Part shown: in pieces, positions 1 through 64,000 of the stretch | How the letters are laid out: each line of letters starts with the position of its first letter | Numbering within the stretch: position 1 is the first letter of the stretch | From: Nevskia sp. | GTDB lineage: Bacteria > Pseudomonadota > Gammaproteobacteria > Nevskiales > Nevskiaceae | NCBI GenBank assembly: GCA_031291075.1 | Contig: JARLJS010000093.1 | Coordinates: 1 to 64,000 of the forward strand | Direction of reading: 5' to 3' | Length of the DNA: 64,000 bases | Program-made: the position numbers and the translations under genes | The notes under the pieces: generated by a model | What the model was told of the DNA's origin: nothing | The model's database searches: none | What the model saw: only the letters and a program-made list of their open reading frames with translations

Positions 1-73
1 CCACTTCCAGAGCCCGCTTCACGGCCAACTCCTTGAACTCGGCCGTGTATTCTTGCTTCGGTATCTTCTTCAT
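1..73 (-). CDS. IS3-family transposase OrfA, N-terminal fragment at window edge
   Basis: Reading the minus strand from an ATG at 71-73 gives 24 residues beginning MKKIPKQEYTAEFKELAVKR, the characteristic start of IS3-family OrfA transposases, the small helix-turn-helix subunit that is joined to OrfB by frameshifting. A purine-rich ribosome site (GGAAGAG) lies just upstream. The rest of the gene is outside the window, so completeness cannot be judged. Identification rests on a short N-terminus, but the motif is distinctive. Confidence 0.7.
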   Translation of the reverse strand, partial: MKKIPKQEYTAEFKELAVKRALEV

Positions 74-141
74 CTCGTCTCTTCCTTAGGTCTCAATGAT
101 ACTCATCGACCCTTGGAAGACGAAATTCGGGGGGCACCTCA
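1..141 (-). mobile_element. End of an IS3-family insertion element
   Basis: The transposase start at 73 is preceded on the minus strand by about 70 bases of leader. Going outward, a terminus of the form TGAGGTGCCCCCC is seen near 129-141, which fits the TGA-initiated, C-rich ends of IS3-family elements. The exact terminus is inferred because the other end and the target duplication are outside the window. The element would have inserted into the neighbouring kinase gene. Confidence 0.5.
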
Positions 142-2116
142 CCAGACTTGTATTTGTCGCGCACTCGTTCAGATACGGCAAGCGGGAGTACGCATAAAAT
201 AATCGCGCCTTGTCGATCTGCTTCGAGATGTCCTTCGATGAAGGTGATGGATAATCTTTTAGGATGTTGCTCCAGATCTGCGCAGCCGTAGTCAAATCAC
301 TAGCGTCGGCCGCAAGCCAGCCTTTGAGCAGCTGTGCTTTGAGCATGACCAAATCGTTTCGTTGCGCCACCCGCTCGAGTCTGGCGTAGGTGTCCTGGAA
401 GATCGGGCGAAGGTTTTCGGTTGGATCGACATCAAGGCGGTATCCGACTACATCGATTTTTGCATCGAGCGTCCGCAGGTCGTCGGCTCCAAGATTGTCA
501 CCATAGAGCGTGGCGGAACGCTCCGCCAGCCGGATGGATTCCTTAGTTTCGCTCAAGTTGTCCAGCGTATCCGCCAGCACCAGATCAAGCGCAGCCTCGA
601 CCAGCGGACTGCCGGCAAGCCTTTTAGGCACTTCCGGCAGGCTGCTGATCACGGCTTGTTTCAGCGTGATGTCATAACGCCCACCGTAATCCGGGCTGGC
701 CGCCTTGATGATGTCCCGGTTCAGGAACTCGTTGAACTGGGTGGCGATGTTTCTCTGTAGCTCCGCCGCCTGCACCGCCTGGCGTTCCCGCAGCAGGAGG
801 AGGGTGCTGATCCCGAGGCCCAGGACCAGCACGATGCCGGTGAGAATCACCCAGGGTCGTTTGGCCCTGGCGCGGTCCAGTTCGCGCCGGGCCTGCTGCA
901 AGCGCTCCTGCTCGGTATGCTGCCGGACCTGCTCCGCTCGTCGAGCCGGCAGCGTACGCAGCCGCTCCGCCAGGAGCTGGGCTGAAGGCAGGCGTCTCTG
1001 CGGCATGCCATTGGTGGCCTGCCGGATGTCCTCTCGCAGCAGTTCGTCCGGGACATCGGCTTCCCAACCCGACGCGATCGGCTGCCATTTTCCAGTGACC
1101 AGCTGGTACAGCAGTACTCCCAGGGCAAATACATCGGATTGCACACTGGCACTGCCGCCGGAGAACAGCTCTGGTGCCATATACACCAGGGTTCCTGCGC
1201 CGGAGCTGTCTGTGTGGGCCAGCGTCTGGGTAAACCCCAGCATGGTGATGCCGAGGGAATCGAGCCGGCTCGCATCGGCCTGTCCGGCGCCGAAGTCGCA
1301 GAGACGAATCCGGGGGTGGCCGTCGACTTCCTCCACCAGGATGTTCTGCGGCTTCAGGTCTTTGTGCAGCACACCGACCGAGTGAGCGGCACCTGCCGAT
1401 TCGGCAATCTGCGTCATCAGCTCGATGCGCAATTGCAGCTCCACGCCCCCGGGACCGCCGTGGGCGTCCAGCCAGTCGCGGAGATCGGCACCGACGTATT
1501 CGGACTCGATGAAGTAGGGCGTCTGCTCGAACTGCCAGTCCAGGATCTTCGCCACTGCGGCCCCATCGCCCAGGGCTTCGCGCAAGAGGCGGTACAGTGT
1601 CACTTCGCGTTTGAGCGCACGCAGCTGGGAGCCTTCCGCGCAGAACTTGAAGAACCGCTGCTCGCGCGTCTTGGCATGCTCGGCCAGCCAGGCGTTGCCG
1701 CCGCCGCCCAGCGGTTTGATCAGCGTCCAGTGCGGTCGTCCAGGGACGCAATCGCCTGCCTGCAGGCCCAACCGCACAGGCGGTTTGGCATCCGAACGGC
1801 GCTCGACCTCAGCTACCAGCCGGTAGCCGACCTTGGGGATGGTGACGATCAGGCTCTGGTCGCCATCTCCCAGAACCCGGCGCAGCTTGCCGATGGCGTT
1901 GGATACGGCGGCTTCGTGGACCGGCCGTCCCTCCCATACCGCGTCCAGGATTTCCTCGGAGGTGACGACCTCGCCGGCATGCTCCAGCAGCAGGCGCAAT
2001 ACTTCCAGCGGCTTGGGCTCGATGCCGACAGACTGGCCGCGCACGCGCACTTCGTGCGTGCGCGCGTCCAGCTCCGCTTCGGCAAAGCGCCAGATGGTTG
2101 TGCGTTCGTCGCCCAT
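86..2116 (-). CDS. Winged-helix DNA-binding / Ser-Thr protein kinase fusion, probably truncated at C-terminus
   Basis: The 676-residue product starts with an OmpR/CadC-type winged helix (about residues 8-105, ending in the usual GYRL strand). A eukaryotic-like kinase domain follows (about 130-390): a Gly-rich loop LGGGGNAW, catalytic loop HKDLKPQN (HKD in place of HRD), DFG in LCDFGAG, and MAPE. One membrane helix lies near 422-442, followed by a helical region with no repeat I could assign with confidence. The likely role is membrane-anchored phosphorylation signalling linked to transcription; the target is unknown. The last 18 or so codons appear to be insertion-element sequence, so the original C-terminus is probably lost. 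Confidence 0.75.
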   Translation of the reverse strand: MGDERTTIWRFAEAELDARTHEVRVRGQSVGIEPKPLEVLRLLLEHAGEVVTSEEILDAVWEGRPVHEAAVSNAIGKLRRVLGDGDQSLIVTIPKVGYRLVAEVERRSDAKPPVRLGLQAGDCVPGRPHWTLIKPLGGGGNAWLAEHAKTREQRFFKFCAEGSQLRALKREVTLYRLLREALGDGAAVAKILDWQFEQTPYFIESEYVGADLRDWLDAHGGPGGVELQLRIELMTQIAESAGAAHSVGVLHKDLKPQNILVEEVDGHPRIRLCDFGAGQADASRLDSLGITMLGFTQTLAHTDSSGAGTLVYMAPELFSGGSASVQSDVFALGVLLYQLVTGKWQPIASGWEADVPDELLREDIRQATNGMPQRRLPSAQLLAERLRTLPARRAEQVRQHTEQERLQQARRELDRARAKRPWVILTGIVLVLGLGISTLLLLRERQAVQAAELQRNIATQFNEFLNRDIIKAASPDYGGRYDITLKQAVISSLPEVPKRLAGSPLVEAALDLVLADTLDNLSETKESIRLAERSATLYGDNLGADDLRTLDAKIDVVGYRLDVDPTENLRPIFQDTYARLERVAQRNDLVMLKAQLLKGWLAADASDLTTAAQIWSNILKDYPSPSSKDISKQIDKARLFYAYSRLPYLNECATNTSLVRCPPNFVFQGSMSIIET

Positions 2117-2225
2117 CGCACCGCGTGGTTGCGGCGCTTGGCCGCAGCGTATGTCTCTACGGCCAGTCTAACCCGGCCGCAGTGAGGGCGATGTGGGAAA
2201 TTGTGACCTGTTGCGCAGTCGGGCC

Positions 2226-3029
2226 CTAGCCGCCGGCCTGCCCGACGCTTTCCAGCGTGAACCCCATGAAGCGGAAGCCGGCGTCGACGTAGATGATCTC
2301 GCCGGTGATGCCGGAAGCCAGGTCGGAGCAGAGGAATGCGGCGGTGTTGCCGACTTCCTCGATGGTGACGTTGCGCCGCAGCGCCGAGCTCTTTTCGGCG
2401 TGCGACAGCATGCCGCGGAAGCCCTTGATGCCGGCGGCGGCGAGGGTCTTGATCGGGCCGGCCGAGATGGCGTTGACGCGGATGCCCTCCGGGCCGAGTT
2501 CGGCCGCCATGTAGCGTACGTTGGCTTCCAGGCTGGCTTTGGCGGCGCCCATCACGTTGTACATCGGGATGTAGCGCTCGCTGCCGAGATAGGTGAGGGT
2601 CAGCATGGCGGCCTGGTGGCCCTGCATCAGCGGGCGGGCGGCCTTGCCGAGGGCGGCGAAGCTGTAGGCGGAGATGTCGTGGGCAAGGGCGTAACCCTCC
2701 CGTGTCACGGTATCCAGGTAGCCGCCGGCGAGCAGCTCACGCGGGGCGAAGCCGATCGAGTGCACCACGACGTCGATGCCGCCCCACTTTTCCTTCAGCG
2801 TGTCGAACACCGCGGTGATCTCGGCGTCGCGCGTCACGTCCAGCGGCATCACGATGGAGGAGCCGCTCTCGTGGGCGACCTCCTCGACACGCGACTTGAG
2901 CTTCTCACCCTGGTAGGTGAAGGCGAGTTCGGCGCCTTCGCGGCGCATCGCCTCGGTGATCCCGGTGGCGATCGAGCGTTCGCTGGCGATGCCGGTGATC
3001 AGTGCTTTCTTGCCGGAGAGGAAGCCCAT
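2226..3029 (-). CDS. fabI: Enoyl-[acyl-carrier-protein] reductase (NADH), FabI
   Basis: FabI catalyses the last reduction in each cycle of fatty acid elongation, converting trans-2-enoyl-ACP to acyl-ACP in the cytosol. The 267-residue length is typical. The N-terminal nucleotide site reads [15 protein letters not shown], characteristic of FabI rather than classical short-chain dehydrogenases. The catalytic residues are visible as Tyr147, Tyr157 and Lys164 (YNVMGAAK). The gene lies 13 bases after the AgmX-like gene on the same strand, so it is probably the last gene of the long ExbBD/TPR operon, an unusual position for a housekeeping lipid gene. Confidence 0.95.
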
Positions 3030-3042
3030 GGTGCCTCGTGGA

Positions 3043-3999
3043 TTACGTCGGGTGGAATTCGATCGGGTAGCTGCCGTAGGAAAACGGCGGCACGTTCTTG
3101 GAAGCGAAATGGAACAGCTTGATCCGCTCGATGATCTTGCGTTCGAAATCGGGATCGTTGAAGGAGCTGGACACGATCGAACACGCCGTGATGCTGCCGT
3201 CCGGCGCGATGGTGAACTTGACCACGATCTTGCCGTCGCCCATGTTCGGGCTTTCGCGCGCCTGGCGGTTGTAGATCGAGATCAGCGCCGCCTTGTTGCG
3301 GTCGAACACCTCCTGGATCTCGGTGAGCGTACGCGCGTTGTTGACCTTGTCGTTGCCGGCGCCGGCGCGGCTGGCGTCGCGGCCGAAGCCCACCGGGCTT
3401 TGCACCGTGCTGGTCCGCCGCGTGCCCAGGCCGACCCCGCTCTGCGTGGTGGTCACGCTGGCGCTGCCGACCACGCCGTTGCCGCTGTTGGCGGCGGCGG
3501 AGCTGGCGATCGTTTCGGCCGACGCGGCGCTGCCGCCCACGCCGCCCTTGGACGAGATCACGCCGCTCACCAGCGGCTGCTGGCTGGTGATGGTGTTGAG
3601 GTTCTGGCTGCGCAGGTCGGCGAGCTGGTCCTGGATCACCCGCATTTCCTGGGTTTTCTGCGCCGCCTCGCGCGCGGTCTCGGTCGGCACCGGCGTCGGA
3701 TGCTGCACCGGGCGGGGCGGGGCGGCCTGTTGCGGCGGCTTTTCCTCGGCCTTCTTTGCCGCCGGCTTGGGTTCCTCCGGCTTGGGCGCGGCCTCGGCCG
3801 GCTGCTGCGCGATCAGCTCGACATAGCGCGAGCCGTTGTAGACGCCGGCCGCACTCTTCTTGGCCTCGATCTTGTAGATGGACACCAGGATGGTCAGGAT
3901 CAGGGCGGGGACCGCGACCAGCAGGACGATGCGCCGGAAGCGGCGGTCGGCCTCTTCCGACAGCGCCCAGCTTTCCCAACGGATGGCATGCACGCCCAT
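3043..3999 (-). CDS. TonB-like energy transducer with AgmX/PglI-type C-terminal domain
   Basis: This 318-residue protein has a cytoplasmic N-terminus, one membrane helix (about residues 23-43), a Pro/Lys/Glu/Ala-rich stretch (about 60-100) typical of TonB-type proteins that span the periplasm, a Gly/Ser/Ala-rich middle and a folded C-terminus (about 225-318). The C-terminus has the pattern [22 protein letters not shown] and FHF seen in AgmX/PglI tails, which resemble TonB. It should couple the ExbB/ExbD motor encoded just upstream to an outer-membrane partner. Its ATG shares one base with the stop of the preceding ExbD gene (TGATG), so the two are translationally coupled. Confidence 0.8.
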
Positions 4000-4508
4000 C
4001 AGGACCTCCGTCCGCTGCGGTGGTTGACCGACAGCGAGATGCGGGCGAACTGCGCCTGGCCGGCGGTGATCATCACCTTCTTCAGCAGCGAGTAGGGGAT
4101 GTCCTTGTCCGCCATGATGTTGATCTCGCCGCGGGTAAGGGTATTGGGAGTGGCGCCCTGGATCTGCGCCAGCGGCACCAGCAGCAGCTGCGACTTGAGC
4201 TGCGGCAGCACGTCGCCGCTGATCGCCTCGGCCTGCGCCACGCTCATCACCGGCTGGCCCTGCAGGGTGATCGATTCGGAAGTCACCATCAGCACGGGCG
4301 TATCGTTAGGCGTCTGGCTGGTGACGGACTGCGGCAGCTCCAAGGAACGCGGGCTGCGCAGGGTCTGCACGCTGGTGGAGGTGAGCAGCAGGAAGAACAC
4401 CAGCGTGGTGAAGATGTCGATCATCGACACCAGGTTGAGCGGCACCACGTCGCGCTTGAAGGTTTTGCGCATCATGCGGTTGCGCATGAAGGTGGAACGC
4501 AGGCTCAT
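3999..4508 (-). CDS. ExbD/TolR-family biopolymer transport protein (second copy)
   Basis: At 169 residues this matches the ExbD/TolR plan: a short basic cytoplasmic N-terminus, a single membrane helix (about 25-45) carrying the proton-conducting Asp31 in SMIDIF, and a periplasmic domain. It should form the stator-type proton channel with the ExbB-like protein. It overlaps the preceding ExbD gene by four bases (ATGA) and the following AgmX-like gene by one. Two different ExbD proteins with one ExbB is the arrangement of myxobacterial AglR-AglQ-AglS. Confidence 0.9.
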   Translation of the reverse strand: MSLRSTFMRNRMMRKTFKRDVVPLNLVSMIDIFTTLVFFLLLTSTSVQTLRSPRSLELPQSVTSQTPNDTPVLMVTSESITLQGQPVMSVAQAEAISGDVLPQLKSQLLLVPLAQIQGATPNTLTRGEINIMADKDIPYSLLKKVMITAGQAQFARISLSVNHRSGRRS

Positions 4509-5065
4509 GGCGCGCCTCCTCCCGCCGGAGCCGCCGCTGCGGGTTGGGGTGCCGCCGCCGCCGGGGCGGCCTGGGGCGCGTCGCCCACGGCGATCTGCGG
4601 GAACAGGTCCCGCTGCGGATGGCCCGGGCCGGCCGGCTGCACACGTACGGTATCCATGACCTGCACCAGGGTGTTGTAGGTGATGCCCGGTTCGAGCAGC
4701 AGCGCGATCTTGTCTTCCGCGGGCTCACGATCCTTGATCTGGCCGATGAAGTCGCCCAGCCCCTGCAGGTCGTACTCGCCGGTCGCGGTGACGGGAAGCT
4801 GCTTCAGCGGGCCGCTTGCATCGGCGACGGTGAAGCCGTCCCGGCGGATCACCACTTTCAGGCCCTTGGGCTGCTGCTGCGGCGGGCTGGCCTCGGACGA
4901 CGGCAGGTTGATGCCGAGGATCGACACGCCGGTGGCGTTGACCAGGAGGAAGAACACGAGCACCGTGAGGATGTCGATCATCGACACGATGTTCAGCTCG
5001 TTGGCACGCTTGCGCCGCGCACGCCGGCTGGCGCGTCGCAGCTCGCGTGAGAGTCCTTGCATCAT
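4505..5065 (-). CDS. ExbD/TolR-family biopolymer transport protein (first copy)
   Basis: The 186-residue product has a strongly basic N-terminus (RRASRRARRKR), a membrane helix with the conserved Asp31 in SMIDIL, and a periplasmic part ending in an Ala/Pro-rich tail (about 155-186) that the second copy lacks. It is clearly related to, but diverged from, the neighbouring ExbD, so the pair probably forms a heteromeric channel. The gene starts 42 bases after the ExbB-like gene and ends in a four-base overlap with the next ExbD gene. Confidence 0.9.
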   Translation of the reverse strand: MMQGLSRELRRASRRARRKRANELNIVSMIDILTVLVFFLLVNATGVSILGINLPSSEASPPQQQPKGLKVVIRRDGFTVADASGPLKQLPVTATGEYDLQGLGDFIGQIKDREPAEDKIALLLEPGITYNTLVQVMDTVRVQPAGPGHPQRDLFPQIAVGDAPQAAPAAAAPQPAAAAPAGGGAP

Positions 5066-5107
5066 AACGGGGCTAGGCCGTGATTGCGGTGCGGGATGCC
5101 GCGGCCG

Positions 5108-5737
5108 TCACTTCAGGCCGAGGCTGTTGAGGAACTTCACCGCGGCCATCTCCAGGCTGTCCACCAGTTCGTCGGTCATCGACTGCAGCCAGGCGTGGAT
5201 CAGCATGAAGGGCACCGCCACCATCAGGCCGAACGCGGTGCAGTTCATCGCCACCGAAACCGCTTCCGACAGCTGGTCCTGCTTCTCGGCCGGGCTGATG
5301 CCGGAGAGGGCGGAGAAGCCGTGGATCAGGCCGATGATGGTGCCGAGCAGGCCGAGCAGCGTGGCGACGTTGGCGAAGGTGGCGAGATAGTGGGTGCGGC
5401 GCTCCAGCTGCGGCGTCACCTCCATCAGGCTCTCCTCCATCGCGCGCTCCACCTCCTCCCGGTTGGCCTGGCCGCGCGAGCGGGCGATGCCGTAGCCGAG
5501 CACGCGGCCGATGGCCGTGGAGGAGGCTTCCGCCAGCTTCTCCGCGTCCTCGTACTGGCCTGCGTTCACCATCGGCAGCAGCTTGGTCCACAGGCTGCGG
5601 TTTTCGCTATGGGCGCGCCGCAGGTAGACGAAGCGTTCGATGGTGATGGCCAGGCCAAGCACCAGCACCGCCAGGATGGGGTACATGAACACGCCGCCGT
5701 TTTGGAAAAAACGGGTGACGGTGGCGAAAAAATCCAT
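5108..5737 (-). CDS. MotA/TolQ/ExbB-family proton channel protein
   Basis: Start chosen at 5737 (MDFFATVTRFF), which follows a good ribosome site AGAGGAAA; the open frame continues upstream but without family similarity. The 209-residue product has three membrane helices (about 15-37, 118-140, 160-182). The signature segments TLLGLLGTIIGL and SVAMNCTAFGLMVAVP contribute the proton path in ExbB/TolQ. It should form the pentameric motor core around the ExbD helices. It is the first of four adjacent motor-component genes, 64 bases after a small secreted-protein gene. Confidence 0.9.
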   Translation of the reverse strand: MDFFATVTRFFQNGGVFMYPILAVLVLGLAITIERFVYLRRAHSENRSLWTKLLPMVNAGQYEDAEKLAEASSTAIGRVLGYGIARSRGQANREEVERAMEESLMEVTPQLERRTHYLATFANVATLLGLLGTIIGLIHGFSALSGISPAEKQDQLSEAVSVAMNCTAFGLMVAVPFMLIHAWLQSMTDELVDSLEMAAVKFLNSLGLK

Positions 5738-5801
5738 GGTGTTTCCTCTTGAGCGTGATGTGAGGTTGTTTGAAGGAAGTGGACGGTTCAGCTTCCGCGG
5801 T

Positions 5802-6161
5802 TCATTTCTTGGCGCCAAGCTCAGCCTGGCGGTAGACGGTGATGACGTCGTAGTACTCGATCTGACGGTGGAACTCGCCCGGATCGACCGGAGCCATCTG
5901 CTCCTGAACGAACTGGGCCGGGCGATCCATGCCGCGCTCGGCGTATTCGTTCTTCCACGGCGTGAGGTACAGGCCAATCGGCGATTCGCGATCGCCGATG
6001 ATGGTCGTACCCGGACCTTCGCCTTCGGCCGCCGCCGCCGGCGCGGTCTTGGCCGCGGCGGCGTGGCGGTGCTTCGGTTTCGGCTGCGTCTCCTCAGCTC
6101 CGGCCTGCGCAGCCACCAATGCGGCAGCAAGCCCGATTGCAACCCATGATACCGGTCTCAT
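5802..6161 (-). CDS. Small secreted protein of the ExbBD/TPR operon, function unknown
   Basis: The 119-residue product has a signal peptide (hydrophobic core about 6-18, probable cut after AQAGA near residue 22), a His/Ala/Lys-rich low-complexity stretch (about 26-48) and a C-terminal region with conserved-looking IGLYLTPWKNEYAE and PGEFHRQIEYYDVITVYR segments. I recognise no family. Its start overlaps the stop of the upstream TPR lipoprotein gene by four bases, so it belongs to the operon and probably acts in the periplasm. Confidence 0.65.
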   Translation of the reverse strand: MRPVSWVAIGLAAALVAAQAGAEETQPKPKHRHAAAAKTAPAAAAEGEGPGTTIIGDRESPIGLYLTPWKNEYAERGMDRPAQFVQEQMAPVDPGEFHRQIEYYDVITVYRQAELGAKK

Positions 6162-6838
6162 CGCTTGTGCTCCACTACCTGCGGGGCAGGCGGCTGGGAG
6201 GGAGCGGCCGCGGGCGCACCGGCGCTGCCCGCCGCGGGCCCCAGGCTGTCCTGCAATTCGTTGATCCAGGCGGTCACCACCGGCCGGCCGTCCCGGCCGG
6301 CCAGGCGCTGGTACTCGCGATACTGCTGCAGCGCGTCCCGCGGCCGCTTGAGGTAGACATCGTAAAGGATGCCAAGATTCAAGTGGGTGGCGGGCTTGTC
6401 GGGCTTGATCGAAATCGCCTTCAGATAGGCCTGCTCGGCGCGGCCGTAGTCGTTGTTTTCGCGATACAGGATGCCCAGCCAGGCCCAGCCGAAGTCGTCC
6501 GCCGGATTGTCGGCGCAGGCCTTGATGAAGCTGCCGATCGCCTGCTCACGCTGCTTGCCCTGGGCCTGCAACACGCCCAGGTCGTTGAGCGGCCCCGCAT
6601 ATTCGGGGAAATCCTGTGCCAGCTTGGCGAAGGCGTCCTTGGCCTCCTGCGGCTTCTTGGCCTTCAGCAGCTTGAGCGCTTCCTGGAACCGCTGTTCCGG
6701 ATCGCCCTTGTCCGGCCCCTTGGGGACCTCCTGCACCGGCGGCGGCGGGATTGCCGGCGGCTTGGGCGCGCGGGTGGCGCAGGCCGCCAGCAGCAGCGCC
6801 GGCAGCAGCAGCAGGCACGACCTAGCGGAGCGTTTCAT
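6158..6838 (-). CDS. TPR lipoprotein (226 aa)
   Basis: A lipoprotein signal is visible (LAAC, lipid-modified Cys20), followed by a Pro-rich linker and about four tetratricopeptide-like repeats (residues about 45-190) with patterns such as AGPLNDLGVLQAQGK, WLGILYRENNDYGRAEQAYLKA and LNLGILYDVYLKRPRDALQQYREY. It ends in an Ala/Pro-rich tail. The likely role is a periplasm-facing scaffold anchored in the outer membrane. It overlaps the larger TPR lipoprotein gene by 17 bases. In size and build it resembles GltE-type lipoproteins of gliding machines; that assignment is inference. Confidence 0.75.
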   Translation of the reverse strand: MKRSARSCLLLLPALLLAACATRAPKPPAIPPPPVQEVPKGPDKGDPEQRFQEALKLLKAKKPQEAKDAFAKLAQDFPEYAGPLNDLGVLQAQGKQREQAIGSFIKACADNPADDFGWAWLGILYRENNDYGRAEQAYLKAISIKPDKPATHLNLGILYDVYLKRPRDALQQYREYQRLAGRDGRPVVTAWINELQDSLGPAAGSAGAPAAAPSQPPAPQVVEHKR

Positions 6839-9635
6839 AAATCTCCTCGCGCTGCTCGCGCTTGCCGTATTGGGCCGGGGCCAGCTGCCCGAGTGCGTCC
6901 ACGCTCTTGCGGATCGAAGGGTTCCACAGACCCTGCGCGACCCGCTGCAAATTGGCCTCGTGCGCCTTGATCGCCAGTTCGTCGAAGGGTTCCGCCTGTT
7001 CCTCCAGCAGCAGGTTGTACTGTTCCAGTTCGTCGCCTTTCAGCTTGGGCGGCCGCTCGGAGTTGAGCAGGGCGCGGCTGAAATCGTGGTAGACGTTGCC
7101 GGTCTCGAAGGTCGCCGCGGTGGTGGTGTCGATGAAGCCGTAGCTGGCGGCGCGGTTGAGGGCCTGTACCGCCGCTTCGGTGGCCTTCTTGCGCACCGGC
7201 AGGCTCTTGGCGATGGGCAGGTCGATCGACAGGGACTGCGCGTCCTGGGCCGCGGCGCGGCCCAGTTCCAGGCTGGCCTGGGCGGCGGCCAGCTTGCTGT
7301 CGTCGGTGCGGGCGGAGCCGGCCATGTCGTCGGCCGCCACCAGGTCCCGCAACCAGGCCAGGTAGCGCGGGCGGTCGTTGTTGGCCAGGGCCATGTCGGC
7401 CAGGCGCCGCCGTGCCTGGATGCCGCGGTCCAGGGGCTGCGGGAAGTTCCTGACGTAGTACTCGTAGGTGGACGCGGCCAGGTCGGGCAGCTTGGCCTGG
7501 TCGTACAACGTGGCGGCCAGCCAGCCGGCCTCGCGCCGCGTGTCCTCGCTCTCGGACGTGCGCTGCGAAACGCGCAGGTAGGCGGTGGCGGCCTGGGCCG
7601 GCTTGTTGTCCTTCTGGTAGGCCAGGGCCAGCTTCTTGTCGGCGTCCGCGATCAGGCTGTTGGTCGGGAAGCGGGCCCGGAAGCCCTCCAGCGTCTGCTC
7701 GGTGGCGCCCCAGTCCTGCAGCGAGAAGAACGCCGCCGCGGCGTCATAGTCGGCATTGGGGCGGATGCTGGCGTCGGGGGTGACCTGGCCCACCCGCAGG
7801 AAGTGGCGGGCGGCGGTGCGCAGGTCGCCGGCGGTCCGTGCGGCGTCACCCTGCTTATAGATCGAGGCGGCGAGCTGTTCCACCACCGTCTTGTGCGCGG
7901 GGTCGGCAGCAGGCGTCAGCGCCAGCAGCTGGGTGTAGGCGGCTTCGGCCTCGGCGTACTTGCCTTGCGCGAACTTGGAGTCGGCCAGCACCGCCAGCAC
8001 CTGGCTGCGCAGCGCCACCGGCGGCGGCGGGTTGGCGGCCAGTACGCGGTTGGCCAGGGTGATGGCCTGGTCAAGATCCTTGACCTCGTACAGGTCCTGG
8101 GCGGCGCGGGTCAGTACCGGTGCCCATTGCGGATGGGTCGGGAAGGTATCCGCCAGCTTGACGCTGGCGTCCACCGACTGGCGCAGCACCGCGGGCCGGT
8201 CGGCCGGGGTGACTTCCTTGCCCAGGCGTTGGTAGGCCTGCACCGCGGCGTAGGCCGCTTCCGGGGCCCGCGGGTTGTTGGGGTAGCCGTAGGCGGTCTT
8301 TAGGTATTGCTCGGCCGCGTCCTTGGTCTGGCCGCCGTCGTAAAGCGAATCGGCGTACAGCATGTTGATTTCGGGCAGCTTGGGATCCTGCGGGTAAATG
8401 TCGAGGATCTTGCGGTACCAGCCGGCCGCGGCGACGAAATCGGCGCGCTTGGTCGCGGCGTCGGCCGGCGGGTCCTGCTGCGCCTTGGCCTGGTAGTGGC
8501 GGCCGAGGTCCTCCAGGTGCCGGCGCAGCTCGGTCATCACCTCGGGGGTCGGCTGCTTGCCGCCCCAGTAGGCGGAAGCCGGCTCGTAGGCGGTGGCATA
8601 GCGTTCCTTCTCACGCACCACCAGGTCGCTGAAGCCGCCGTCCTGGTAGGCCGAGATCACGTGCGACTGGAATTGTGGCGCGCGCGGATGCATGGCGTGG
8701 CTTTCCACGAACGCCGCGTAGGCGTTGGCCGCATCGGTGTAGCGGCGCTTGTCCAACATCAGCTCGCCCAGCGCGCTGTACACCAGCGGATAGAAGCGCG
8801 GCTCGCCATGCTGCGCGAAGTACTGGTTGACGGCCTTGCCGCCCCCCATCTGGCCGAACGACAGGCTGGAGACGCGCAGGGCGTCGCGGGCGAGGTCCGC
8901 CTTGCCCACCGGCACCGCCTTGAGAGTGGCCTCGGGATCGTCCGGCTCGCCCGGCGGCAGCTCGCGATCGAGGATGGCGAAGAACACCGCCACGTCGTCG
9001 GCGTACTTCTGCTGCTGGAACTGCGACCAACCGTACTTGTACTGGGCCGGCACGAAGAACGGCGTCTCCTCGCCGAGGGCCATCACCATGCCGTATTCCT
9101 GCTCGGCCTCGGCATAGCGGCTGCGCCCGTACATCAACTCGCCGGCGCGGAAGTGGGCGTCGGCGATCAGTGGAGAGGTCGGGTAGTCGTGCTCCAGGCG
9201 CTGCAGCGTGACGATGGCCTGGTCGGTTTCGCCGCTGTTCTGGTAGGCGCGCGCGAGCTGGTACAGCACGCGGTCGCTGTCCTTGGCGTTGGGGCTCTGC
9301 AGCAGCTCCTTGTAGATGCGGATCGAATCCTTCAGGGCGGCGCCGTTGCTGGTATTGCCGGCGGTGTCCTCGACCTGCAGCTGCAGGTCGGCGATGCGCT
9401 TCATCGCTTCGGCGCGGGTGTCCGGGTCGGCGCTGAGCTCGAGCAGCTTGCGGTAGTTCTCCAGCGCCTTTTCCGGGTCAGCCGCCACCGGCTCCGATTG
9501 AATGATCGGCAGCTTGTCGGGGGCGGGCTGCTTGACGTTTTCGAGCGTCTTGATCGGCGGGGCCGCGTGTTTGACCGCCTCGGTCTGGCAGGCGGCGAGC
9601 GCGAGGCAGGCCGCGGCGAGCGCTGCGCGCTTCAT
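6822..9635 (-). CDS. Large TPR lipoprotein (937 aa)
   Basis: The N-terminus is a short lipoprotein signal (LAAC, Cys16). The rest is almost all helical repeats of TPR type from about residue 45 to 900, for example ALENYRKLLELSADPDTRAE, QLARAYQNSGETDQAIVTLQ and KLALAYQKDNKPAQAATAYL. Such proteins act as long scaffolds in the periplasm or at the outer membrane. Its start overlaps the stop of the preceding gene by four bases. The size and repeat density fit the big TPR subunits of Agl-Glt-like machines, but repeat proteins diverge fast and this needs profile searches to confirm. Confidence 0.75.
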   Translation of the reverse strand: MKRAALAAACLALAACQTEAVKHAAPPIKTLENVKQPAPDKLPIIQSEPVAADPEKALENYRKLLELSADPDTRAEAMKRIADLQLQVEDTAGNTSNGAALKDSIRIYKELLQSPNAKDSDRVLYQLARAYQNSGETDQAIVTLQRLEHDYPTSPLIADAHFRAGELMYGRSRYAEAEQEYGMVMALGEETPFFVPAQYKYGWSQFQQQKYADDVAVFFAILDRELPPGEPDDPEATLKAVPVGKADLARDALRVSSLSFGQMGGGKAVNQYFAQHGEPRFYPLVYSALGELMLDKRRYTDAANAYAAFVESHAMHPRAPQFQSHVISAYQDGGFSDLVVREKERYATAYEPASAYWGGKQPTPEVMTELRRHLEDLGRHYQAKAQQDPPADAATKRADFVAAAGWYRKILDIYPQDPKLPEINMLYADSLYDGGQTKDAAEQYLKTAYGYPNNPRAPEAAYAAVQAYQRLGKEVTPADRPAVLRQSVDASVKLADTFPTHPQWAPVLTRAAQDLYEVKDLDQAITLANRVLAANPPPPVALRSQVLAVLADSKFAQGKYAEAEAAYTQLLALTPAADPAHKTVVEQLAASIYKQGDAARTAGDLRTAARHFLRVGQVTPDASIRPNADYDAAAAFFSLQDWGATEQTLEGFRARFPTNSLIADADKKLALAYQKDNKPAQAATAYLRVSQRTSESEDTRREAGWLAATLYDQAKLPDLAASTYEYYVRNFPQPLDRGIQARRRLADMALANNDRPRYLAWLRDLVAADDMAGSARTDDSKLAAAQASLELGRAAAQDAQSLSIDLPIAKSLPVRKKATEAAVQALNRAASYGFIDTTTAATFETGNVYHDFSRALLNSERPPKLKGDELEQYNLLLEEQAEPFDELAIKAHEANLQRVAQGLWNPSIRKSVDALGQLAPAQYGKREQREEIYETLR

Positions 9636-11485
9636 TTAGGCTCATCCTTCAGCTGACTGTCGTAGACCCGCGCCAGGGCGAAGCGCGACTCGATCAGGTA
9701 TTTCTCGTTGAGCACCTTCTGTCTCTGCAGGTCGTCGGTGGCCACGTCCTGCAGCAGCTTGCCCTGCGCCTTCTCGGCCGTGGCAAGCTGCGGCAGCAGC
9801 GCATCGATCTTCGCGCGCAGCGCGTCCATGCGCTCGTAGGCGCCGACGAACTGCTCCGCGCCGGGGCTTGGCGCCAATTGCAGCTGCACCGCCTCGCCGG
9901 CGCCGGAAGCCTTGGTCCCGGCCGGCTCGGTCGCCGCGCCCAGCCGCTCGGCCATGCGCAGCTGCATGGCGGCCGCCGAGCCTGCCTCGTCGGGCGGCGC
10001 GTCGGACGGTTCGGAGGTGGACGGCTGCGCTTCAGGCTTGGCCGGGGCGGTCACCTCCTCGGTGGTGCGCGTCGCGTAACTCTGCTGCAGGTCGGCCAGG
10101 CGCGACTTCCAGTTCTGCAGGTTGAGCTGCAGCATGCGCACGTCGCGGAAATTCTTGAGCGCCTCCTGGAAGCGGTTTTCGGCGATCAGGGTCTGCAGAT
10201 AGAACGTTTCGGGCGCGTCCGGCAGGTCCTTCAGCTTCCAGGTCCAGCCGGTCTCGGCCTCGGCGTCGCGCTTGATCATGGTGGTCACCATGCGCCCGCT
10301 GCGCACGTGCTCCATCGCCTCGTCCAGGCGCGTGCGCGTCTGCTCCAGCGCCGGGATGGCGCGCTCGTAGTACTCCTTGGCCTGGATGTGGGCGCCCAGG
10401 CGGTCGAGCACATAGGGGATGGCCAGCATGCATTCCTGCACCGCCGGGTCCATCGGGTCGCGGTTGGTCAGCTCCACCCACGGCACCAGCGCCAGCTTGA
10501 GCTGGGCTTCCTCGCCGGCCGATTTGCCGGTGAGGTGGAACGGCGTGAGCTGGGCCCGTTTGTAGATGCTGTCCGAGTCGATGTAGCCCGGCCGCAGCAG
10601 CACCCCGATGGTGGCGAAGGAGGTGAACGCCGTGGGTTCCTTCGGCGCTTCGTCCCCCAGCTCGGCCTTCTTCTGCTGCGTGCCGCGCGGTGCCAGGTGC
10701 GCCCAGCCCAGCCCGAGCAGGGCCTTGTTGGAATACGGCCCGTCGGTGCGGATGCGCTCGAAGATCGGGACCGCGGTGCCGCCCTGCTGCGAGCGCAGGA
10801 AATGATAGGCCAGCGTCAGGTTGGCCTTGTCGCGCAGTGCCAGCGTCTCCGAGTCGGTCGGCGTCATGCGGCCGACGCGGTCCAGCACGTTGACCCCCTG
10901 TCCGACGCGGCCGTCGTTGATGAGCGCCACGCCCAGGTTGTAGCGCATCAGCTGGCTCTGGTCGCTGCCGTTGTCGCCCTGCGTGAGGACGTCCGCGGCC
11001 TCGCCGTAGCGCCCCTGCGCCAGCAGCACGCGCGACTGCAGGTCCTGCCAGTTCACCACCAGCTTCTTCGGCAGCTGGGCGTGCATGGCGTTGAGTTCGT
11101 CGGTGGCCTGCTGGTAGTAGCCGCGCTGGTAGTAGAAGTCCGCCAGGTGCAGGCGCGCCTGCGCCAGGCTGACCGGGTCGGTGGCGCTGGCGATCTGTTC
11201 GCGGTAGATGAGCTCGGCCCGCGCCGGGATGCCGAAGGCGAGCGTGTCGTCGGCCAGTTCGCGGTGGTAGGCCGTCCCCAGGCGCTGCGAGGGCGCGGAG
11301 GTGCGCATCTGCGACAGCAGGGCGGCGGCGTCCAGATAGCGGCCGTTGCCGGCGAGGAACTCGGCTTCGCGCACGCCGGGATCGTTCTCGCCGCCGGGGC
11401 TATAGACGTCGGCCGTGGGCGCCGCGGCGGCGGTGCCGGCGAGGGTCAGAAGGAAGACCGCGAGCTGTGTCGCGCCGCGCCTCAT
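9632..11485 (-). CDS. Secreted TPR protein (617 aa)
   Basis: Start chosen at 11485 (MRRGATQLAVFLLTLAGTAA), which gives a classical signal peptide cut near residue 22 and a four-base ATGA overlap with the preceding gene; the longer open frame upstream has no signal sequence. The mature protein carries helical repeats, for example AEFLAGNGRYLDAAALLSQM, LHLADFYYQRGYYQQATDEL and ALLGLGWAHLAP, then a charged C-terminal part (about 480-617) with possible coiled coil. The likely location is the periplasm, as partner of the other TPR proteins. Confidence 0.75.
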   Translation of the reverse strand: MRRGATQLAVFLLTLAGTAAAAPTADVYSPGGENDPGVREAEFLAGNGRYLDAAALLSQMRTSAPSQRLGTAYHRELADDTLAFGIPARAELIYREQIASATDPVSLAQARLHLADFYYQRGYYQQATDELNAMHAQLPKKLVVNWQDLQSRVLLAQGRYGEAADVLTQGDNGSDQSQLMRYNLGVALINDGRVGQGVNVLDRVGRMTPTDSETLALRDKANLTLAYHFLRSQQGGTAVPIFERIRTDGPYSNKALLGLGWAHLAPRGTQQKKAELGDEAPKEPTAFTSFATIGVLLRPGYIDSDSIYKRAQLTPFHLTGKSAGEEAQLKLALVPWVELTNRDPMDPAVQECMLAIPYVLDRLGAHIQAKEYYERAIPALEQTRTRLDEAMEHVRSGRMVTTMIKRDAEAETGWTWKLKDLPDAPETFYLQTLIAENRFQEALKNFRDVRMLQLNLQNWKSRLADLQQSYATRTTEEVTAPAKPEAQPSTSEPSDAPPDEAGSAAAMQLRMAERLGAATEPAGTKASGAGEAVQLQLAPSPGAEQFVGAYERMDALRAKIDALLPQLATAEKAQGKLLQDVATDDLQRQKVLNEKYLIESRFALARVYDSQLKDEPK

Positions 11486-12048
11486 TGCGCCGCCCTCCAG
11501 TCGTGGAACTGCAGTTGCGGGTCGCTCAGGTAGCCGTTGCGCTTGAGGTCGAACTCGAGCTCGGCCGGCGGCTGGCCCTTGTCGAAGCTGCCGTCGTAGC
11601 TGCCGGTGAAGGGAGGGTCGCCGGGCTTGGCGTCGGAATAGCGCGCGCTGAACTGGGCGCGGATGCGGTGGCTGCCCGGTTCCGCGGCGAGGCGCAGGAG
11701 GCGGTGCAGGCCGCGTTCCTGCAGCACGATCGACTCGAGCTCGTTGTACTGGTAATGCACCGGCGCGGCGTCGTCGACGGCGACAGTGATGTCCTTGAGC
11801 AGCATGCCGGGGATATGCACGCCGACGTACACGTCGACACGGGTGCGGGGCGGGTAGAGGTAATCGTGTTCGATGGCCTGCGCCTGCTGGTTGATGTCCA
11901 GCGCCTGCTCCTTCAGTTTCTGGATGTCCTGGTCGACCTGCAGCGGGGCGGGGTCCGCGGCTTGTGCCGGCCCTGCACCGACAGCGGCGGGGAGCAGAAT
12001 CGCGGCCAGTAGTCCGCGCCAGGCTCGTAGCGTTTTTGGTTTGATCAT
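11482..12048 (-). CDS. Secreted protein of unknown function, first gene of the ExbBD/TPR operon
   Basis: The 188-residue product has a signal peptide (cut after AQA near residue 30), a short helical stretch LQVDQDIQKLKEQALDINQQ that may form a coiled coil, then a beta-rich region (about 65-188) with alternating hydrophobic residues such as TRVDVYVGVHIPGML and SHRIRAQFSARYSD. I recognise no family. As the first gene of a chain of overlapping genes ending with ExbB, ExbD and the TonB-like protein, it is probably a periplasmic component of the same machine. Confidence 0.65.
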   Translation of the reverse strand: MIKPKTLRAWRGLLAAILLPAAVGAGPAQAADPAPLQVDQDIQKLKEQALDINQQAQAIEHDYLYPPRTRVDVYVGVHIPGMLLKDITVAVDDAAPVHYQYNELESIVLQERGLHRLLRLAAEPGSHRIRAQFSARYSDAKPGDPPFTGSYDGSFDKGQPPAELEFDLKRNGYLSDPQLQFHDWRAAQ

Positions 12049-12076
12049 GGGGAATGCGGGCGCACCGGAATGGCGA

Positions 12077-12106
12077 GTCTAACAAATGCTCCGGGGCTTG
12101 CGAAAA
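12077..12106 (-). promoter_or_regulatory. Possible promoter of the ExbBD/TPR operon
   Basis: On the minus strand, TTTTCG is followed after 18 bases by TTAGAC, about 30 bases before the ATG at 12048. Both boxes are weak matches to sigma-70 consensus. The 98-base gap to gloB is the only non-coding space upstream of the operon, so a promoter is expected here unless transcription continues from gloB. Confidence 0.25.
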
Positions 12107-12146
12107 CCGGAGCCTGCGCCAGGGCGGTGCGTGCGTCCGCCTTGGT

Positions 12147-12938
12147 TCAGCGCAGCACGCTCCTGTACTGGTCTTTCCAGCGGCGCAACGCGGCGAACAC
12201 CTCGACGGCATCCTGCGGCGGACGTCCCAGTCGCGCGGCGGCTGCCGCCACCAGCTCCGCTTGGTCGCAGCGCAGGAACGGATTGCAGGTGCGCTCACCG
12301 GCCAGCGTTCCCGGCACGCTCGGCCGTGCTTCCGCACGCAACCCCTGCACGCGCTCGATCTCGCGGGCGATGGCGGCATTGCCGGGCTCGGCGGTGCGGG
12401 CGAAGTCCAGGTTGGACAGCGTGTACTCGTGGGCGCAATAGACGGCGGTCTCCGGCGGCAGGGCACGCAGGCGCTGCAGCGAGGCGTACATCTGCTGCGG
12501 GGTGCCCTCGAACAGGCGTCCGCAGCCGCCGACGAACAGGGTGTCGCCGCAGAACAACAGTTTCGCCTCGGCTTCGTGATAGGCGATGTGCCCGAGGGTG
12601 TGCCCGGGAACGGACAAGATCTCGAAGTTAAGGTTCAGCCCGGGCAGGGCGACCCGCGCGCCGTCGTCCAGCGGCTGGGTCAACCCCGGGATGCTGCCTG
12701 CCTCCGCGCGGGGGCCGTACACCGGCACGTCCCATTCGCGCCGCAGGGCGCCGAGACCGCCGATGTGATCGGCGTGGTGGTGGGTGACCAGGATCGCCTC
12801 CAGCCGCAGGCCGCGCTGCCGCAGCGCCGCCAGCACCACCTCGCCGTCGCCGGGGTCGACCACGGCGGCCCGGCCATCGCCGTGGAGCAGCCACAGGTAG
12901 TTGTCGGCAAACGCGGGCAGCGGCGTCACGGTTATCAT
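12147..12938 (-). CDS. gloB: Hydroxyacylglutathione hydrolase (glyoxalase II)
   Basis: GloB hydrolyses S-D-lactoylglutathione to D-lactate and glutathione, the second step of methylglyoxal detoxification. The 263-residue product starts MITVTPLPAFADNYLWLL, matching the family start. The dinuclear metal motif THHHADH lies at residues 52-58, with further ligands in PGHTLGHIAY and FCGDTLFVGGCGR. The C-terminus NPFLRCDQAEL is the glutathione-site region. An in-frame ATG 57 bases upstream would add a non-conserved tail. It is divergent from the yafS-like gene with only 38 bases between starts, as in E. coli. Confidence 0.93.
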   Translation of the reverse strand: MITVTPLPAFADNYLWLLHGDGRAAVVDPGDGEVVLAALRQRGLRLEAILVTHHHADHIGGLGALRREWDVPVYGPRAEAGSIPGLTQPLDDGARVALPGLNLNFEILSVPGHTLGHIAYHEAEAKLLFCGDTLFVGGCGRLFEGTPQQMYASLQRLRALPPETAVYCAHEYTLSNLDFARTAEPGNAAIAREIERVQGLRAEARPSVPGTLAGERTCNPFLRCDQAELVAAAAARLGRPPQDAVEVFAALRRWKDQYRSVLR

Positions 12939-12976
12939 GTGCGGACTGTGGAGCGACATTTGCGAGGCGTCAACCC

Positions 12977-13768
12977 ATGCCCAACCGGTTAGCACTACGC
13001 GGCGGACAACCGTTCAGCCGTTACACGCTTACCCTCTGGCTGCGCAGCCCGCGCGGCCGCCGCCTGCTGGCGATGGAGGAGCGCGAGCTGCGGCTGCTGC
13101 TGCCGGACCTGTTCGGGCGTCACATCCTGCAGATCGGCAACTGGGGGCGTGGCCAGCGCCTGCTCGGGTCGGCCGACATGCTGCACCGGGCGGTACTCGG
13201 CACCTTGAGCGAAATGGACGCCCAGTCCCTGGTCGAGCCGGAGCAGCTGCCGGTGATGAGCAACAGCGTGGACGCGGTGCTGCTGCCGCACACGCTGGAA
13301 TTTTCCCCCCTGCCGCACAACGTTCTGCGCGAGACCAGCCGCGTCCTCACCGACCGCGGCCGCCTGCTGATTCTCGGCTTCAACCCCTGGAGCATGTGGG
13401 GGATCCGCCAGCGGCTGGGCATGCGCTATCGCGCCTTCCCGGCCGGTGCCCGCTTCTTCAACCCGGCGCGCCTGTGCGATTGGCTGGAGCTGCTGGACTT
13501 CGAGGTGATGCTGGTGCGCCGGTTCGGGGTCGGCTTCCCCTGGCTGGCGCCGAGCAGCGTCGGCGAGCCCGCCGGCCTGCACAGCCTGCTCAACCCCTTT
13601 GCCGAGTGCTATCTGATCATGGCGCGCAAGCGCGTCATCCCCATGTCGCTGGTGGGACGGCTGCCGCGGGCCCAGGTGAGGCCGCTGGTCGGGGGCGCCA
13701 TCGGCGGTGCCGTGTCGCGCCTGCCCGGTCTGCAGCGCAGCGGCGAATGGCCCCAGGCGGGTGAATAG
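12977..13768 (+). CDS. Class I SAM-dependent methyltransferase, YafS-like
   Basis: The 263-residue protein lies between gloB and rnhA exactly where E. coli has yafS, a methyltransferase of unknown substrate. The Rossmann motif I position reads [15 protein letters not shown], a weak version of the usual GxGxG. Motif post-II is recognisable in [20 protein letters not shown] and [13 protein letters not shown]. The substrate is unknown. The gene runs into rnhA with a short overlap, so the two are likely co-transcribed. Confidence 0.75.
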
Positions 13769-14231
13769 CAGGTTGAAGACGGTCGTCATCTACACCGACG
13801 GCGCCTGCCGCGGCAATCCCGGTCCGGGTGGCTGGGGTGCCCTGCTGCGCTGGAACGGTCACGAGCGCGAGCTCAGCGGCGGCGAAAACCCGACCACCAA
13901 CAACCGCATGGAACTGACCGCCGCCATCATGGCGCTGGACGCCCTGCGGCAGCCATGCCAGGTGGCACTCTACACCGACTCCGTCTACGTCAAGCAGGGC
14001 CTGACCGAATGGCTATCCGCCTGGAAGGCCCGCGGCTGGCGCACCGCCGACAAGAAGCCGGTGAAGAACCAGGACTTGTGGCAGCGGCTGGACGCCGCCG
14101 CTTCCCGCCACACCGTCGACTGGCACTGGGTCAAGGGCCATGCCGGCGACCCCGGCAACGAGGCGGCGGACCGCCTGGCCAATCAAGGACTGGAAGCCCA
14201 CATGAACGGCAACACGGTACGACGCGCATGA
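13761..14231 (+). CDS. rnhA: Ribonuclease HI
   Basis: RNase HI cuts the RNA strand of RNA-DNA hybrids. The four catalytic acids are present: Asp13 ([14 protein letters not shown]), Glu51 (NNRMELTA), Asp73 (YTDSVYV) and Asp137 (NEAADRLA), with His127 in WVKGHAG. The start is uncertain. GTG at 13761 gives 156 residues and an eight-base overlap with the previous gene; TTG at 13773 gives 152 residues and aligns better with the E. coli N-terminus. The stop overlaps the dnaQ start (ATGA). Confidence 0.93.
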
Positions 14232-14959
14232 GCGCCGAGCGGCAGATCATTCTCGACACCGAAACGACCGGCCTGGAGGTGACCGAGGGCCATCGCGTGA
14301 TCGAGATCGGCTGCGTCGAAATCAAGAACCGGCGCGTCACCGGCAACAACTTCCACCACTATCTCAACCCGGACCGGGCCATTGACGCCGGAGCACTGGA
14401 GGTGCACGGCATCAGCGCCGAGTTCCTGGCCGACAAGCCGCGTTTCGGCGACGTCGCGGCCAGCCTGCTCGACTACCTGCGCGGCGCCGAGCTGGTGATC
14501 CACAACGCCGCCTTCGACGTCGGTTTCATCGACATGGAGCTGGACAAGGCCGGTCGTCCCGAGCGGCTGGGGCAGATCTGCGGCGTCGTCGACACGGTGT
14601 CGATGGCGCGCCGCCTGCATCCCGGCCAGAAGGCCAGCCTGGATGCGCTGTGCAAGCGTTACGGTGTGGATAACTCCAATCGTGACCTGCACGGCGCCCT
14701 GCTCGACGCGCGCCTGCTGGCGGATGTCTACCTGGCGATGACAGGCGGCCAGTCCGCGCTGATCCTGGAGCGCGAGGCGGGCGGCGCGGATCAGGGCCGC
14801 GACATCCTCGGCAACCTGCGCCAGTTGATCGAAGCCCCGGCGGTGCCGTTGCGGGTGATCCGCGCTGCCGAGGACGAGCTGGCGGCGCACCGGGAGCGGC
14901 TGGCCGGAATCGCCAAGAAGAGTGGGAAACTGTTGTGGCCGGGGGAAGTGCCGGCCTGA
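14228..14959 (+). CDS. dnaQ: DNA polymerase III subunit epsilon (3'-5' proofreading exonuclease)
   Basis: DnaQ removes misincorporated bases during replication. The 243-residue length equals that of E. coli. Exonuclease motifs are clear: ExoI DTETTGL (Asp10, Glu12), Exo[11 protein letters not shown], Exo[17 protein letters not shown] with His and Asp. The C-terminal tail beyond about residue 185 should bind the polymerase subunit. Its ATG overlaps the rnhA stop; in E. coli the two genes are instead divergent and overlapping at their promoters, so here the direction is tandem. Confidence 0.95.
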
Positions 14960-14975
14960 TCGGCACGCTGGTTCT

Positions 14976-15905
14976 TCAGCGGGCCTCAGCCAGCGCGGTG
15001 ATCACCTCGAAGTACGGCGGCCGGGACTCGCGCGAGGTCACCCGGCATTGCTCCACCTCAAGCCCGCAGGCCTTGAGCCATTGCTCCAGGGCCGCCGGCG
15101 CCACCCCCAGGTTGACATGGTCGTAGGCCTGCTTGGCCGCTTCGTGCCGGTGGGCGTTGAGCGTGACCACCACCAGGCGCCCGCCACGGCGGAGCAGACG
15201 CGCCGCTTCGGCGATCACGGTTTCCGGGTGGCGGGCGTAGCTGAGCGCGTGCATCAGGAAAATATGATCGAAGCGGGCCGGGGCAAAGGGCAGGGCATGC
15301 ATGTCGGCCTGGCAGTAGGCCACCTTGGCGCCGTTGCCGAGGCGTTTGCGGGCGGCGCCGAGCACCTTGGCGCTGATGTCCATGCACACCACCGAGCGCG
15401 CCCGCCCGGCGATCAGCTCGGCCAGCACGCCGTCGCCGCAGGCGATGTCCAGCACGTCACCCAGCTGCAGCAATCCGATCAGCGCATGCGCGGTGGCTTC
15501 CCAGGTGCGGCCCGGCGAGTAGTGCAGCTCCATGCGTCCGGCCACCGATTCGGCCCAGGTCTGCCCGGCCTTGCGAGACCGCACCACCTCGTCGGCCCGC
15601 TCGCGGTCGAGCCGCGCCTGGCGGTCGTCGAGTTGCTCGCGCATCAGCTTCCACAGCTCGGCTGCGCTGCTGTCCGCCCCGGCCAGCGTGTACAACGCCG
15701 CGCCACCGGTGCGCTGATCCTGCACCAGGCCGAAGCGTTTGAGGCGTGCCAGGTGAGTCGAAACACGGCTTTGCGCGAGGCCGGTGACCTCGGTCAGTTC
15801 GGCCACCGACAGGGCATGGGCTTCCAGCAGGAGCAACAGGCGCAGGCGGCTGGGATCGGCCAGCAGCCGGCTTAATTCTGTGCTCTGGGCGATGCTCAAT
15901 TTCAT
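14976..15905 (-). CDS. ArsR-family HTH / SAM-dependent methyltransferase fusion
   Basis: Residues about 5-85 form an ArsR winged helix (LADPSRLRLLLLLEAHALSV, then TGLAQSRVSTHLARLKRFGL). Residues about 140-300 are a class I methyltransferase with motif I GDVLDIACGDGVLAEL and an FDHIFLMHALSYA segment. No obvious Cys metal site of ArsR sensors is visible. Proteins of this fused type are widespread and often neighbour methionine-cycle genes, but no such genes are next to it here. The substrate is unknown. It is convergent with dnaQ, 16 bases apart. Confidence 0.85.
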   Translation of the reverse strand: MKLSIAQSTELSRLLADPSRLRLLLLLEAHALSVAELTEVTGLAQSRVSTHLARLKRFGLVQDQRTGGAALYTLAGADSSAAELWKLMREQLDDRQARLDRERADEVVRSRKAGQTWAESVAGRMELHYSPGRTWEATAHALIGLLQLGDVLDIACGDGVLAELIAGRARSVVCMDISAKVLGAARKRLGNGAKVAYCQADMHALPFAPARFDHIFLMHALSYARHPETVIAEAARLLRRGGRLVVVTLNAHRHEAAKQAYDHVNLGVAPAALEQWLKACGLEVEQCRVTSRESRPPYFEVITALAEAR

Positions 15906-15961
15906 TCGGCTACGGGCGCGGCGATTGGCAGAGTCAGGATGTGCCTGCCCGGTTCAAATGG

Positions 15962-16058
15962 GTGAGACGTGAGACGTGAGACGTGAGACGAAAGCGTGAA
16001 GCAGGAACGGGCGCATCAGCTGCTTTTCACGTCTCACCTCTCACGTTTCACGTCTCAC
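15962..16058. repeat. Heptamer-built inverted repeat (GTGAGAC family), copy 1
   Basis: Four exact tandem copies of GTGAGAC lie at 15962-15989. Facing them at 16024-16058 are five complementary heptamers (TTTTCAC, GTCTCAC, CTCTCAC, GTTTCAC, GTCTCAC). The arms can pair into a stem of nearly 30 base pairs with some mismatches and a loop of about 35 bases. It lies just beyond the phasin stop and before the ArsR-methyltransferase start, so it may end phasin transcription or protect its mRNA. A second element built on a similar heptamer is at 25361. Confidence 0.75.
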
Positions 16059-16070
16059 GGCTTTTGCCGT

Positions 16071-16763
16071 TCAGCCCTGGTTTTTCACCGCGTCGGTCAC
16101 GGCGTTTACGGCGCCGGACACCGCGTGGGTCACCTTGTCCATCACGCTGGTCGCCGTATGCTTGGCGCGGCTGGTGGCACGCGCGGCGCGCGAATCGGGC
16201 GAGGGCAGCACGCTTTCCACCGCCTTCATCGCGGCCGTGGCGCTGCGCTTGCCGCTGGACGCGGCCTTGCGGGTGGCGGCCTTGGCGTGGGTGCCCGCCT
16301 TCCTGACCGACTTGCCGGCGTCCTTGCTGGCCTTCTTCGCCGCCGCCTTGACCTTGCCGACGGCTTTCCTGGCCGGTGCGGCGGCCTTGCTCAGCTTCGA
16401 GGCCGGCACCTTCTCGCCCTTCATGCCCTTCTGCACCAGCTTGGTCAGCTCGGCGCGGGTATCGGCGACAATGCTCATCGACTCGCGGGCGTGGCCGATG
16501 ACCTGGTTGACGGTTTCCTGCAGCAGGTCCAGCTGGGTGTGGGCCAGGCCGCGCAGGTCGCCGCGGTCGGCGTTGCGGATCGAGGTGATGGCGGCATGGT
16601 AGTAGTCGTTGAGCGCCTGGAGCTCGCGGTCGGCCAGCTTTTGCACGCCGTTGTAAACGATGCGGTTGGCGTTGGTGACGACCGTGAACGAATCCTTGCG
16701 CAGCTGTTCGATCTGGTGCCGGAGCTGGTCAAGCGTCTGCTTTGCCCGTTGTTTTGCGGCCAT
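16071..16763 (-). CDS. Phasin-family protein with histone-like Lys/Ala-rich tail (PhaF-like)
   Basis: Residues about 1-115 form a helical phasin domain (LDQLRHQIEQLRKDSFTVV, QETVNQVIGHARESMSIVAD) that would coat polyhydroxyalkanoate granules. Residues about 120-205 are rich in Lys and Ala with AAKK, APARKAVGK and KAATRKAAS motifs like histone H1, as in PhaF of pseudomonads, which tethers granules to the nucleoid. A short amphipathic helix closes the protein. No PHA synthase lies in the window, so the granule role comes from family knowledge. Confidence 0.8.
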   Translation of the reverse strand: MAAKQRAKQTLDQLRHQIEQLRKDSFTVVTNANRIVYNGVQKLADRELQALNDYYHAAITSIRNADRGDLRGLAHTQLDLLQETVNQVIGHARESMSIVADTRAELTKLVQKGMKGEKVPASKLSKAAAPARKAVGKVKAAAKKASKDAGKSVRKAGTHAKAATRKAASSGKRSATAAMKAVESVLPSPDSRAARATSRAKHTATSVMDKVTHAVSGAVNAVTDAVKNQG

Positions 16764-17102
16764 GCTGCAACTCCCCTGTGCTTGCGTGTCGCTGCGGGGG
16801 ATTCTAGGTCCGGCCGTAAGTTACTGTCAAAAGGGGTTTTTTGCGCGGTCTCCTGGTGCGTGAACAGGGGCGGTCGCACGCTTTGTTTGTGGGGCCGTAC
16901 GCAGCCGTATATGATCGTAACCCCGCCGTGCGCGGCCGTTCCGCGCCGAACCGGTTCGCAGATCCATGTTTCGCGGGCGCGAAGCATCGACCTGCCAGCC
17001 CGGCCCGCCGGGTGTCGCCGCGCGGGACCGTCAGGAGACGGGCGCCGCGGCGTCCGCTGTGAAAAACGATTTCATCTATCCAAAGCTGAGGAAACCTAGC
17101 CC
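16764..17102. other. 339-base intergenic region between phasin and fadB
   Basis: No gene is supported here. The region must hold the divergent promoters of the phasin gene (minus) and fadB (plus). An AT-richer stretch TATATGATCG near 16909-16918 could be a -10 region for fadB, but I find no well-spaced -35 box. No clear FadR- or PsrA-type operator was recognised. The fadB leader would be roughly 180 bases if that -10 is used. Confidence 0.4.
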
Positions 17103-19253
<2,151 letters not shown>

Positions 19254-19264
19254 GAATACGATGG

Positions 19265-19338
19265 GTCCGCAAATGAACGCGAATAAACGCAAATGCAAGA
19301 CGAAAGGACATTTGCGTTCTTTGCGTTTATTTGCGGAC
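19265..19338. repeat. Palindromic CGCAAAT repeat, copy 1 (imperfect)
   Basis: An inverted repeat with arms at 19265-19295 and 19309-19338. Both arms begin with GTCCGCAAAT and consist of repeats like AACGCAAAT; they differ at a few positions. It fills most of the gap between fadB and fadA, so the hairpin will be in the fadBA transcript and may tune expression of the two genes. A perfect copy occurs at 55511-55595. Confidence 0.85.
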
Positions 19339-19352
19339 TGAAGCTTTTTTGA

Positions 19353-20528
<1,176 letters not shown>

Positions 20529-20570
20529 GGATTTGTGCCGGGTAGCCGGCGCGAAGTCTCTGCGGACAAG

Positions 20571-20600
20571 AAAGCCGGAGCCTGGGCTCCGGCTTTTTTT
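20571..20600 (+). terminator. Rho-independent terminator after fadA
   Basis: AAGCCGGAGCC at 20572-20582 pairs with GGCTCCGGCTT at 20585-20595, followed by a run of T (20594-20600). This is a textbook intrinsic terminator 43 bases after the fadA stop. Confidence 0.9.
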
Positions 20601-20655
20601 GGCCACATGATCCATGGTTTGACCCGTCCGCAAAATTCACCCGATACTTGGCGGC

Positions 20656-21057
20656 GTGATCCGTTTGACCGGAAATGTCTGCCGCGGCTATGGCATCGCG
20701 ACACGCACCCTTCGACCGGTGATGGGGCTTGTCGAGAGCCGCATCGGTCTCGGCCCGCTGAGGCCGGGGACACTCAATGTCCTCCTCCCCGCGCCTTACA
20801 TCGTCAGTCCCGACGCCCTCATCCAGGCATACGAATACCCGTTGTTCCGGGAAGTCATCAAGCTTCAGCGCTGCCGCATCGGCCGCATCCGCGCCGTGAT
20901 CGTGCGGCCCAGCACGCATGAGCTGGGCAAGGCGCACGGGCCGGCCTACCTTGAGCTCGCGGCCAAGGTGAACCTGCGGGACTGCCTGCGCCTCGCCGAC
21001 GGTGATGAGATCACGGTCGAGGTGGGCGGGGATGCGCGTTGGTGGCGGGGTTGGTGA
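20656..21057 (+). CDS. DUF120-like protein resembling CTP-dependent riboflavin kinase
   Basis: The 133-residue product (GTG start) matches the layout of the archaeal CTP-dependent riboflavin kinase fold: an N-terminal GNVCRGYGIAT loop, a GTLNV motif (Thr39, Asn41; the Mg-binding pair in that family), a GRIRAVIVRP strand, and a C-terminal NLRDCLRLADGDEITVEV. In archaea these enzymes make FMN using CTP. Bacteria normally use RibF with ATP, so this copy may have another role. The glycine-rich Tyr seen in archaeal enzymes after the first loop is not obvious here. No riboflavin genes are near it. Confidence 0.6.
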   Translation: MIRLTGNVCRGYGIATRTLRPVMGLVESRIGLGPLRPGTLNVLLPAPYIVSPDALIQAYEYPLFREVIKLQRCRIGRIRAVIVRPSTHELGKAHGPAYLELAAKVNLRDCLRLADGDEITVEVGGDARWWRGW

Positions 21058-21076
21058 GGTGCCGGCCAGGGCGACC

Positions 21077-21457
21077 ATGGTCAAACTGCTCCGCGTCCTG
21101 CCGCTGGCGGTCTTGTCGGGCACCTGTTGCGCCGACGAAGCCCCACTCGGTGCGTCCTGCAAGGCCAACCCGGAGGTGGTGGCTGCCTGCTTCGAAGTCC
21201 ACGGGCGCTTGTCGGCCTGGAACGGCGCACCGGCCTTCCGCATCTGGCCCGCGGGCACGCAGCGGATGCTCGGCATTCACAACAGCGAGCTGCCCGCCGC
21301 GCTGCGCAGCCGGATGACCGATTTCGACACCGAGCTGTGGGGCACTTTCACGGTGTGCCCGTTCACGCCCGAGCGGGCGGGCCACATGCGGATGGTTTGC
21401 GTGGAGTCCTGGCGGGACCTCGTCGCCCGCGAGCGCAAGCCGCCCCGGGCTCCTTAG
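21077..21457 (+). CDS. Small exported protein of unknown function
   Basis: With the ATG at 21077 the 126-residue product has a short signal peptide (VLPLAVLSGTCCADE, cut near residue 19; a lipoprotein cut is possible at the CC pair). The mature part has four more Cys (CKAN, AACFEV, TVCPF, MVCVES), suggesting disulfides, and segments FEVHGRLSAWNGAPAFRIWP and YGTFTVCPF-like strands. I recognise no family. It begins 19 bases after the riboflavin-kinase-like gene, so the two may be co-transcribed. Confidence 0.55.
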   Translation: MVKLLRVLPLAVLSGTCCADEAPLGASCKANPEVVAACFEVHGRLSAWNGAPAFRIWPAGTQRMLGIHNSELPAALRSRMTDFDTELWGTFTVCPFTPERAGHMRMVCVESWRDLVARERKPPRAP

Positions 21458-21463
21458 CCTGCG

Positions 21464-22738
21464 TCAGGCGGGCCTGGCCCCGCGCGGGATGCGGATCCTG
21501 AAGCGGGTGCCGCGAGCGGCCTCGCTGTCGACCTCGATCCTGCCGCCCAGCCGCTGCGACACCAGGTTGTAGACGATGTGCAGCCCCAGGCCGCTGCCGC
21601 CGCTGTTGCGGCGGGTGGTGAAGAACGGATCGAAGATCTTCGGCAGGTGCTCCGGCGTGATGCCGGTGCCGTTGTCGGCGAAAGCCAGCTCGATCGAACC
21701 GTCGCCCTCGGCCAGGTCGATCCGGATCGCGTTGCCGCTGCGTCCGGGCGGGAAGGCGTGGATCATCGAGTTGGTGACCAGGTTGGTGATGATCTGCGCA
21801 AAGCTGCCTGGGTAACTGTCGAGCACCAGGGGGGCCGGGCAGTTCACCGTCACTTCCACGTCGGCGCGTTTGAGCTGGGGGTGCAGGCTCAGCAGCACTT
21901 CTTCGATGTAGGCCTTCAGTTCGAAGGGCCGCTGCTGGTCGCTGGACTGGTCGACCGCCACCTGCTTGAAGCTATTGATCAGGTCCGCGGCGCGCTGCAG
22001 GTTCTTGAGGATCATCTGCGCGCCTTCGTCGGTCACCGCCAGGAAGCGGTCCAGGTCCGAACGGGTCATGGTATTCCCGGCGAAGCGCTGGCGCAGCGCC
22101 TGGGCGGCGCCGAGCAGGGTGGACGCCGCGGTGACGCCGACGCCGACCGGCGTGTTGACCTCGTGAGCGATGCCCGCCACCAGTCCGCCGAGCGAGGCCA
22201 GCTTCTCGCTCTGGACCAGCTGCGCCTGCGCCTGCTGCAGTTCGCGCAGCGCAATGCGCGTTTCCGCCACCTGGGCCACCAGCGACTCGTTGAGGCGCTG
22301 CAGCTGTTCCTGGGCCATCCGGCGCGCGTTCAGCTCGATCAGCCGCTGCTGCGCCTGCGCGCGCTCGCGTATCAGGGCCGATACCTTCGGCAGCAGCGGC
22401 CACAGGCAGACGGCGGTGGAGAAGGACAGGGCGGCCGTCAGCGGCAGCACCAGGGCGTCCAGGCGGTAGGCGGGGAACCAGATGTCGGCCAGGCCGACGA
22501 AGTGCGTCACGCCGCAGGCCAGGATGAAAGCCCCGAACAGCAGGAATACCCAGTCGAAGCTCAGCTCCCGGTGCCTCCTGATGAAGGCCACCAGGGTCAC
22601 CGGGATGGAGAAATAGGAGATGCCGATCATCGCCTGCGAGAACGCGATCGGCCACAGCAGCGAGGCCCGCCACGACAGGCAGTATCCGTGGGGCAGGAAA
22701 CCCGGATCGCTCAGCCAGCCGGCGATCATGTGTACCAT
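21464..22738 (-). CDS. Sensor histidine kinase with ethylene-receptor-like transmembrane sensor
   Basis: Start chosen at 22738 after a GGGGGGACAG ribosome site, giving 424 residues. Residues 28-120 form three membrane helices that align without gaps to the ethylene-binding domain of plant ETR1: Tyr42, Ile45, Pro46, Ile72, Cys75 and His79 correspond to ETR1 Tyr32, Ile35, Pro36, Ile62, Cys65 and His69, the last two being copper ligands. ETR1 Asp25 is replaced by Gln35. A coiled linker leads to a HisKA-type site (His192 in AGIAHEVNTPV) and an HATPase domain (VTNSMIHAF, ADNGTGI, GGSGLGL). No response regulator is adjacent. The ligand is unknown. Confidence 0.85.
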   Translation of the reverse strand: MVHMIAGWLSDPGFLPHGYCLSWRASLLWPIAFSQAMIGISYFSIPVTLVAFIRRHRELSFDWVFLLFGAFILACGVTHFVGLADIWFPAYRLDALVLPLTAALSFSTAVCLWPLLPKVSALIRERAQAQQRLIELNARRMAQEQLQRLNESLVAQVAETRIALRELQQAQAQLVQSEKLASLGGLVAGIAHEVNTPVGVGVTAASTLLGAAQALRQRFAGNTMTRSDLDRFLAVTDEGAQMILKNLQRAADLINSFKQVAVDQSSDQQRPFELKAYIEEVLLSLHPQLKRADVEVTVNCPAPLVLDSYPGSFAQIITNLVTNSMIHAFPPGRSGNAIRIDLAEGDGSIELAFADNGTGITPEHLPKIFDPFFTTRRNSGGSGLGLHIVYNLVSQRLGGRIEVDSEAARGTRFRIRIPRGARPA

Positions 22739-22881
22739 TGTTCTGTCCCCCCACGCTTTGCCGGGCCGGAGCTGGGACGATTGTGGGCCGAAAGCGCCGG
22801 CGGCGGCGTCGGAAAGAATTACCATCGGGAACGGAGTTGACGTATGACTCGACAACACGCGGCGCCAGCCCGGGGATCCCC

Positions 22882-23343
22882 ATGTCCGCGGGCATAAGCG
22901 TGCGGCCGGTCGTCACGGCGGATTATGCCGGCTGGAAGCCGCTGTGGGACGGCTACAACGCGTTCTACGGCCGCACCGGGGTGACCGCGCTGGCGCCGGA
23001 AATCACACAGATGACCTGGTCGCGCTTTTTCGACGCCTACGAGCCGATGCACGCCCTGGTGGCGGAGGGGGCGGGCGAACTGCTCGGGCTGGTGCATTAC
23101 TTGTTTCACCGCAGTACGATCCAGATCCAGCCGACCTGCTATCTGCAGGACCTGTTCACAGCCGAAGCCGCCCGTGGCCGGGGTGTCGGGCGGGCGTTGA
23201 TCGAAGCGGTCTATGCGCGGGCGCGACAGGCTGGATGCAGCCGCGTCTACTGGCATACTCAGGAAACCAACGCCACGGCAATGCGCTTGTACGACCAGGT
23301 CGCCGAGAAGTCGGGCTTCGTCGTTTACCGCAAGTCGCTGTGA
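22882..23343 (+). CDS. GNAT-family N-acetyltransferase
   Basis: Start chosen at ATG 22882, giving 153 residues. The acetyl-CoA loop reads EAARGRGVGRALIEAVYARA (the RGxGxG/A motif), followed by VYWHTQETNATAMRLYDQVAEKSGF, where motif B and the typical late Tyr are seen. The acceptor is unknown. It is divergent from the histidine kinase gene, about 140 bases apart. Confidence 0.85.
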   Translation: MSAGISVRPVVTADYAGWKPLWDGYNAFYGRTGVTALAPEITQMTWSRFFDAYEPMHALVAEGAGELLGLVHYLFHRSTIQIQPTCYLQDLFTAEAARGRGVGRALIEAVYARARQAGCSRVYWHTQETNATAMRLYDQVAEKSGFVVYRKSL

Positions 23344-23430
23344 GCGGCCCGGGGGGCGGGTGAACAATTTCCTGTACCGGCTCAATCCGCCCAGGCTGCG
23401 CCTGATCATTGGCGATAAAGGAGGTACCGC

Positions 23431-23697
23431 GTGTCGACCGAGCTGCAACAGCGCGCCAAGACGTTCCTGAAACGTGCCGTCCCCGCCGATCTGGGCTACG
23501 TGTCCGGTTCGGCCTCCGAACGGTTCATCGCGGCCTACGCCAAGTCGGGGCGGCTCAACCTCGACGAGGAGATGTGCGAGCTGATGGAGATGTGCGCCGC
23601 CGAGGCCGAAGGCGCGTCCGCCGAGCAGGCGGGGGAGGCACAGGCCTATCTGAGCGAGAGCGCCGGAATCCTGCGCGAGATCCTCAAGGAGTCCTGA
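23431..23697 (+). CDS. Small acidic protein, function unknown (88 aa)
   Basis: A strong ribosome site AAAGGAGG precedes the GTG at 23431. The 88 residues are soluble, acidic towards the C-terminus and predicted to be mostly helical (DEEMCELMEMCAAEAEGAS). No family is recognised. The unusually good ribosome site and the 87-base spacing after the acetyltransferase support a real gene. It is convergent with the TetR gene. Confidence 0.6.
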   Translation: MSTELQQRAKTFLKRAVPADLGYVSGSASERFIAAYAKSGRLNLDEEMCELMEMCAAEAEGASAEQAGEAQAYLSESAGILREILKES

Positions 23698-23709
23698 GCC
23701 GGAGGGCGT

Positions 23710-24369
23710 TCAGGGCAGACCCAGGTGCCGCGCCTTGTCCGGGCGCGGAGCAGGCGCAGGCGGCCGGCTGGACGCGCCCAGGCCGTTGGTGAGGAGCCGG
23801 GCGGCGAAATCCGCCGCGGCTTCGGCGCTGGAGGTGCCGGGCTGCTCCACCAGCACGCGGCCGATCTCGAAGGCAGTGCCGTAGAAGGTGGCCGCCAGCA
23901 GGTCGACGTCGACATCGGGGAACACGCCGCGTTGGACCGCGTCGCGGATGTCCTGCTTGAGCGTGCGCATCAGGGGCGAGATCACCGTGTCCTTGAACAG
24001 GCCGCGCACGGCGTGTTCGTTGCGCAGCACCAGGCCGAAAATCTGCGGCTCCGCCGTGATCATGCGGAAGAAGGCGAGAAAGGCGTCGCGGATGAAGGCT
24101 TCGAGGGTGGGGGCCTCGCGGTGGAGTTGCTGCAGCTTGGCGTCCAGGTTGTTGACGCGGTTCTCGAGGATCTCCCGGAACATGGTTTCCTTGTCCGGGA
24201 AATAGTTGTAGAACGTCCCCGAGGCGAGGTCGGTCAGCCGCACGATGTCGCGCACGGTGGCGGCGTCGTAGCCCATCTCCAGGAAACAGCGCTTGGCGGC
24301 GTCGAGCAGCATGGCGCGGTTGGCCTGCTTGTTCTGTTCGCGCTTCCCGTGGCTGTAGATGGCGTTCAT
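23710..24369 (-). CDS. TetR/AcrR-family transcriptional regulator
   Basis: The 219-residue protein has an N-terminal helix-turn-helix (about residues 17-65): AMLLDAAKRCFLEMGYDAAT, VRDIVRLTDLASGTFYNYFP, then KETMFREIL. The C-terminal ligand domain is helical. It lies downstream of the crotonase gene on the same strand. Fatty-acid-metabolism control is suggested by context only. Confidence 0.88.
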   Translation of the reverse strand: MNAIYSHGKREQNKQANRAMLLDAAKRCFLEMGYDAATVRDIVRLTDLASGTFYNYFPDKETMFREILENRVNNLDAKLQQLHREAPTLEAFIRDAFLAFFRMITAEPQIFGLVLRNEHAVRGLFKDTVISPLMRTLKQDIRDAVQRGVFPDVDVDLLAATFYGTAFEIGRVLVEQPGTSSAEAAADFAARLLTNGLGASSRPPAPAPRPDKARHLGLP

Positions 24370-24456
24370 GACGGCGCAGTGACGATGAGCCCTTGCGGGT
24401 CAGGATATACCCTTTGCCGCCTCATGGTGCAAAAAGGCTGTTCGCCTGCTTCCGCC

Positions 24457-24472
24457 GGGGCATCCATGCCCC
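24457..24472. promoter_or_regulatory. Perfect 16-base palindrome upstream of the TetR gene
   Basis: GGGGCAT-CC-ATGCCCC is a perfect hairpin or operator-like dyad located about 88 bases before the TetR start and 45 bases beyond the crotonase stop. It has no T-run on the minus strand, so a terminator role is doubtful; an operator is possible. Confidence 0.3.
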
Positions 24473-24517
24473 TTAATGGCCGTCACCCGGCAGGGGACGG
24501 TGGCGGCACTCCGCTGC

Positions 24518-25288
24518 TCAATTGAACTTCGAAAAGTCCGGCTTGCGCTTCTGCATGAAGGCCGACATCGCTTCCAGCGCTTCGGCCTGGCGCAGCATGG
24601 GGATGAAGTGGTCGGCTTCGATCTTGATGGCTTCGACCGCCGTGGATTCGCTCCACCGGCGCATCAGCTTCTTGGTCACGCGCAGCGCGTTGGGCGGCTG
24701 CTGGGCCAGCTTGCGGGCCCGTTCGAGGGCGTGCGGCTCGACCTCGGTGTCGGGCAGCACGGCATTGACCAGGCCGTATTCATGGGCCTTGGCGGCGCCG
24801 AAGGGCTCGCCGAACATCACCAGCTCGGCGGCGCGCACGTTGCCCATGATGCGCGGCAGCAGGTAGGTGGAGGCGAATTCCGGGCAGATGCCGATATTGG
24901 TGAACGGCATCTGCAGGCGGGCGTTCTGGCCGGCGTAGACCAGGTCGCAGTGCAACAGGAGGGTGACACCGATGCCGACGGCTACGCCGTTGACGGCGGC
25001 AACCACCGGTTTGGGGAACACTGCCAGGGTGCGCATGAAGCGGGCGACCGGAGCGTCCTCGCCGGCGGGCGGGTTACTCAGGAAGTCCTGCAGGTCGTTG
25101 CCAGCGGAAAACGCGTCCGGCACGCCGGTGAACAGCACCACGCGCACTTCCGGGTTGGTGGCGGCCTGGGACAAGGCTTCGGCCATGGCGGCATACATGG
25201 CCTGGGTCAGCGCGTTCTTCTTCTCGGGGCGGTTGAGGCGCAGCGTCAGGACGCGGTCCTGCAGATGGGTCTGGATCAGTTCGGACAT
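24518..25288 (-). CDS. Crotonase-family protein, probably delta3,delta2-enoyl-CoA isomerase type
   Basis: Start chosen at 25288 (MSELIQTHLQ), with AGGA upstream; an ATG 24 bases earlier lacks a ribosome site. The 256-residue protein has crotonase oxyanion-hole segments (FSAGNDL, NGVAVGIGVTLLLHCD). The two hydratase glutamates are missing: the first is Thr in VGIGVTL and the second is Phe in MPFTNIG. A Glu in GICPEFAST sits where ECI2-type isomerases have their catalytic base. Isomerisation of 3-enoyl to 2-enoyl CoA in unsaturated fatty acid breakdown is therefore the better prediction. Confidence 0.82.
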   Translation of the reverse strand: MSELIQTHLQDRVLTLRLNRPEKKNALTQAMYAAMAEALSQAATNPEVRVVLFTGVPDAFSAGNDLQDFLSNPPAGEDAPVARFMRTLAVFPKPVVAAVNGVAVGIGVTLLLHCDLVYAGQNARLQMPFTNIGICPEFASTYLLPRIMGNVRAAELVMFGEPFGAAKAHEYGLVNAVLPDTEVEPHALERARKLAQQPPNALRVTKKLMRRWSESTAVEAIKIEADHFIPMLRQAEALEAMSAFMQKRKPDFSKFN

Positions 25289-25360
25289 GGTCGGGGTAAT
25301 CCTGGTATCCATACGGTAACGTATGGTGGAGTCTAGCGCCGTCTGGCGGCGGCTGCAACG

Positions 25361-25467
25361 GTGAAGGGTGAGGGGTGAGGAGACAAGCTTGTCACCTCAC
25401 AGCGCCCGCAGGGCGCGACCTCGCAGTGAGCCCGCCAGGGCGAACGACCTCACTCCTCACACCTTCA
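25361..25467. repeat. Heptamer-built inverted repeat (GTGAGGG family), copy 2
   Basis: Left arm 25361-25381 is GTGAAGG, GTGAGGG, GTGAGGA in tandem. The right arm at about 25448-25467 contains the complementary CCTCACT, CCTCACA, CCTTCA and reaches into the last codons of the CurA-like gene. Between them are smaller GC-rich hairpins. The design parallels the element at 15962, and both lie at the 3' end of a minus-strand gene. Confidence 0.65.
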
Positions 25468-26461
25468 GCACCAGCTTGCCGAAGTTCTCGCCACTGAACA
25501 GTTTGAGCAGGGTTTCGGGGAAGTGCTCGAGGCCTTCCACCACGTCCTCGCGCGATTTCAGTTTGCCCTGCGCCATCCACTGCGACATCTGCTGCAGCGC
25601 CTCTCCATAACGCGGCGCCCAGTCGAATACCACCATCCCCTCCATGCGCGCGCGGTTCACCAGCAGCGACATGTAGTTCTTGGGGCCCTGGATCGCGCTG
25701 GTGGCGTTGTACTGCGAGATGGCGCCGCAGATCACGATGCGCGCCCTCATGCGGATGCGGGTCAGCACCGCGTCGAGGATATCGCCGCCGACGTTGTCGA
25801 AATACACGTCCACTCCATCGGGGCAATGCTGCGCCAGGCCCGGGAAGATCGGGCCGCGCTTGTAGTCGATGCAGGCGTCGTAGCCCAGTTCCTTGACCGC
25901 GTACTCGCATTTCTCCGCGCCGCCGGCAATGCCGACCGCGCGGCAGCCCTTGAGCTTGGCGATCTGGCCCACCGCCTGGCCCACTGCGCCGCTGGCGGCG
26001 GAGACCAGCACGGTCTCGCCGGCCTTGGGCTGGCCGACGTCGAGCAGGCCGAAATAGGCGGTCATCCCGGGCATGCCGAGCGCGTTGAGATACTTGGGCA
26101 GCGGCGCGGCCTTGGGATCGATTTTCATCAGGTTGCGGCCGTCGCAGATGGCGTAGGACTGCACGCCCTGGGTGCCCGAGACGAACTCGCCCACCGGGAA
26201 CTCCGGATGCCTGGACGCCACTACCTCGCCGACCGTGCCGGCGCGCATCACTTCGCCGATTTCCACCGGGCGGATATAGGAGCGGCCGGCGTTCATCCAG
26301 CCGCGCATGGCCGGGTCGAGCGAGATGTAGTGGACCTTCACCAGCAACTCGCCGTCCTTCGGCTCCGGCGCCGGCGTCTCCTCGTAGCTCCAGTCGCTGC
26401 GCTTGGGCAGCCCCACCGGCCGGGCGGCCAGCTTGAATTGCTTGTTGATCGGCGCGGCCAT
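25457..26461 (-). CDS. NADP-dependent oxidoreductase, zinc-independent MDR family (CurA-like)
   Basis: The 334-residue protein belongs to the quinone/alkenal reductase branch of medium-chain dehydrogenases. The substrate half has YISLDPAMRGWMN, and the Rossmann part begins with ETVLVSAASGAVGQAVGQIA and AGGAEKC. There are no zinc-binding Cys clusters. Related enzymes (CurA, leukotriene B4 dehydrogenase) reduce conjugated double bonds of enones using NADPH. The physiological substrate is unknown. It is divergent from the M28 peptidase gene. Confidence 0.87.
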   Translation of the reverse strand: MAAPINKQFKLAARPVGLPKRSDWSYEETPAPEPKDGELLVKVHYISLDPAMRGWMNAGRSYIRPVEIGEVMRAGTVGEVVASRHPEFPVGEFVSGTQGVQSYAICDGRNLMKIDPKAAPLPKYLNALGMPGMTAYFGLLDVGQPKAGETVLVSAASGAVGQAVGQIAKLKGCRAVGIAGGAEKCEYAVKELGYDACIDYKRGPIFPGLAQHCPDGVDVYFDNVGGDILDAVLTRIRMRARIVICGAISQYNATSAIQGPKNYMSLLVNRARMEGMVVFDWAPRYGEALQQMSQWMAQGKLKSREDVVEGLEHFPETLLKLFSGENFGKLVLKV

Positions 26462-26603
26462 GGCGCGTTCTCCTCCGTGAAATGATGTTGCGCATCATCG
26501 CCGCTGTGCCGACATGCGTAAAGCGCATGGCGGGCATGAACAGATTCCGCTTTACATGGCCTCCGGCTTGCCCAAAACTCGCGCATCAGAATCGGGAGCC
26601 GCC

Positions 26604-28052
26604 ATGAATCTTTCCAGGCTGGGGAAGCCGGCCGCGTTTTTGTCCGCGCTGCTGTTGACGATGCCGGTGCTCGCTGCGGAGCCGCCGCCGGCGGTGGATC
26701 CGGCCGTGCTGGCGCGCGTCCGCGACGCCGCCATGAACAGCGACTGGGCTTACCAGCGCCTGAGCGACCTCACCGACAGGATCGGTCCGCGCCTGTCGGG
26801 ATCGCCCCAGGCGGAGGCCGCCGTGGTCCAGGTCGCGGCCGCCCTGCGGAGCGCCGGGCTGCAGGTGAGCCTGCAGCCGGCCAAGGTGCCGCATTGGGTA
26901 CGCGGCGAGGAAGCCGCCGAGCTGGTCGAATACCCGGGGCGTCCGGATGGCATCGTGCAGCACCTGCGCCTGACCACGCTGGGCGGCTCCGTCGCCACGC
27001 CCAAGGCAGGTCTCACCGCGCCGCTGCTGGTGGTGCACAGCTTCGACGAGCTGAAGGCGCGCGCGGCCGAGGCCAAGAACGCCATCGTGCTGTTCGACGT
27101 GGCCTTCGATCAGGACCTGGCCGATAACGGTCTCGCCGGTGCCGCCTACGTCCAGGCGGTCGAGTACCGGGTCAAGGGCGCCAGCGCGGCGGCGCGGGCG
27201 GGAGCGGTGGCCTCGTTGATCCGTTCCGTCGGTGGCGCCGATTTCCGCCTGCCGCATACCGGCGTGATGCACTACGACGCCGACGCGCCGAAGATCCCCA
27301 CCGCCGCGCTCAGCGCCGAGGACGCGATGCTGGCGGCCCGGCTCGCCGCGCAAGGGGCCGTGACGATGCACCTGAAGCTGACGCCGCAGACGCTGCCGGA
27401 TGCCGACAGCCACAACGTCATCGCCGACCTGCCCGGGCGCGACAAGCCCGACGAAGTGGTGATCGTGTCCGGCCACCTCGACAGCTGGGACCTGGCGCAG
27501 GGTGCCATCGATGACGGCGCCGGGGTCACCTCGGCGATGGGCGCGGCACAGTTGCTCAAGTCGCTGGACCTGCGGGCGCGGCGCACCATCCGCGTCGTCG
27601 CCTGGATGAACGAGGAGAACGGCGGTGGCGGCAGCAAGGCCTACTTCGAGGCGAACAAGGACAGGCTGGTGCAGCACGCCGCCGTGATCGAGAGCGACTC
27701 CGGCGCCGGCAAACCGCTGGGCCTGCAGGCCAATGTGACACTGGAATCCGTGGCCGCGCTGCACCCCGTCACCGAGGCGCTGCGGTCGCTTGGCGCCGCC
27801 GCCATCGAACGCCGCGACGAGGCTGTGGGCGCGGATATCGAACCCCTGCAGAACGCCGGCGTACCAGGCTTCGAACCGCTGCTCGACGGCCGCAGCTACT
27901 TCTTCTATCACCACACCGCTGCCGACACCCTGGACAAGGTCAAGCCGGACAATCTGCGGCGCCAGGTGGCGACGCTGGCCGTGCTGGCCTATTACCTGGC
28001 GGAGATGCCTGAGCCGCTGCCGCGGCTGCCGCCGAGGAAAGAAGAGAACTGA
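26604..28052 (+). CDS. M28-family zinc metallopeptidase, exported
   Basis: Start chosen at ATG 26604, giving 482 residues with a signal peptide cut after VLAA near residue 25. The zinc site is visible as SGHLDSWD (His, Asp), AIDDGAG (bridging Asp), NEENGGGGSKAY (catalytic Glu and ligand), ESDSGAG and the late HHTAADT (His). The layout follows carboxypeptidase Q / aminopeptidase members, with a PA-type insert near 90-260. The likely role is periplasmic or extracellular peptide degradation. Confidence 0.9.
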   Translation: MNLSRLGKPAAFLSALLLTMPVLAAEPPPAVDPAVLARVRDAAMNSDWAYQRLSDLTDRIGPRLSGSPQAEAAVVQVAAALRSAGLQVSLQPAKVPHWVRGEEAAELVEYPGRPDGIVQHLRLTTLGGSVATPKAGLTAPLLVVHSFDELKARAAEAKNAIVLFDVAFDQDLADNGLAGAAYVQAVEYRVKGASAAARAGAVASLIRSVGGADFRLPHTGVMHYDADAPKIPTAALSAEDAMLAARLAAQGAVTMHLKLTPQTLPDADSHNVIADLPGRDKPDEVVIVSGHLDSWDLAQGAIDDGAGVTSAMGAAQLLKSLDLRARRTIRVVAWMNEENGGGGSKAYFEANKDRLVQHAAVIESDSGAGKPLGLQANVTLESVAALHPVTEALRSLGAAAIERRDEAVGADIEPLQNAGVPGFEPLLDGRSYFFYHHTAADTLDKVKPDNLRRQVATLAVLAYYLAEMPEPLPRLPPRKEEN

Positions 28053-28095
28053 TAGCTTGAATGCGACCGAGCCCGGGGTTCCCTAGTAGTGCACC

Positions 28096-29025
28096 TCAGT
28101 CCAAACGGCTGATAACGGTGGATGCCCAGGAGAGGCCGACGCCGAAGCCGGAAATGGCGACATGCCGGTCGCCGGGTTTCAAGTTCTGCGAAAGCGCTAT
28201 GGGGATGGACGAACTGACCGTGTTGCCGTAGTCCTCGGCATAGAATTCGACCTTTTCCGGCGCGTTGAGGGCCTGGCCGATGCTTTCCACCACCACGCGG
28301 CTGCCCTGGTGGAGTACGAAGCGGTCAATCCGGTCCACGGTGAGGCCGTTGAGACGGACGGCATTCTGCAGGCTCGCCGGCACTTTGGAGACGGAGAAGC
28401 TCAGCACGGCCTTGCCGTCCATGTAGAGCTTTCCGTCCCGATTCAGCCGCACTTCCAGCGCCTGGCCACAACCACCGATGGTGCCCATGTCGAACCGGCC
28501 GATCGTCCATCTGGGCTGATCGCTGAGCAGCGTGACCGCTGCCGCATCCCCGAACAGCAGGGCGGTGCGGCGGTCGTCGCGATCGATGATCGGGGAGTAC
28601 GGATCCGCCGTGAACAGCAGGCCGCAGCTCAGCCCATTGGCCTCCATGAAGCTCTTGGCGATGGACAGCGCGTAGACATACCCGGAGCAGCCGAGTCCGA
28701 TGTCGAACGCAGCGCAGCGCTCCTGCAGGCCGAGCTTGCCATGCACGATGGCCGAGGTTTGCGGCAAGCCATGACCATCCGGGTTCTGGGTCACCACGAT
28801 CAGGCAATCCACCTGTGAGCGCGAAGCGAGGCCTGAAGCGAACAGTTTCAGGGCTGCGGCGACGCAAAGGTCCGAGGTTTCCTGCTCCGGCGCCTTCCTT
28901 GCGATGCGACGGACGCCGATGCGCTTCTCCAGCGTACCTTCCTTCAGCCGCAGTTCCACCTCGCGGGGTGCGTTGTCGAGCCGCTCCGCGGGTATTTCCG
29001 TGAAAATTGCCTGGATGCCGATCAT
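28096..29025 (-). CDS. 3-oxoacyl-ACP synthase III (KAS III)-family protein
   Basis: Start at 29025 overlaps the acyl-CoA dehydrogenase stop by four bases. The 309-residue thiolase-fold protein has Cys113 in GLGCSGYVYAL, His in VLHQGSRV and Asn in GNTVSSSIP, the full Cys-His-Asn triad of KAS III. FabH normally condenses acetyl-CoA with malonyl-ACP, but location at the end of a catabolic operon suggests a specialised role, either condensing or cleaving an acyl chain. The divergence at the N-terminus (MIGIQAIFTEIPAERL) supports a non-housekeeping member. Confidence 0.8.
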   Translation of the reverse strand: MIGIQAIFTEIPAERLDNAPREVELRLKEGTLEKRIGVRRIARKAPEQETSDLCVAAALKLFASGLASRSQVDCLIVVTQNPDGHGLPQTSAIVHGKLGLQERCAAFDIGLGCSGYVYALSIAKSFMEANGLSCGLLFTADPYSPIIDRDDRRTALLFGDAAAVTLLSDQPRWTIGRFDMGTIGGCGQALEVRLNRDGKLYMDGKAVLSFSVSKVPASLQNAVRLNGLTVDRIDRFVLHQGSRVVVESIGQALNAPEKVEFYAEDYGNTVSSSIPIALSQNLKPGDRHVAISGFGVGLSWASTVISRLD

Positions 29026-30182
29026 GTCTGCTCGAGGAGTTTTTTTGCGATGCTCCAGCGGTGCACTTCGCTGGGGCCGTCGTAGATGCGGAAAGCGCGC
29101 ACGTCCTTGAAGATGCGCATCACGATCGTCTCGCCGGTGACCCCCTGGCCGCCGAGGATCTGCACGCAACGGTCCACGATGCGCCAGACGGCTTCCGAGA
29201 CCGCCACCTTGGACATGCTCGATTCGAGCGCGCCCTTGCCGCCCTGATCCAGCACCCAGGCGGTATGCGCAATGCTGAGCCGCGCCTGGTGCAGGTCCAT
29301 CGCATTGTCCGCCAGCATGAAGCCGACGCCTTCGTGCTCACCCAGGCGCTTGCCGAAGGCTTCCCGCCTGCGTGCATAGGCGAGGGCGACGTCATGCGCC
29401 CGCCTTGCCGCGCCAAGCCAGCGCATGCAGTGCGTCAGCCGTGCCGGCGCCAGGCGCACCTGGGCATAGCGGAAGCCCTTGCCGATGCCGCCGAGCACGT
29501 CGGCCGCCGGTACGCGCAGCTGGTCGAAGTGCAGTACGCCGTGACCGCCGGTGAAGCAGGAATCCAGCGAATCCATCAGACGCTCCAGGCGGATCGCGGG
29601 CTGGTTCATGTCCGCCAGGAACATGGTCGCGGCGCCGTCCTCCATCCTGGCCATGACGATGACGAAGGCGGCACCCTCGGCGCCGGTGATGAACCACTTG
29701 GTGCCGTTGACGACGTAGTGGTCACCGTCCCGCACGGCCGTGGTCTGCAGCATGGACGGGTCCGCGCCCGCTCCGGGCGCGGGCTCGGTCATGGCAAAAC
29801 AGGAGCGCGTGCGGCCTTCCACCAGGGGCCGCAGCCAGCGCTCTTTCTGCTCCGGCGTGGCAACCACTTCCAGCAGGTGGATGTTGCCTTCGTCGGGAGC
29901 ATGAATGTTGAGGGCTACCGGACCCAGCGGCGAGTAGCCGGCTTCTTCGAACACCACCGCCTTGGCGGCATGCGACAAGCCCAGGCCGCCCATTTCACAG
30001 CTGGCGTGGGGCGTCAGCAGGCCCGCTGCGCGCGCCCTGGCCACGAGCTCGGCCCTCAGCGATTCCTCAGGCCCGTGCGGCGTCTGCCGCGCATCACCTT
30101 CCAACGGGATGACCTGTTCGGCGATGAAGCGGCGGGTGCGCTCCTGCAGGTCCTGCAATTCGGCGGGCTGGCTGAAATCCAC
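29022..30182 (-). CDS. Acyl-CoA dehydrogenase, ACAD10/11-like
   Basis: The 386-residue flavoenzyme has the N-terminal helical, central beta and C-terminal helical domains of the family: CFAMTEPAPGAGADPSMLQT, KWFITGAEGA and the closing segment IYDGPSEVHRWSIAKKLL. The DGPxEVH ending resembles human ACAD10/11 and bacterial relatives that process 4-phosphorylated acyl-CoAs rather than ordinary dehydrogenases. It lies 16 bases after the phosphotransferase gene, the same partner that is fused to the dehydrogenase in ACAD10/11. Confidence 0.88.
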   Translation of the reverse strand: MDFSQPAELQDLQERTRRFIAEQVIPLEGDARQTPHGPEESLRAELVARARAAGLLTPHASCEMGGLGLSHAAKAVVFEEAGYSPLGPVALNIHAPDEGNIHLLEVVATPEQKERWLRPLVEGRTRSCFAMTEPAPGAGADPSMLQTTAVRDGDHYVVNGTKWFITGAEGAAFVIVMARMEDGAATMFLADMNQPAIRLERLMDSLDSCFTGGHGVLHFDQLRVPAADVLGGIGKGFRYAQVRLAPARLTHCMRWLGAARRAHDVALAYARRREAFGKRLGEHEGVGFMLADNAMDLHQARLSIAHTAWVLDQGGKGALESSMSKVAVSEAVWRIVDRCVQILGGQGVTGETIVMRIFKDVRAFRIYDGPSEVHRWSIAKKLLEQT

Positions 30183-30198
30183 GGGGTTTTCCTGGGGG

Positions 30199-31271
<1,073 letters not shown>

Positions 31272-31275
<4 letters not shown>

Positions 31276-32039
31276 GTTCCGGCGAAGTTGGGGGGACGCT
31301 TTTCGGCGAAGGCCTGCACCGCTTCGAGAAAATCCCCGCTCTGGGAGAGCACGGCCTGCGTGTCGGCTTCCCACGCCAGCAGGGTATCCAGGTTGAGCGG
31401 CAGGCGGGCCAGCGCGGCCTTGGTGGCGGCCATGCTGCCGGTGGGTTGCCGCACCAGGCGCTGCGCCAGCTCGATGGCGCCATCCAGCACCTTGCCAGGC
31501 TCGCTCAAGCGATCGACGAGCCCCCATTCGTACGCCTTGGAGCCGGGAATGGCTTCGCACAGCATCACGATTTCACGCATCCGGCCCATGCCGACGCGCT
31601 GCGTCAGGGTCCACATCAGGCCGTAGTCCGGTACCAGGTTGACCTTGCCGAATGCGGCGCAGAAGCTGGCCTTGTCGTCGGCCACCACGAAGTCGCAGGC
31701 CAGGGCCAGGGAGAACCCGGCGCCATAGGCATTGCCTTCGACCGCCGCGACCGCCGGCAGGCGGCCGCCGACCAGTGCGCGGATCATGCGATGCCCCACC
31801 AGCATGGAGCGGCGCATCTCCAGTATCGGCAGATGGAGGCCGCCCAGATCGCCACCCACGCAGAAGTGCGTCCCGCCGGTCAGCACCAGCGCATGCACCG
31901 ACCGGTCGTCCTGGATATCCGTGAGGACTCTCGACAGGGCTGCGACAAGCTCCACTCCAAGGGCGTTGCGCTTGCGCGGCAGGTTCAGGGTGATGATCGC
32001 AACTTCGTCGCGACGCTCGACCAGTACGGTATCCGCCAT
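31272..32039 (-). CDS. Crotonase-family protein, PaaG-like isomerase type
   Basis: First gene of the minus-strand catabolic arm. The 255-residue protein has the crotonase core (FCVGGDLGG, EGNAYGAGFSLALACDF), but the two hydratase glutamates are replaced by Ser in GAGFSLA and Phe in AAFGKVN. An Asp in NLVPDYGLMW occupies the place of the catalytic Asp of PaaG-like isomerases. I therefore favour double-bond isomerisation or another crotonase reaction over simple hydration. Its start is 91 bases from the divergent TetR start. Confidence 0.82.
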
Positions 32040-32093
32040 TTGCTCGGCCTCCGGGCCCCTCGATGATTGACTGCGCCGGGGTGCCAGTATAAG

Positions 32094-32110
32094 TTGCTTG
32101 TTACAAGCAA
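32094..32110. promoter_or_regulatory. TetR-type operator palindrome between divergent operons
   Basis: TTGCTTG-TTA-CAAGCAA is a perfect seven-base dyad with a three-base centre, the size usual for TetR operators. It sits 20 bases before the TetR ATG and 54 bases before the divergent crotonase start, so binding could repress both arms. Confidence 0.7.
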
Positions 32111-32130
32111 GTAAATGTGCAGGGGTGAAA

Positions 32131-32748
32131 ATGGTTGTGGCGGTCTCAAGGCGGCGCCAGGAGGACAGGACCGCGTTGTCCGATCAGCGCATGACCGCAT
32201 CTGCCATTGGCCTGTTGGTGGATGTCGGCATCGCCGGCACGACCCTGGCGGCAATCGGCGAGCGCGCCGGCTATTCGAGAGGGCTGGCAACCCACCGCTT
32301 CGGCTCCAAGGCCCGCCTGCTGGCGCACGTGCACGATACGGTCGCGTCCGACTGGATCAGGCGGGTGCAGGCTGCCGTGGGCGACCGCGTCGGGGTGGAG
32401 GCGCTGGAGCACGTGGTGGACGCCTTGTGCGGATTCATCGAAGACGAACCCGACGAGCTGCGGGCGATGTACCTGCTGCGCTACGCCAGCATCGACCCGG
32501 CTTCCGAATATCGCGCCAACGTCGCCAAGGTGCACAAGGCGCAGTGCCGCGATGCACGGCGCTGGATCGAGGAAGGACAGAAGGCCGGCGGTATCAGCCC
32601 GAAAGTCAATGCGGAACTGGCCGCCGAGTTGTTCTGCGCGACGGCGGACGGCCTGCTGTACCGCTGGCTGGTCAATCCGCGGCTGCCGGTGGCGGCGCTG
32701 CATCGCGCGCTGCGCCGCGAAGTGCGGCGTTCCCTGTCGCTGGCCTAG
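32131..32748 (+). CDS. TetR/AcrR-family regulator of the acyl-CoA catabolic cluster
   Basis: With ATG 32131 the product has 205 residues. The helix-turn-helix region (about 20-65) reads LLVDVGIAGTTLAAIGERAG and SRGLATHRFGSKARLLAHVH; the C-terminal part is a helical ligand domain (VVDALCGFIEDEPDELRAMY). It lies beside a perfect palindrome and between two catabolic arms, so it probably represses both until an acyl-CoA inducer binds. A thiolase gene follows after 28 bases. Confidence 0.88.
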   Translation: MVVAVSRRRQEDRTALSDQRMTASAIGLLVDVGIAGTTLAAIGERAGYSRGLATHRFGSKARLLAHVHDTVASDWIRRVQAAVGDRVGVEALEHVVDALCGFIEDEPDELRAMYLLRYASIDPASEYRANVAKVHKAQCRDARRWIEEGQKAGGISPKVNAELAAELFCATADGLLYRWLVNPRLPVAALHRALRREVRRSLSLA

Positions 32749-32776
32749 CCGAAGCGCCAATCGAGTTGGAGGAGCA

Positions 32777-33985
32777 ATGACGCAGGCCCTGATTTACGAC
32801 CACGTGCGCACGCCCCGCGGCAAGGGCCGCGCCGACGGCAAGCTGCACGAGATCACCCCGATTCAACTGGCCACGCAGGCACTGGACGCGGTCCGCGGGC
32901 GTTCGAGCCTGGATACGGCGCTGGTCGACGACGTCATCCTGGGCTGCGTGATGCCGGTCGGGGAGCAGGGCTGCAATATCGCGCGCGTCGCCGCGCTGAA
33001 CGCCGACTACGCGGTCACCGTCCCCGGTCAGCAGCTCAACCGCTTCTGTGCGTCGGGGCTGGAGGCGGTGAACCTTGCCGCGGCACTGGTCGACGCAAAG
33101 CAGGCGCAAGCGGTGGTCGCCGGCGGAGTCGAGTCGATGTCGCGCGTGCCGATCGCCTCCGACGGCGGCGCCTGCTACACCGATCCGGCGGTGAACTGGA
33201 AGACCTGGTACATCCCGCAGGGCATCGGCGCCGACCTCATCGCCACCCAGGACGGCTATGGGCGCGAGGACGTGGACGCCTTTGCGGTCGAATCGCAGCG
33301 GCGGGCGGCATGGTCCTGGGCGCAAGGCTGCTTCGACCGTTCGATCGTTCCGGTGAAGGACGTGCTGGGACAAGTGGTGCTGGCGCGGGACGAGCATCTC
33401 CGCCCGGGTACCGGACTGGCGGATCTTGCCAAGCTCAAGCCGGCCTTTGCCGAAGCCGGGGACCGCAATGGCTACGATGCCGTGGCGCTATACCGCTATC
33501 CCCGGGTCGAGTCGATCCAGCACGTACATACCGGCGGCAACTCCAGCGGCATCGTTGACGGCGCCGCCGCGGTTCTGGTCGGCAACAAGGCGTTCGGCAG
33601 GAGGGCAGGGCTCAAGCCGCGGGCGCGCATCCGCGGCTTCGCCTCCATCGGCAGCGAGCCGGCCATCATGTTGACCGGTCCGGTTCCCTGCACCGAAAAG
33701 CTGTTGAAGCGGACGCGGATGTCGATCGAGGATATCGACCTGTTCGAAGTCAATGAGGCCTTTGCCGCAGTGGTCATGCGCTTCATGCGCCACTTCGACA
33801 TTCCGCACGACCGGGTCAACGTGAATGGCGGAGCTATCGCCCTGGGCCACCCGCTGGGCGCCACCGGCGCCATGATTCTCGGCACGGTGCTGGACGAACT
33901 GGAGCGGCGCGACCTCGGCACCGCGCTGATCACCTTGTGTGCCGCCGCCGGAATGGCCACTGCCACGATCATCGAGCGCATATGA
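32777..33985 (+). CDS. Acetyl-CoA C-acyltransferase (thiolase), catabolic
   Basis: The ribosome site GGAGGAG precedes ATG 32777, giving 402 residues. Catalytic residues are Cys91 (LNRFCASGLEA), the NEAFAAV segment, His in [17 protein letters not shown], and the late Cys in ITLCAAAGM. It differs clearly from fadA at 19368, so it is likely specific to the substrate of this cluster. The stop overlaps the next start by four bases (ATGA), which is the usual reverse order (thiolase before FadB-like). Confidence 0.92.
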   Translation: MTQALIYDHVRTPRGKGRADGKLHEITPIQLATQALDAVRGRSSLDTALVDDVILGCVMPVGEQGCNIARVAALNADYAVTVPGQQLNRFCASGLEAVNLAAALVDAKQAQAVVAGGVESMSRVPIASDGGACYTDPAVNWKTWYIPQGIGADLIATQDGYGREDVDAFAVESQRRAAWSWAQGCFDRSIVPVKDVLGQVVLARDEHLRPGTGLADLAKLKPAFAEAGDRNGYDAVALYRYPRVESIQHVHTGGNSSGIVDGAAAVLVGNKAFGRRAGLKPRARIRGFASIGSEPAIMLTGPVPCTEKLLKRTRMSIEDIDLFEVNEAFAAVVMRFMRHFDIPHDRVNVNGGAIALGHPLGATGAMILGTVLDELERRDLGTALITLCAAAGMATATIIERI

Positions 33986-36156
33986 ACGACATGAGCGCAG
34001 CTTGCCTGAAGACGATCCGCTTCGAGCTGGATGCCGACGGGATTGCCCTGATCACCATCGATGTGCCGGGCAGGCCGATGAACGTGCTGACGCCGGACCT
34101 GGAAGCGGACCTGGCCGCGGCCATCTCGTGCATCGCTGCCGGTGCATCGATCAAGGGTGTGGTGATCACCTCGGGAAAAGCCAACGGCTTCATCGCCGGA
34201 GCCGATCTCAAGGACCTGGTCACCGCTTACGGCCGCGACACGGCACAGCAGGCCTATGCCCGCAGCGAGAAGCTGTCCTCTCTCTATCGGCGCCTGGAAT
34301 CCTGCGGCAAGCCGGTGGCGGCGGCGATCAACGGCCTGGCGCTGGGCGGCGGCCTGGAGCTGTGCCTGGCCTGCCATTTCCGCGTACTGTCGGACGACCC
34401 GCGCGCGGTGCTCGGCCTGCCGGAAGTGAAGGTCGGGCTGCTGCCCGGAGCGGGCGGCACGCAACGCCTGCCGCGCCTGATCGGCATCGCCAATGCCCTG
34501 CCGCTGATGCTCGGCGGCGAGCCGGTTGCGCCGCAGCAGGCGCTGAAGCTCGGCATGGTCCACGCCCTGGCTCCGCCGGCGCAGCTGCTGGACAGCGCGC
34601 GGCAATGGATTCTCGGCGGGCCCAAGCCGGAGCAACCCTGGGACGTGAAGGGCTTCCGCGTTCCTGGCGGCGCCGGGTGCCTGGCGCCGCACGCCACGGA
34701 ATCGTTCCAGGCCGGCACCTCGCGTCTGGCGCGCAGCACCCAGCGCAATTATCCGGCGCCGTTGGCAATCGCATCGGCGGTGTTCGAGGGCACCCTGGTG
34801 CCGATCGACGTGGGCCTGCGCATCGAGTCGAAGTACTTTGCCAAGCTGCTGATCGATCCGGTGGCGCGCAACCTGATGCGCACCATGTTCATCAACAAGA
34901 ACGCGGCGGACAAGCTGGTGCGCCGGCCGCCGGGGGTGGCCAGGTCCGCCGTAAGGAAACTGGGAGTGCTGGGCGCCGGCATGATGGGGGCGGGTATCGC
35001 CCACGTTGCCGCGCTGGCCGGTATCGAGGTGGTGCTGCTCGACGCCACGCAGGAACAGGCGGACAAGGGCAAGGCCCGCTCGGCCGACCTGCTGGCCAGG
35101 GAACTGCAGAAAGGGCGTACGACGCAGGACCGGATCGACACCGCGCTCGGTCGCATCGTCTGCACCACCGACTACGGTCAGCTCACCGGCTGCGACCTGG
35201 TGGTGGAGGCGGTGTTCGAGAACCGCGACGTCAAGCACGCGGTGACGCAGAAGGCCGCCGCCGTGCTGGGACCGCATGCGCTGTTCGCCAGCAACACCTC
35301 CACCCTGCCGATCACCGGGCTGGCGGCGTCATTCCCGCGCGAGGAGCAGTTCATCGGCGTCCATTTTTTTTCGCCAGTCGAGCGCATGCCTTTGGTGGAA
35401 GTGATCCGCGGCGCAAAGACCAGCGACGCGACCCTGGCCAGGACCTTGGATTTCGTGGCGCAACTGCGCAAGACGCCCATCGTGGTGAACGATTCACCGG
35501 GCTTCTTCACCAGCCGGGTGTTCGGGACCTTCGTCGACGAAGGCATGGCCATGCTGGCCGAGGGGGTGGAGCCGGCCCTGATCGAGAACGCCGCGCGCAT
35601 GGCCGGAATGCCGGTGGGGCCACTGGCCATTTGCGACGAGGTGACCATCGAGTTGCAGCTGAAGGTGCACCAGCAGGCCCTGGCGGACGGGCTGCCGGAA
35701 CGGTTCCAGCGCCTGACCGCAATCGAGGTGGTGAAGAAGATGGTTGAACTCGGCCGCATCGGCCGCCGCGGCGGGGCCGGGTTCTACGAATATCCGGCCG
35801 GGGGCGGCAAGCGGCTCTGGGCCGGGCTGGGCGAGGTGTTTCCGGTCAGGCCGCTGCAGCCGGACGCGGAACAGCTGAAGCGCCGCTTCCTCTTCATCCA
35901 GGCGCTCGAATCGGCGCGCTGCGTGGAGGAGAACGTGATTGCCGATCCGATGGACGCCGATCTCGGCTCGATCCTGGGCATCGGCTTTCCCTCCTGGACC
36001 GGCGGTACCTTGTCATTGATCGAGACCGTCGGCGTGGATGCCTTCTTCAGCGATTGCCGGCGGCTGGCGAGACACCATGGCGCGCGCTTCCTGCCGTCTC
36101 CGGCGCTGATCCAGCGGGGCAAGGCCAACGTCCTGTACTACCAGGAAGCCGCCTGA
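33982..36156 (+). CDS. FadB-like enoyl-CoA hydratase / 3-hydroxyacyl-CoA dehydrogenase, second copy
   Basis: The 724-residue bifunctional enzyme keeps both hydratase glutamates (LGGGLELCL and LGLPEVKVG), so unlike the two single-domain crotonases here it should hydrate. The dehydrogenase part starts near residue 325 with GVLGAGMMGAGIAH, followed by SNTSTLPITG and HFFSPVERMPLVEV. It is coupled to the thiolase upstream, forming a second beta-oxidation complex separate from fadBA at 17103-20528. Substrate specificity is not visible from sequence. Confidence 0.92.
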   Translation: MNDMSAACLKTIRFELDADGIALITIDVPGRPMNVLTPDLEADLAAAISCIAAGASIKGVVITSGKANGFIAGADLKDLVTAYGRDTAQQAYARSEKLSSLYRRLESCGKPVAAAINGLALGGGLELCLACHFRVLSDDPRAVLGLPEVKVGLLPGAGGTQRLPRLIGIANALPLMLGGEPVAPQQALKLGMVHALAPPAQLLDSARQWILGGPKPEQPWDVKGFRVPGGAGCLAPHATESFQAGTSRLARSTQRNYPAPLAIASAVFEGTLVPIDVGLRIESKYFAKLLIDPVARNLMRTMFINKNAADKLVRRPPGVARSAVRKLGVLGAGMMGAGIAHVAALAGIEVVLLDATQEQADKGKARSADLLARELQKGRTTQDRIDTALGRIVCTTDYGQLTGCDLVVEAVFENRDVKHAVTQKAAAVLGPHALFASNTSTLPITGLAASFPREEQFIGVHFFSPVERMPLVEVIRGAKTSDATLARTLDFVAQLRKTPIVVNDSPGFFTSRVFGTFVDEGMAMLAEGVEPALIENAARMAGMPVGPLAICDEVTIELQLKVHQQALADGLPERFQRLTAIEVVKKMVELGRIGRRGGAGFYEYPAGGGKRLWAGLGEVFPVRPLQPDAEQLKRRFLFIQALESARCVEENVIADPMDADLGSILGIGFPSWTGGTLSLIETVGVDAFFSDCRRLARHHGARFLPSPALIQRGKANVLYYQEAA

Positions 36157-36341
36157 GCGCCCGCCGAAAGCCCGGCATGGGTGTCGACGTCGGCCCCCTG
36201 CATGGCGCGGGTGACGGTGGAGGCGGATCATCAGCGCCCGAGGGTGCGACGAACATGAGCGCAAAATCTACGAAGAAGCTGCGCGGCGCGCCGCCGGGAT
36301 TGGTTCCCGACAAGCTGCTCTCAAGCGAATGGAGTAGAGCG

Positions 36342-36370
36342 TTGGAGACTGCGAAGGGGTGTGCTAAATT
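36342..36370 (+). promoter_or_regulatory. Promoter of the toxin-antitoxin pair
   Basis: TTGGAG (36342-36347), a 17-base spacer and TAAATT (36365-36370) make a good sigma-70 promoter. The expected transcript start falls at or within a base or two of the antitoxin ATG at 36377, so the message may be leaderless. Confidence 0.65.
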
Positions 36371-36376
36371 CGGGTC

Positions 36377-36601
36377 ATGAATCCTGAAGCCATTGAGCGA
36401 GAGGCACTCGGGTTGTCGCTGCCTGAAAGGGCTGCACTCGCGCATAAGTTACTGATCAGCCTGGAGAATTTCTCCGACTCAGAGCATGAGCAAGCATGGT
36501 TCGACGAAGCGGAGCGCAGGGCTGCTCAGATTGACAGTGGTGCCGCGCAGCTCATTTCTTCCGAGGAAGTAAGTCGTAAGGCTCGGGCGCTATTGAAGTG
36601 A
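36377..36601 (+). CDS. Addiction module antitoxin (TIGR02574-like)
   Basis: The 74-residue protein has the pattern of the short antitoxin family found upstream of RelE/ParE toxins: EREALGLSLPERAALAHKLL and a C-terminal helix EEVSRKARALLK. It overlaps the toxin start (GTGA). It should bind and neutralise the toxin and repress its own promoter. Codon use is visibly less GC-rich than the surrounding genes, which suggests horizontal gain. Confidence 0.85.
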   Translation: MNPEAIEREALGLSLPERAALAHKLLISLENFSDSEHEQAWFDEAERRAAQIDSGAAQLISSEEVSRKARALLK

Positions 36602-36897
36602 TCTATCGCTTCCATCTGGAGGCTGAAGCAGAGCACTACGAAGCTGTTGCATTTTACCAGTCACAGAGAGCAGGACTCGGTGAAGGTTATCTCGTTGAGT
36701 TCGAGCAAGTTATGGCCTGTGTAGTTCAAGCGCCGCAAGCTTTTCGCGTTGAACGTAAGCCTGATATTCGACGCGCTCATCTCAAACGTTTTCCTCATAC
36801 GGTGATCTACCGCGAGTTAGAGGGTGCTGTACAAATACTTGCTATCGCCCATAAGCGCCGCCGTCCAGGCTACTGGTCAGGCCGGCTCTCAGACTAA
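36598..36897 (+). CDS. RelE/ParE-family toxin
   Basis: The 99-residue product (GTG start) shows the RelE/ParE fold sequence: FHLEAEAEHYEAVAFYQSQ, GEGYLVEFEQVMACVVQAP, RRAHLKRFPHTVIYRE and the closing AIAHKRRRPGYWSGRL, with the usual basic/His C-terminus. ParE poisons gyrase and RelE cuts ribosome-bound mRNA; sequence alone does not say which. It forms a translationally coupled pair with the antitoxin. Confidence 0.87.
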   Translation: MIYRFHLEAEAEHYEAVAFYQSQRAGLGEGYLVEFEQVMACVVQAPQAFRVERKPDIRRAHLKRFPHTVIYRELEGAVQILAIAHKRRRPGYWSGRLSD

Positions 36898-36939
36898 GAC
36901 TTGCAGCCGTTTTCCGGCGCGGAGCGACGCGAGCCGCGC

Positions 36940-38766
36940 CTAGAACATCTCGGACTTGTCGATTTCCACGCTCTTCGGTGGTTCGCGCGAGGGGATCCAG
37001 TCGCCGGTGATCATTTCGGCGTAGCTCACGCCGGGACCGACCATGGGGTAGACGCCGGCGTCCGGGTCGATGATGACCTCGAGGAAGGCGGGGCCGTCGA
37101 AGGCGACGAACTCGGCGATGGTGCGGGCCAGGTCCTCGTTGCGGTCCAGCCGTTTCGCCCAGGGGAAACCGTCGGCCTGCGCCGCCTTGACGAAGTCCTT
37201 CTTGTGCAGGCTCTTGTCGCTGGCGGAGAAGCGTCCCTTGAAGAACAGCTTCTGCCACTGCCGGACCATGCCGTCGCCGAAGTTGTTGAGCACCACCACC
37301 TTGATCGGCAGGCCATAGGTGGTCACCGTCTCCAGCTCGCCCAGGTTCATGCGGATGCTGGCGTCGCCGTCGATGTCGATCACCGTCTTGTCGCGCCGGG
37401 CGAACTGCGCGCCGATCGCCGCAGGCAGGCGGAAGCCCATGGTGCCCATGGAGCCCGAGGTCAGCCACAGGCGCGGCTCGCGGAAGTCGAAATACTGCGC
37501 CGCCCACATCTGGTGCTGGCCCACGCCGGTGCTGATCACGGCCTCGCCGCGGGTGTGCTTGTTCAGCTCCTCGATCACGGCATAGGGCTGGATCAGCTTC
37601 GACTTGCGGTCGTAGTTCATCGCGTAGGTCTTCTTCAGCTCCGCGATGTGGCGATGCCAGGGCGCATAGTCCGGCTTGAACTGCTGCGCCAGCAGGTAGC
37701 TGCGCAGCTTGTCCAGCGCCTGGCCGGTGTTGCCGATGTGGTGCCAGTGCACGCGTTTGACCTTGTTGATCTCGGCCGAGTCGACGTCCAGGTGGGCGAT
37801 GAAGCGCGCGCTGCGCGCGAACTTGGCCGGCACGCCGGCGACGCGGTCGTCGAAGCGGCTGCCCACCGCGATCAGGAAGTCGCAGTCGTCGGTGGCGTAG
37901 TTGGCATAGGCGGTGCCGTGCATGCCGAGCATGTGCAGCGACAGCGGCTCGGTGGTGTCGTAGCAGCCCAGCCCCATCAGGGTGGCCGTCACCGGGATCT
38001 GGAAGGCGTGGGCGAAGTCGCGCAGGGCACGCGAGGCCTCGGCGTGGATCACGCCGCCGCCGGCATAGATCAGCGGACGCTTGGCTTGGCGGAGGTTCTC
38101 CAGGAAGGCGGCGCAGGCGGCGTCGTCCAGCCGGCTCTCCTCCACCGCCCGCAGGCGCGCGCGGTAGCCCGGCACCGCCAGCAGGCCGTGGCCGTGGAAC
38201 ACGCCGCTCCAGTTCTGCACGTCCTTGGGCACGTCGACCACCACCGGGCCGGGGCGGCCGGTGCGGGCGATCTCGAAGGCGGTGCGCACCGTCGCCTCCA
38301 GGCGGGTCGGGTCGGTGACCAGCAGCATGTGCTTGGCGCAGGCGCCCATGATGCTGGACACTGGCGCTTCCTGGAACGCATCGGAGCCGATGGCGGCGGT
38401 GGGGACCTGGCCGCAGATCGCCACGATCGGGATCGAGTCCGCCATGCAGTCGCGCACCGGGGTGACCAGGTTGGTGGCGCCGGGGCCGGAGGTCACCAGG
38501 GCTACGCCGACCTTGCCGCTGGCGCGGGCATAGCCGGCGGCCATGAAGCCGGCGCCCTGCTCGTTGGCCGGCACGATCAGCGGCATACGGTCCTTGTGCT
38601 CGTGGTTGAAGCGGAACACGGCGTCGTAGGTCGGCAGGATGGCGCCGCCGCTGTAGCCGAAGATCACGTCCACGCCCTCATCGGCCAGCACCTGGACGAT
38701 GATCTCGGCCCCGGTCATGGTGGTGCCGGCGAGTGGGTGGGGGTGGGGCTTCTGCGTTGCGTTCAC
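36940..38766 (-). CDS. ilvB: Acetolactate synthase large subunit
   Basis: This ThDP enzyme joins two pyruvates, or pyruvate and 2-oxobutyrate, in the first common step of valine and isoleucine synthesis. The body starts MTGAEIIVQVLADEGVDVIF. The thiamine site is GDASIRMNLGELE followed by VVLNN; the activating Glu is in VPANEQGAG. GTG 38766 gives 608 residues with the N-terminal HPLAGTT stretch; ATG 38718 gives 592. It faces away from ilvH and ilvC, separated from them by a YidB-like gene, so large and small subunits are not in one operon. Confidence 0.93.
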   Translation of the reverse strand: MNATQKPHPHPLAGTTMTGAEIIVQVLADEGVDVIFGYSGGAILPTYDAVFRFNHEHKDRMPLIVPANEQGAGFMAAGYARASGKVGVALVTSGPGATNLVTPVRDCMADSIPIVAICGQVPTAAIGSDAFQEAPVSSIMGACAKHMLLVTDPTRLEATVRTAFEIARTGRPGPVVVDVPKDVQNWSGVFHGHGLLAVPGYRARLRAVEESRLDDAACAAFLENLRQAKRPLIYAGGGVIHAEASRALRDFAHAFQIPVTATLMGLGCYDTTEPLSLHMLGMHGTAYANYATDDCDFLIAVGSRFDDRVAGVPAKFARSARFIAHLDVDSAEINKVKRVHWHHIGNTGQALDKLRSYLLAQQFKPDYAPWHRHIAELKKTYAMNYDRKSKLIQPYAVIEELNKHTRGEAVISTGVGQHQMWAAQYFDFREPRLWLTSGSMGTMGFRLPAAIGAQFARRDKTVIDIDGDASIRMNLGELETVTTYGLPIKVVVLNNFGDGMVRQWQKLFFKGRFSASDKSLHKKDFVKAAQADGFPWAKRLDRNEDLARTIAEFVAFDGPAFLEVIIDPDAGVYPMVGPGVSYAEMITGDWIPSREPPKSVEIDKSEMF

Positions 38767-38903
38767 GGCGGTTCCGGAGTCTGGCGACCTGCGATTTAGG
38801 GGCGCTGTTATAGCACGAGTAGCCCTTCCGACGCAGTGACCGCGCACCATCCGTCACTTGATTGGGGTAAGCTCTGCGGTCCAATTCGACCAGGAGATTC
38901 CAC

Positions 38904-39338
38904 ATGGGCTTGCTCGACCAACTCGCCGGCAGCGTGCTGTCCGGGGCGCTCGGCGGTCTGCAGCAGCAACAAGGCCAGAGCCCGCTCCTGCAGGCGGCCC
39001 TGACGCTGATCCAGCAGAACGGCGGAATCCCCGGCATCATCAGCAAGTTCCAGCAGGCCGGCCTGGGTCAGCACATCGACTCCTGGGTCTCCAGCGGCGC
39101 CAACCTGCCGGTCTCCGCCGACCAGTTGCACCAGGTGCTGGGCAGCGGCGCCATCGCCGGCATCGCCAGCCAACTCGGCATGGACCACGCCCAGGCCGGG
39201 GCCGGCCTGGCGCAGCTGCTGCCCCAGCTGATCAGCCAGCTCACCCCCAACGGCTCGGTGCCGGCCAACCACGCCGACCTGATCTCTGAAGCGCTGTCTG
39301 CCCTCAACGGCGGCGGAGCGGCGGCCCCCGCGAGCTGA
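38904..39338 (+). CDS. YidB-family protein (DUF937)
   Basis: The 144-residue protein starts MGLLDQLAGSVLSGALGG, the usual start of YidB/DUF937 proteins, and contains the conserved GQHIDSWVSSGANLPVSADQ and a Gln/Leu-rich helical region. Its function is not established. A good ribosome site AGGAGA precedes the ATG. It sits between the divergent ilvB and the ilvHC genes. Confidence 0.88.
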   Translation: MGLLDQLAGSVLSGALGGLQQQQGQSPLLQAALTLIQQNGGIPGIISKFQQAGLGQHIDSWVSSGANLPVSADQLHQVLGSGAIAGIASQLGMDHAQAGAGLAQLLPQLISQLTPNGSVPANHADLISEALSALNGGGAAAPAS

Positions 39339-39367
39339 AGGCGGCGCCCGCGCCGGCCGGGGAGGGC

Positions 39368-39397
39368 TTGTCCCGGAGGCGCCCGGCGGTATATGTT
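39368..39397 (+). promoter_or_regulatory. Possible promoter for ilvHC
   Basis: TTGTCC at 39368 and an overlapping TATATG/TATGTT at 39390-39397 give spacers of 16 or 18 bases. The predicted start is only a few bases before the ilvH ATG at 39407, leaving no room for a ribosome site. Confidence 0.4.
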
Positions 39398-39406
39398 CTC
39401 GCTCTT

Positions 39407-40994
<1,588 letters not shown>

Positions 40995-41112
40995 AGACCG
41001 GAGCCGCAGGCTGGGTTGAGCGGAGGGAATCCCTGCGGTTGCGATGGGTCGCCGCCGCCGGGATTCTCTGTGCTTCATCCCGGCCTGCGGGCTGGCAACC
41101 GGATACCGCCTG

Positions 41113-41901
41113 ATGGAGCAGACCCCGCTCCCCCGGCGCAAGCGCAAGGGCATCTACCTGCTGCCCAACCTGTTCACCACGGGCACGTTGTTCGGCGCCT
41201 TCTACGCCATCGTCTCGGCGATGGCGGATCGCTTCGACCACGCCGCGCTGGGCATCCTGTTCGCCATGATCGCGGACTCGCTGGACGGACGCATCGCGCG
41301 CCTCACCAACACCTCCAGCGACTTCGGCAAGGAATACGATTCGCTGTGCGACATGGCGGCCTTCGGCATCGCCTCCAGCATCGTCATGTACGCCTTCAGC
41401 CTGCGCTTCATCGAGTACCGCTGGCTGGGCATCCGCCTCGGCGGCGTGTTCGCGTTCGCCTACGCCGCCTGCGCGGCGCTGCGCCTGGCGCGCTTCAACG
41501 TGCTCGCCGCGATCGCCGGCAGCAGCAAGGATTTTTTCGGTCTGCCCAGCCCGGCGGCGGCGGCGGTGGTGGTGTTCTTCGTGTGGAGCGCCTACGACCT
41601 CAACCTGACCGGCGACGAAGTGCTGATCCCGGCCAGCATCCTGACGCTGGGCTCGGCCGCCCTGATGGTCAGCAATATCCGCTACAACAGCTTCAAGAAG
41701 GTCAAGGTGACCCAGCGCATCCGCTTCCTGCCGTTCGTGGGCGTGCTGGGTACGCTGTGGCTGGTGACCCTGGTAGCCGGGCGCAAGCCACCGCAGATGC
41801 TGTTCCTGATCTTCTTCCTGTACGCGCTGTCGGGGCCGGTCACCACCGTGTGGCGGCGCCTGCGCGGCCGCAAGGCGGCGCCCCCCGCCGCCGCCCCCTG
41901 A
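41113..41901 (+). CDS. pssA: CDP-diacylglycerol--serine O-phosphatidyltransferase
   Basis: The start at 41113 gives 262 residues with a basic N-terminus. The CDP-alcohol phosphotransferase motif D-x2-D-G-x2-A-R-x8-G-x3-D-x3-D is complete in DSLDGRIARL followed by DFGKEYDSLCD. There are about seven membrane helices. It is the membrane-bound PssA type II form common outside enterics. It makes phosphatidylserine for phosphatidylethanolamine together with the psd gene in this window at 52546. Confidence 0.93.
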   Translation: MEQTPLPRRKRKGIYLLPNLFTTGTLFGAFYAIVSAMADRFDHAALGILFAMIADSLDGRIARLTNTSSDFGKEYDSLCDMAAFGIASSIVMYAFSLRFIEYRWLGIRLGGVFAFAYAACAALRLARFNVLAAIAGSSKDFFGLPSPAAAAVVVFFVWSAYDLNLTGDEVLIPASILTLGSAALMVSNIRYNSFKKVKVTQRIRFLPFVGVLGTLWLVTLVAGRKPPQMLFLIFFLYALSGPVTTVWRRLRGRKAAPPAAAP

Positions 41902-41931
41902 TTGGCAGCGGGTCGCGGCATCGGCTATAGT
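41902..41931 (+). promoter_or_regulatory. Promoter of the leuA leader and leuA
   Basis: TTGGCA (41902-41907), an 18-base spacer and TATAGT (41926-41931). The -35 box begins at the base after the pssA stop. The predicted transcript start (about 41938) lies only two or three bases before the leader-peptide ATG at 41941. Confidence 0.75.
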
Positions 41932-41940
41932 GCCAGCGTC

Positions 41941-42027
41941 ATGCGGACCAACAGCAGCCATTTCGGTTCTCTCAGCTCGGCCTTCTCCGGCCGCTCGCTG
42001 CTGCTCGCGCTTCGACTTCTGCCGTAA
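41941..42027 (+). CDS. leu operon leader peptide (28 aa)
   Basis: A short frame from ATG 41941 to TAA 42025-42027 encodes 28 residues ending in SLLLALRLLP. Six of the eight codons in the LLLALRLL segment are for leucine, just before a hairpin. This is the design of amino-acid attenuation leaders: scarcity of charged tRNA-Leu stalls the ribosome and changes downstream RNA folding. It lies directly upstream of leuA, and the whole leader region is about 230 bases. It was recognised by codon content and position, not by similarity. Confidence 0.75.
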   Translation: MRTNSSHFGSLSSAFSGRSLLLALRLLP

Positions 42028-42055
42028 GGCAGACAAGAACTCTTGCCCGCACGGG
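42018..42055 (+). promoter_or_regulatory. Mutually exclusive leader hairpins before leuA
   Basis: TCTGCC-GTAA-GGCAGA (42018-42033) forms a perfect stem with a GNRA-like loop containing the leader stop codon. The 3' arm can instead pair downstream through GGC...AAGA with TCTTGCC (42028-42047). A third stem, CCC-GCAC-GGG (42046-42055), competes with that one. No T-run follows, so any attenuation may be Rho-dependent or translational. Structures were drawn by eye. Confidence 0.45.
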
Positions 42056-42168
42056 GGTAGAAATACCGTGAAGAAGTAAACTCCCTGTGAATCCCAAGCC
42101 ATTCGCGTGACGACCTGTCATGCCGGCGCCGTCCATAGCGCCGATTGTTGAAACGAGCGAGAACCGAC

Positions 42169-43725
42169 ATGAGCAAGCAACCGCTGATCATTTTCGACAC
42201 CACTTTGCGCGACGGCGAGCAGTCGCCCGGCGCGGCCATGACGCAGGAAGAGAAGCTGCGCATCGCGCTGGCCCTGCAGCGGCTCAGGGTGGACGTGATC
42301 GAGGCCGGCTTCGCCGCCGCCAGCCCCGGCGACTTCGCCGCGGTGCAGACCATCGCCCGCGAGATCACCGAGTGCACGGTATGCTCGCTGGCGCGCGCCA
42401 ACGCCGGCGACATCCACAAGGCCGGCGAGGCGCTGCAGCCCGGCCGTCGCAAGCGCATCCACACCTTCATCGCCACCAGCCCGATCCACATGGAGAAGAA
42501 GCTGCGCATGTCGCCGGAGCAGGTGCTGGAGAGCGCGGTTGGCGCGGTCAAGCTGGCCCGCCAGTTCACCGACGACGTGGAGTTCTCGGCGGAGGACGCG
42601 GTGCGCTCCGAGATGGACTTCCTGTGCCGGGTGTTCGAGGCGGCGATCAAGGCCGGCGCGACCACCATCAACGTGCCGGATACCGTGGGCTATTCCGTCC
42701 CCGTGCAATGGGGCGAGCGCATGCGCCAGCTGATTGAGCGCGTGCCCAATTCCGACAAGGTGATCTGGTCCACCCACTGCCACAACGACCTGGGCATGGC
42801 GGTGGCCAATTCGCTGGCGGCGGTGCTGGCCGGCGCGCGCCAGGTGGAATGCACCATCAACGGCCTGGGCGAACGTGCCGGCAACGCCTCGCTGGAGGAG
42901 GTGGTGATGTCGGTCAAGACGCGCCATGACGTGTTCGAGGTGGAGACCCGGATTGACGCCACCCAGATCGTGCCCTGCTCGCGCCTGGTGTCCGGCATCA
43001 CCGGCTACCCGGTGCAGCCGAACAAGGCCATCGTCGGCGCCAATGCTTTCGCCCACGAGTCGGGCATCCACCAGGACGGGGTGCTCAAGCACCGCCAGAC
43101 TTACGAGATCATGCGCGCCGAGGACGTCGGCTGGGCGGCGAACAAGTTGACCCTGGGCAAGCTGTCGGGCCGCAACGCCTTCCGCGCGCGGCTGGAGGAG
43201 CTGGGCCACAAGTTCCGCTCCGAGACGGAACTGGCGGAGGCTTTCGCCCGCTTCAAGGACCTCGCCGACAAGAAGCATGAGATCTTCGATGAGGATCTGC
43301 AGATGCTGGTGACGCAGGCCGACGCCGCCCGCAGCGAGGAGCGCGTGCAACTGCTGCGGATGGAAGCCGTGTCGAAGACCGGTACGCGGCCGACGGCCAA
43401 GGTGGCGCTCAGCCTGGCCGGCGAAGAGCACGAGCTGCAGGCGCAGGGCGACGGTCCGGTCGATGCCGTGTTCGCCGCCATCGAGCGGCTGGTGGGCAGC
43501 GGCGCCAAACTGCTGCTCTACTCGGTGAACAACATCACCACCGGCACCGACGCCCAGGGCGAGGTCACCGTGCGCCTGGCCAAGGACGGGCGCGTGGTCA
43601 ACGGCCTGGGCGCGGATACCGACATCCTGGTCGCCTCGGCCAAGGCTTACATCAACGCGGTCAACCGGCTGGAAGTGCCGATCCAGCGGGCGCATCCCCA
43701 ACGATCGTTCGAGCCGACCCCATAA
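42169..43725 (+). CDS. leuA: 2-isopropylmalate synthase
   Basis: LeuA condenses acetyl-CoA with 2-oxoisovalerate, the committed step to leucine. The 518-residue protein has the catalytic [16 protein letters not shown] start, metal ligands in STHCHNDLG, the conserved [15 protein letters not shown], and a C-terminal regulatory domain (about 390-518) for leucine feedback. Start chosen at 42169 (MSKQPL); an upstream ATG adds eight residues. It is under a leucine leader and ends at a hairpin terminator, so it is monocistronic and separate from leuCDB. Confidence 0.95.
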
Positions 43726-43755
43726 AGGGTGTGGCGGGAGTGTGACTCCTATCGA

Positions 43756-43790
43756 AGACCGGGCCATCCGTGGCCCGGTCTGTTGAAACA
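43756..43790 (+). terminator. Hairpin terminator after leuA
   Basis: AGACCGGGCCA (43756-43766), loop TCCG and TGGCCCGGTCT (43771-43781) form a perfect 11-base stem 30 bases after the leuA stop. The following sequence TGTTG is only weakly T-rich. Confidence 0.75.
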
Positions 43791-43845
43791 GGCGAGCGCT
43801 ACCGCTGGCCGATGCCGTCCGGAGCCCTCTGCCTGACCGCGCGGA

Positions 43846-44613
43846 TCAGTTCTGGCCGTTGTAGTGGAGGGTTTCGCCGCCGTTGTTGTCCATCAACAGC
43901 AGGGTGACGGGTGAGCCGCCGTACTGGCTGGCCTGCGAGCTGGTGGCATCCAGCATGCCGATCTGCACGACGTTGGTGTTGACCGGTGGCAGGACCACGC
44001 CGGCCTGGGTCTTGCCGCTGTCGTAGACGGTACTGACTCCGTTGGTGACGATGATTTCGTAGGTGCCGGCGGCAAACGCGGCCGCCGTCGACGCCGAGGC
44101 AGCCCCGGCTTGGGCGGCCGGCTGCACGCCGGTAATGCTGGAGCCCGGTTTGACCAGGTAGACATTCAGCGATGCGGTGGTGGCCTGCGTGGTGTCGTTC
44201 ACGAACTGAAGCGTGAAGTTGCCGGACGTCGGCTGACCGAGGTTCTCCTCCGCGGCGAACCCCTTGGCGGTGCCGCCGGAGATCGTGCCGTAGGTGAAGA
44301 CCGTGGTCAGGTTGTTGTGATCGATGCTGACGCTGTTGACGGTGAAGAACGGTGTGCTGCTGCCTCCGGCAAACAGTTGTACGTTGTAGCCGCCCTCGGG
44401 CGGGTTGACGGTCGAGCCGGCGGTATCGAAATTGGCTGTGCCGGTGGACGGAAAGCCGCTGCTGGCGCTGGCGGTGATGCCATTTGAATCGCTGACGCCG
44501 TTGACGAGACGGAAAGCCCCCGCGAATGGCGGGGTGCTGTTGTTGCTGTTGCTGCAGGCGGACAGGGCCAGCGCCGACACGCAGGCAAGGCTCGGGATGG
44601 TATAGCGATTCAT
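43846..44613 (-). CDS. DUF4397-like lipoprotein
   Basis: The 255-residue product has a lipoprotein signal (LSAC, Cys20). It contains two repeated beta-rich units typical of DUF4397: FRLVNGVSDSNG... with VQLFAGGSSTPFFTV, and LNVYLVKPG... with GTYEIIVTNGVSTVYDSGK. Such proteins are surface or periplasmic beta-sandwich repeats of unknown function. It is rich in Ser, Thr and Gly. It stands alone, divergent from the uracil-DNA glycosylase gene. Confidence 0.75.
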   Translation of the reverse strand: MNRYTIPSLACVSALALSACSNSNNSTPPFAGAFRLVNGVSDSNGITASASSGFPSTGTANFDTAGSTVNPPEGGYNVQLFAGGSSTPFFTVNSVSIDHNNLTTVFTYGTISGGTAKGFAAEENLGQPTSGNFTLQFVNDTTQATTASLNVYLVKPGSSITGVQPAAQAGAASASTAAAFAAGTYEIIVTNGVSTVYDSGKTQAGVVLPPVNTNVVQIGMLDATSSQASQYGGSPVTLLLMDNNGGETLHYNGQN

Positions 44614-44731
44614 GTCAGTCTCCGTGAAGCCGTTATTTGCCGCTGCCTTATCCGTGCAGCGGCTTGAGGGGGCGCGTGCGGGGCACGCTTCTTCGTATCC
44701 GGCGCGGCGTGGGATCGGCTAGAGTGTCCGC

Positions 44732-45514
44732 ATGGACTCCGCACGACGCAAAAACTACCTGGACGCTCTGGGCCTGGAGCTCTGGCAGCCGCGCTCGGGT
44801 AAGCCGGCCAAGCCGGCTGCCCCGGTCGCCGCACCACAGCCGGTGCGGTACGAGACCGCCACTGCCGCTGCGCCGGTACAGCTTGAGAGCACGCCGGCCT
44901 TGCAGAAGTTCCCGGAGTCCGCCGCGGCGGGTTTCGAGGCGCCGGCCGACTGGCAGGGTCTCAAGCCGGCCGTGGCCGGCTGCACCCGCTGCAAGCTGTG
45001 CAGCACCCGCACCAACACGGTATTCGGAGTGGGCTACGAGTCGGCCCCGCTGATGGTGATCGGCGAGGGACCTGGCGCCGACGAGGACGCCCAGGGCGAG
45101 CCCTTCGTCGGCCGCGCCGGCAAGCTGCTCGACGAGATGCTGCGGGCGATCGGACGCTCCCGGCGCGAAGCGACGCCGGACAAGGCGGTGTACATCGCCA
45201 ACGTGGTGAAATGCCGTCCGCCCGGCAACCGCGATCCGGAAGCGGACGAGGTGCAAGCCTGCCGTCCTTATCTCGACCGCCAGATCGCGCTGGTGCAGCC
45301 CCGTTTGATCGTGGCGCTGGGGCGCATCGCGGCACAGCGCCTGCTCAGCACCGACGCGCCGCTGTCCAAGCTGCGCGGGCCGCTGTACGAGTACGGGCCC
45401 GCGCACACACCGGTGCTGATCACTTACCACCCGGCCTACCTGCTGCGCAGTCCGGGGGAGAAGGCCAAGAGCTGGGCCGACCTGAAGCGGGTCCACCAGC
45501 TGCTGGCCGGCTGA
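44732..45514 (+). CDS. Uracil-DNA glycosylase, family 4 (iron-sulfur)
   Basis: The 260-residue enzyme removes uracil from DNA. Family 4 features are the Fe-S cysteines: Cys84/Cys87/Cys90 in CTRCKLC, Cys161 in VKCRPPGNR and Cys177 in QACRPY. The active-site motif is GEGPGADEDAQGEPFVGRAG and the C-terminal motif TYHPAYLLR. An Ala/Pro-rich N-terminal extension (about 20-70) is typical of proteobacterial members. rimI follows 25 bases downstream, a common pairing. Confidence 0.92.
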   Translation: MDSARRKNYLDALGLELWQPRSGKPAKPAAPVAAPQPVRYETATAAAPVQLESTPALQKFPESAAAGFEAPADWQGLKPAVAGCTRCKLCSTRTNTVFGVGYESAPLMVIGEGPGADEDAQGEPFVGRAGKLLDEMLRAIGRSRREATPDKAVYIANVVKCRPPGNRDPEADEVQACRPYLDRQIALVQPRLIVALGRIAAQRLLSTDAPLSKLRGPLYEYGPAHTPVLITYHPAYLLRSPGEKAKSWADLKRVHQLLAG

Positions 45515-45539
45515 GCGCCCGGCAAGGGGGTACACCGGC

Positions 45540-46007
45540 ATGAGCGCGCAACCCAGCCCGGGCCTGCAGATCCTGCCGATGCACGTCAGCCACCTGCCGC
45601 GGGTGGTGGAGATCGAGCGCAAGGCCTACTCGTTCCCCTGGTCCGAGGGCATCTTCATGGACTGCCTGCGCGCCGGTTACAGCGGCTGGGCGCTATGCAC
45701 CGACGGCGGCGACATCATCGGCTACTCGCTGATGAGCATGGCGGTGGACGAGGCACACGTGCTCAACCTGTGCATCGAGCCGTTCAGCCGGCGCCGTGGT
45801 CTCGGGCGCATGCTGCTGCAGCACATGATCAAGCTGGCGCGTGCCGCCAACGCCACCATCGTGCTGCTGGAAGTCCGCCGCTCCAACAAGACGGCGATCC
45901 AACTGTACGAATCGCAGGGCTTCAAGCGGCTGGGCCTGCGCAAGGGTTACTACCCGGCGCACGACGGCCGCGAGGACGCCCTGGTGCTGGGTTTCGACAT
46001 CGTCTGA
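45540..46007 (+). CDS. rimI: Ribosomal protein S18 alanine N-acetyltransferase
   Basis: RimI acetylates the N-terminal alanine of ribosomal protein S18. The 155-residue product has the family start (MHVSHLPRVVEIERKAYSFPWSEG), acetyl-CoA loop SRRRGLGRMLLQHMI, and the conserved LEVRRSNKTAIQLYESQGFK with RKGYYPA near the end. Position after the glycosylase and 17 bases before the MFS gene suggests a four-gene operon to kynA. Confidence 0.92.
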   Translation: MSAQPSPGLQILPMHVSHLPRVVEIERKAYSFPWSEGIFMDCLRAGYSGWALCTDGGDIIGYSLMSMAVDEAHVLNLCIEPFSRRRGLGRMLLQHMIKLARAANATIVLLEVRRSNKTAIQLYESQGFKRLGLRKGYYPAHDGREDALVLGFDIV

Positions 46008-46024
46008 GAAATGCAGGCTAGCTC

Positions 46025-47248
46025 ATGACGACGGCCCGTCGCCGCAGCCAGCTGGCCTGGGCCCTCAACGCCTGGGGCAACCACGCCTTCTCGACCACGG
46101 TGCTGGTGGGGTTCTTTCCGGTCTTCTTCGACAAGTACTGGGCGCGCGAGCTGCCCGGTGCCCGCTCGACCTTCTGGCTCGGCTGCACCAATTCGGCGGC
46201 GGCCTTCGTGGTCATGCTGGTCGCACCCTGGCTCGGCGCGATGGCGGATCGCCGCGGCCGAAAGAAGCGCTACCTCGGCTGGTTCACTGCGGTCGGCGTG
46301 GCGGCCAGCGCGGCGCTGGGCCTGATCGGTGCCGGCCAATGGCCGCTGGCGTTGCTGGTCTTCGCGCTGGGCCAGGTCGGCTTCTTCGTCAGCTATTCCT
46401 TCAATGACGCCTTGCTGGTGCAGGTGGCGGAGCCGGCGGAGTCGGACCTGGTGTCCGCCTTCGGCTTCGCCCTGGGTTACCTGGGCGGCGGCATACTGTT
46501 CCTGGTCAATGTCTTGATGGTGCTGCACCCGGCCTGGTTCGGCCTGGCGGACGCCACCGCCGCCACGCGGGTTTCGTTTGTGAGCGTGGCCTTGTGGTGG
46601 GGCCTGTTCTGCCTGCCCCTGTTCCGCCACGTGCCGGAAGCGCCACCGGTCGCGGAAGCCACCGGCTGGCGTGAGCTGCTGGAGACCTTGCGCAAGGTGC
46701 TGCGCGAGCGCCAGGTGCTGCGCTTCCTGCTGGCCTACTGGCTGTACATCGACGCCATCGGCACGGTGCAGCAGATGGCCCTCGATTTCGGCGCGAAACT
46801 GGGTTTTTCGACCACGGTGCTGATCACCGCCATGCTGATGGTGCAGTTCATCAGTTTCCCGGCGGCCTGGGCGTTCGGCCCGCTGGCGGCCTGGATCGGC
46901 ACGCGGCGCGCGATCTACCTCGGCCTGGGGGTGTTCTGCGGCGTCACCGTGTGGGCTTATTTCATGCGCACCGAGGCCCAGTTCTACCGGATGGCGGCAG
47001 CGGTGGCGCTGGTGCAGGGCGGCGTGCAGGCGCTGTCTCGTTCCTATTTCCTGCGCCTGATCCCGGCCGAGCGCTCGGGCGAATACTTCGGTTTCTACAA
47101 CATGCTGGGCAAGTTCGCCGCGGTGCTCGGGCCACTGGTAGTGGGGGTGACGGCGCTGCTGACCGGTAACCCGCACCTTTCAATCCTGGTGCTGGCACTG
47201 TTCTTCCTGGGCGGCGCCTGGTTGCTATCACGGGTGCAGGATGGCTGA
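46025..47248 (+). CDS. Major facilitator transporter, UMF1-like
   Basis: The 407-residue protein has about 12 hydrophobic helices. The N-terminus (LAWALNAWGNHAFSTTVLVGFFPVFFDKYW) and the GAMADRRGRKKRYL loop match the UMF1 (Atg22-like) branch of MFS transporters. The substrate is unknown; vacuolar Atg22 relatives export amino acids. Its place between rimI and the tryptophan-degrading enzyme gene might hint at amino acid transport, which is speculation. Confidence 0.85.
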   Translation: MTTARRRSQLAWALNAWGNHAFSTTVLVGFFPVFFDKYWARELPGARSTFWLGCTNSAAAFVVMLVAPWLGAMADRRGRKKRYLGWFTAVGVAASAALGLIGAGQWPLALLVFALGQVGFFVSYSFNDALLVQVAEPAESDLVSAFGFALGYLGGGILFLVNVLMVLHPAWFGLADATAATRVSFVSVALWWGLFCLPLFRHVPEAPPVAEATGWRELLETLRKVLRERQVLRFLLAYWLYIDAIGTVQQMALDFGAKLGFSTTVLITAMLMVQFISFPAAWAFGPLAAWIGTRRAIYLGLGVFCGVTVWAYFMRTEAQFYRMAAAVALVQGGVQALSRSYFLRLIPAERSGEYFGFYNMLGKFAAVLGPLVVGVTALLTGNPHLSILVLALFFLGGAWLLSRVQDG

Positions 47249-47272
47249 AGCGTTTACTTGGGAGACACGGCC

Positions 47273-48061
47273 ATGGAAGACGACAAAGCGCTGACTTACG
47301 CCAGCTACCTCCGGCTCGACGGCCTGCTCGACCAGCAGCGGCCGCTGTCGGATGAGCACGACGAGCTGCTGTTCATCGTCGTGCACCAGGTCTACGAACT
47401 GTGGTTCAAACAGTGCTTGCACGAGCTGCGTCATTTACGCAGCTCGTTCAGTGGCGGTGACACGCCGCGAGCGCTGGCGACCCTGAAGCGGGTGCTCACC
47501 ATCCTCAAGACGCTGGTGGCCCAGGTCGACATCCTGGAGACCATGACGCCGCTGTCGTTCAACGCCTTCCGCTCGCGGCTGCAGGCATCCAGCGGCTTCC
47601 AGTCGTTCCAGTTCCGCGCTTTCGAGTTCCTGCTCGGGCACAAGCGCGGCGGCGTGCCGGAGCATTACGCGCCGGATAGCCGCGAACGGCGGGAGCTGCA
47701 GGCGCTGCAGGCCGAACCCTCGGTGTACGACGCCTTCCTGCGTTATCTGGCCGGCAGCGGCGTGGCGTTACCGGCGGCGGTGCTGGCGCGACCGCCGCTG
47801 CCGGAGCCGGTGGCCGACGCGCAAGTGCAGGACGCGCTGCTGCAGGTATACCGCAGCCTGCCGTTCCAGGCTCAGGTCTGCGAGCGGCTGGTCGACCTCG
47901 ACGAGGGGCTGCAGGAATGGCGTTACCGGCACGTCAAGATGGTGGAGCGCACCGTCGGCGCCAAGCCGGGCAGTGGCGGCTCCAGCGGCGCGGCGTACCT
48001 GCGCGACACGCTGTTCAAGCCGCTGTTCCCGGATTTGTGGGAGATCCGTTCGAGGCTGTGA
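47273..48061 (+). CDS. kynA: Tryptophan 2,3-dioxygenase
   Basis: This heme enzyme opens the indole ring of tryptophan to N-formylkynurenine. Start chosen at ATG 47273 with GGGAGA upstream; 262 residues. Family segments include LTYASYLRLDGLLDQQRPLS, HDELLFIVVHQVYELWFKQ, FQSFQFRAFEFLLGHK and the proximal heme ligand in RYRHVKMVERTVGAK. The C-terminus GSSGAAYLRDTL is typical. No other kynurenine pathway gene is nearby. Confidence 0.94.
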   Translation: MEDDKALTYASYLRLDGLLDQQRPLSDEHDELLFIVVHQVYELWFKQCLHELRHLRSSFSGGDTPRALATLKRVLTILKTLVAQVDILETMTPLSFNAFRSRLQASSGFQSFQFRAFEFLLGHKRGGVPEHYAPDSRERRELQALQAEPSVYDAFLRYLAGSGVALPAAVLARPPLPEPVADAQVQDALLQVYRSLPFQAQVCERLVDLDEGLQEWRYRHVKMVERTVGAKPGSGGSSGAAYLRDTLFKPLFPDLWEIRSRL

Positions 48062-48070
48062 GGCAGCGGG

Positions 48071-50035
48071 TCATGGGCGCAGCGCCGCCACCGCCTGGCT
48101 CAGCGCGTTCTGCGCTGCCGCATCCGGCCCGTCCAGGTAGCGCTGCCGCAGGTAGAGGGAACAGACCTGCTGCACCGCGGCGGCCAGGTCCGGCCGCGCC
48201 CGCGCCACGCGCTGGGCGAAGTCCTGTGGCCCTTCGCCGGGAGCCTGCCGCAGGCCGGCGCGGGCCAGCCGCTTCTGCGCCTTGTGCCACAGGCGCAGCG
48301 CCGGGTCCGGCTCGTGCCGGGGGATGAGCTGGCGCATCAGCATCAGGCTGACCAGGCCCAGGAACAGGCTGATCGAGATCGTCAACGCCAGGATCATATC
48401 GCTCCAGTCGACCAGGCCGAGGCTGTTCAGGAACCGCTGCTGCAGCTCCGGTCCGTAGCCCAGCACGCCGCGGTTCCACTCGGCGTTGATCCAGTCCCAG
48501 CGCGCTTCCAGCATCGCCCGCAGCTGATAGGTGGCGCGGCTGGGATCGAGATAGGCCGGCAGGTCGCCGGTGCCTTCCAGCGCCTCGCCGAGTCCCTTTT
48601 CGACCCGCTGCGGCGCCACCGCGGCGGTGGGGTCGACCCGCACCCAGCCGCGCCCTCCCAGCCAGACCTCGCTCCAGGCATGGGCGTCGGACTGGCGCAC
48701 CAGGTAGTAGTCGCCGATGTCGTTCTTGTGGCCGCCCTGGTAGCCGGTCACCACCCGCGCCGGGATGCCGGCGGCGCGCATCAGCACGGTGAAGCTGCTC
48801 GAGTAGTGCTCGCAGAAGCCGCGATGGGTGTCGAACAGGAACTCATCGACGCTGTTGCGGCCGAGCAGCGGCGGGTGCAGCGTGTAGTAGAAGTTGCGGC
48901 CGTGGAACATCTGCAGGGCGGCGGCGACGACACCTGCGTCGTCCAGTCCCTGGTCGCGCCATTGCTGGGCCAGGGCACGCGCGCGCGGGTTGGAGGCAAG
49001 CGGCAGTTGCAGGAACACCTTGCGCTGCGCCTCCGGCAGCTCGGGCTGCAGGTGGTAGTGCGGATGCGAGCTGAGCCGGTACAGGCGTCGTTCCTTGACG
49101 TCGGCGTTGGACACCAGCTGGTAATCGCCGGTGAGCGCGGCATCCTGCGGCAGGCCCACGCGGCCGGGCAGGTCCAGCGCCAGCAGCCAGCGGCGCCGCT
49201 GCGGTTCCAGCACCATCTCGTAGCTGTACACCGGCCCGTTCAACTCGGCCGTCGGGACCTCCTCGTCGCGCGGCCGCGTGCCGGCCTCCCAGCGCCGGCC
49301 GGAGAAGAAGGCCAGCACCGGTCCGCGCCAGTACAGTTCGTCCGCCGGTGGCGCGGGGCCGAGGAACTGCACGCGGAACGCCACCTGGTCGGATTCGATC
49401 AGGTTCTCGATATCGCCGGGCGCCATCTCGTCGCTGAGGCCGCTTTGCGCCGCGCCAGCGTCGGTGGGCAGGCCCCACAGCGGTCCCGGGATGCGCGGGA
49501 ACAACACGAACAGCAGCGCCATCAGGGGCAGCGCATGCAGCACCAGTCGTGCGCCCAGGCGCAGTGTGACGCGCAACGGCAGCGCCGCGTCGGCATGATT
49601 GGCTTCGACCAGCAGGCCGGTGATCAGCACGGTGCAGAACAGCAGGTGCGCCGCGGTCCACATCTCCTGCGAAAACAGGAAGTGGGTGACCAGGATGAAG
49701 TACATCAGCAGCACCATCACCATCACGTCGCGGCGCGAATTGAGCTCGGTCAGCTTGAGGCTGGCCATGATGCATAGCAGGGCCACCCCGGCGGTCTGGC
49801 CGGCGACGTTGCCGAAGCTGGCGTACACCCCCACGAAGGACCCCAGCGTCAGCCCGAAGCGCGCCCAGCGCGGCATCGGCCGCCATTGCCGGAACGTGCT
49901 CAGCAGCCGCCACAGGCCGACGGCCACCACCAGCAGGAGCTCCCACAGCGGCAGGCGCTGCAGGTGCGGTCCCAGCACCACGGCCAGTACCGCCAGCAGC
50001 CGCAGCAGCACTGCGCGTGGCAGGAAGGCGATCAC
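48071..50035 (-). CDS. Transglutaminase-like membrane protein (TgpA/DUF3488 type)
   Basis: Start is GTG 50035, overlapping the macro-domain stop (GTGA). The 654-residue protein has about six N-terminal membrane helices (1-190), a periplasmic transglutaminase core with the triad Cys in [12 protein letters not shown], His in [11 protein letters not shown] and Asp in VRVDPTA, one further helix (about 548-570), and a DUF4129-like tail. TgpA of Pseudomonas aeruginosa is the best known relative. It ends the MoxR-DUF58 operon, its usual company; the role is probably in envelope integrity. Confidence 0.88.
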
Positions 50036-50571
50036 GCCGCCGGCTCCAGCAGGGCGCGGTAGGCGGCCAGCGCGTCGGTCGCGAAGCAGGCGAAGACTAC
50101 CTCCCGCAGTGCGGGGAGATCCTGCAGTCCGAAGCGCGTGGTGTGTACGGCGATGTCTGCGGCTTCCTGCAGCGGGTAGCCATAGATGCCGCAGCTGATC
50201 GCCGGCATGGCCAGACTGCGCACCGCGTGCACGCCTGCCAGTGCCAGCACGTTGCGGTAGCAGGCGGCCAGCAGCTCCGGTTCGCCGCGGTCGCCGCCGC
50301 GCCAGACCGGTCCCACCGTGTGGATGACCCAGCGCGCTTTCAGGCCATGGCCGGCGGTGATGCGGGCCTCGCCGGTCGGGCAGCGGACGCCCGGACGCGA
50401 TTGCGGCAGGGCGCGGCACTCGGCCAGCAGGCCGGGACCGGCCGCGCGGTGGATGGCGCCGTCGACGCCACCGCCGCCGAGCAGCGTTTCGTTGGCGGCG
50501 TTGACGATGGCATCGACCGCGAGCGTGGTGATGTCGGTGCGCAGCGCGCGCAACACGGCCGTGGCGCTCAT
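50032..50571 (-). CDS. Macro-domain protein (O-acetyl-ADP-ribose deacetylase-like)
   Basis: Start at 50571 overlaps the DUF58 stop by four bases. The 179-residue protein is a single macro domain: [33 protein letters not shown], with the Asn-Asn and Gly-rich ADP-ribose loop, and [21 protein letters not shown]. MacroD-type enzymes remove ADP-ribose from proteins or O-acetyl-ADP-ribose. It is inserted between DUF58 and transglutaminase genes with coupling on both sides, which is not the usual layout of that cluster. Confidence 0.9.
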
Positions 50572-51590
50572 GCCGGCTCCTCGTAGAGCGCCAGCGCCTT
50601 CAGGCATTGGTACCGGTGCGTGTCGCCGCGGCCCGGCTGCTGGGCAAACCCGGGCAGGCGCAGCCCGTAGACGCGGCCCTCGGCCTCGGCATCGAGCACC
50701 CAGCGCGTCAACTGCGACAGGCGCCGCTCCGTGTCCCAGGCCGGGGGCAGGGCGGCCCAGTCCAGCCAGAACTCCTTCTCCAGTGTTTCGGAGAACTGCT
50801 TGACCTGAGGCGTCTGCAGTTTGGCCAGGCTTTTCCAGTGGATCGACCGCATGGCGTCGCCGCGCTGGTAGCTGCGCAGACCGGCGAACTCCTCCTGGCC
50901 GCTGCGTTGCCCGGCGCGCAGGCCGCTGCCGCCGGCGGTGGCTGGCGGCCTTTCGCCGCGCGGAGCGGGCTTGGGGTAGACCAGGCAGGCCATGTCCAGC
51001 TCGATCCAGGTCCAGGCGTGGAACAGCCCCAGCGGAAACTCGGTGAGCACGGAGAAACGCGGCGCCGGCAGCCAGCCGCGGCGCGCCGCGGGCAGACTCA
51101 GCACCAGGGGCGCGGATTGTTGCGGCGGCAGATCGGTGGCGCCGGCCGGGCTGTGGTCGGTCCAGCCCGCGCACAGGGCGTAGCGCGTCGCCCGCGCCGG
51201 GTTCTCCAGCTCCAGGGTGAAGCGCGCCACGTCGCCGGCGAAGGCGTCCTGGGCACGGCCGGCGCGCACTTCGATGTCGACCAGGTTGGCATGCGTGTGG
51301 TGCATTGCCACCAGTCCCAGGCCGGCCAGCAGGAAGGTGAGGGCGAAGGCCATGCTGTTGCTGTAGTTCATCGACCCCAGCAGCATCACGAACAGCAGCA
51401 GGCCGAAGCCGTAACCGTAGCGCGTGGGCAGGATATAGACGCGCCGCCGCGTCACCTGCACCGGACCCGGTACGCGCCTGAGGCGGGTGAAGATCCAGGC
51501 GTCGATGCGGCGGCGGACAGCCTTGAACGGCTGCGTCAGGATCAGGGCGAAGCGCTCGCCCGACTGCAGCAAACGCGTTCCCGCTTTCAT
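50568..51590 (-). CDS. DUF58 domain-containing membrane protein
   Basis: The 340-residue protein has two membrane helices (about 60-95), a beta-rich middle and the DUF58 signature [20 protein letters not shown] followed by HWKSLAK. DUF58 proteins contain a von Willebrand A-like fold and work with MoxR ATPases, whose gene lies nine bases upstream. The molecular function is not established. Confidence 0.88.
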
Positions 51591-51599
51591 CTCAGGGCC

Positions 51600-52538
51600 T
51601 CAAGGAATCGGCACCGAGGCCAGGATTTCTTCGGCGACCGGGATCGCGCTGTCGCGCTCCAGGGCGGTCAGGCGGTGGCCAGCCACCGCGGTGAACACCG
51701 CCTGCAGGTCTTCCGGGATCACGCCGCCGCGGCCCTCGATCAGGGCCCAGGACTGGGCGCAGCGGCGAAGGGCCAGGCCGGCGCGCGGCGACAGGCCCAT
51801 GCGCAGCGCGGGATGGCTCCGCGTCGCCTTGATCAGCGCCATCAGGTAGTCGAGCAAGGCGGGCGAGGTACGTACCTCCAGCACCTGTTTCTGCAGCGCC
51901 AGCACCTGCTCCGGCTCGAGCACCACCGGCTGCTGCGCAAGCAGGTCGCGCCGCTCGGGTTCCATCAGCAGCGCGCGTTCCGCCTGCGGCGGCGGATAGC
52001 CCAGCGACAGCCGCATGAGGAAACGGTCGAGCTGCGATTCCGGTAGCGGGAAGGTGCCGACCTGCTCGCTCGGGTTCTGGGTGGCGACCACGAAGAACGG
52101 CTCCGGCAGGGCGCGGGTGGCGCCCTCGGACGTGACCTGGCGCTCCTCCATCGCTTCCAGCAGCGCGCTCTGTGTCTTGGGGCTGGCGCGGTTAACCTCG
52201 TCGGCCAGCACCACCTGGGCGAAGATCGGACCGGGATGGAAACGGAAGGCGCCCGTGGCGGGTTCGTAGATGGAGACGCCCAGGATGTCGGCCGGCAGCA
52301 GGTCGCTGGTGAACTGCACGCGCTGGAAATGCAGGCCGCAGATGCGGGCGAGGGCCAGCGCCAGGGTGGTCTTGCCGACACCGGGAATGTCCTCGATCAG
52401 CAGGTGGCCGCGCGCCAGCAGGCAGGCCAGCGCCAGCTTGAGCTGGCGCTCCTTGCCGAGGATGATCTGGGACAGCGCGCCGAGGGCACCGTGCAGCTGG
52501 TTGGACATGGAGCGGCTGGAATCGGGCATGGGCTGCAT
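51600..52538 (-). CDS. MoxR-family AAA+ ATPase
   Basis: The 312-residue ATPase has Walker A IEDIPGVGKTTLA, Walker B VVLADEVNRASPKTQ, the sensor ATQNPSEQVGTFPLPE and the AAA lid region. MoxR proteins act as chaperone-like ATPases on partners with von Willebrand A folds, here the DUF58 protein encoded next. A later in-frame ATG (MSNQLHG, residue 11) is an alternative start. The gene begins seven bases after psd. Confidence 0.92.
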   Translation of the reverse strand: MQPMPDSSRSMSNQLHGALGALSQIILGKERQLKLALACLLARGHLLIEDIPGVGKTTLALALARICGLHFQRVQFTSDLLPADILGVSIYEPATGAFRFHPGPIFAQVVLADEVNRASPKTQSALLEAMEERQVTSEGATRALPEPFFVVATQNPSEQVGTFPLPESQLDRFLMRLSLGYPPPQAERALLMEPERRDLLAQQPVVLEPEQVLALQKQVLEVRTSPALLDYLMALIKATRSHPALRMGLSPRAGLALRRCAQSWALIEGRGGVIPEDLQAVFTAVAGHRLTALERDSAIPVAEEILASVPIP

Positions 52539-52545
52539 TTTGCGC

Positions 52546-53436
52546 CTATTTGGCCATCATCGTAGCGAGTACCTCGCCGAGGCACACCTCGCGTCCCGGG
52601 GCCAACGCAGTCTTCCAGGTGAGCGCATTGGGCGGACACAGCAGGATCACGGTGGAGCCCATGTGAAAGCGACCCAGTTCCTCGCCGCGCTGCAGCAGCA
52701 GCGGCTGCACCGGTTCGTAATGCGTGGGCGGGATATCGCGACGGTGCGGCGGCGTGAGGCGGCCGTTCCACACCGTTTCGATACCGCCGACGAGCAGGGC
52801 GCCGACCATCACCACCACCATCGGGCCGAACAGCGTGTCGAACACGGCGACCATGCGCTCGTTGCGGGCGAACAGCTGCGGTACGGCGCGGGCCGTGCGC
52901 GGGTTGACGCTGAACAGACGCCCCGGCACGTAGGCCCAGCCGCGCATGCGGCCGACACAGGGCATGTGGACGCGGTGGTAGTTGTGCGGTGCCAGGTAGA
53001 TCGTGCAGTAGGAGCCGTACCAGAACGTCTTGGCCAGCTCCTCGTCGGCGATCAGGTCCGCCACGCTGTAACGATGGCCCTTGGCCTGGATCAGGGTGCC
53101 CTGGCGAATCGGACCGAGCTGGCTGATGGCGCCGTCGACCGGGCAGCTGAAGGCGTCTGCCGCGAGCGGCTGCGGCCGCGCGCCCGGATGCAGCGCGCGC
53201 GTGAAGAAGGCGTTGAAATGCTCGTAGCCGTCGATTCCGGGCTGCGCCGCGTCGGCCAGGTCCACCGGGTACTTGTGCATGAACCAACGGATCAGCGCCC
53301 GCTTGAATCGGCGGTTGCGGATCTCGGCGATACGGAACATCAGGGCCGACAGCAGCCGGGTCGGCAGCAGTGACTGCAGCAGCGCCGACAAGCGGTCGGC
53401 GAAACTCGCCTCGCTGCCCTCGGGCTGGCGCATCAT
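52546..53436 (-). CDS. psd: Phosphatidylserine decarboxylase proenzyme
   Basis: Psd converts phosphatidylserine to phosphatidylethanolamine at the inner membrane. The 296-residue proenzyme has the self-cleavage site Gly260-Ser261-Thr262 (HMGSTVILL); Ser261 becomes the pyruvoyl group. The protease residues Asp101 (CPVDGAIS) and His154 (HNYHRVHMP) are present. It starts with a four-base overlap with the PCuAC gene. Together with pssA at 41113 it completes the PE pathway. Confidence 0.94.
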   Translation of the reverse strand: MMRQPEGSEASFADRLSALLQSLLPTRLLSALMFRIAEIRNRRFKRALIRWFMHKYPVDLADAAQPGIDGYEHFNAFFTRALHPGARPQPLAADAFSCPVDGAISQLGPIRQGTLIQAKGHRYSVADLIADEELAKTFWYGSYCTIYLAPHNYHRVHMPCVGRMRGWAYVPGRLFSVNPRTARAVPQLFARNERMVAVFDTLFGPMVVVMVGALLVGGIETVWNGRLTPPHRRDIPPTHYEPVQPLLLQRGEELGRFHMGSTVILLCPPNALTWKTALAPGREVCLGEVLATMMAK

Positions 53437-53873
53437 TGCGGCGCGGGCCGCACGGCGAACTGCGCCGGCGTGACCTGCTTGCCGCAATGGAATTCGAGCG
53501 TGACATTGTCGCCCGGCTGCAGCGGGTGCCTCGGGTTCAGCAGCATCAGGTGCTTGCCGCCCTCCGCCAGCTCCACGCTGCCGTGCGCCGGCAGGTCCAG
53601 GCCGCGGAGCGGGCGCATCTGCATCATGCCGTTCTGCATGCTCATCTGGTGCAGTTCGACGCTGCCGAAGTCGGCGCCCTTCACCGCGTCGACGTGGAGC
53701 GGACGATCGCCGCCGTTGCTCAGCCGCGCGTAACCCGCCATCACGGTGGCGACGGGGGGCGCCTGCGGGATCCAGCCGTCCTCGACCTTCAGCCCTTCGC
53801 AGGCGGGCAGCGCCTGCGCTCCTGCATGGCACAGCAGCAGGATCGCCGCCGCAACGGCCGCTCGTGTTCTCAC
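53433..53873 (-). CDS. Periplasmic copper chaperone PCu(A)C
   Basis: Start is GTG 53873, overlapping the SCO stop (GTGA); 146 residues with a signal peptide cut after AQA near residue 21. The copper-binding pattern H-M-x10-M-x21-H-x-M is recognisable in ELHQMSMQNG, MMQMRPLRG and GKHLMLLNP. PCu(A)C delivers copper to the CuA centre of cytochrome c oxidase together with SCO. The gene pair with SCO is classical. Confidence 0.92.
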   Translation of the reverse strand: MRTRAAVAAAILLLCHAGAQALPACEGLKVEDGWIPQAPPVATVMAGYARLSNGGDRPLHVDAVKGADFGSVELHQMSMQNGMMQMRPLRGLDLPAHGSVELAEGGKHLMLLNPRHPLQPGDNVTLEFHCGKQVTPAQFAVRPAPQ

Positions 53874-54520
53874 GCGGTTCTCTCCACAAGTTGCTTGAGG
53901 TCGCCCACCAGATCCTCGGTCTTGAACGGTGGCGTCAGGTAGCCGGCGACCTCGCCCTTCGGATCGATCAGGATCAGCGCCGAGGAATGATCCATCAGAT
54001 AGCTCTGCGGCGTCTCCCCCGGCACCTTTTGATACACGAAACCGAGCTTGCTGCCCAGGGCGTCGAGCTGCTCGTTGCTGCCGGTGGCGGCGAGGAAGTC
54101 CGGATTGAAGTAGTGCGTGTACTGTGCCAGCGTCTCCGGGGTGTCGCGCTCGGGGTCGATGGACAGGAACACGACGCGCAGGCGCTTGCGATCGTCGCCC
54201 AGGCCGGCCGCCACCGCTTTGAGCAGCGCCAGCGTGGTCGGGCAGACGTCGGGGCAATGGGTGTAGCCGACGTAGACGACGTCCCAGTGGCCGAGCAGGT
54301 CGGCCTTGGTGAAGGGTTTGCCGTCGCTGCCGGTGAGCGCGAAATCGGGCACCGGGCGCGGCCGCTCCAGCAGCGTGCCGGAGCGGATCGGCCTGGCGTC
54401 GGTATGGAGCAGCACCATCCCCGCGGCGATGCCGAACAGTACCGCGAACGCGGCCAGCAGGCTCCAGGTCAGCACTCGGTTGGACACTGCGGGACGTCCT
54501 CCAGGACGTGGCGGGTTCAC
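53870..54520 (-). CDS. SCO1/SenC-family copper protein
   Basis: The 216-residue protein is anchored by an N-terminal membrane helix (about 17-38). The thioredoxin-like domain carries the copper ligands Cys89 and Cys93 (HCPDVCP) and His178 (LMDHSSA). SCO proteins insert copper or reduce thiols in cytochrome oxidase subunit II. It is the first gene of a seven-gene minus-strand operon reaching 48071 and is divergent from prmB. Confidence 0.93.
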   Translation of the reverse strand: MNPPRPGGRPAVSNRVLTWSLLAAFAVLFGIAAGMVLLHTDARPIRSGTLLERPRPVPDFALTGSDGKPFTKADLLGHWDVVYVGYTHCPDVCPTTLALLKAVAAGLGDDRKRLRVVFLSIDPERDTPETLAQYTHYFNPDFLAATGSNEQLDALGSKLGFVYQKVPGETPQSYLMDHSSALILIDPKGEVAGYLTPPFKTEDLVGDLKQLVERTA

Positions 54521-54580
54521 ACAGGTAGGGGCAACATACTAGTAAAATACCGCAGACATCACATCCTGATTCCCAGCCCA

Positions 54581-55510
54581 ATGTCAGCCGACGCAGCCCC
54601 GACCCAACCGCTCCATGCCTTGCGCACGGTGCGCGACCTGGTGCGTTGGGGCGCTTCCGAGTTCAACCGCGCCGGCCTGGTGTTCGGCCACGGTACGGAC
54701 AACGCGCTGGACGAGGCGTTCCACCTGGTGCTGTGGTCGCTGAAGCTGCCGTTCGACCTGCCGGCGGTGTACCTGGAAGCGAACCTGACCGAGGCCGAGC
54801 GCATGGCGGCGATCGACCTGCTGCAGCAGCGCGTGCGCACGCGCAAGCCGGCGCCCTACCTGACCGGGGAGTCCTGGTTCGCCGGCCTGTCGTTCGAGGT
54901 GGACGAGCGGGTGCTGATCCCGCGCTCGCCCATCGCCGAGCTGATCCAGGCTCGCTTCTCGCCCTGGCTCAAGAACGAGCCGGAATCGATCCTTGACTTG
55001 TGTGCGGGCAGCGGCTGCATCGGTATCGCCTGTGCCTATGCCTTTCCGGATGCCGGCGTGGACTTGGCCGAGATCGACGCGGGGGCTTTGGAGCTGGCCG
55101 AACGTAACATTGCGCGCCATCGTCTGGGCGACCGCGTAGCGGCGGTGGCCGGCGACCTGTTCCAGCCGCTGGCGGGCCGTCGCTACGACCTGATCGTGGC
55201 CAACCCGCCTTATGTCCCTGCCGCCGAGTGGCAGGCGCTGGCGCCGGAATACCGGCATGAGCCGCGGCGCGCGCTGGAAGCGGGCGCCGACGGCATGGAT
55301 GTGGTCGACCGCATCCTGCGTGAAGCCCCCGAGCACCTGGCCGAAGAAGGACTGCTGGTGTGCGAGATCGGCGGCTCCGGCGAGGAGTTCCTGGCGCGCT
55401 ACCCGGACATCCCGGTGAGCTGGCCGGAATTCGAGAAGGGCGGCGACGGTGTGTTCGTGATCGAACGCGAAGAACTGTCAGCTTGGCTGGAAGCGTGTGG
55501 ATCGGAATAG
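54581..55510 (+). CDS. prmB: Ribosomal protein L3 glutamine N5-methyltransferase
   Basis: PrmB methylates a Gln of ribosomal protein L3. The 309-residue length fits. The N-terminal helical domain (LHALRTVRDLVRWGASEFNR, LVFGHGTDNALDEA) is PrmB-specific. The catalytic domain has ILDLCAGSGCIGIA and the glutamine-methylating NPPYVPAAEW. ATG 54581 is the family start. A 32-base perfect palindrome follows immediately, then aroC, as in many gammaproteobacteria. Confidence 0.94.
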   Translation: MSADAAPTQPLHALRTVRDLVRWGASEFNRAGLVFGHGTDNALDEAFHLVLWSLKLPFDLPAVYLEANLTEAERMAAIDLLQQRVRTRKPAPYLTGESWFAGLSFEVDERVLIPRSPIAELIQARFSPWLKNEPESILDLCAGSGCIGIACAYAFPDAGVDLAEIDAGALELAERNIARHRLGDRVAAVAGDLFQPLAGRRYDLIVANPPYVPAAEWQALAPEYRHEPRRALEAGADGMDVVDRILREAPEHLAEEGLLVCEIGGSGEEFLARYPDIPVSWPEFEKGGDGVFVIEREELSAWLEACGSE

Positions 55511-55595
55511 CAGTCCGCAAATGAACGCAAATAAACGCAAATTGGATACGCCGTATGGCGTTTATTTGCGTTTATTTGCGTTCATTTGCGGACTG
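55511..55595. repeat. Palindromic CGCAAAT repeat, copy 2 (perfect 32-base arms)
   Basis: Arms at 55511-55542 and 55564-55595 are exact reverse complements over 32 bases, with a 21-base loop. Each arm begins CAGTCCGCAAAT and is made of AACGCAAAT-like units. It starts at the base after the prmB stop and lies before aroC. The same sequence in imperfect form occurs between fadB and fadA at 19265. It could act as a bidirectional terminator or mRNA-stabilising element. Confidence 0.92.
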
Positions 55596-55650
55596 TCTCA
55601 GTGTTCACCCACAAACCTACTCGTCTTCGACTAATTTGCTAATTGGCAAC

Positions 55651-56760
55651 ATGTCCGGAAACACCATCGGCAAGCTGTTCTGTGTTACCAGTTTCGGCGA
55701 AAGCCATGGGCCGGCCATCGGCTGCGTGGTCGATGGCTGCCCGCCCGGGCTCGCCCTGGCGGAGAGCGACATCCAGCCGGACCTCGACCGCCGCAAGCCG
55801 GGCACCTCGCGCCACGTCACCCAGCGCAAGGAGGCGGATGCGGTCAGGATCCTGTCGGGCGTGTACCAGGGTCACACCACCGGTACGCCGATCGCGCTGC
55901 TGATCGAGAACACCGACCAGCGCTCCTACGACTACGACAAGATCAAGGACGTGTTCCGGCCCAACCACGCCGACTACGCCTATATGCAGAAATACGGCCG
56001 GCGCGATCCGCGCGGGGGCGGGCGCTCCTCGGCGCGGGAGACGGCGGTGCGGGTGGCGGCCGCGGCCATCGCCAAGAAGTACCTGCGTGAGCGCCTGGGC
56101 GTGAACGTGCGCGGCTACTGCGCGCAGATCGGGCCGCACAAGCTGGAGCTGAAGAGCTGGGAAGCGGTGGAGCAGAACGCATTCTTCTGTCCGGATCCGC
56201 AACGGGTGGAAGAGCTGGAGGAGTTCCTCACCCAGCTCCGCCGCGACGGCGACTCGGTCGGCGCGCGCGTCAACGTGGTCGCCACCGGCGTGCCGCCCGG
56301 GCTGGGCGAGCCGGTGTACGACCGCCTTGACGCCGAGCTGGCGCATGCGCTCATGAGCATCAATGCGGTCAAGGGGGTCGAGATCGGCGACGGTTTCGCC
56401 GTGGTGGAGCAGCGCGGCAGCACCGGACGTGACGAGATGACGCCGCAGGGCTTTCTCGCCAACCATTCCGGCGGCACCGCCGGCGGCATTTCCACCGGCC
56501 AGGATATCGTCTGCTCGATCGCGCTCAAGCCCACCTCCAGCATCATCATCCCCGGCAGGACCATCGACGTGGCCGGCGAGGCCGCCGAAGTCCGCACCAC
56601 CGGCCGCCACGACCCCTGCGTCGGCATTCGCGCCACTCCCATCGCCGAGGCGATGGTGGCGCTGGTGCTGATGGATCATTACCTGCGGCAGCGGGCGCAG
56701 AACGCGGACGTGAACGTGACCACACCCGATATCTCGGGGCACGCCCACCGCCTACCGTGA
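55651..56760 (+). CDS. aroC: Chorismate synthase
   Basis: AroC makes chorismate, the end of the shikimate pathway, using reduced FMN. Start at 55651 ([20 protein letters not shown]) gives 369 residues. The three family signatures are seen: [34 protein letters not shown] and [17 protein letters not shown]. The stop overlaps the next gene (GTGA). Confidence 0.96.
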
Positions 56761-57680
56761 GCGTTCCAGTGCCTGCCCGCGCCTCCGCGGCGACGGTGGT
56801 GGCGGCCCTGCTCACGGTCTACTTCGTGTGGGGTTCGACCTATCTTGCCATCCGCTTCGCGCTGGAAGGCTATCCGCCGCTGTTCTTCCCGGCGCTGCGC
56901 TTCCTTGTCGCCGGTTGCGTGCTGTACCTGCTGCTGCGCCAGCGCGGCTATGCCGCGCCGACGCTGCGGCAGTGGCGCAACGCCGCGGCGATCGGCGTGC
57001 TCCTGCTCGACGTCGGCAACGGCGGGGTGGTGGTGGCGGAGCGCTGGGTCGGGTCGGCGCTGGCGGCGACTGCCGTCGCCACCGTGCCGCTGTGGGCGGC
57101 GGTCTGCGCCGGCATCTGGGGGCACTGGCCGGTGCGCATGCAGTGGCTCGGCATGTTGGTCGGCTTTGCCGGCATCGTGGTGCTCAACCTGGGCGGGGAT
57201 TTCGGCGCCAACCCGCTGGCCGGCGTGCTGCTGACCGTATCGCCCATGGCCTGGGCCTTCGGCTCGGTGTGGAGCCGCCGGCTCGACCTGCCCAAGGGGC
57301 TGATGAGCAGCGCCGCGCAGATGCTCGCGGCCGGGGTGGTGTTCCTGCTGGCCAGCGCCCTCGGCGGGGAGCACTGGAGCCTGCTGCCCACCACCCGCGC
57401 CGCGGGAGCCCTGGTGTATCTGACGGTGTTCGGCAGCCTGCTCGCTTTCAGCGCCTACATGTTCCTGGTGCAGAACGTCACGCCGGCGCTGGCGACCAGC
57501 TATGCCTACGTCAACCCCGTGGTGGCGCTGCTGCTGGGGCTGAGCCTGGGCGGTGAGCACATCGACCGCAACGGCTACATCGCCATCGTGATGGTGTTGC
57601 TGGGCGTGGCGCTGATCGTGCTGTTCAACCGCCCGGCGCCGCGGCCGGCGCCGGCAACCGCCGGCGAGCTGGAAGCCTGA
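56757..57680 (+). CDS. EamA/DMT-family transporter
   Basis: The 307-residue protein (GTG start) has ten membrane helices and two EamA repeats. The N-terminal [18 protein letters not shown] and the end of repeat two, [18 protein letters not shown], are typical of YedA-like drug/metabolite exporters. Its substrate is unknown. The coupling to aroC suggests co-expression but not necessarily related function. Confidence 0.9.
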
Positions 57681-57716
57681 ACGGCGTCAGGTCATTGGCC
57701 GGCCGTGGGCCGCGTC

Positions 57717-58649
57717 TCACGCCACCGCTGCCGCCGAGAACCCTTCGCGGGGAAAGTGCACGGTGACCTCGCCGGCGCGCTCGTCGGCACGCCGCAGAGC
57801 GAGTTCGTACACCGAGGCGTGGGCCAGCGTGCCCACCACCGGCTCGCAGCCATAGTCGGTTGCGTTCACCGCCACGCGCTGGCCGAGCTTGAGGCCTTCC
57901 GGCTCCAGCAGCGGGCCCTCGAACGGCTGCTCGTCCTGGGCCTGGCGCGCCACGTCCAGCGCAGCTGCGCCGCTCATCGGGGAGGAATGGCCATGGCCGA
58001 GCTGCTGCATGCGCTGGGCCCAGGCGAGCAGGTTGCGGAAAGGCTCGAACAAGGGCGCCGTGCCGGGGTTGCGCAGCACGAACCAGGCACAGTGGTAGCA
58101 CACGAAGTCCGCCAGCGTGGGTTCCGCCCCCAGCAGATAAGGGCCGTCGCCGAGCTGCACGTCGACGGCGTTGAACAGCGGCACGAAGTTGAGGCGCGAG
58201 TACTCGGCGTTCGGCCGCCGCGCCGTCCCACCAGCGAACAGAGCCTCGCGGTCCTGGCGGAATTGCTGCATCGCATCCGGTCCCAACTGCTCCACCAGGT
58301 ACTTGAGCCCGGCCGGCTGGAATACCACCGGGACGGTGGCGAAGAACAGGGTCTGCTCCAGCGAGGCGTATGCCAGGCAGCTCAAGCGCTGCCGCGGCGG
58401 CACCACCGGCGGCGCGGGCTGCAGCCGGTCCAGGACGCGCACGATCAGGCGCGTGTCGCAGTAGATGTCCCGCCCAACCTGTAGTACCGGGGCGCGGCGG
58501 TAGCCCCCGGTCAGCGCCACCAGATCCGGTTTCGGCGCGACGGCGGGAGTGGTCACCGACCGCCAGGCCATCCGTTTGTAACCGAAGATCGCGCGGATCT
58601 TCTCGGAGTATGGCGATGTGTCGTAATGATGCAGGATCGGTTCGCTCAT
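57717..58649 (-). CDS. Glutathione S-transferase-like protein
   Basis: The 310-residue product has an N-terminal thioredoxin-fold domain (LHHYDTSPYSEKIRAIFGYK, then GYRRAPVLQVGRDIYCDTRL, the glutathione-site cis-Pro and Asp/Thr region), a helical C-terminal GST domain (DGPYLLGAEPTLADFVCYHC) and an extra C-terminal segment of about 100 residues not found in simple GSTs. The substrate is unknown. It stands alone, convergent with the EamA gene. Confidence 0.83.
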   Translation of the reverse strand: MSEPILHHYDTSPYSEKIRAIFGYKRMAWRSVTTPAVAPKPDLVALTGGYRRAPVLQVGRDIYCDTRLIVRVLDRLQPAPPVVPPRQRLSCLAYASLEQTLFFATVPVVFQPAGLKYLVEQLGPDAMQQFRQDREALFAGGTARRPNAEYSRLNFVPLFNAVDVQLGDGPYLLGAEPTLADFVCYHCAWFVLRNPGTAPLFEPFRNLLAWAQRMQQLGHGHSSPMSGAAALDVARQAQDEQPFEGPLLEPEGLKLGQRVAVNATDYGCEPVVGTLAHASVYELALRRADERAGEVTVHFPREGFSAAAVA

Positions 58650-58787
58650 GGCTTTTCCCGTAGTGTTAGGCTTCGCACCGGAACGCCGCGGTCGGCGGCA
58701 TGCAGTATGGAGCAGATTCCGGTCGAGGTGGACGGTGTCGCCGCAGCGCTACCGTAGCGGGGTGCAACAAGGAGGTTCGAGGGAACG

Positions 58788-59213
58788 ATGAGCGACGCAG
58801 TGGCCAGGCAGAATTTGCAGACTTACCGCGTGGTGCTCGCGTTCTTCCTGACGCCGATGCTGCCGGGCTTCTACGCCACTATCTTCTTCGCCCAGCCCTG
58901 GGCGTTTCCGATCGGCGCGCTGGTGAGCTACCCGGCCATGCTGTTGTGCGGCGTGCCGCTGTTCCTGCTGGCGCGCCATCGCAACTGGCTGGCCTGGTGG
59001 CAGATGGCGCTGTGCGGGATGGTGTGCGCGGTGCCGGTGGCGTTGCTGTACCGCCACTTCGGCACGCCGCCGCACCTCGACGAGGCCTTCGACTGGATCA
59101 ACGCCGTGGAGCTGGGGTGCTGGGGCGGCTTCGCCGGCGTGTCGTTCTGGCTGCTTGCGGTGTCCGGCACCACGCCGGTGAAGCCGCACATGCTGCTCGG
59201 GCTCGGCATCTAG
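58788..59213 (+). CDS. Small integral membrane protein, unknown function (141 aa)
   Basis: The protein has four hydrophobic helices (about 15-35, 40-60, 67-87, 112-132) and little else. AGGGAAC upstream of ATG 58788 is a fair ribosome site. I recognise no family. It is convergent with the LysR gene. Confidence 0.65.
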   Translation: MSDAVARQNLQTYRVVLAFFLTPMLPGFYATIFFAQPWAFPIGALVSYPAMLLCGVPLFLLARHRNWLAWWQMALCGMVCAVPVALLYRHFGTPPHLDEAFDWINAVELGCWGGFAGVSFWLLAVSGTTPVKPHMLLGLGI

Positions 59214-59225
59214 AACCGGCGCCCG

Positions 59226-60089
59226 TCAGCGCTCCAGCACCTGCAGCAGGGCCCGCGCCGAGACCGACAGGGTGCGGCGCTCATGCCACACCACACCCAG
59301 TTCGCGCTGCAGTTCCAGCCCGGGGATGGCCACCGCGCAGATGGTGTCGTCCAGCATCGAGCGCGGCAGCACGCTCCAGCCCAGGCCGATGGCGACCAGC
59401 ATCTTCAGGGTTTCGAGGTAGTTGGTGGCCAGGCGGATGCGCGGCTGCACGCCGTGCGCCTGCAGCGCCTGGGTGACGATGCGGTGGGTGTAGGTGTGTT
59501 CGTCCGGCAGCACCGCCGGGTGCGAGGCGAGATCCGGCAGCTGAGGGCGCTTGAGCCGGGTCAATGGATGCCTGGGGGCCACCACCACGTCCAGCGGGTC
59601 GGGCCACACCACCCGTGTCTGCAGGTTGGCCAGCGGCTGCACCGGGAGGGTGACGATGCCGAGTTCGAGCTTGCCGTGGACCACCGCCTCGCAGGCGTCC
59701 TCGGAGTCCATGAAGTGGATGTCGAGGTCGACTTCCGGATACTCGCCGGTGAAAGCGCGCAGCACCGGCGGCAGGCGGTGCAGCCCGATGTGGTGGCTGG
59801 TGCCGATGGACAGGCGTCCGCCGACCTTGCCGGACAGGTACGACAGGGCGCGGCGGCCGTCCTCCATGTCCTGCAGCACCCGCCGCGCGAACGGCAGCAG
59901 GGTGCGGCCGGCATCGGTCAGCGCGACTTGGCGGCCGACCCGGTCGAACAGCGAGGTGCCGAGCGATTCCTCCAGGGTGGCGATGCGCTTGCTGATCGCC
60001 GGCTGCGACAGGTGCAGGCGCTCCGCCGCCTTGGAAAAGGAACGGCTCTCCGCCACCTCGATGAAGGCGGTCAGGCTCTGGGTGTCCAT
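59226..60089 (-). CDS. LysR-family transcriptional regulator
   Basis: The 287-residue protein has the N-terminal LysR helix-turn-helix (FIEVAESRSFSKAAERLHLS, QPAISKRIATLEESLGT) and a C-terminal effector-binding domain. It is transcribed away from leuC with a 112-base gap, so leuCDB is the natural target and a leucine-pathway intermediate the likely inducer; this is inference from position. Confidence 0.9.
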   Translation of the reverse strand: MDTQSLTAFIEVAESRSFSKAAERLHLSQPAISKRIATLEESLGTSLFDRVGRQVALTDAGRTLLPFARRVLQDMEDGRRALSYLSGKVGGRLSIGTSHHIGLHRLPPVLRAFTGEYPEVDLDIHFMDSEDACEAVVHGKLELGIVTLPVQPLANLQTRVVWPDPLDVVVAPRHPLTRLKRPQLPDLASHPAVLPDEHTYTHRIVTQALQAHGVQPRIRLATNYLETLKMLVAIGLGWSVLPRSMLDDTICAVAIPGLELQRELGVVWHERRTLSVSARALLQVLER

Positions 60090-60109
60090 GACATCAGAAT
60101 CAACTTTAG

Positions 60110-60133
60110 GAATCTATTATATAAATACGATTC
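60110..60133. promoter_or_regulatory. Possible LysR site in the leuC upstream region
   Basis: GAATC (60110-60114) and GATTC (60129-60133) are inverted around an AT-rich 14-base centre. It lies just upstream of the leuC -35 box and near the LysR gene start, the usual place for LysR binding. The dyad is short, so this is a weak call. Confidence 0.35.
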
Positions 60134-60134
60134 A

Positions 60135-60164
60135 TTGGAGTTATAGATAGGGTGGGCCTAATAT
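60135..60164 (+). promoter_or_regulatory. Promoter of leuCDB
   Basis: TTGGAG (60135-60140), 18-base spacer, TAATAT (60159-60164). The transcript would start near 60171, about 30 bases before the leuC ATG, leaving room for the GGAGG ribosome site. Confidence 0.65.
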
Positions 60165-60201
60165 TGCGCCTGGTCAACAGCATGCACGCGGAGGCAGCGC
60201 C

Positions 60202-61632
60202 ATGGCCGGCCGGTCCAGCGGTAGAACCCCAGGCGGTAGAACGTTGTACGACAAGTTGTGGGACGCCCACGTGGTCGCCGATATGGGCGAAGGGGCGGCG
60301 CTGCTCTACATCGACCGCCACCTGGTCCACGAGGTGACCAGCCCGCAGGCCTTCGACGGCCTGCGCCTGAATGGCCGCAAGCCCTGGCGCCTGGCCGCCA
60401 ACCTGGCGGTGGCCGACCATAACGTCCCCACCACGAGAAGAGATTCCGGCATCGCCGATCCGACATCGCGCGCGCAGGTCGATGCGTTGGATAGCAATTG
60501 CGCGGAATTCGGTATTACCGAATTCCGCATGTCCGACCCGCGCCAGGGCATCGTGCATGTGATCGGGCCGGAGCAGGGCGCCACCCTGCCGGGCATGACG
60601 GTGGTGTGCGGCGATTCCCACACCTCCACCCATGGCGCTTTCGGCGCGCTGGCCTTCGGCATCGGCACCAGCGAGGTCGAGCACGCGCTCGCCACCCAGA
60701 CCCTGGTGCAGAAGAAGGCGCGCAACATGCGCGTGACGGTGCGCGGCGCGGTGGGGCCGGGCATCACCGCCAAGGACATCGTGCTGGCGGTGATCGGCCG
60801 CATCGGTACCGCCGGCGGCACCGGTTGCGCCATCGAGTTCGCCGGCGAGGCGATCGCCGCGCTGTCGATGGAAGGGCGCATGACGGTGTGCAACATGGCG
60901 ATCGAAGCCGGCGCCCGCGCCGGCCTGATCGCGGTCGACGCGACCACCGTCGACTACGTCAAGGGTCGGCCGTTCGCGCCGTCCGGCGCTGACTGGGAGC
61001 GCGCGGTCGCCGCCTGGAACGAGCTGCACAGCGATGCGGACGCCCGCTTTGACCGCGAGGTGGAGGTCGACGCGGCTTCGATCAAGCCGCAGGTTACCTG
61101 GGGCACCTCGCCGGAGATGGTGGCGCCGGTGGACGGCCGCGTGCCCGATCCCGCGGCGGAAGCCGATGCGGTGAAGCGGCAGGGCCTGGAGCGCGCGCTC
61201 ACCTACATGGGCCTGCGGCCGAACATGCCGATCGACGAGATCGCCATCGACAAGGTATTCATCGGCTCCTGCACCAATTCCCGCATCGAGGACCTGCGCG
61301 CGGCCGCCGGGGTGGTGGCCGGCAAGCGCATCGCCGCCAACGTCAAGCTGGCCATGGTGGTGCCGGGTTCCGGCCTGGTGAAGCGCCAAGCCGAGCAGGA
61401 GGGCCTCGACCGCGTGTTCCGCGCCGCCGGTTTCGAATGGCGCGAGCCCGGCTGCTCCATGTGCCTGGGCATGAACGCCGACCGGCTGTCGCCGGGCGAG
61501 CGCTGCGCCTCCACCTCCAACCGCAATTTCGAAGGCCGCCAGGGGCAGGGCGGGCGCACCCACCTGGTCAGCCCTGCGATGGCGGCCGCCGCCGCCATCG
61601 CCGGCCGTTTCGTCGACGTGCGGTCGGTCTGA
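60202..61632 (+). CDS. leuC: 3-isopropylmalate dehydratase large subunit
   Basis: LeuC with LeuD isomerises 2- to 3-isopropylmalate using a 4Fe-4S cluster. The 476-residue protein has [13 protein letters not shown] at the start, [20 protein letters not shown], and the cluster cysteines in [11 protein letters not shown] and [10 protein letters not shown]. The N-terminal dozen residues ([12 protein letters not shown]) precede the usual family start. leuD follows after 27 bases. Confidence 0.96.
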
Positions 61633-61659
61633 CGCCGTCGCCTAACCGGAGGATTTCCC

Positions 61660-62295
61660 ATGCAGCCCTTTACCGTGGTCACCGGCCTGGTCGCGGCGTT
61701 GGACCGCGCCAACGTCGACACCGACGCCATCATTCCCAAGCAGTACCTCAAGTCGATCAAGCGCACCGGCTTTGGCCCGTTCCTGTTCGACGACTGGCGC
61801 TACCTGGATCCGGGCGATCTCGACATCGATCCGGCGACGCGCCGTGCCAACCCCGATTTCGTGCTGAACCAGCCGCGCTACCGCGGCGCCTCCATCCTGC
61901 TGGCGCGTGAGAACTTCGGCTGCGGCTCCTCGCGCGAGCACGCGGTGTGGGCGCTGGCCGACTACGGCTTCCGCGCCGTGATCGCGCCCGGCTTCGCCGA
62001 CATCTTCTTCAACAACAGCTTCAAGAACGGCTTCCTGCCCATCGTGCTGGCGCCGGACGAGGTCGATGCGCTGTTCCGGGAGGCCGGCGCCGCGGACTAT
62101 CGCCTGACGCTGGACCTGCCGGCGCAGACGGTGACCACGCCGTCCGGGCGGGTGCTGCGCTTCGACATCGACCCGTTTCGCAAGGACTGCCTGGTGCGCG
62201 GCCTGGACGAGATCGGGCTGACCCTGCAGCAGGCCGACGCCATCCGCGCCTACGAGGCCCGGCGCAGGGCGGAAGCGCCCTGGCTGTTCGCGTGA
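61660..62295 (+). CDS. leuD: 3-isopropylmalate dehydratase small subunit
   Basis: The 211-residue swivel-domain subunit has [17 protein letters not shown] and the substrate-binding [15 protein letters not shown]. Length is normal. The stop overlaps the GTG of the downstream methyltransferase gene (GTGA), so all four genes from leuC are probably one operon. Confidence 0.96.
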
Positions 62296-63062
62296 GCACC
62301 CACGCAGCGGGGCAGGTGTGGGACCCGCGCGCCTACGCCAGCAACGGTCGCTTCGTATCCGAACTGGGCGCGCCGCTGCTGGACTGGCTGGCGCCGCGTG
62401 CGGGCGAGCGGGTGCTGGACCTGGGCTGCGGCGACGGCGATCTGGCCGGACGCATCGCCGCCGCCGGCTGTGCCGTGGTCGGCGCCGACGCCAGCCCCGA
62501 GTTCGTGGCCGCGGCCAGGGCACGGGGCCTGGATGCGCGCCTCGTCGACGGTCACGCATTGCCGTTCCACGGCGAGTTCGATGCGGTCTTCTCCAATGCC
62601 GCTCTGCACTGGATGAAGCGCGACCCGGACGCGGTGCTGGCTGGTGTGGCGCGGGCGCTGCGGCCCGGTGGGCGCTTCGTCGCCGAGATGGGGGCGGCCG
62701 GCAACGTCGCTTCGATCCGCGCCGCGGTTTATGATGCGCTCACCCGGCGCGGGCTCGACGCGGTGGGTGCCGATCGCTGGTATTTCCCCACCGCGGCCGA
62801 GTACCGGTCGCGGCTGGAAGGCGCCGGCTTCGCCGTGGCGCGCATCGAGAGCTTCCCGCGGCCGACCCCGTTGCCCGGCGACGTGTCGGGCTGGCTGCGC
62901 ACATTCGCGCAGGCTTTCCTGGAGGTGGTGCCGGAAAGCGATCGCCAGGCGGTGCTGGACGAGGTGCAGGAGGCGTTGCGCCCCCGACTCGGCAGTGCCG
63001 GCCTGTGGACCGCCGACTACGTGCGCCTGCGCTTCATCGCCATCAAAAAGGACTCCATGTGA
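62292..63062 (+). CDS. Class I SAM-dependent methyltransferase within the leu operon
   Basis: The 256-residue protein has motif [17 protein letters not shown], the acidic [24 protein letters not shown], and a C-terminal half resembling trans-aconitate methyltransferases. It overlaps leuD and leuB by a few bases on either side. Yeast Tmt1, of the same broad type, methylates 3-isopropylmalate, so a leucine-pathway acid is a plausible substrate here; that is inference. Confidence 0.83.
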
Positions 63063-64000
63063 CCGCAAAAATCCTCATCCTGCCCGGTGACGGCATCGGG
63101 CCGGAGATCACCGCGCAATCCGAGAAGGTGCTCGAGGTTCTCCGTTCCAACTACCGCTTCGACGTCGAATGGAGCCACGGCCTGATCGGTGGCGCCGCCC
63201 ACGACGCCACCGGCGAACCGCTGCCGGCGGCGACGCTGGAGGCGGCGCGCAAGGCCCACGCCGTGCTGCTGTCCGCGGTGGGCGGGCCCCGGTACGACCT
63301 GCTGCCGCGCGAACAGCGACCGGAGCGCGGCCTGCTGGCGATCCGCGCCGGCATGGGCCTGTACGCCAACCTGCGCCCGGCGATCCTGTATCCCGAGCTG
63401 GCGGCGGCGTCCTCGCTCAAGCCCGAGCTGGTGGCCGATCTCGACCTGCTGATCGTGCGCGAGCTGACCGGCGGCATCTACTTCGGCAAGCCGCGCGGCA
63501 TCGAACTGCGCGACGGCGAGCGGGTCGGCGTCAACACCGAGGTCTACGCCGAGCACGAGATCGAGCGCATCGCGCGCATCGCGTTTGAAGCGGCGCAGTT
63601 GCGCGGCAAGCGCCTGTGCTCGGTGGACAAGGCCAACGTGCTGGAGTCGTCCGAGCTGTGGCGGGAGACGGTGATCCGCGTCGGCCGCGACTTCCCCGAC
63701 GTGCAGCTCACCCATCAGTACGTCGACAACGCGGCGATGCAGCTGGTGCGCGCGCCCAAGCAGTTCGATGTGATGGTCACCTCCAACCTGTTCGGCGACA
63801 TCCTCTCCGACGTCGCCGCCCAGCTCACCGGCTCGATCGGCATGCTGCCCTCGGCCTCGCTCAACCAGCGCGGCCAGGGCCTATACGAGCCGATCCACGG
63901 CAGCGCCCCCGACATCGCCGGCAAGGGGGTGGCCAACCCGCTGGCGATGATCCTGTCGCTGGCGATGCTGCTGCGCTACAGCCTCAAGCGCGGCGATCTG
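63059..64000 (+). CDS. leuB: 3-isopropylmalate dehydrogenase (3' end outside window)
   Basis: LeuB oxidises and decarboxylates 3-isopropylmalate. The start is GTG 63059, overlapping the methyltransferase stop. The 314 codons seen include [23 protein letters not shown] (substrate Arg residues), [14 protein letters not shown], the catalytic DKANVLESS and the metal site [15 protein letters not shown]. The usual length is about 360, so roughly 45 residues lie beyond the window. Confidence 0.95.

Follow-up and report, generated by a model that had tools for sequence, protein, structure and literature searches.

Among the envelope machines closest to the locus described here are the Agl-Glt and Agl-Nfs systems of Myxococcus xanthus. 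In Myxococcus, the Nfs complex and the gliding complex share the Agl motor, and a D28N mutant of the motor subunit AglQ is reported to lose proton conductance, motility and sporulation (PMC3858216). AglR contacts GltG (PMC3169522), and a 2022 review gives the question of hetero- versus homodimers of AglQ and AglS as not known (PMC9389320). A preliminary description of the present locus pointed to comparative work proposing that a core of this machine exists in some gammaproteobacteria. That work is Luciano et al. 2011 (PMC3169522), which describes a core complex in several Gammaproteobacteria, Geobacter and a few other bacteria, Marinobacter and Saccharophagus being among the carriers it names. 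The core comprises equivalents of AglR, AglQ, AglS, GltC, GltD, GltE and GltG in one cluster, along with one extra gene said there to be without homologues in Myxococcales and Bdellovibrionales. The papers cited here state no function for the core outside the myxobacteria, and no phenotype is reported for the locus described below.

The window analysed here is a 64,000-nucleotide stretch of a draft genome of Nevskia sp. (contig JARLJS010000093.1, assembly GCA_031291075.1; 96.9% complete). Between positions 3043 and 12048 it carries nine contiguous minus-strand genes, numbered g1 to g9, all of which were recovered as open reading frames at the place and on the strand first given for them. Six of the eight junctions overlap, by 4, 4, 17, 4, 4 and 1 bases, in agreement with the earlier claim that most do so by 1-17 bases; the remaining two are gaps of 64 bases (g5-g6) and 42 bases (g6-g7). 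Domain searches likewise bear out the proposed inventory of one ExbB, two ExbDs, an AgmX-type TonB tail, three TPR proteins (two of them lipoproteins) and two small secreted proteins. The ExbB/TolQ-type proton-channel subunit is g6 (5108..5737; PF01618, 100.6 bits), followed by the first and second ExbD/TolR-type subunits, g7 (4505..5065) and g8 (3999..4508), which match PF02472 at 55.6 and 60.6 bits, and by g9 (3043..3999), a TonB-like transducer with a single transmembrane segment. TPR families are matched in g2 (9632..11485), a periplasmic protein of 617 aa, and in g3 (6822..9635; 937 aa) and g4 (6158..6838; 226 aa), each of which has a LAAC lipobox close to its N-terminus. The secreted proteins are g1 (11482..12048; 188 aa) and g5 (5802..6161; 119 aa).

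Gene content and order are conserved in relatives, where the set is often bounded by gloB or fabI. Among 370 genomes drawn from the class of the window, the Gammaproteobacteria, g3 is present in 90; g3 and g6 occur together in 88, with g3 lacking g6 in two genomes and g6 lacking g3 in one. Because the order recurs in relatives and g3 and g6 co-occur, the arrangement is not due to chance. A search of plasmids found no plasmid-borne copies of g3. The stored alignments use 26 of 35 relatives for g3, 25 of 34 for g2, 20 of 24 for g6 and 15 of 16 for g1, leaving out open reading frames that were redundant or ran on.

Direct comparison to myxobacterial loci by profile-profile alignment (hhalign), together with a tree of g6, supports the proposed kinship with the Agl-Glt envelope motor. 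The reference set includes a bona fide gliding cluster (L250), in which GltE and GltG score 740.8 and 1082.9 bits, above the cut-off. For each of g2, g3, g4, g6, g7, g8 and g9, the matching Glt or Agl set gives the top score, pairing these genes with GltC, GltD, GltE, AglR, AglQ, AglS and GltG, respectively. The TPR proteins thus match GltC, GltD and GltE sets, and not solely nutrient-uptake systems, the result that the preliminary description had named as refuting its proposal. An Enhygromyxa cluster has the same layout as the operon of the window, the frame at the place of g2 having g3 as its best, weak match. Three Geobacter-type genomes gave weak matches only in searches with the g2, g3 and g6 profiles and were dropped from later analysis. 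Since seven genes pair with Agl and Glt sets, the layout recurs in Enhygromyxa and g6 groups with AglR, the locus, with all seven core genes in one cluster, can be assigned by sequence to the published AglRQS-Glt core complex, a force transducer; such an assignment is not evidence of gliding.

In the tree, g6 forms one clade with nine of ten Agl rows (support 100/95), apart from TolQ and ExbB; the tenth row (L257) lies outside. The nearest neighbours beyond this clade are two of the ExbB-like proteins of the genome of the window (L005 and L008), on long branches. The TolQ of that genome, also included in the tree, falls outside as well. The other refuting outcome named in the preliminary description, ExbD copies grouping with canonical TonB-ExbD, was likewise not obtained. 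The closest myxobacterial relatives of the motor are second-copy and compact-cluster motors, not gliding genes. In each Myxococcus-type genome the g6 profile finds two matches with E values of at most 1e-47 before dropping to about 1e-24. This gap is less sharp in Sorangium and Nannocystis, whose second matches are intermediate (1.5e-38 and 8e-35). The channel residue Thr167 is kept in 24/24 family rows, and g6 stays below the equivalog cut-offs for TolQ (60.6/221) and ExbB (33.5/206). The transducer g9 has an AgmX/PglI tail (NF033768 at 52.8 bits, cut-off 40) and aligns with the GltG set at 100% (score 192), while its match to the NCBIfam GltG model (3e-8) is under the cut-off. Pfam matches in g9 include no FHA domain, and PDB sequences give weak matches only (E 0.13 or worse). 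A TonB/TolA-type histidine was seen in its membrane segment in 4/24 rows by a crude hydrophobicity window and was not used as evidence.

The assignments of the upstream genes differ in strength. The large lipoprotein g3 aligns with the GltD set at 100% (score 640); it is closer to the GltD-type protein of a cluster adjoining mglA (3e-75, 1e-79) than to gliding GltD (2e-53). The smaller lipoprotein g4 aligns with the GltE set at 100% (score 178), with an NCBIfam GltE match (5e-6) under the cut-off; no NCBIfam Glt model matched g2 or g3. The GltC-like identity of g2 is weaker and depends on relative scores, since TPR profiles cross-match one another: it aligns with the GltC set at 98% (score 131), against 93 for the GltE set and 73 for the GltD set. 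Its profile gives weak matches across whole genomes (best 2e-8), and its structure model has a pLDDT of 76. For g1, modelled by AlphaFold2 as a long helix and a beta-sandwich (pLDDT 88.7), no PDB fold matches at E 0.001 or better; it is related to the gene that lies just upstream of the GltC-like one in Myxococcus, Hyalangium and Enhygromyxa clusters (95.9%, E 5e-9, set of 3), and this myxobacterial relative, judged by profile similarity, appears to be new. Finally, g5 sits at the place of GltF, and several comparisons with GltF (26%, 1.5-2%, 29% and 6%; in a control, 12.6% for the AglS set against 29.2% for GltF) make homology suggestive only.

The two ExbD-type subunits are readily told apart: g7 scores 180 against the AglQ set and 92 against the AglS set, and g8 205 against AglS and 71 against AglQ. 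Both are below the equivalog TolR cut-off (36.1/127 and 25.7/127). At the position of AglQ Asp28, 94 of 96 motors of the class carry Asn, while the AglS-type ExbD keeps Asp in 96/96, the membrane Asp31 of g8 being invariant across the rows examined. This prevalence of Asn in the class is a new finding, and the same substitution is reported to kill the Myxococcus motor. The motor of the window is itself an exception, Asp/Asp, with Asp31 in g7, whose membrane segment is g8-like in a quick tree. A reasonably likely reading is that most motors sampled in the class have a natural asymmetry between their two ExbDs. Because the AglQ-type subunit has Asn for the proton-carrying Asp, force or rotation would have to run on one acidic site, whether in a single-site heterodimer or in AglS-type homodimers. 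The lineage of the window would have regained a second Asp through the g8-like segment in g7, and a single motor would often drive a pair of output modules, of which one is linked to GltA/B-type barrels.

Such second modules are frequent. Fifteen of the 90 genomes with the core have two modules and one motor (after manual merging of split matches in genomes G192 and G229), and the genome of the window carries a single module and a single AglR-type motor. GltA/GltB-type barrels (TIGR04565) occur in 56 of the 370 genomes, every one of which also belongs to the 90 core carriers. Both the frequent motorless module and this strict co-occurrence are new. The neighbourhood of motorless modules often includes genes for GltA/B-type barrels or for other proteins of the outer membrane and of redox type. 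A flavin role for the DUF3570-type neighbours of related modules was considered and is unsupported for these copies, an [ST]GA[ST] flavinylation motif being found in 1/9 frames. As a separate observation, an OmpA-cupredoxin protein was tried as a marker; the search was unspecific owing to the OmpA domain, and none of five matches in the genome of the window reached the cupredoxin end.

Taken together, gene identity, order, kinship and conserved proton-path residues are established at the level of sequence, and the locus is probably a stand-alone AglRQS-Glt core, in which a proton-driven motor acts via a TonB-like transducer on periplasmic and outer-membrane TPR proteins. The inner-membrane motor would be formed by g6 with g7 and g8 and would act through g9, with g6 contacting it as AglR contacts GltG, on soluble g2 and the lipoproteins g3 and g4, with small secreted g1 and g5; by homology, force would reach the outer-membrane lipoproteins. 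Relative to the core of Luciano et al. 2011, the locus has nine genes, including g1 and its myxobacterial relative and g5 at the GltF place. Motor, transducer and TPR parts are common to the machines of Myxococcus xanthus, where GltD (1191 aa against 937 for g3) and GltE (471 aa against 226 for g4) are longer. The locus further differs from those machines in its lack of a detected FHA domain in g9 and of gliding accessories (no GltH, GltI, full-length GltJ, GltK or Cgl adhesin was recognised within the operon), and the class at large in its Asn.

A TonB C-terminal domain in g9, the ExbB/TolQ family of g6 and scores of g3 that exceed the YbgF and BamD models could instead suggest a conventional TonB-ExbBD system of the TtpC type, or a Tol-Pal variant, energising nutrient uptake or outer-membrane constriction. 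This is very improbable. TolQR-TolA-Pal and ExbBD-TonB share the motor superfamily and the TonB-like tail, but the locus has two distinct ExbDs, another ExbB clade and TPR lipoproteins where those systems have Pal, TolB or receptors, for which the operon has no gene. A TolQ over the cut-off is encoded separately in the genome, as are two more TolQ/ExbB-like proteins outside the g6 clade; the trees and equivalog scores, as well as the pairing of seven genes with Agl and Glt sets, reject such an identity.

Kinship with a gliding machine could equally imply that the locus drives gliding of Nevskia sp., and MglA is found in 5/90 class genomes with the core versus 5/280 without it, a weakly positive association (odds ratio 3.2, Fisher p 0.07). 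However, MglA occurs in only 10/370 class genomes, and the genome of the window has neither MglA at E 1e-15 nor a GltA/B-type barrel (TIGR04565) at E 1e-8; Luciano et al. 2011 (PMC3169522) also considered it unlikely that the core by itself supports gliding. Gliding is therefore not implied and is very improbable. A machine that spreads or anchors surface polysaccharide, the role of the best studied non-gliding relative, Nfs (PMC3858216), is less remote and still unlikely: among 19 family-searched neighbours of related modules, a minority of all neighbours, 0/19 belong to polysaccharide synthesis or export, and redox, barrel and other proteins are found instead. The stand-alone core may rather move or load outer-membrane assemblies, a more weakly inferred output suggested by analogy, because related genomes pair a second, motorless module, often near barrels or redox proteins, with one motor, much like the borrowing of the Agl motor by Nfs in Myxococcus.

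Many relatives of the locus are thus without a residue that the myxobacterial motor requires. Class motors with a natural Asn offer a natural test of whether AglQ and AglS act as hetero- or homodimers, and genomic leads to what these machines may move come from the motorless modules and from the strict link between GltA/B-type barrels and the core.

The preliminary description had read from the sequence a minus-strand run of nine genes, mostly overlapping by 1 to 17 bases, and had proposed that they encode an envelope motor like the Agl-Glt machine of myxobacteria. All nine ORFs (g1 to g9, in operon order) are present on the minus strand at 3043-12048, with overlaps of that size at six junctions and two short gaps (64 and 42 bases). 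The contents it listed are borne out as well: one ExbB (g6, 209 aa), two ExbDs (g7, 186 aa; g8, 169 aa), a TonB-like protein with an AgmX/PglI tail (g9, 318 aa), three TPR proteins, namely g2 (617 aa, its signal peptide judged by reading) and the lipoproteins g3 (937 aa) and g4 (226 aa), and two secreted proteins, g1 (188 aa) and g5 (119 aa). A survey of gene neighbourhoods, which it had suggested, found the g1-g9 order repeated in relatives, where gloB or fabI frequently flanks it. Downstream of fabI in the window lies a minus-strand ORF of 676 aa (86-2116), by reading a putative fusion of winged-helix transcription-factor and Ser/Thr kinase domains.

The locus is a true member of the kind of core complex published as AglRQS-Glt by Luciano et al. 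2011 (PMC3169522). Indeed, HMM-HMM comparison upholds the proposed likeness by pairing seven of its genes with Glt or Agl partners: in a nine-by-nine profile-profile matrix, the row maximum is the expected partner for g2 (GltC), g3 (GltD), g4 (GltE), g6 (AglR), g7 (AglQ), g8 (AglS) and g9 (GltG). For g1, the match is to a three-gene set located upstream of a GltC-like gene (95.9%, E 5e-9), and g5 is suggestively like GltF in position and size, with profile comparisons of 1.5 to 29%. Eleven genomes, eight of Myxococcota and three of Geobacter relatives, were reached through an MglA query; all were searched with g3, and nine of them with the g6 and g2 profiles. With the g6 profile, AglR-type proteins come up at E 1e-47 to 1e-58 in genomes of Myxococcus, Hyalangium, Anaeromyxobacter, Sorangium and Nannocystis; the next-best matches stand at about 1e-24 in the Myxococcus-type genomes, at 1.5e-38 for Sorangium and at 8e-35 for Nannocystis. 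GltD-type proteins are found with g3, at 1e-48 or better in four of the eleven genomes, and g2 gives weak matches alone (best 2e-8 across its nine).

An Enhygromyxa locus (L266) runs g1, a TPR ORF in the position of g2, g3, g4, a GltF-like ORF, g6, g7, g8 and g9. By profile score, g3 is closer to the GltD-type proteins of a Myxococcus-type locus, L249, and a Hyalangium locus, L262 (3e-75 and 1e-79), than to the gliding GltD of L250 (2e-53), a true gliding cluster whose GltE and GltG scores (740.8 and 1082.9 bits) are over cut-off. In both L249 and L262, mglA directly adjoins a Glt-like cluster and is followed by a g1-like ORF, a GltC-like ORF, g3 and g9; by locus numbers, this cluster may be G4. 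Luciano et al. describe the second clusters, G4 and G5, as of unknown function (PMC3169522). The record L080 (BNCN01000011.1) bears the title Comamonas sp. KCTC 72670, a label that is probably wrong, since it contains myxobacterial Glt clusters (L249-L254) and a protein matching Myxococcus MglA at 99%.

The ExbB tree comprised 56 rows: g6 and 23 relatives, ten Agl rows, and other ExbB/TolQ-type proteins, six from the window's genome and 16 from Myxococcota. The g6 set forms a single group (support 100/98), which unites with nine of the ten Agl rows in a clade (100/95) apart from the other ExbB/TolQ-type proteins; the nearest rows outside it, on long branches, are two of the six from the window's genome (L005 and L008). 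In that genome, a TolQ and a protein of the flagellar motor score over cut-off, and two TolQ/ExbB-like proteins fall slightly below the TolQ cut-off. The first split within the clade sets off four Agl rows, including the Myxococcus motor with a 162-aa AglQ and Asp28 as in M. xanthus, and the sister of the window's g6 group consists of five second-copy or compact-cluster motors (97/91). In the GltD tree, myxobacterial rows cohere as an outgroup and 13 of 15 second copies fall in one clade (exceptions L060 and L070).

The channel Thr of g6 is found in all 24 family rows and all ten Agl rows, and the membrane Asp of g8 is kept in every row examined. The corresponding site of g7 aligns with Asp28 of the 162-aa Myxococcus AglQ. 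Gammaproteobacteria, the window's class, supplied 101 motors including the window's own, and both ExbDs were obtained from 96 of the other 100 loci, the count leaving out L332, L378 and L379 (contig ends) and L380 (weak outlier genome G319). All 96 and the window carry the g8 Asp; g7 has Asn in 94 and Asp in two (L369 and L288, the latter belonging to the window's family), as well as in the window (by genome, Asn 83, Asp 3). An order-level set of 31 rows, seven of them class loci also in the 96-motor count, has g7 Asp in 11, all from the window's family, and Asn in 20. Two of eight myxobacterial AglQ-set rows have Asn (L255 and L266), both from clusters combining motor and Glt genes.

The g7 of L369 differs from the Asp type found in the window's family and seems to be a case of its own. 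In the family's Asp-type g7, the 22-residue membrane segment is nearer g8 (60% in the window) than Asn-type g7 (41%), and the periplasmic part is nearer g7 (31%) than g8 (16%). Convergence to the same function could explain the g8-like segment; we read it as a putative exchange with the neighbouring g8.

Among 370 genomes of the class, g3 occurs in 90, g6 in 89 and both in 88; in a phylum sample, g6 occurs in 15 of 338 genomes, all of this class. With two split matches merged, 115 modules (Glt gene sets with g3) were counted; for 86 of them an AglR-type motor lies within 8 kb, and for 29 it does not, some of these being at contig ends. Of the 90 genomes with g3, 62 combine one module with one motor, 15 have two modules to a single motor, eight two of each, one two modules and three motors, and two one module and two motors; in two, a motor was not found. 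A single g3 and a single AglR-type motor are present in the window's genome. Neither g8 nor g9 was seen in the 12 unlinked modules read (L276 is cut by a contig end), and L274 alone has ordinary, distant ExbB/ExbD matches about 5 kb off. In the order sample, 16 further or second-copy loci were read: nine are without g6-g9, two have g9 only and five have the motor. These motorless modules of the window's relatives resemble Nfs, which, according to PMC3858216, borrows the Agl motor.

A set of mutually similar ORFs adjoins the module in nine of 20 class loci read (seven of the 12 unlinked and two others), and its thioredoxin is present in a tenth. Its families, determined for L268 and in part for L281 and L282, are DUF3570, a TlpA-like thioredoxin, two barrels and an ORF with a hydrazine-synthase-alpha-like stretch, with ApbE in L281. 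In the L268 ORF (17343-20000) the stretch resembles the hydrazine synthase alpha middle domain (63 bits against a cut-off of 26.6), and such ORFs recur next to Glt modules. In the window's family, second modules tend to adjoin a gene for an OmpA protein with a fused cupredoxin or cytochrome c domain (L053:15140-16600, L073:12555-14276, L056:5621-6712, L061:13806-15341); DUF3034, globin, FMN-binding and PepSY genes also adjoin that of L061. A redox theme common to both settings is visible. A flavinylation motif is described for DUF3570 in PMC8238504; just one of nine DUF3570-type ORFs checked beside modules has it.

One of the two barrels is over the OMP_myx_plus (TIGR04565) cut-off; the other carries an SH3 domain and is under it. 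Matches to TIGR04565 above the cut-off occur in 56 of the 370 class genomes, all within the 90 with g3, and 43 of 57 matches share a contig with a g3, 34 lying within 15 kb of one. Seven more genomes, one with g3, have sub-threshold matches only, and within this sample there is no match in the window's genome or the other two g3-bearing members of its order. L251 is a Myxococcus cluster, nfs-like by order, in which the two ORFs upstream of a GltC-like gene each exceed the cut-off (194.8 and 75.1 against 60) and are read, by position, as NfsA and NfsB. GltA and GltB are reported as outer-membrane barrels that bind GltC (PMC4488436), and Luciano et al. placed the genes only in Myxococcales and Bdellovibrionales (PMC3169522).

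Sequence comparison establishes the parts of the operon and their kinship. For the relatives, PMC3169522 and PMC3858216 report that AglR binds GltG and that the motor depends on proton-motive force. By analogy, g6-g8 would drive g9 with proton flow, and g9 would load g2-g4 at the outer membrane. Searches of open-licence literature yielded no statement on a natural Asn at the AglQ site or on TIGR04565 in Glt loci. The window's motor is an exception to the single-acid ExbD pair, and its genome to motorless modules and barrel co-occurrence; what is new is that these three features, the last of them strict, are class-wide.
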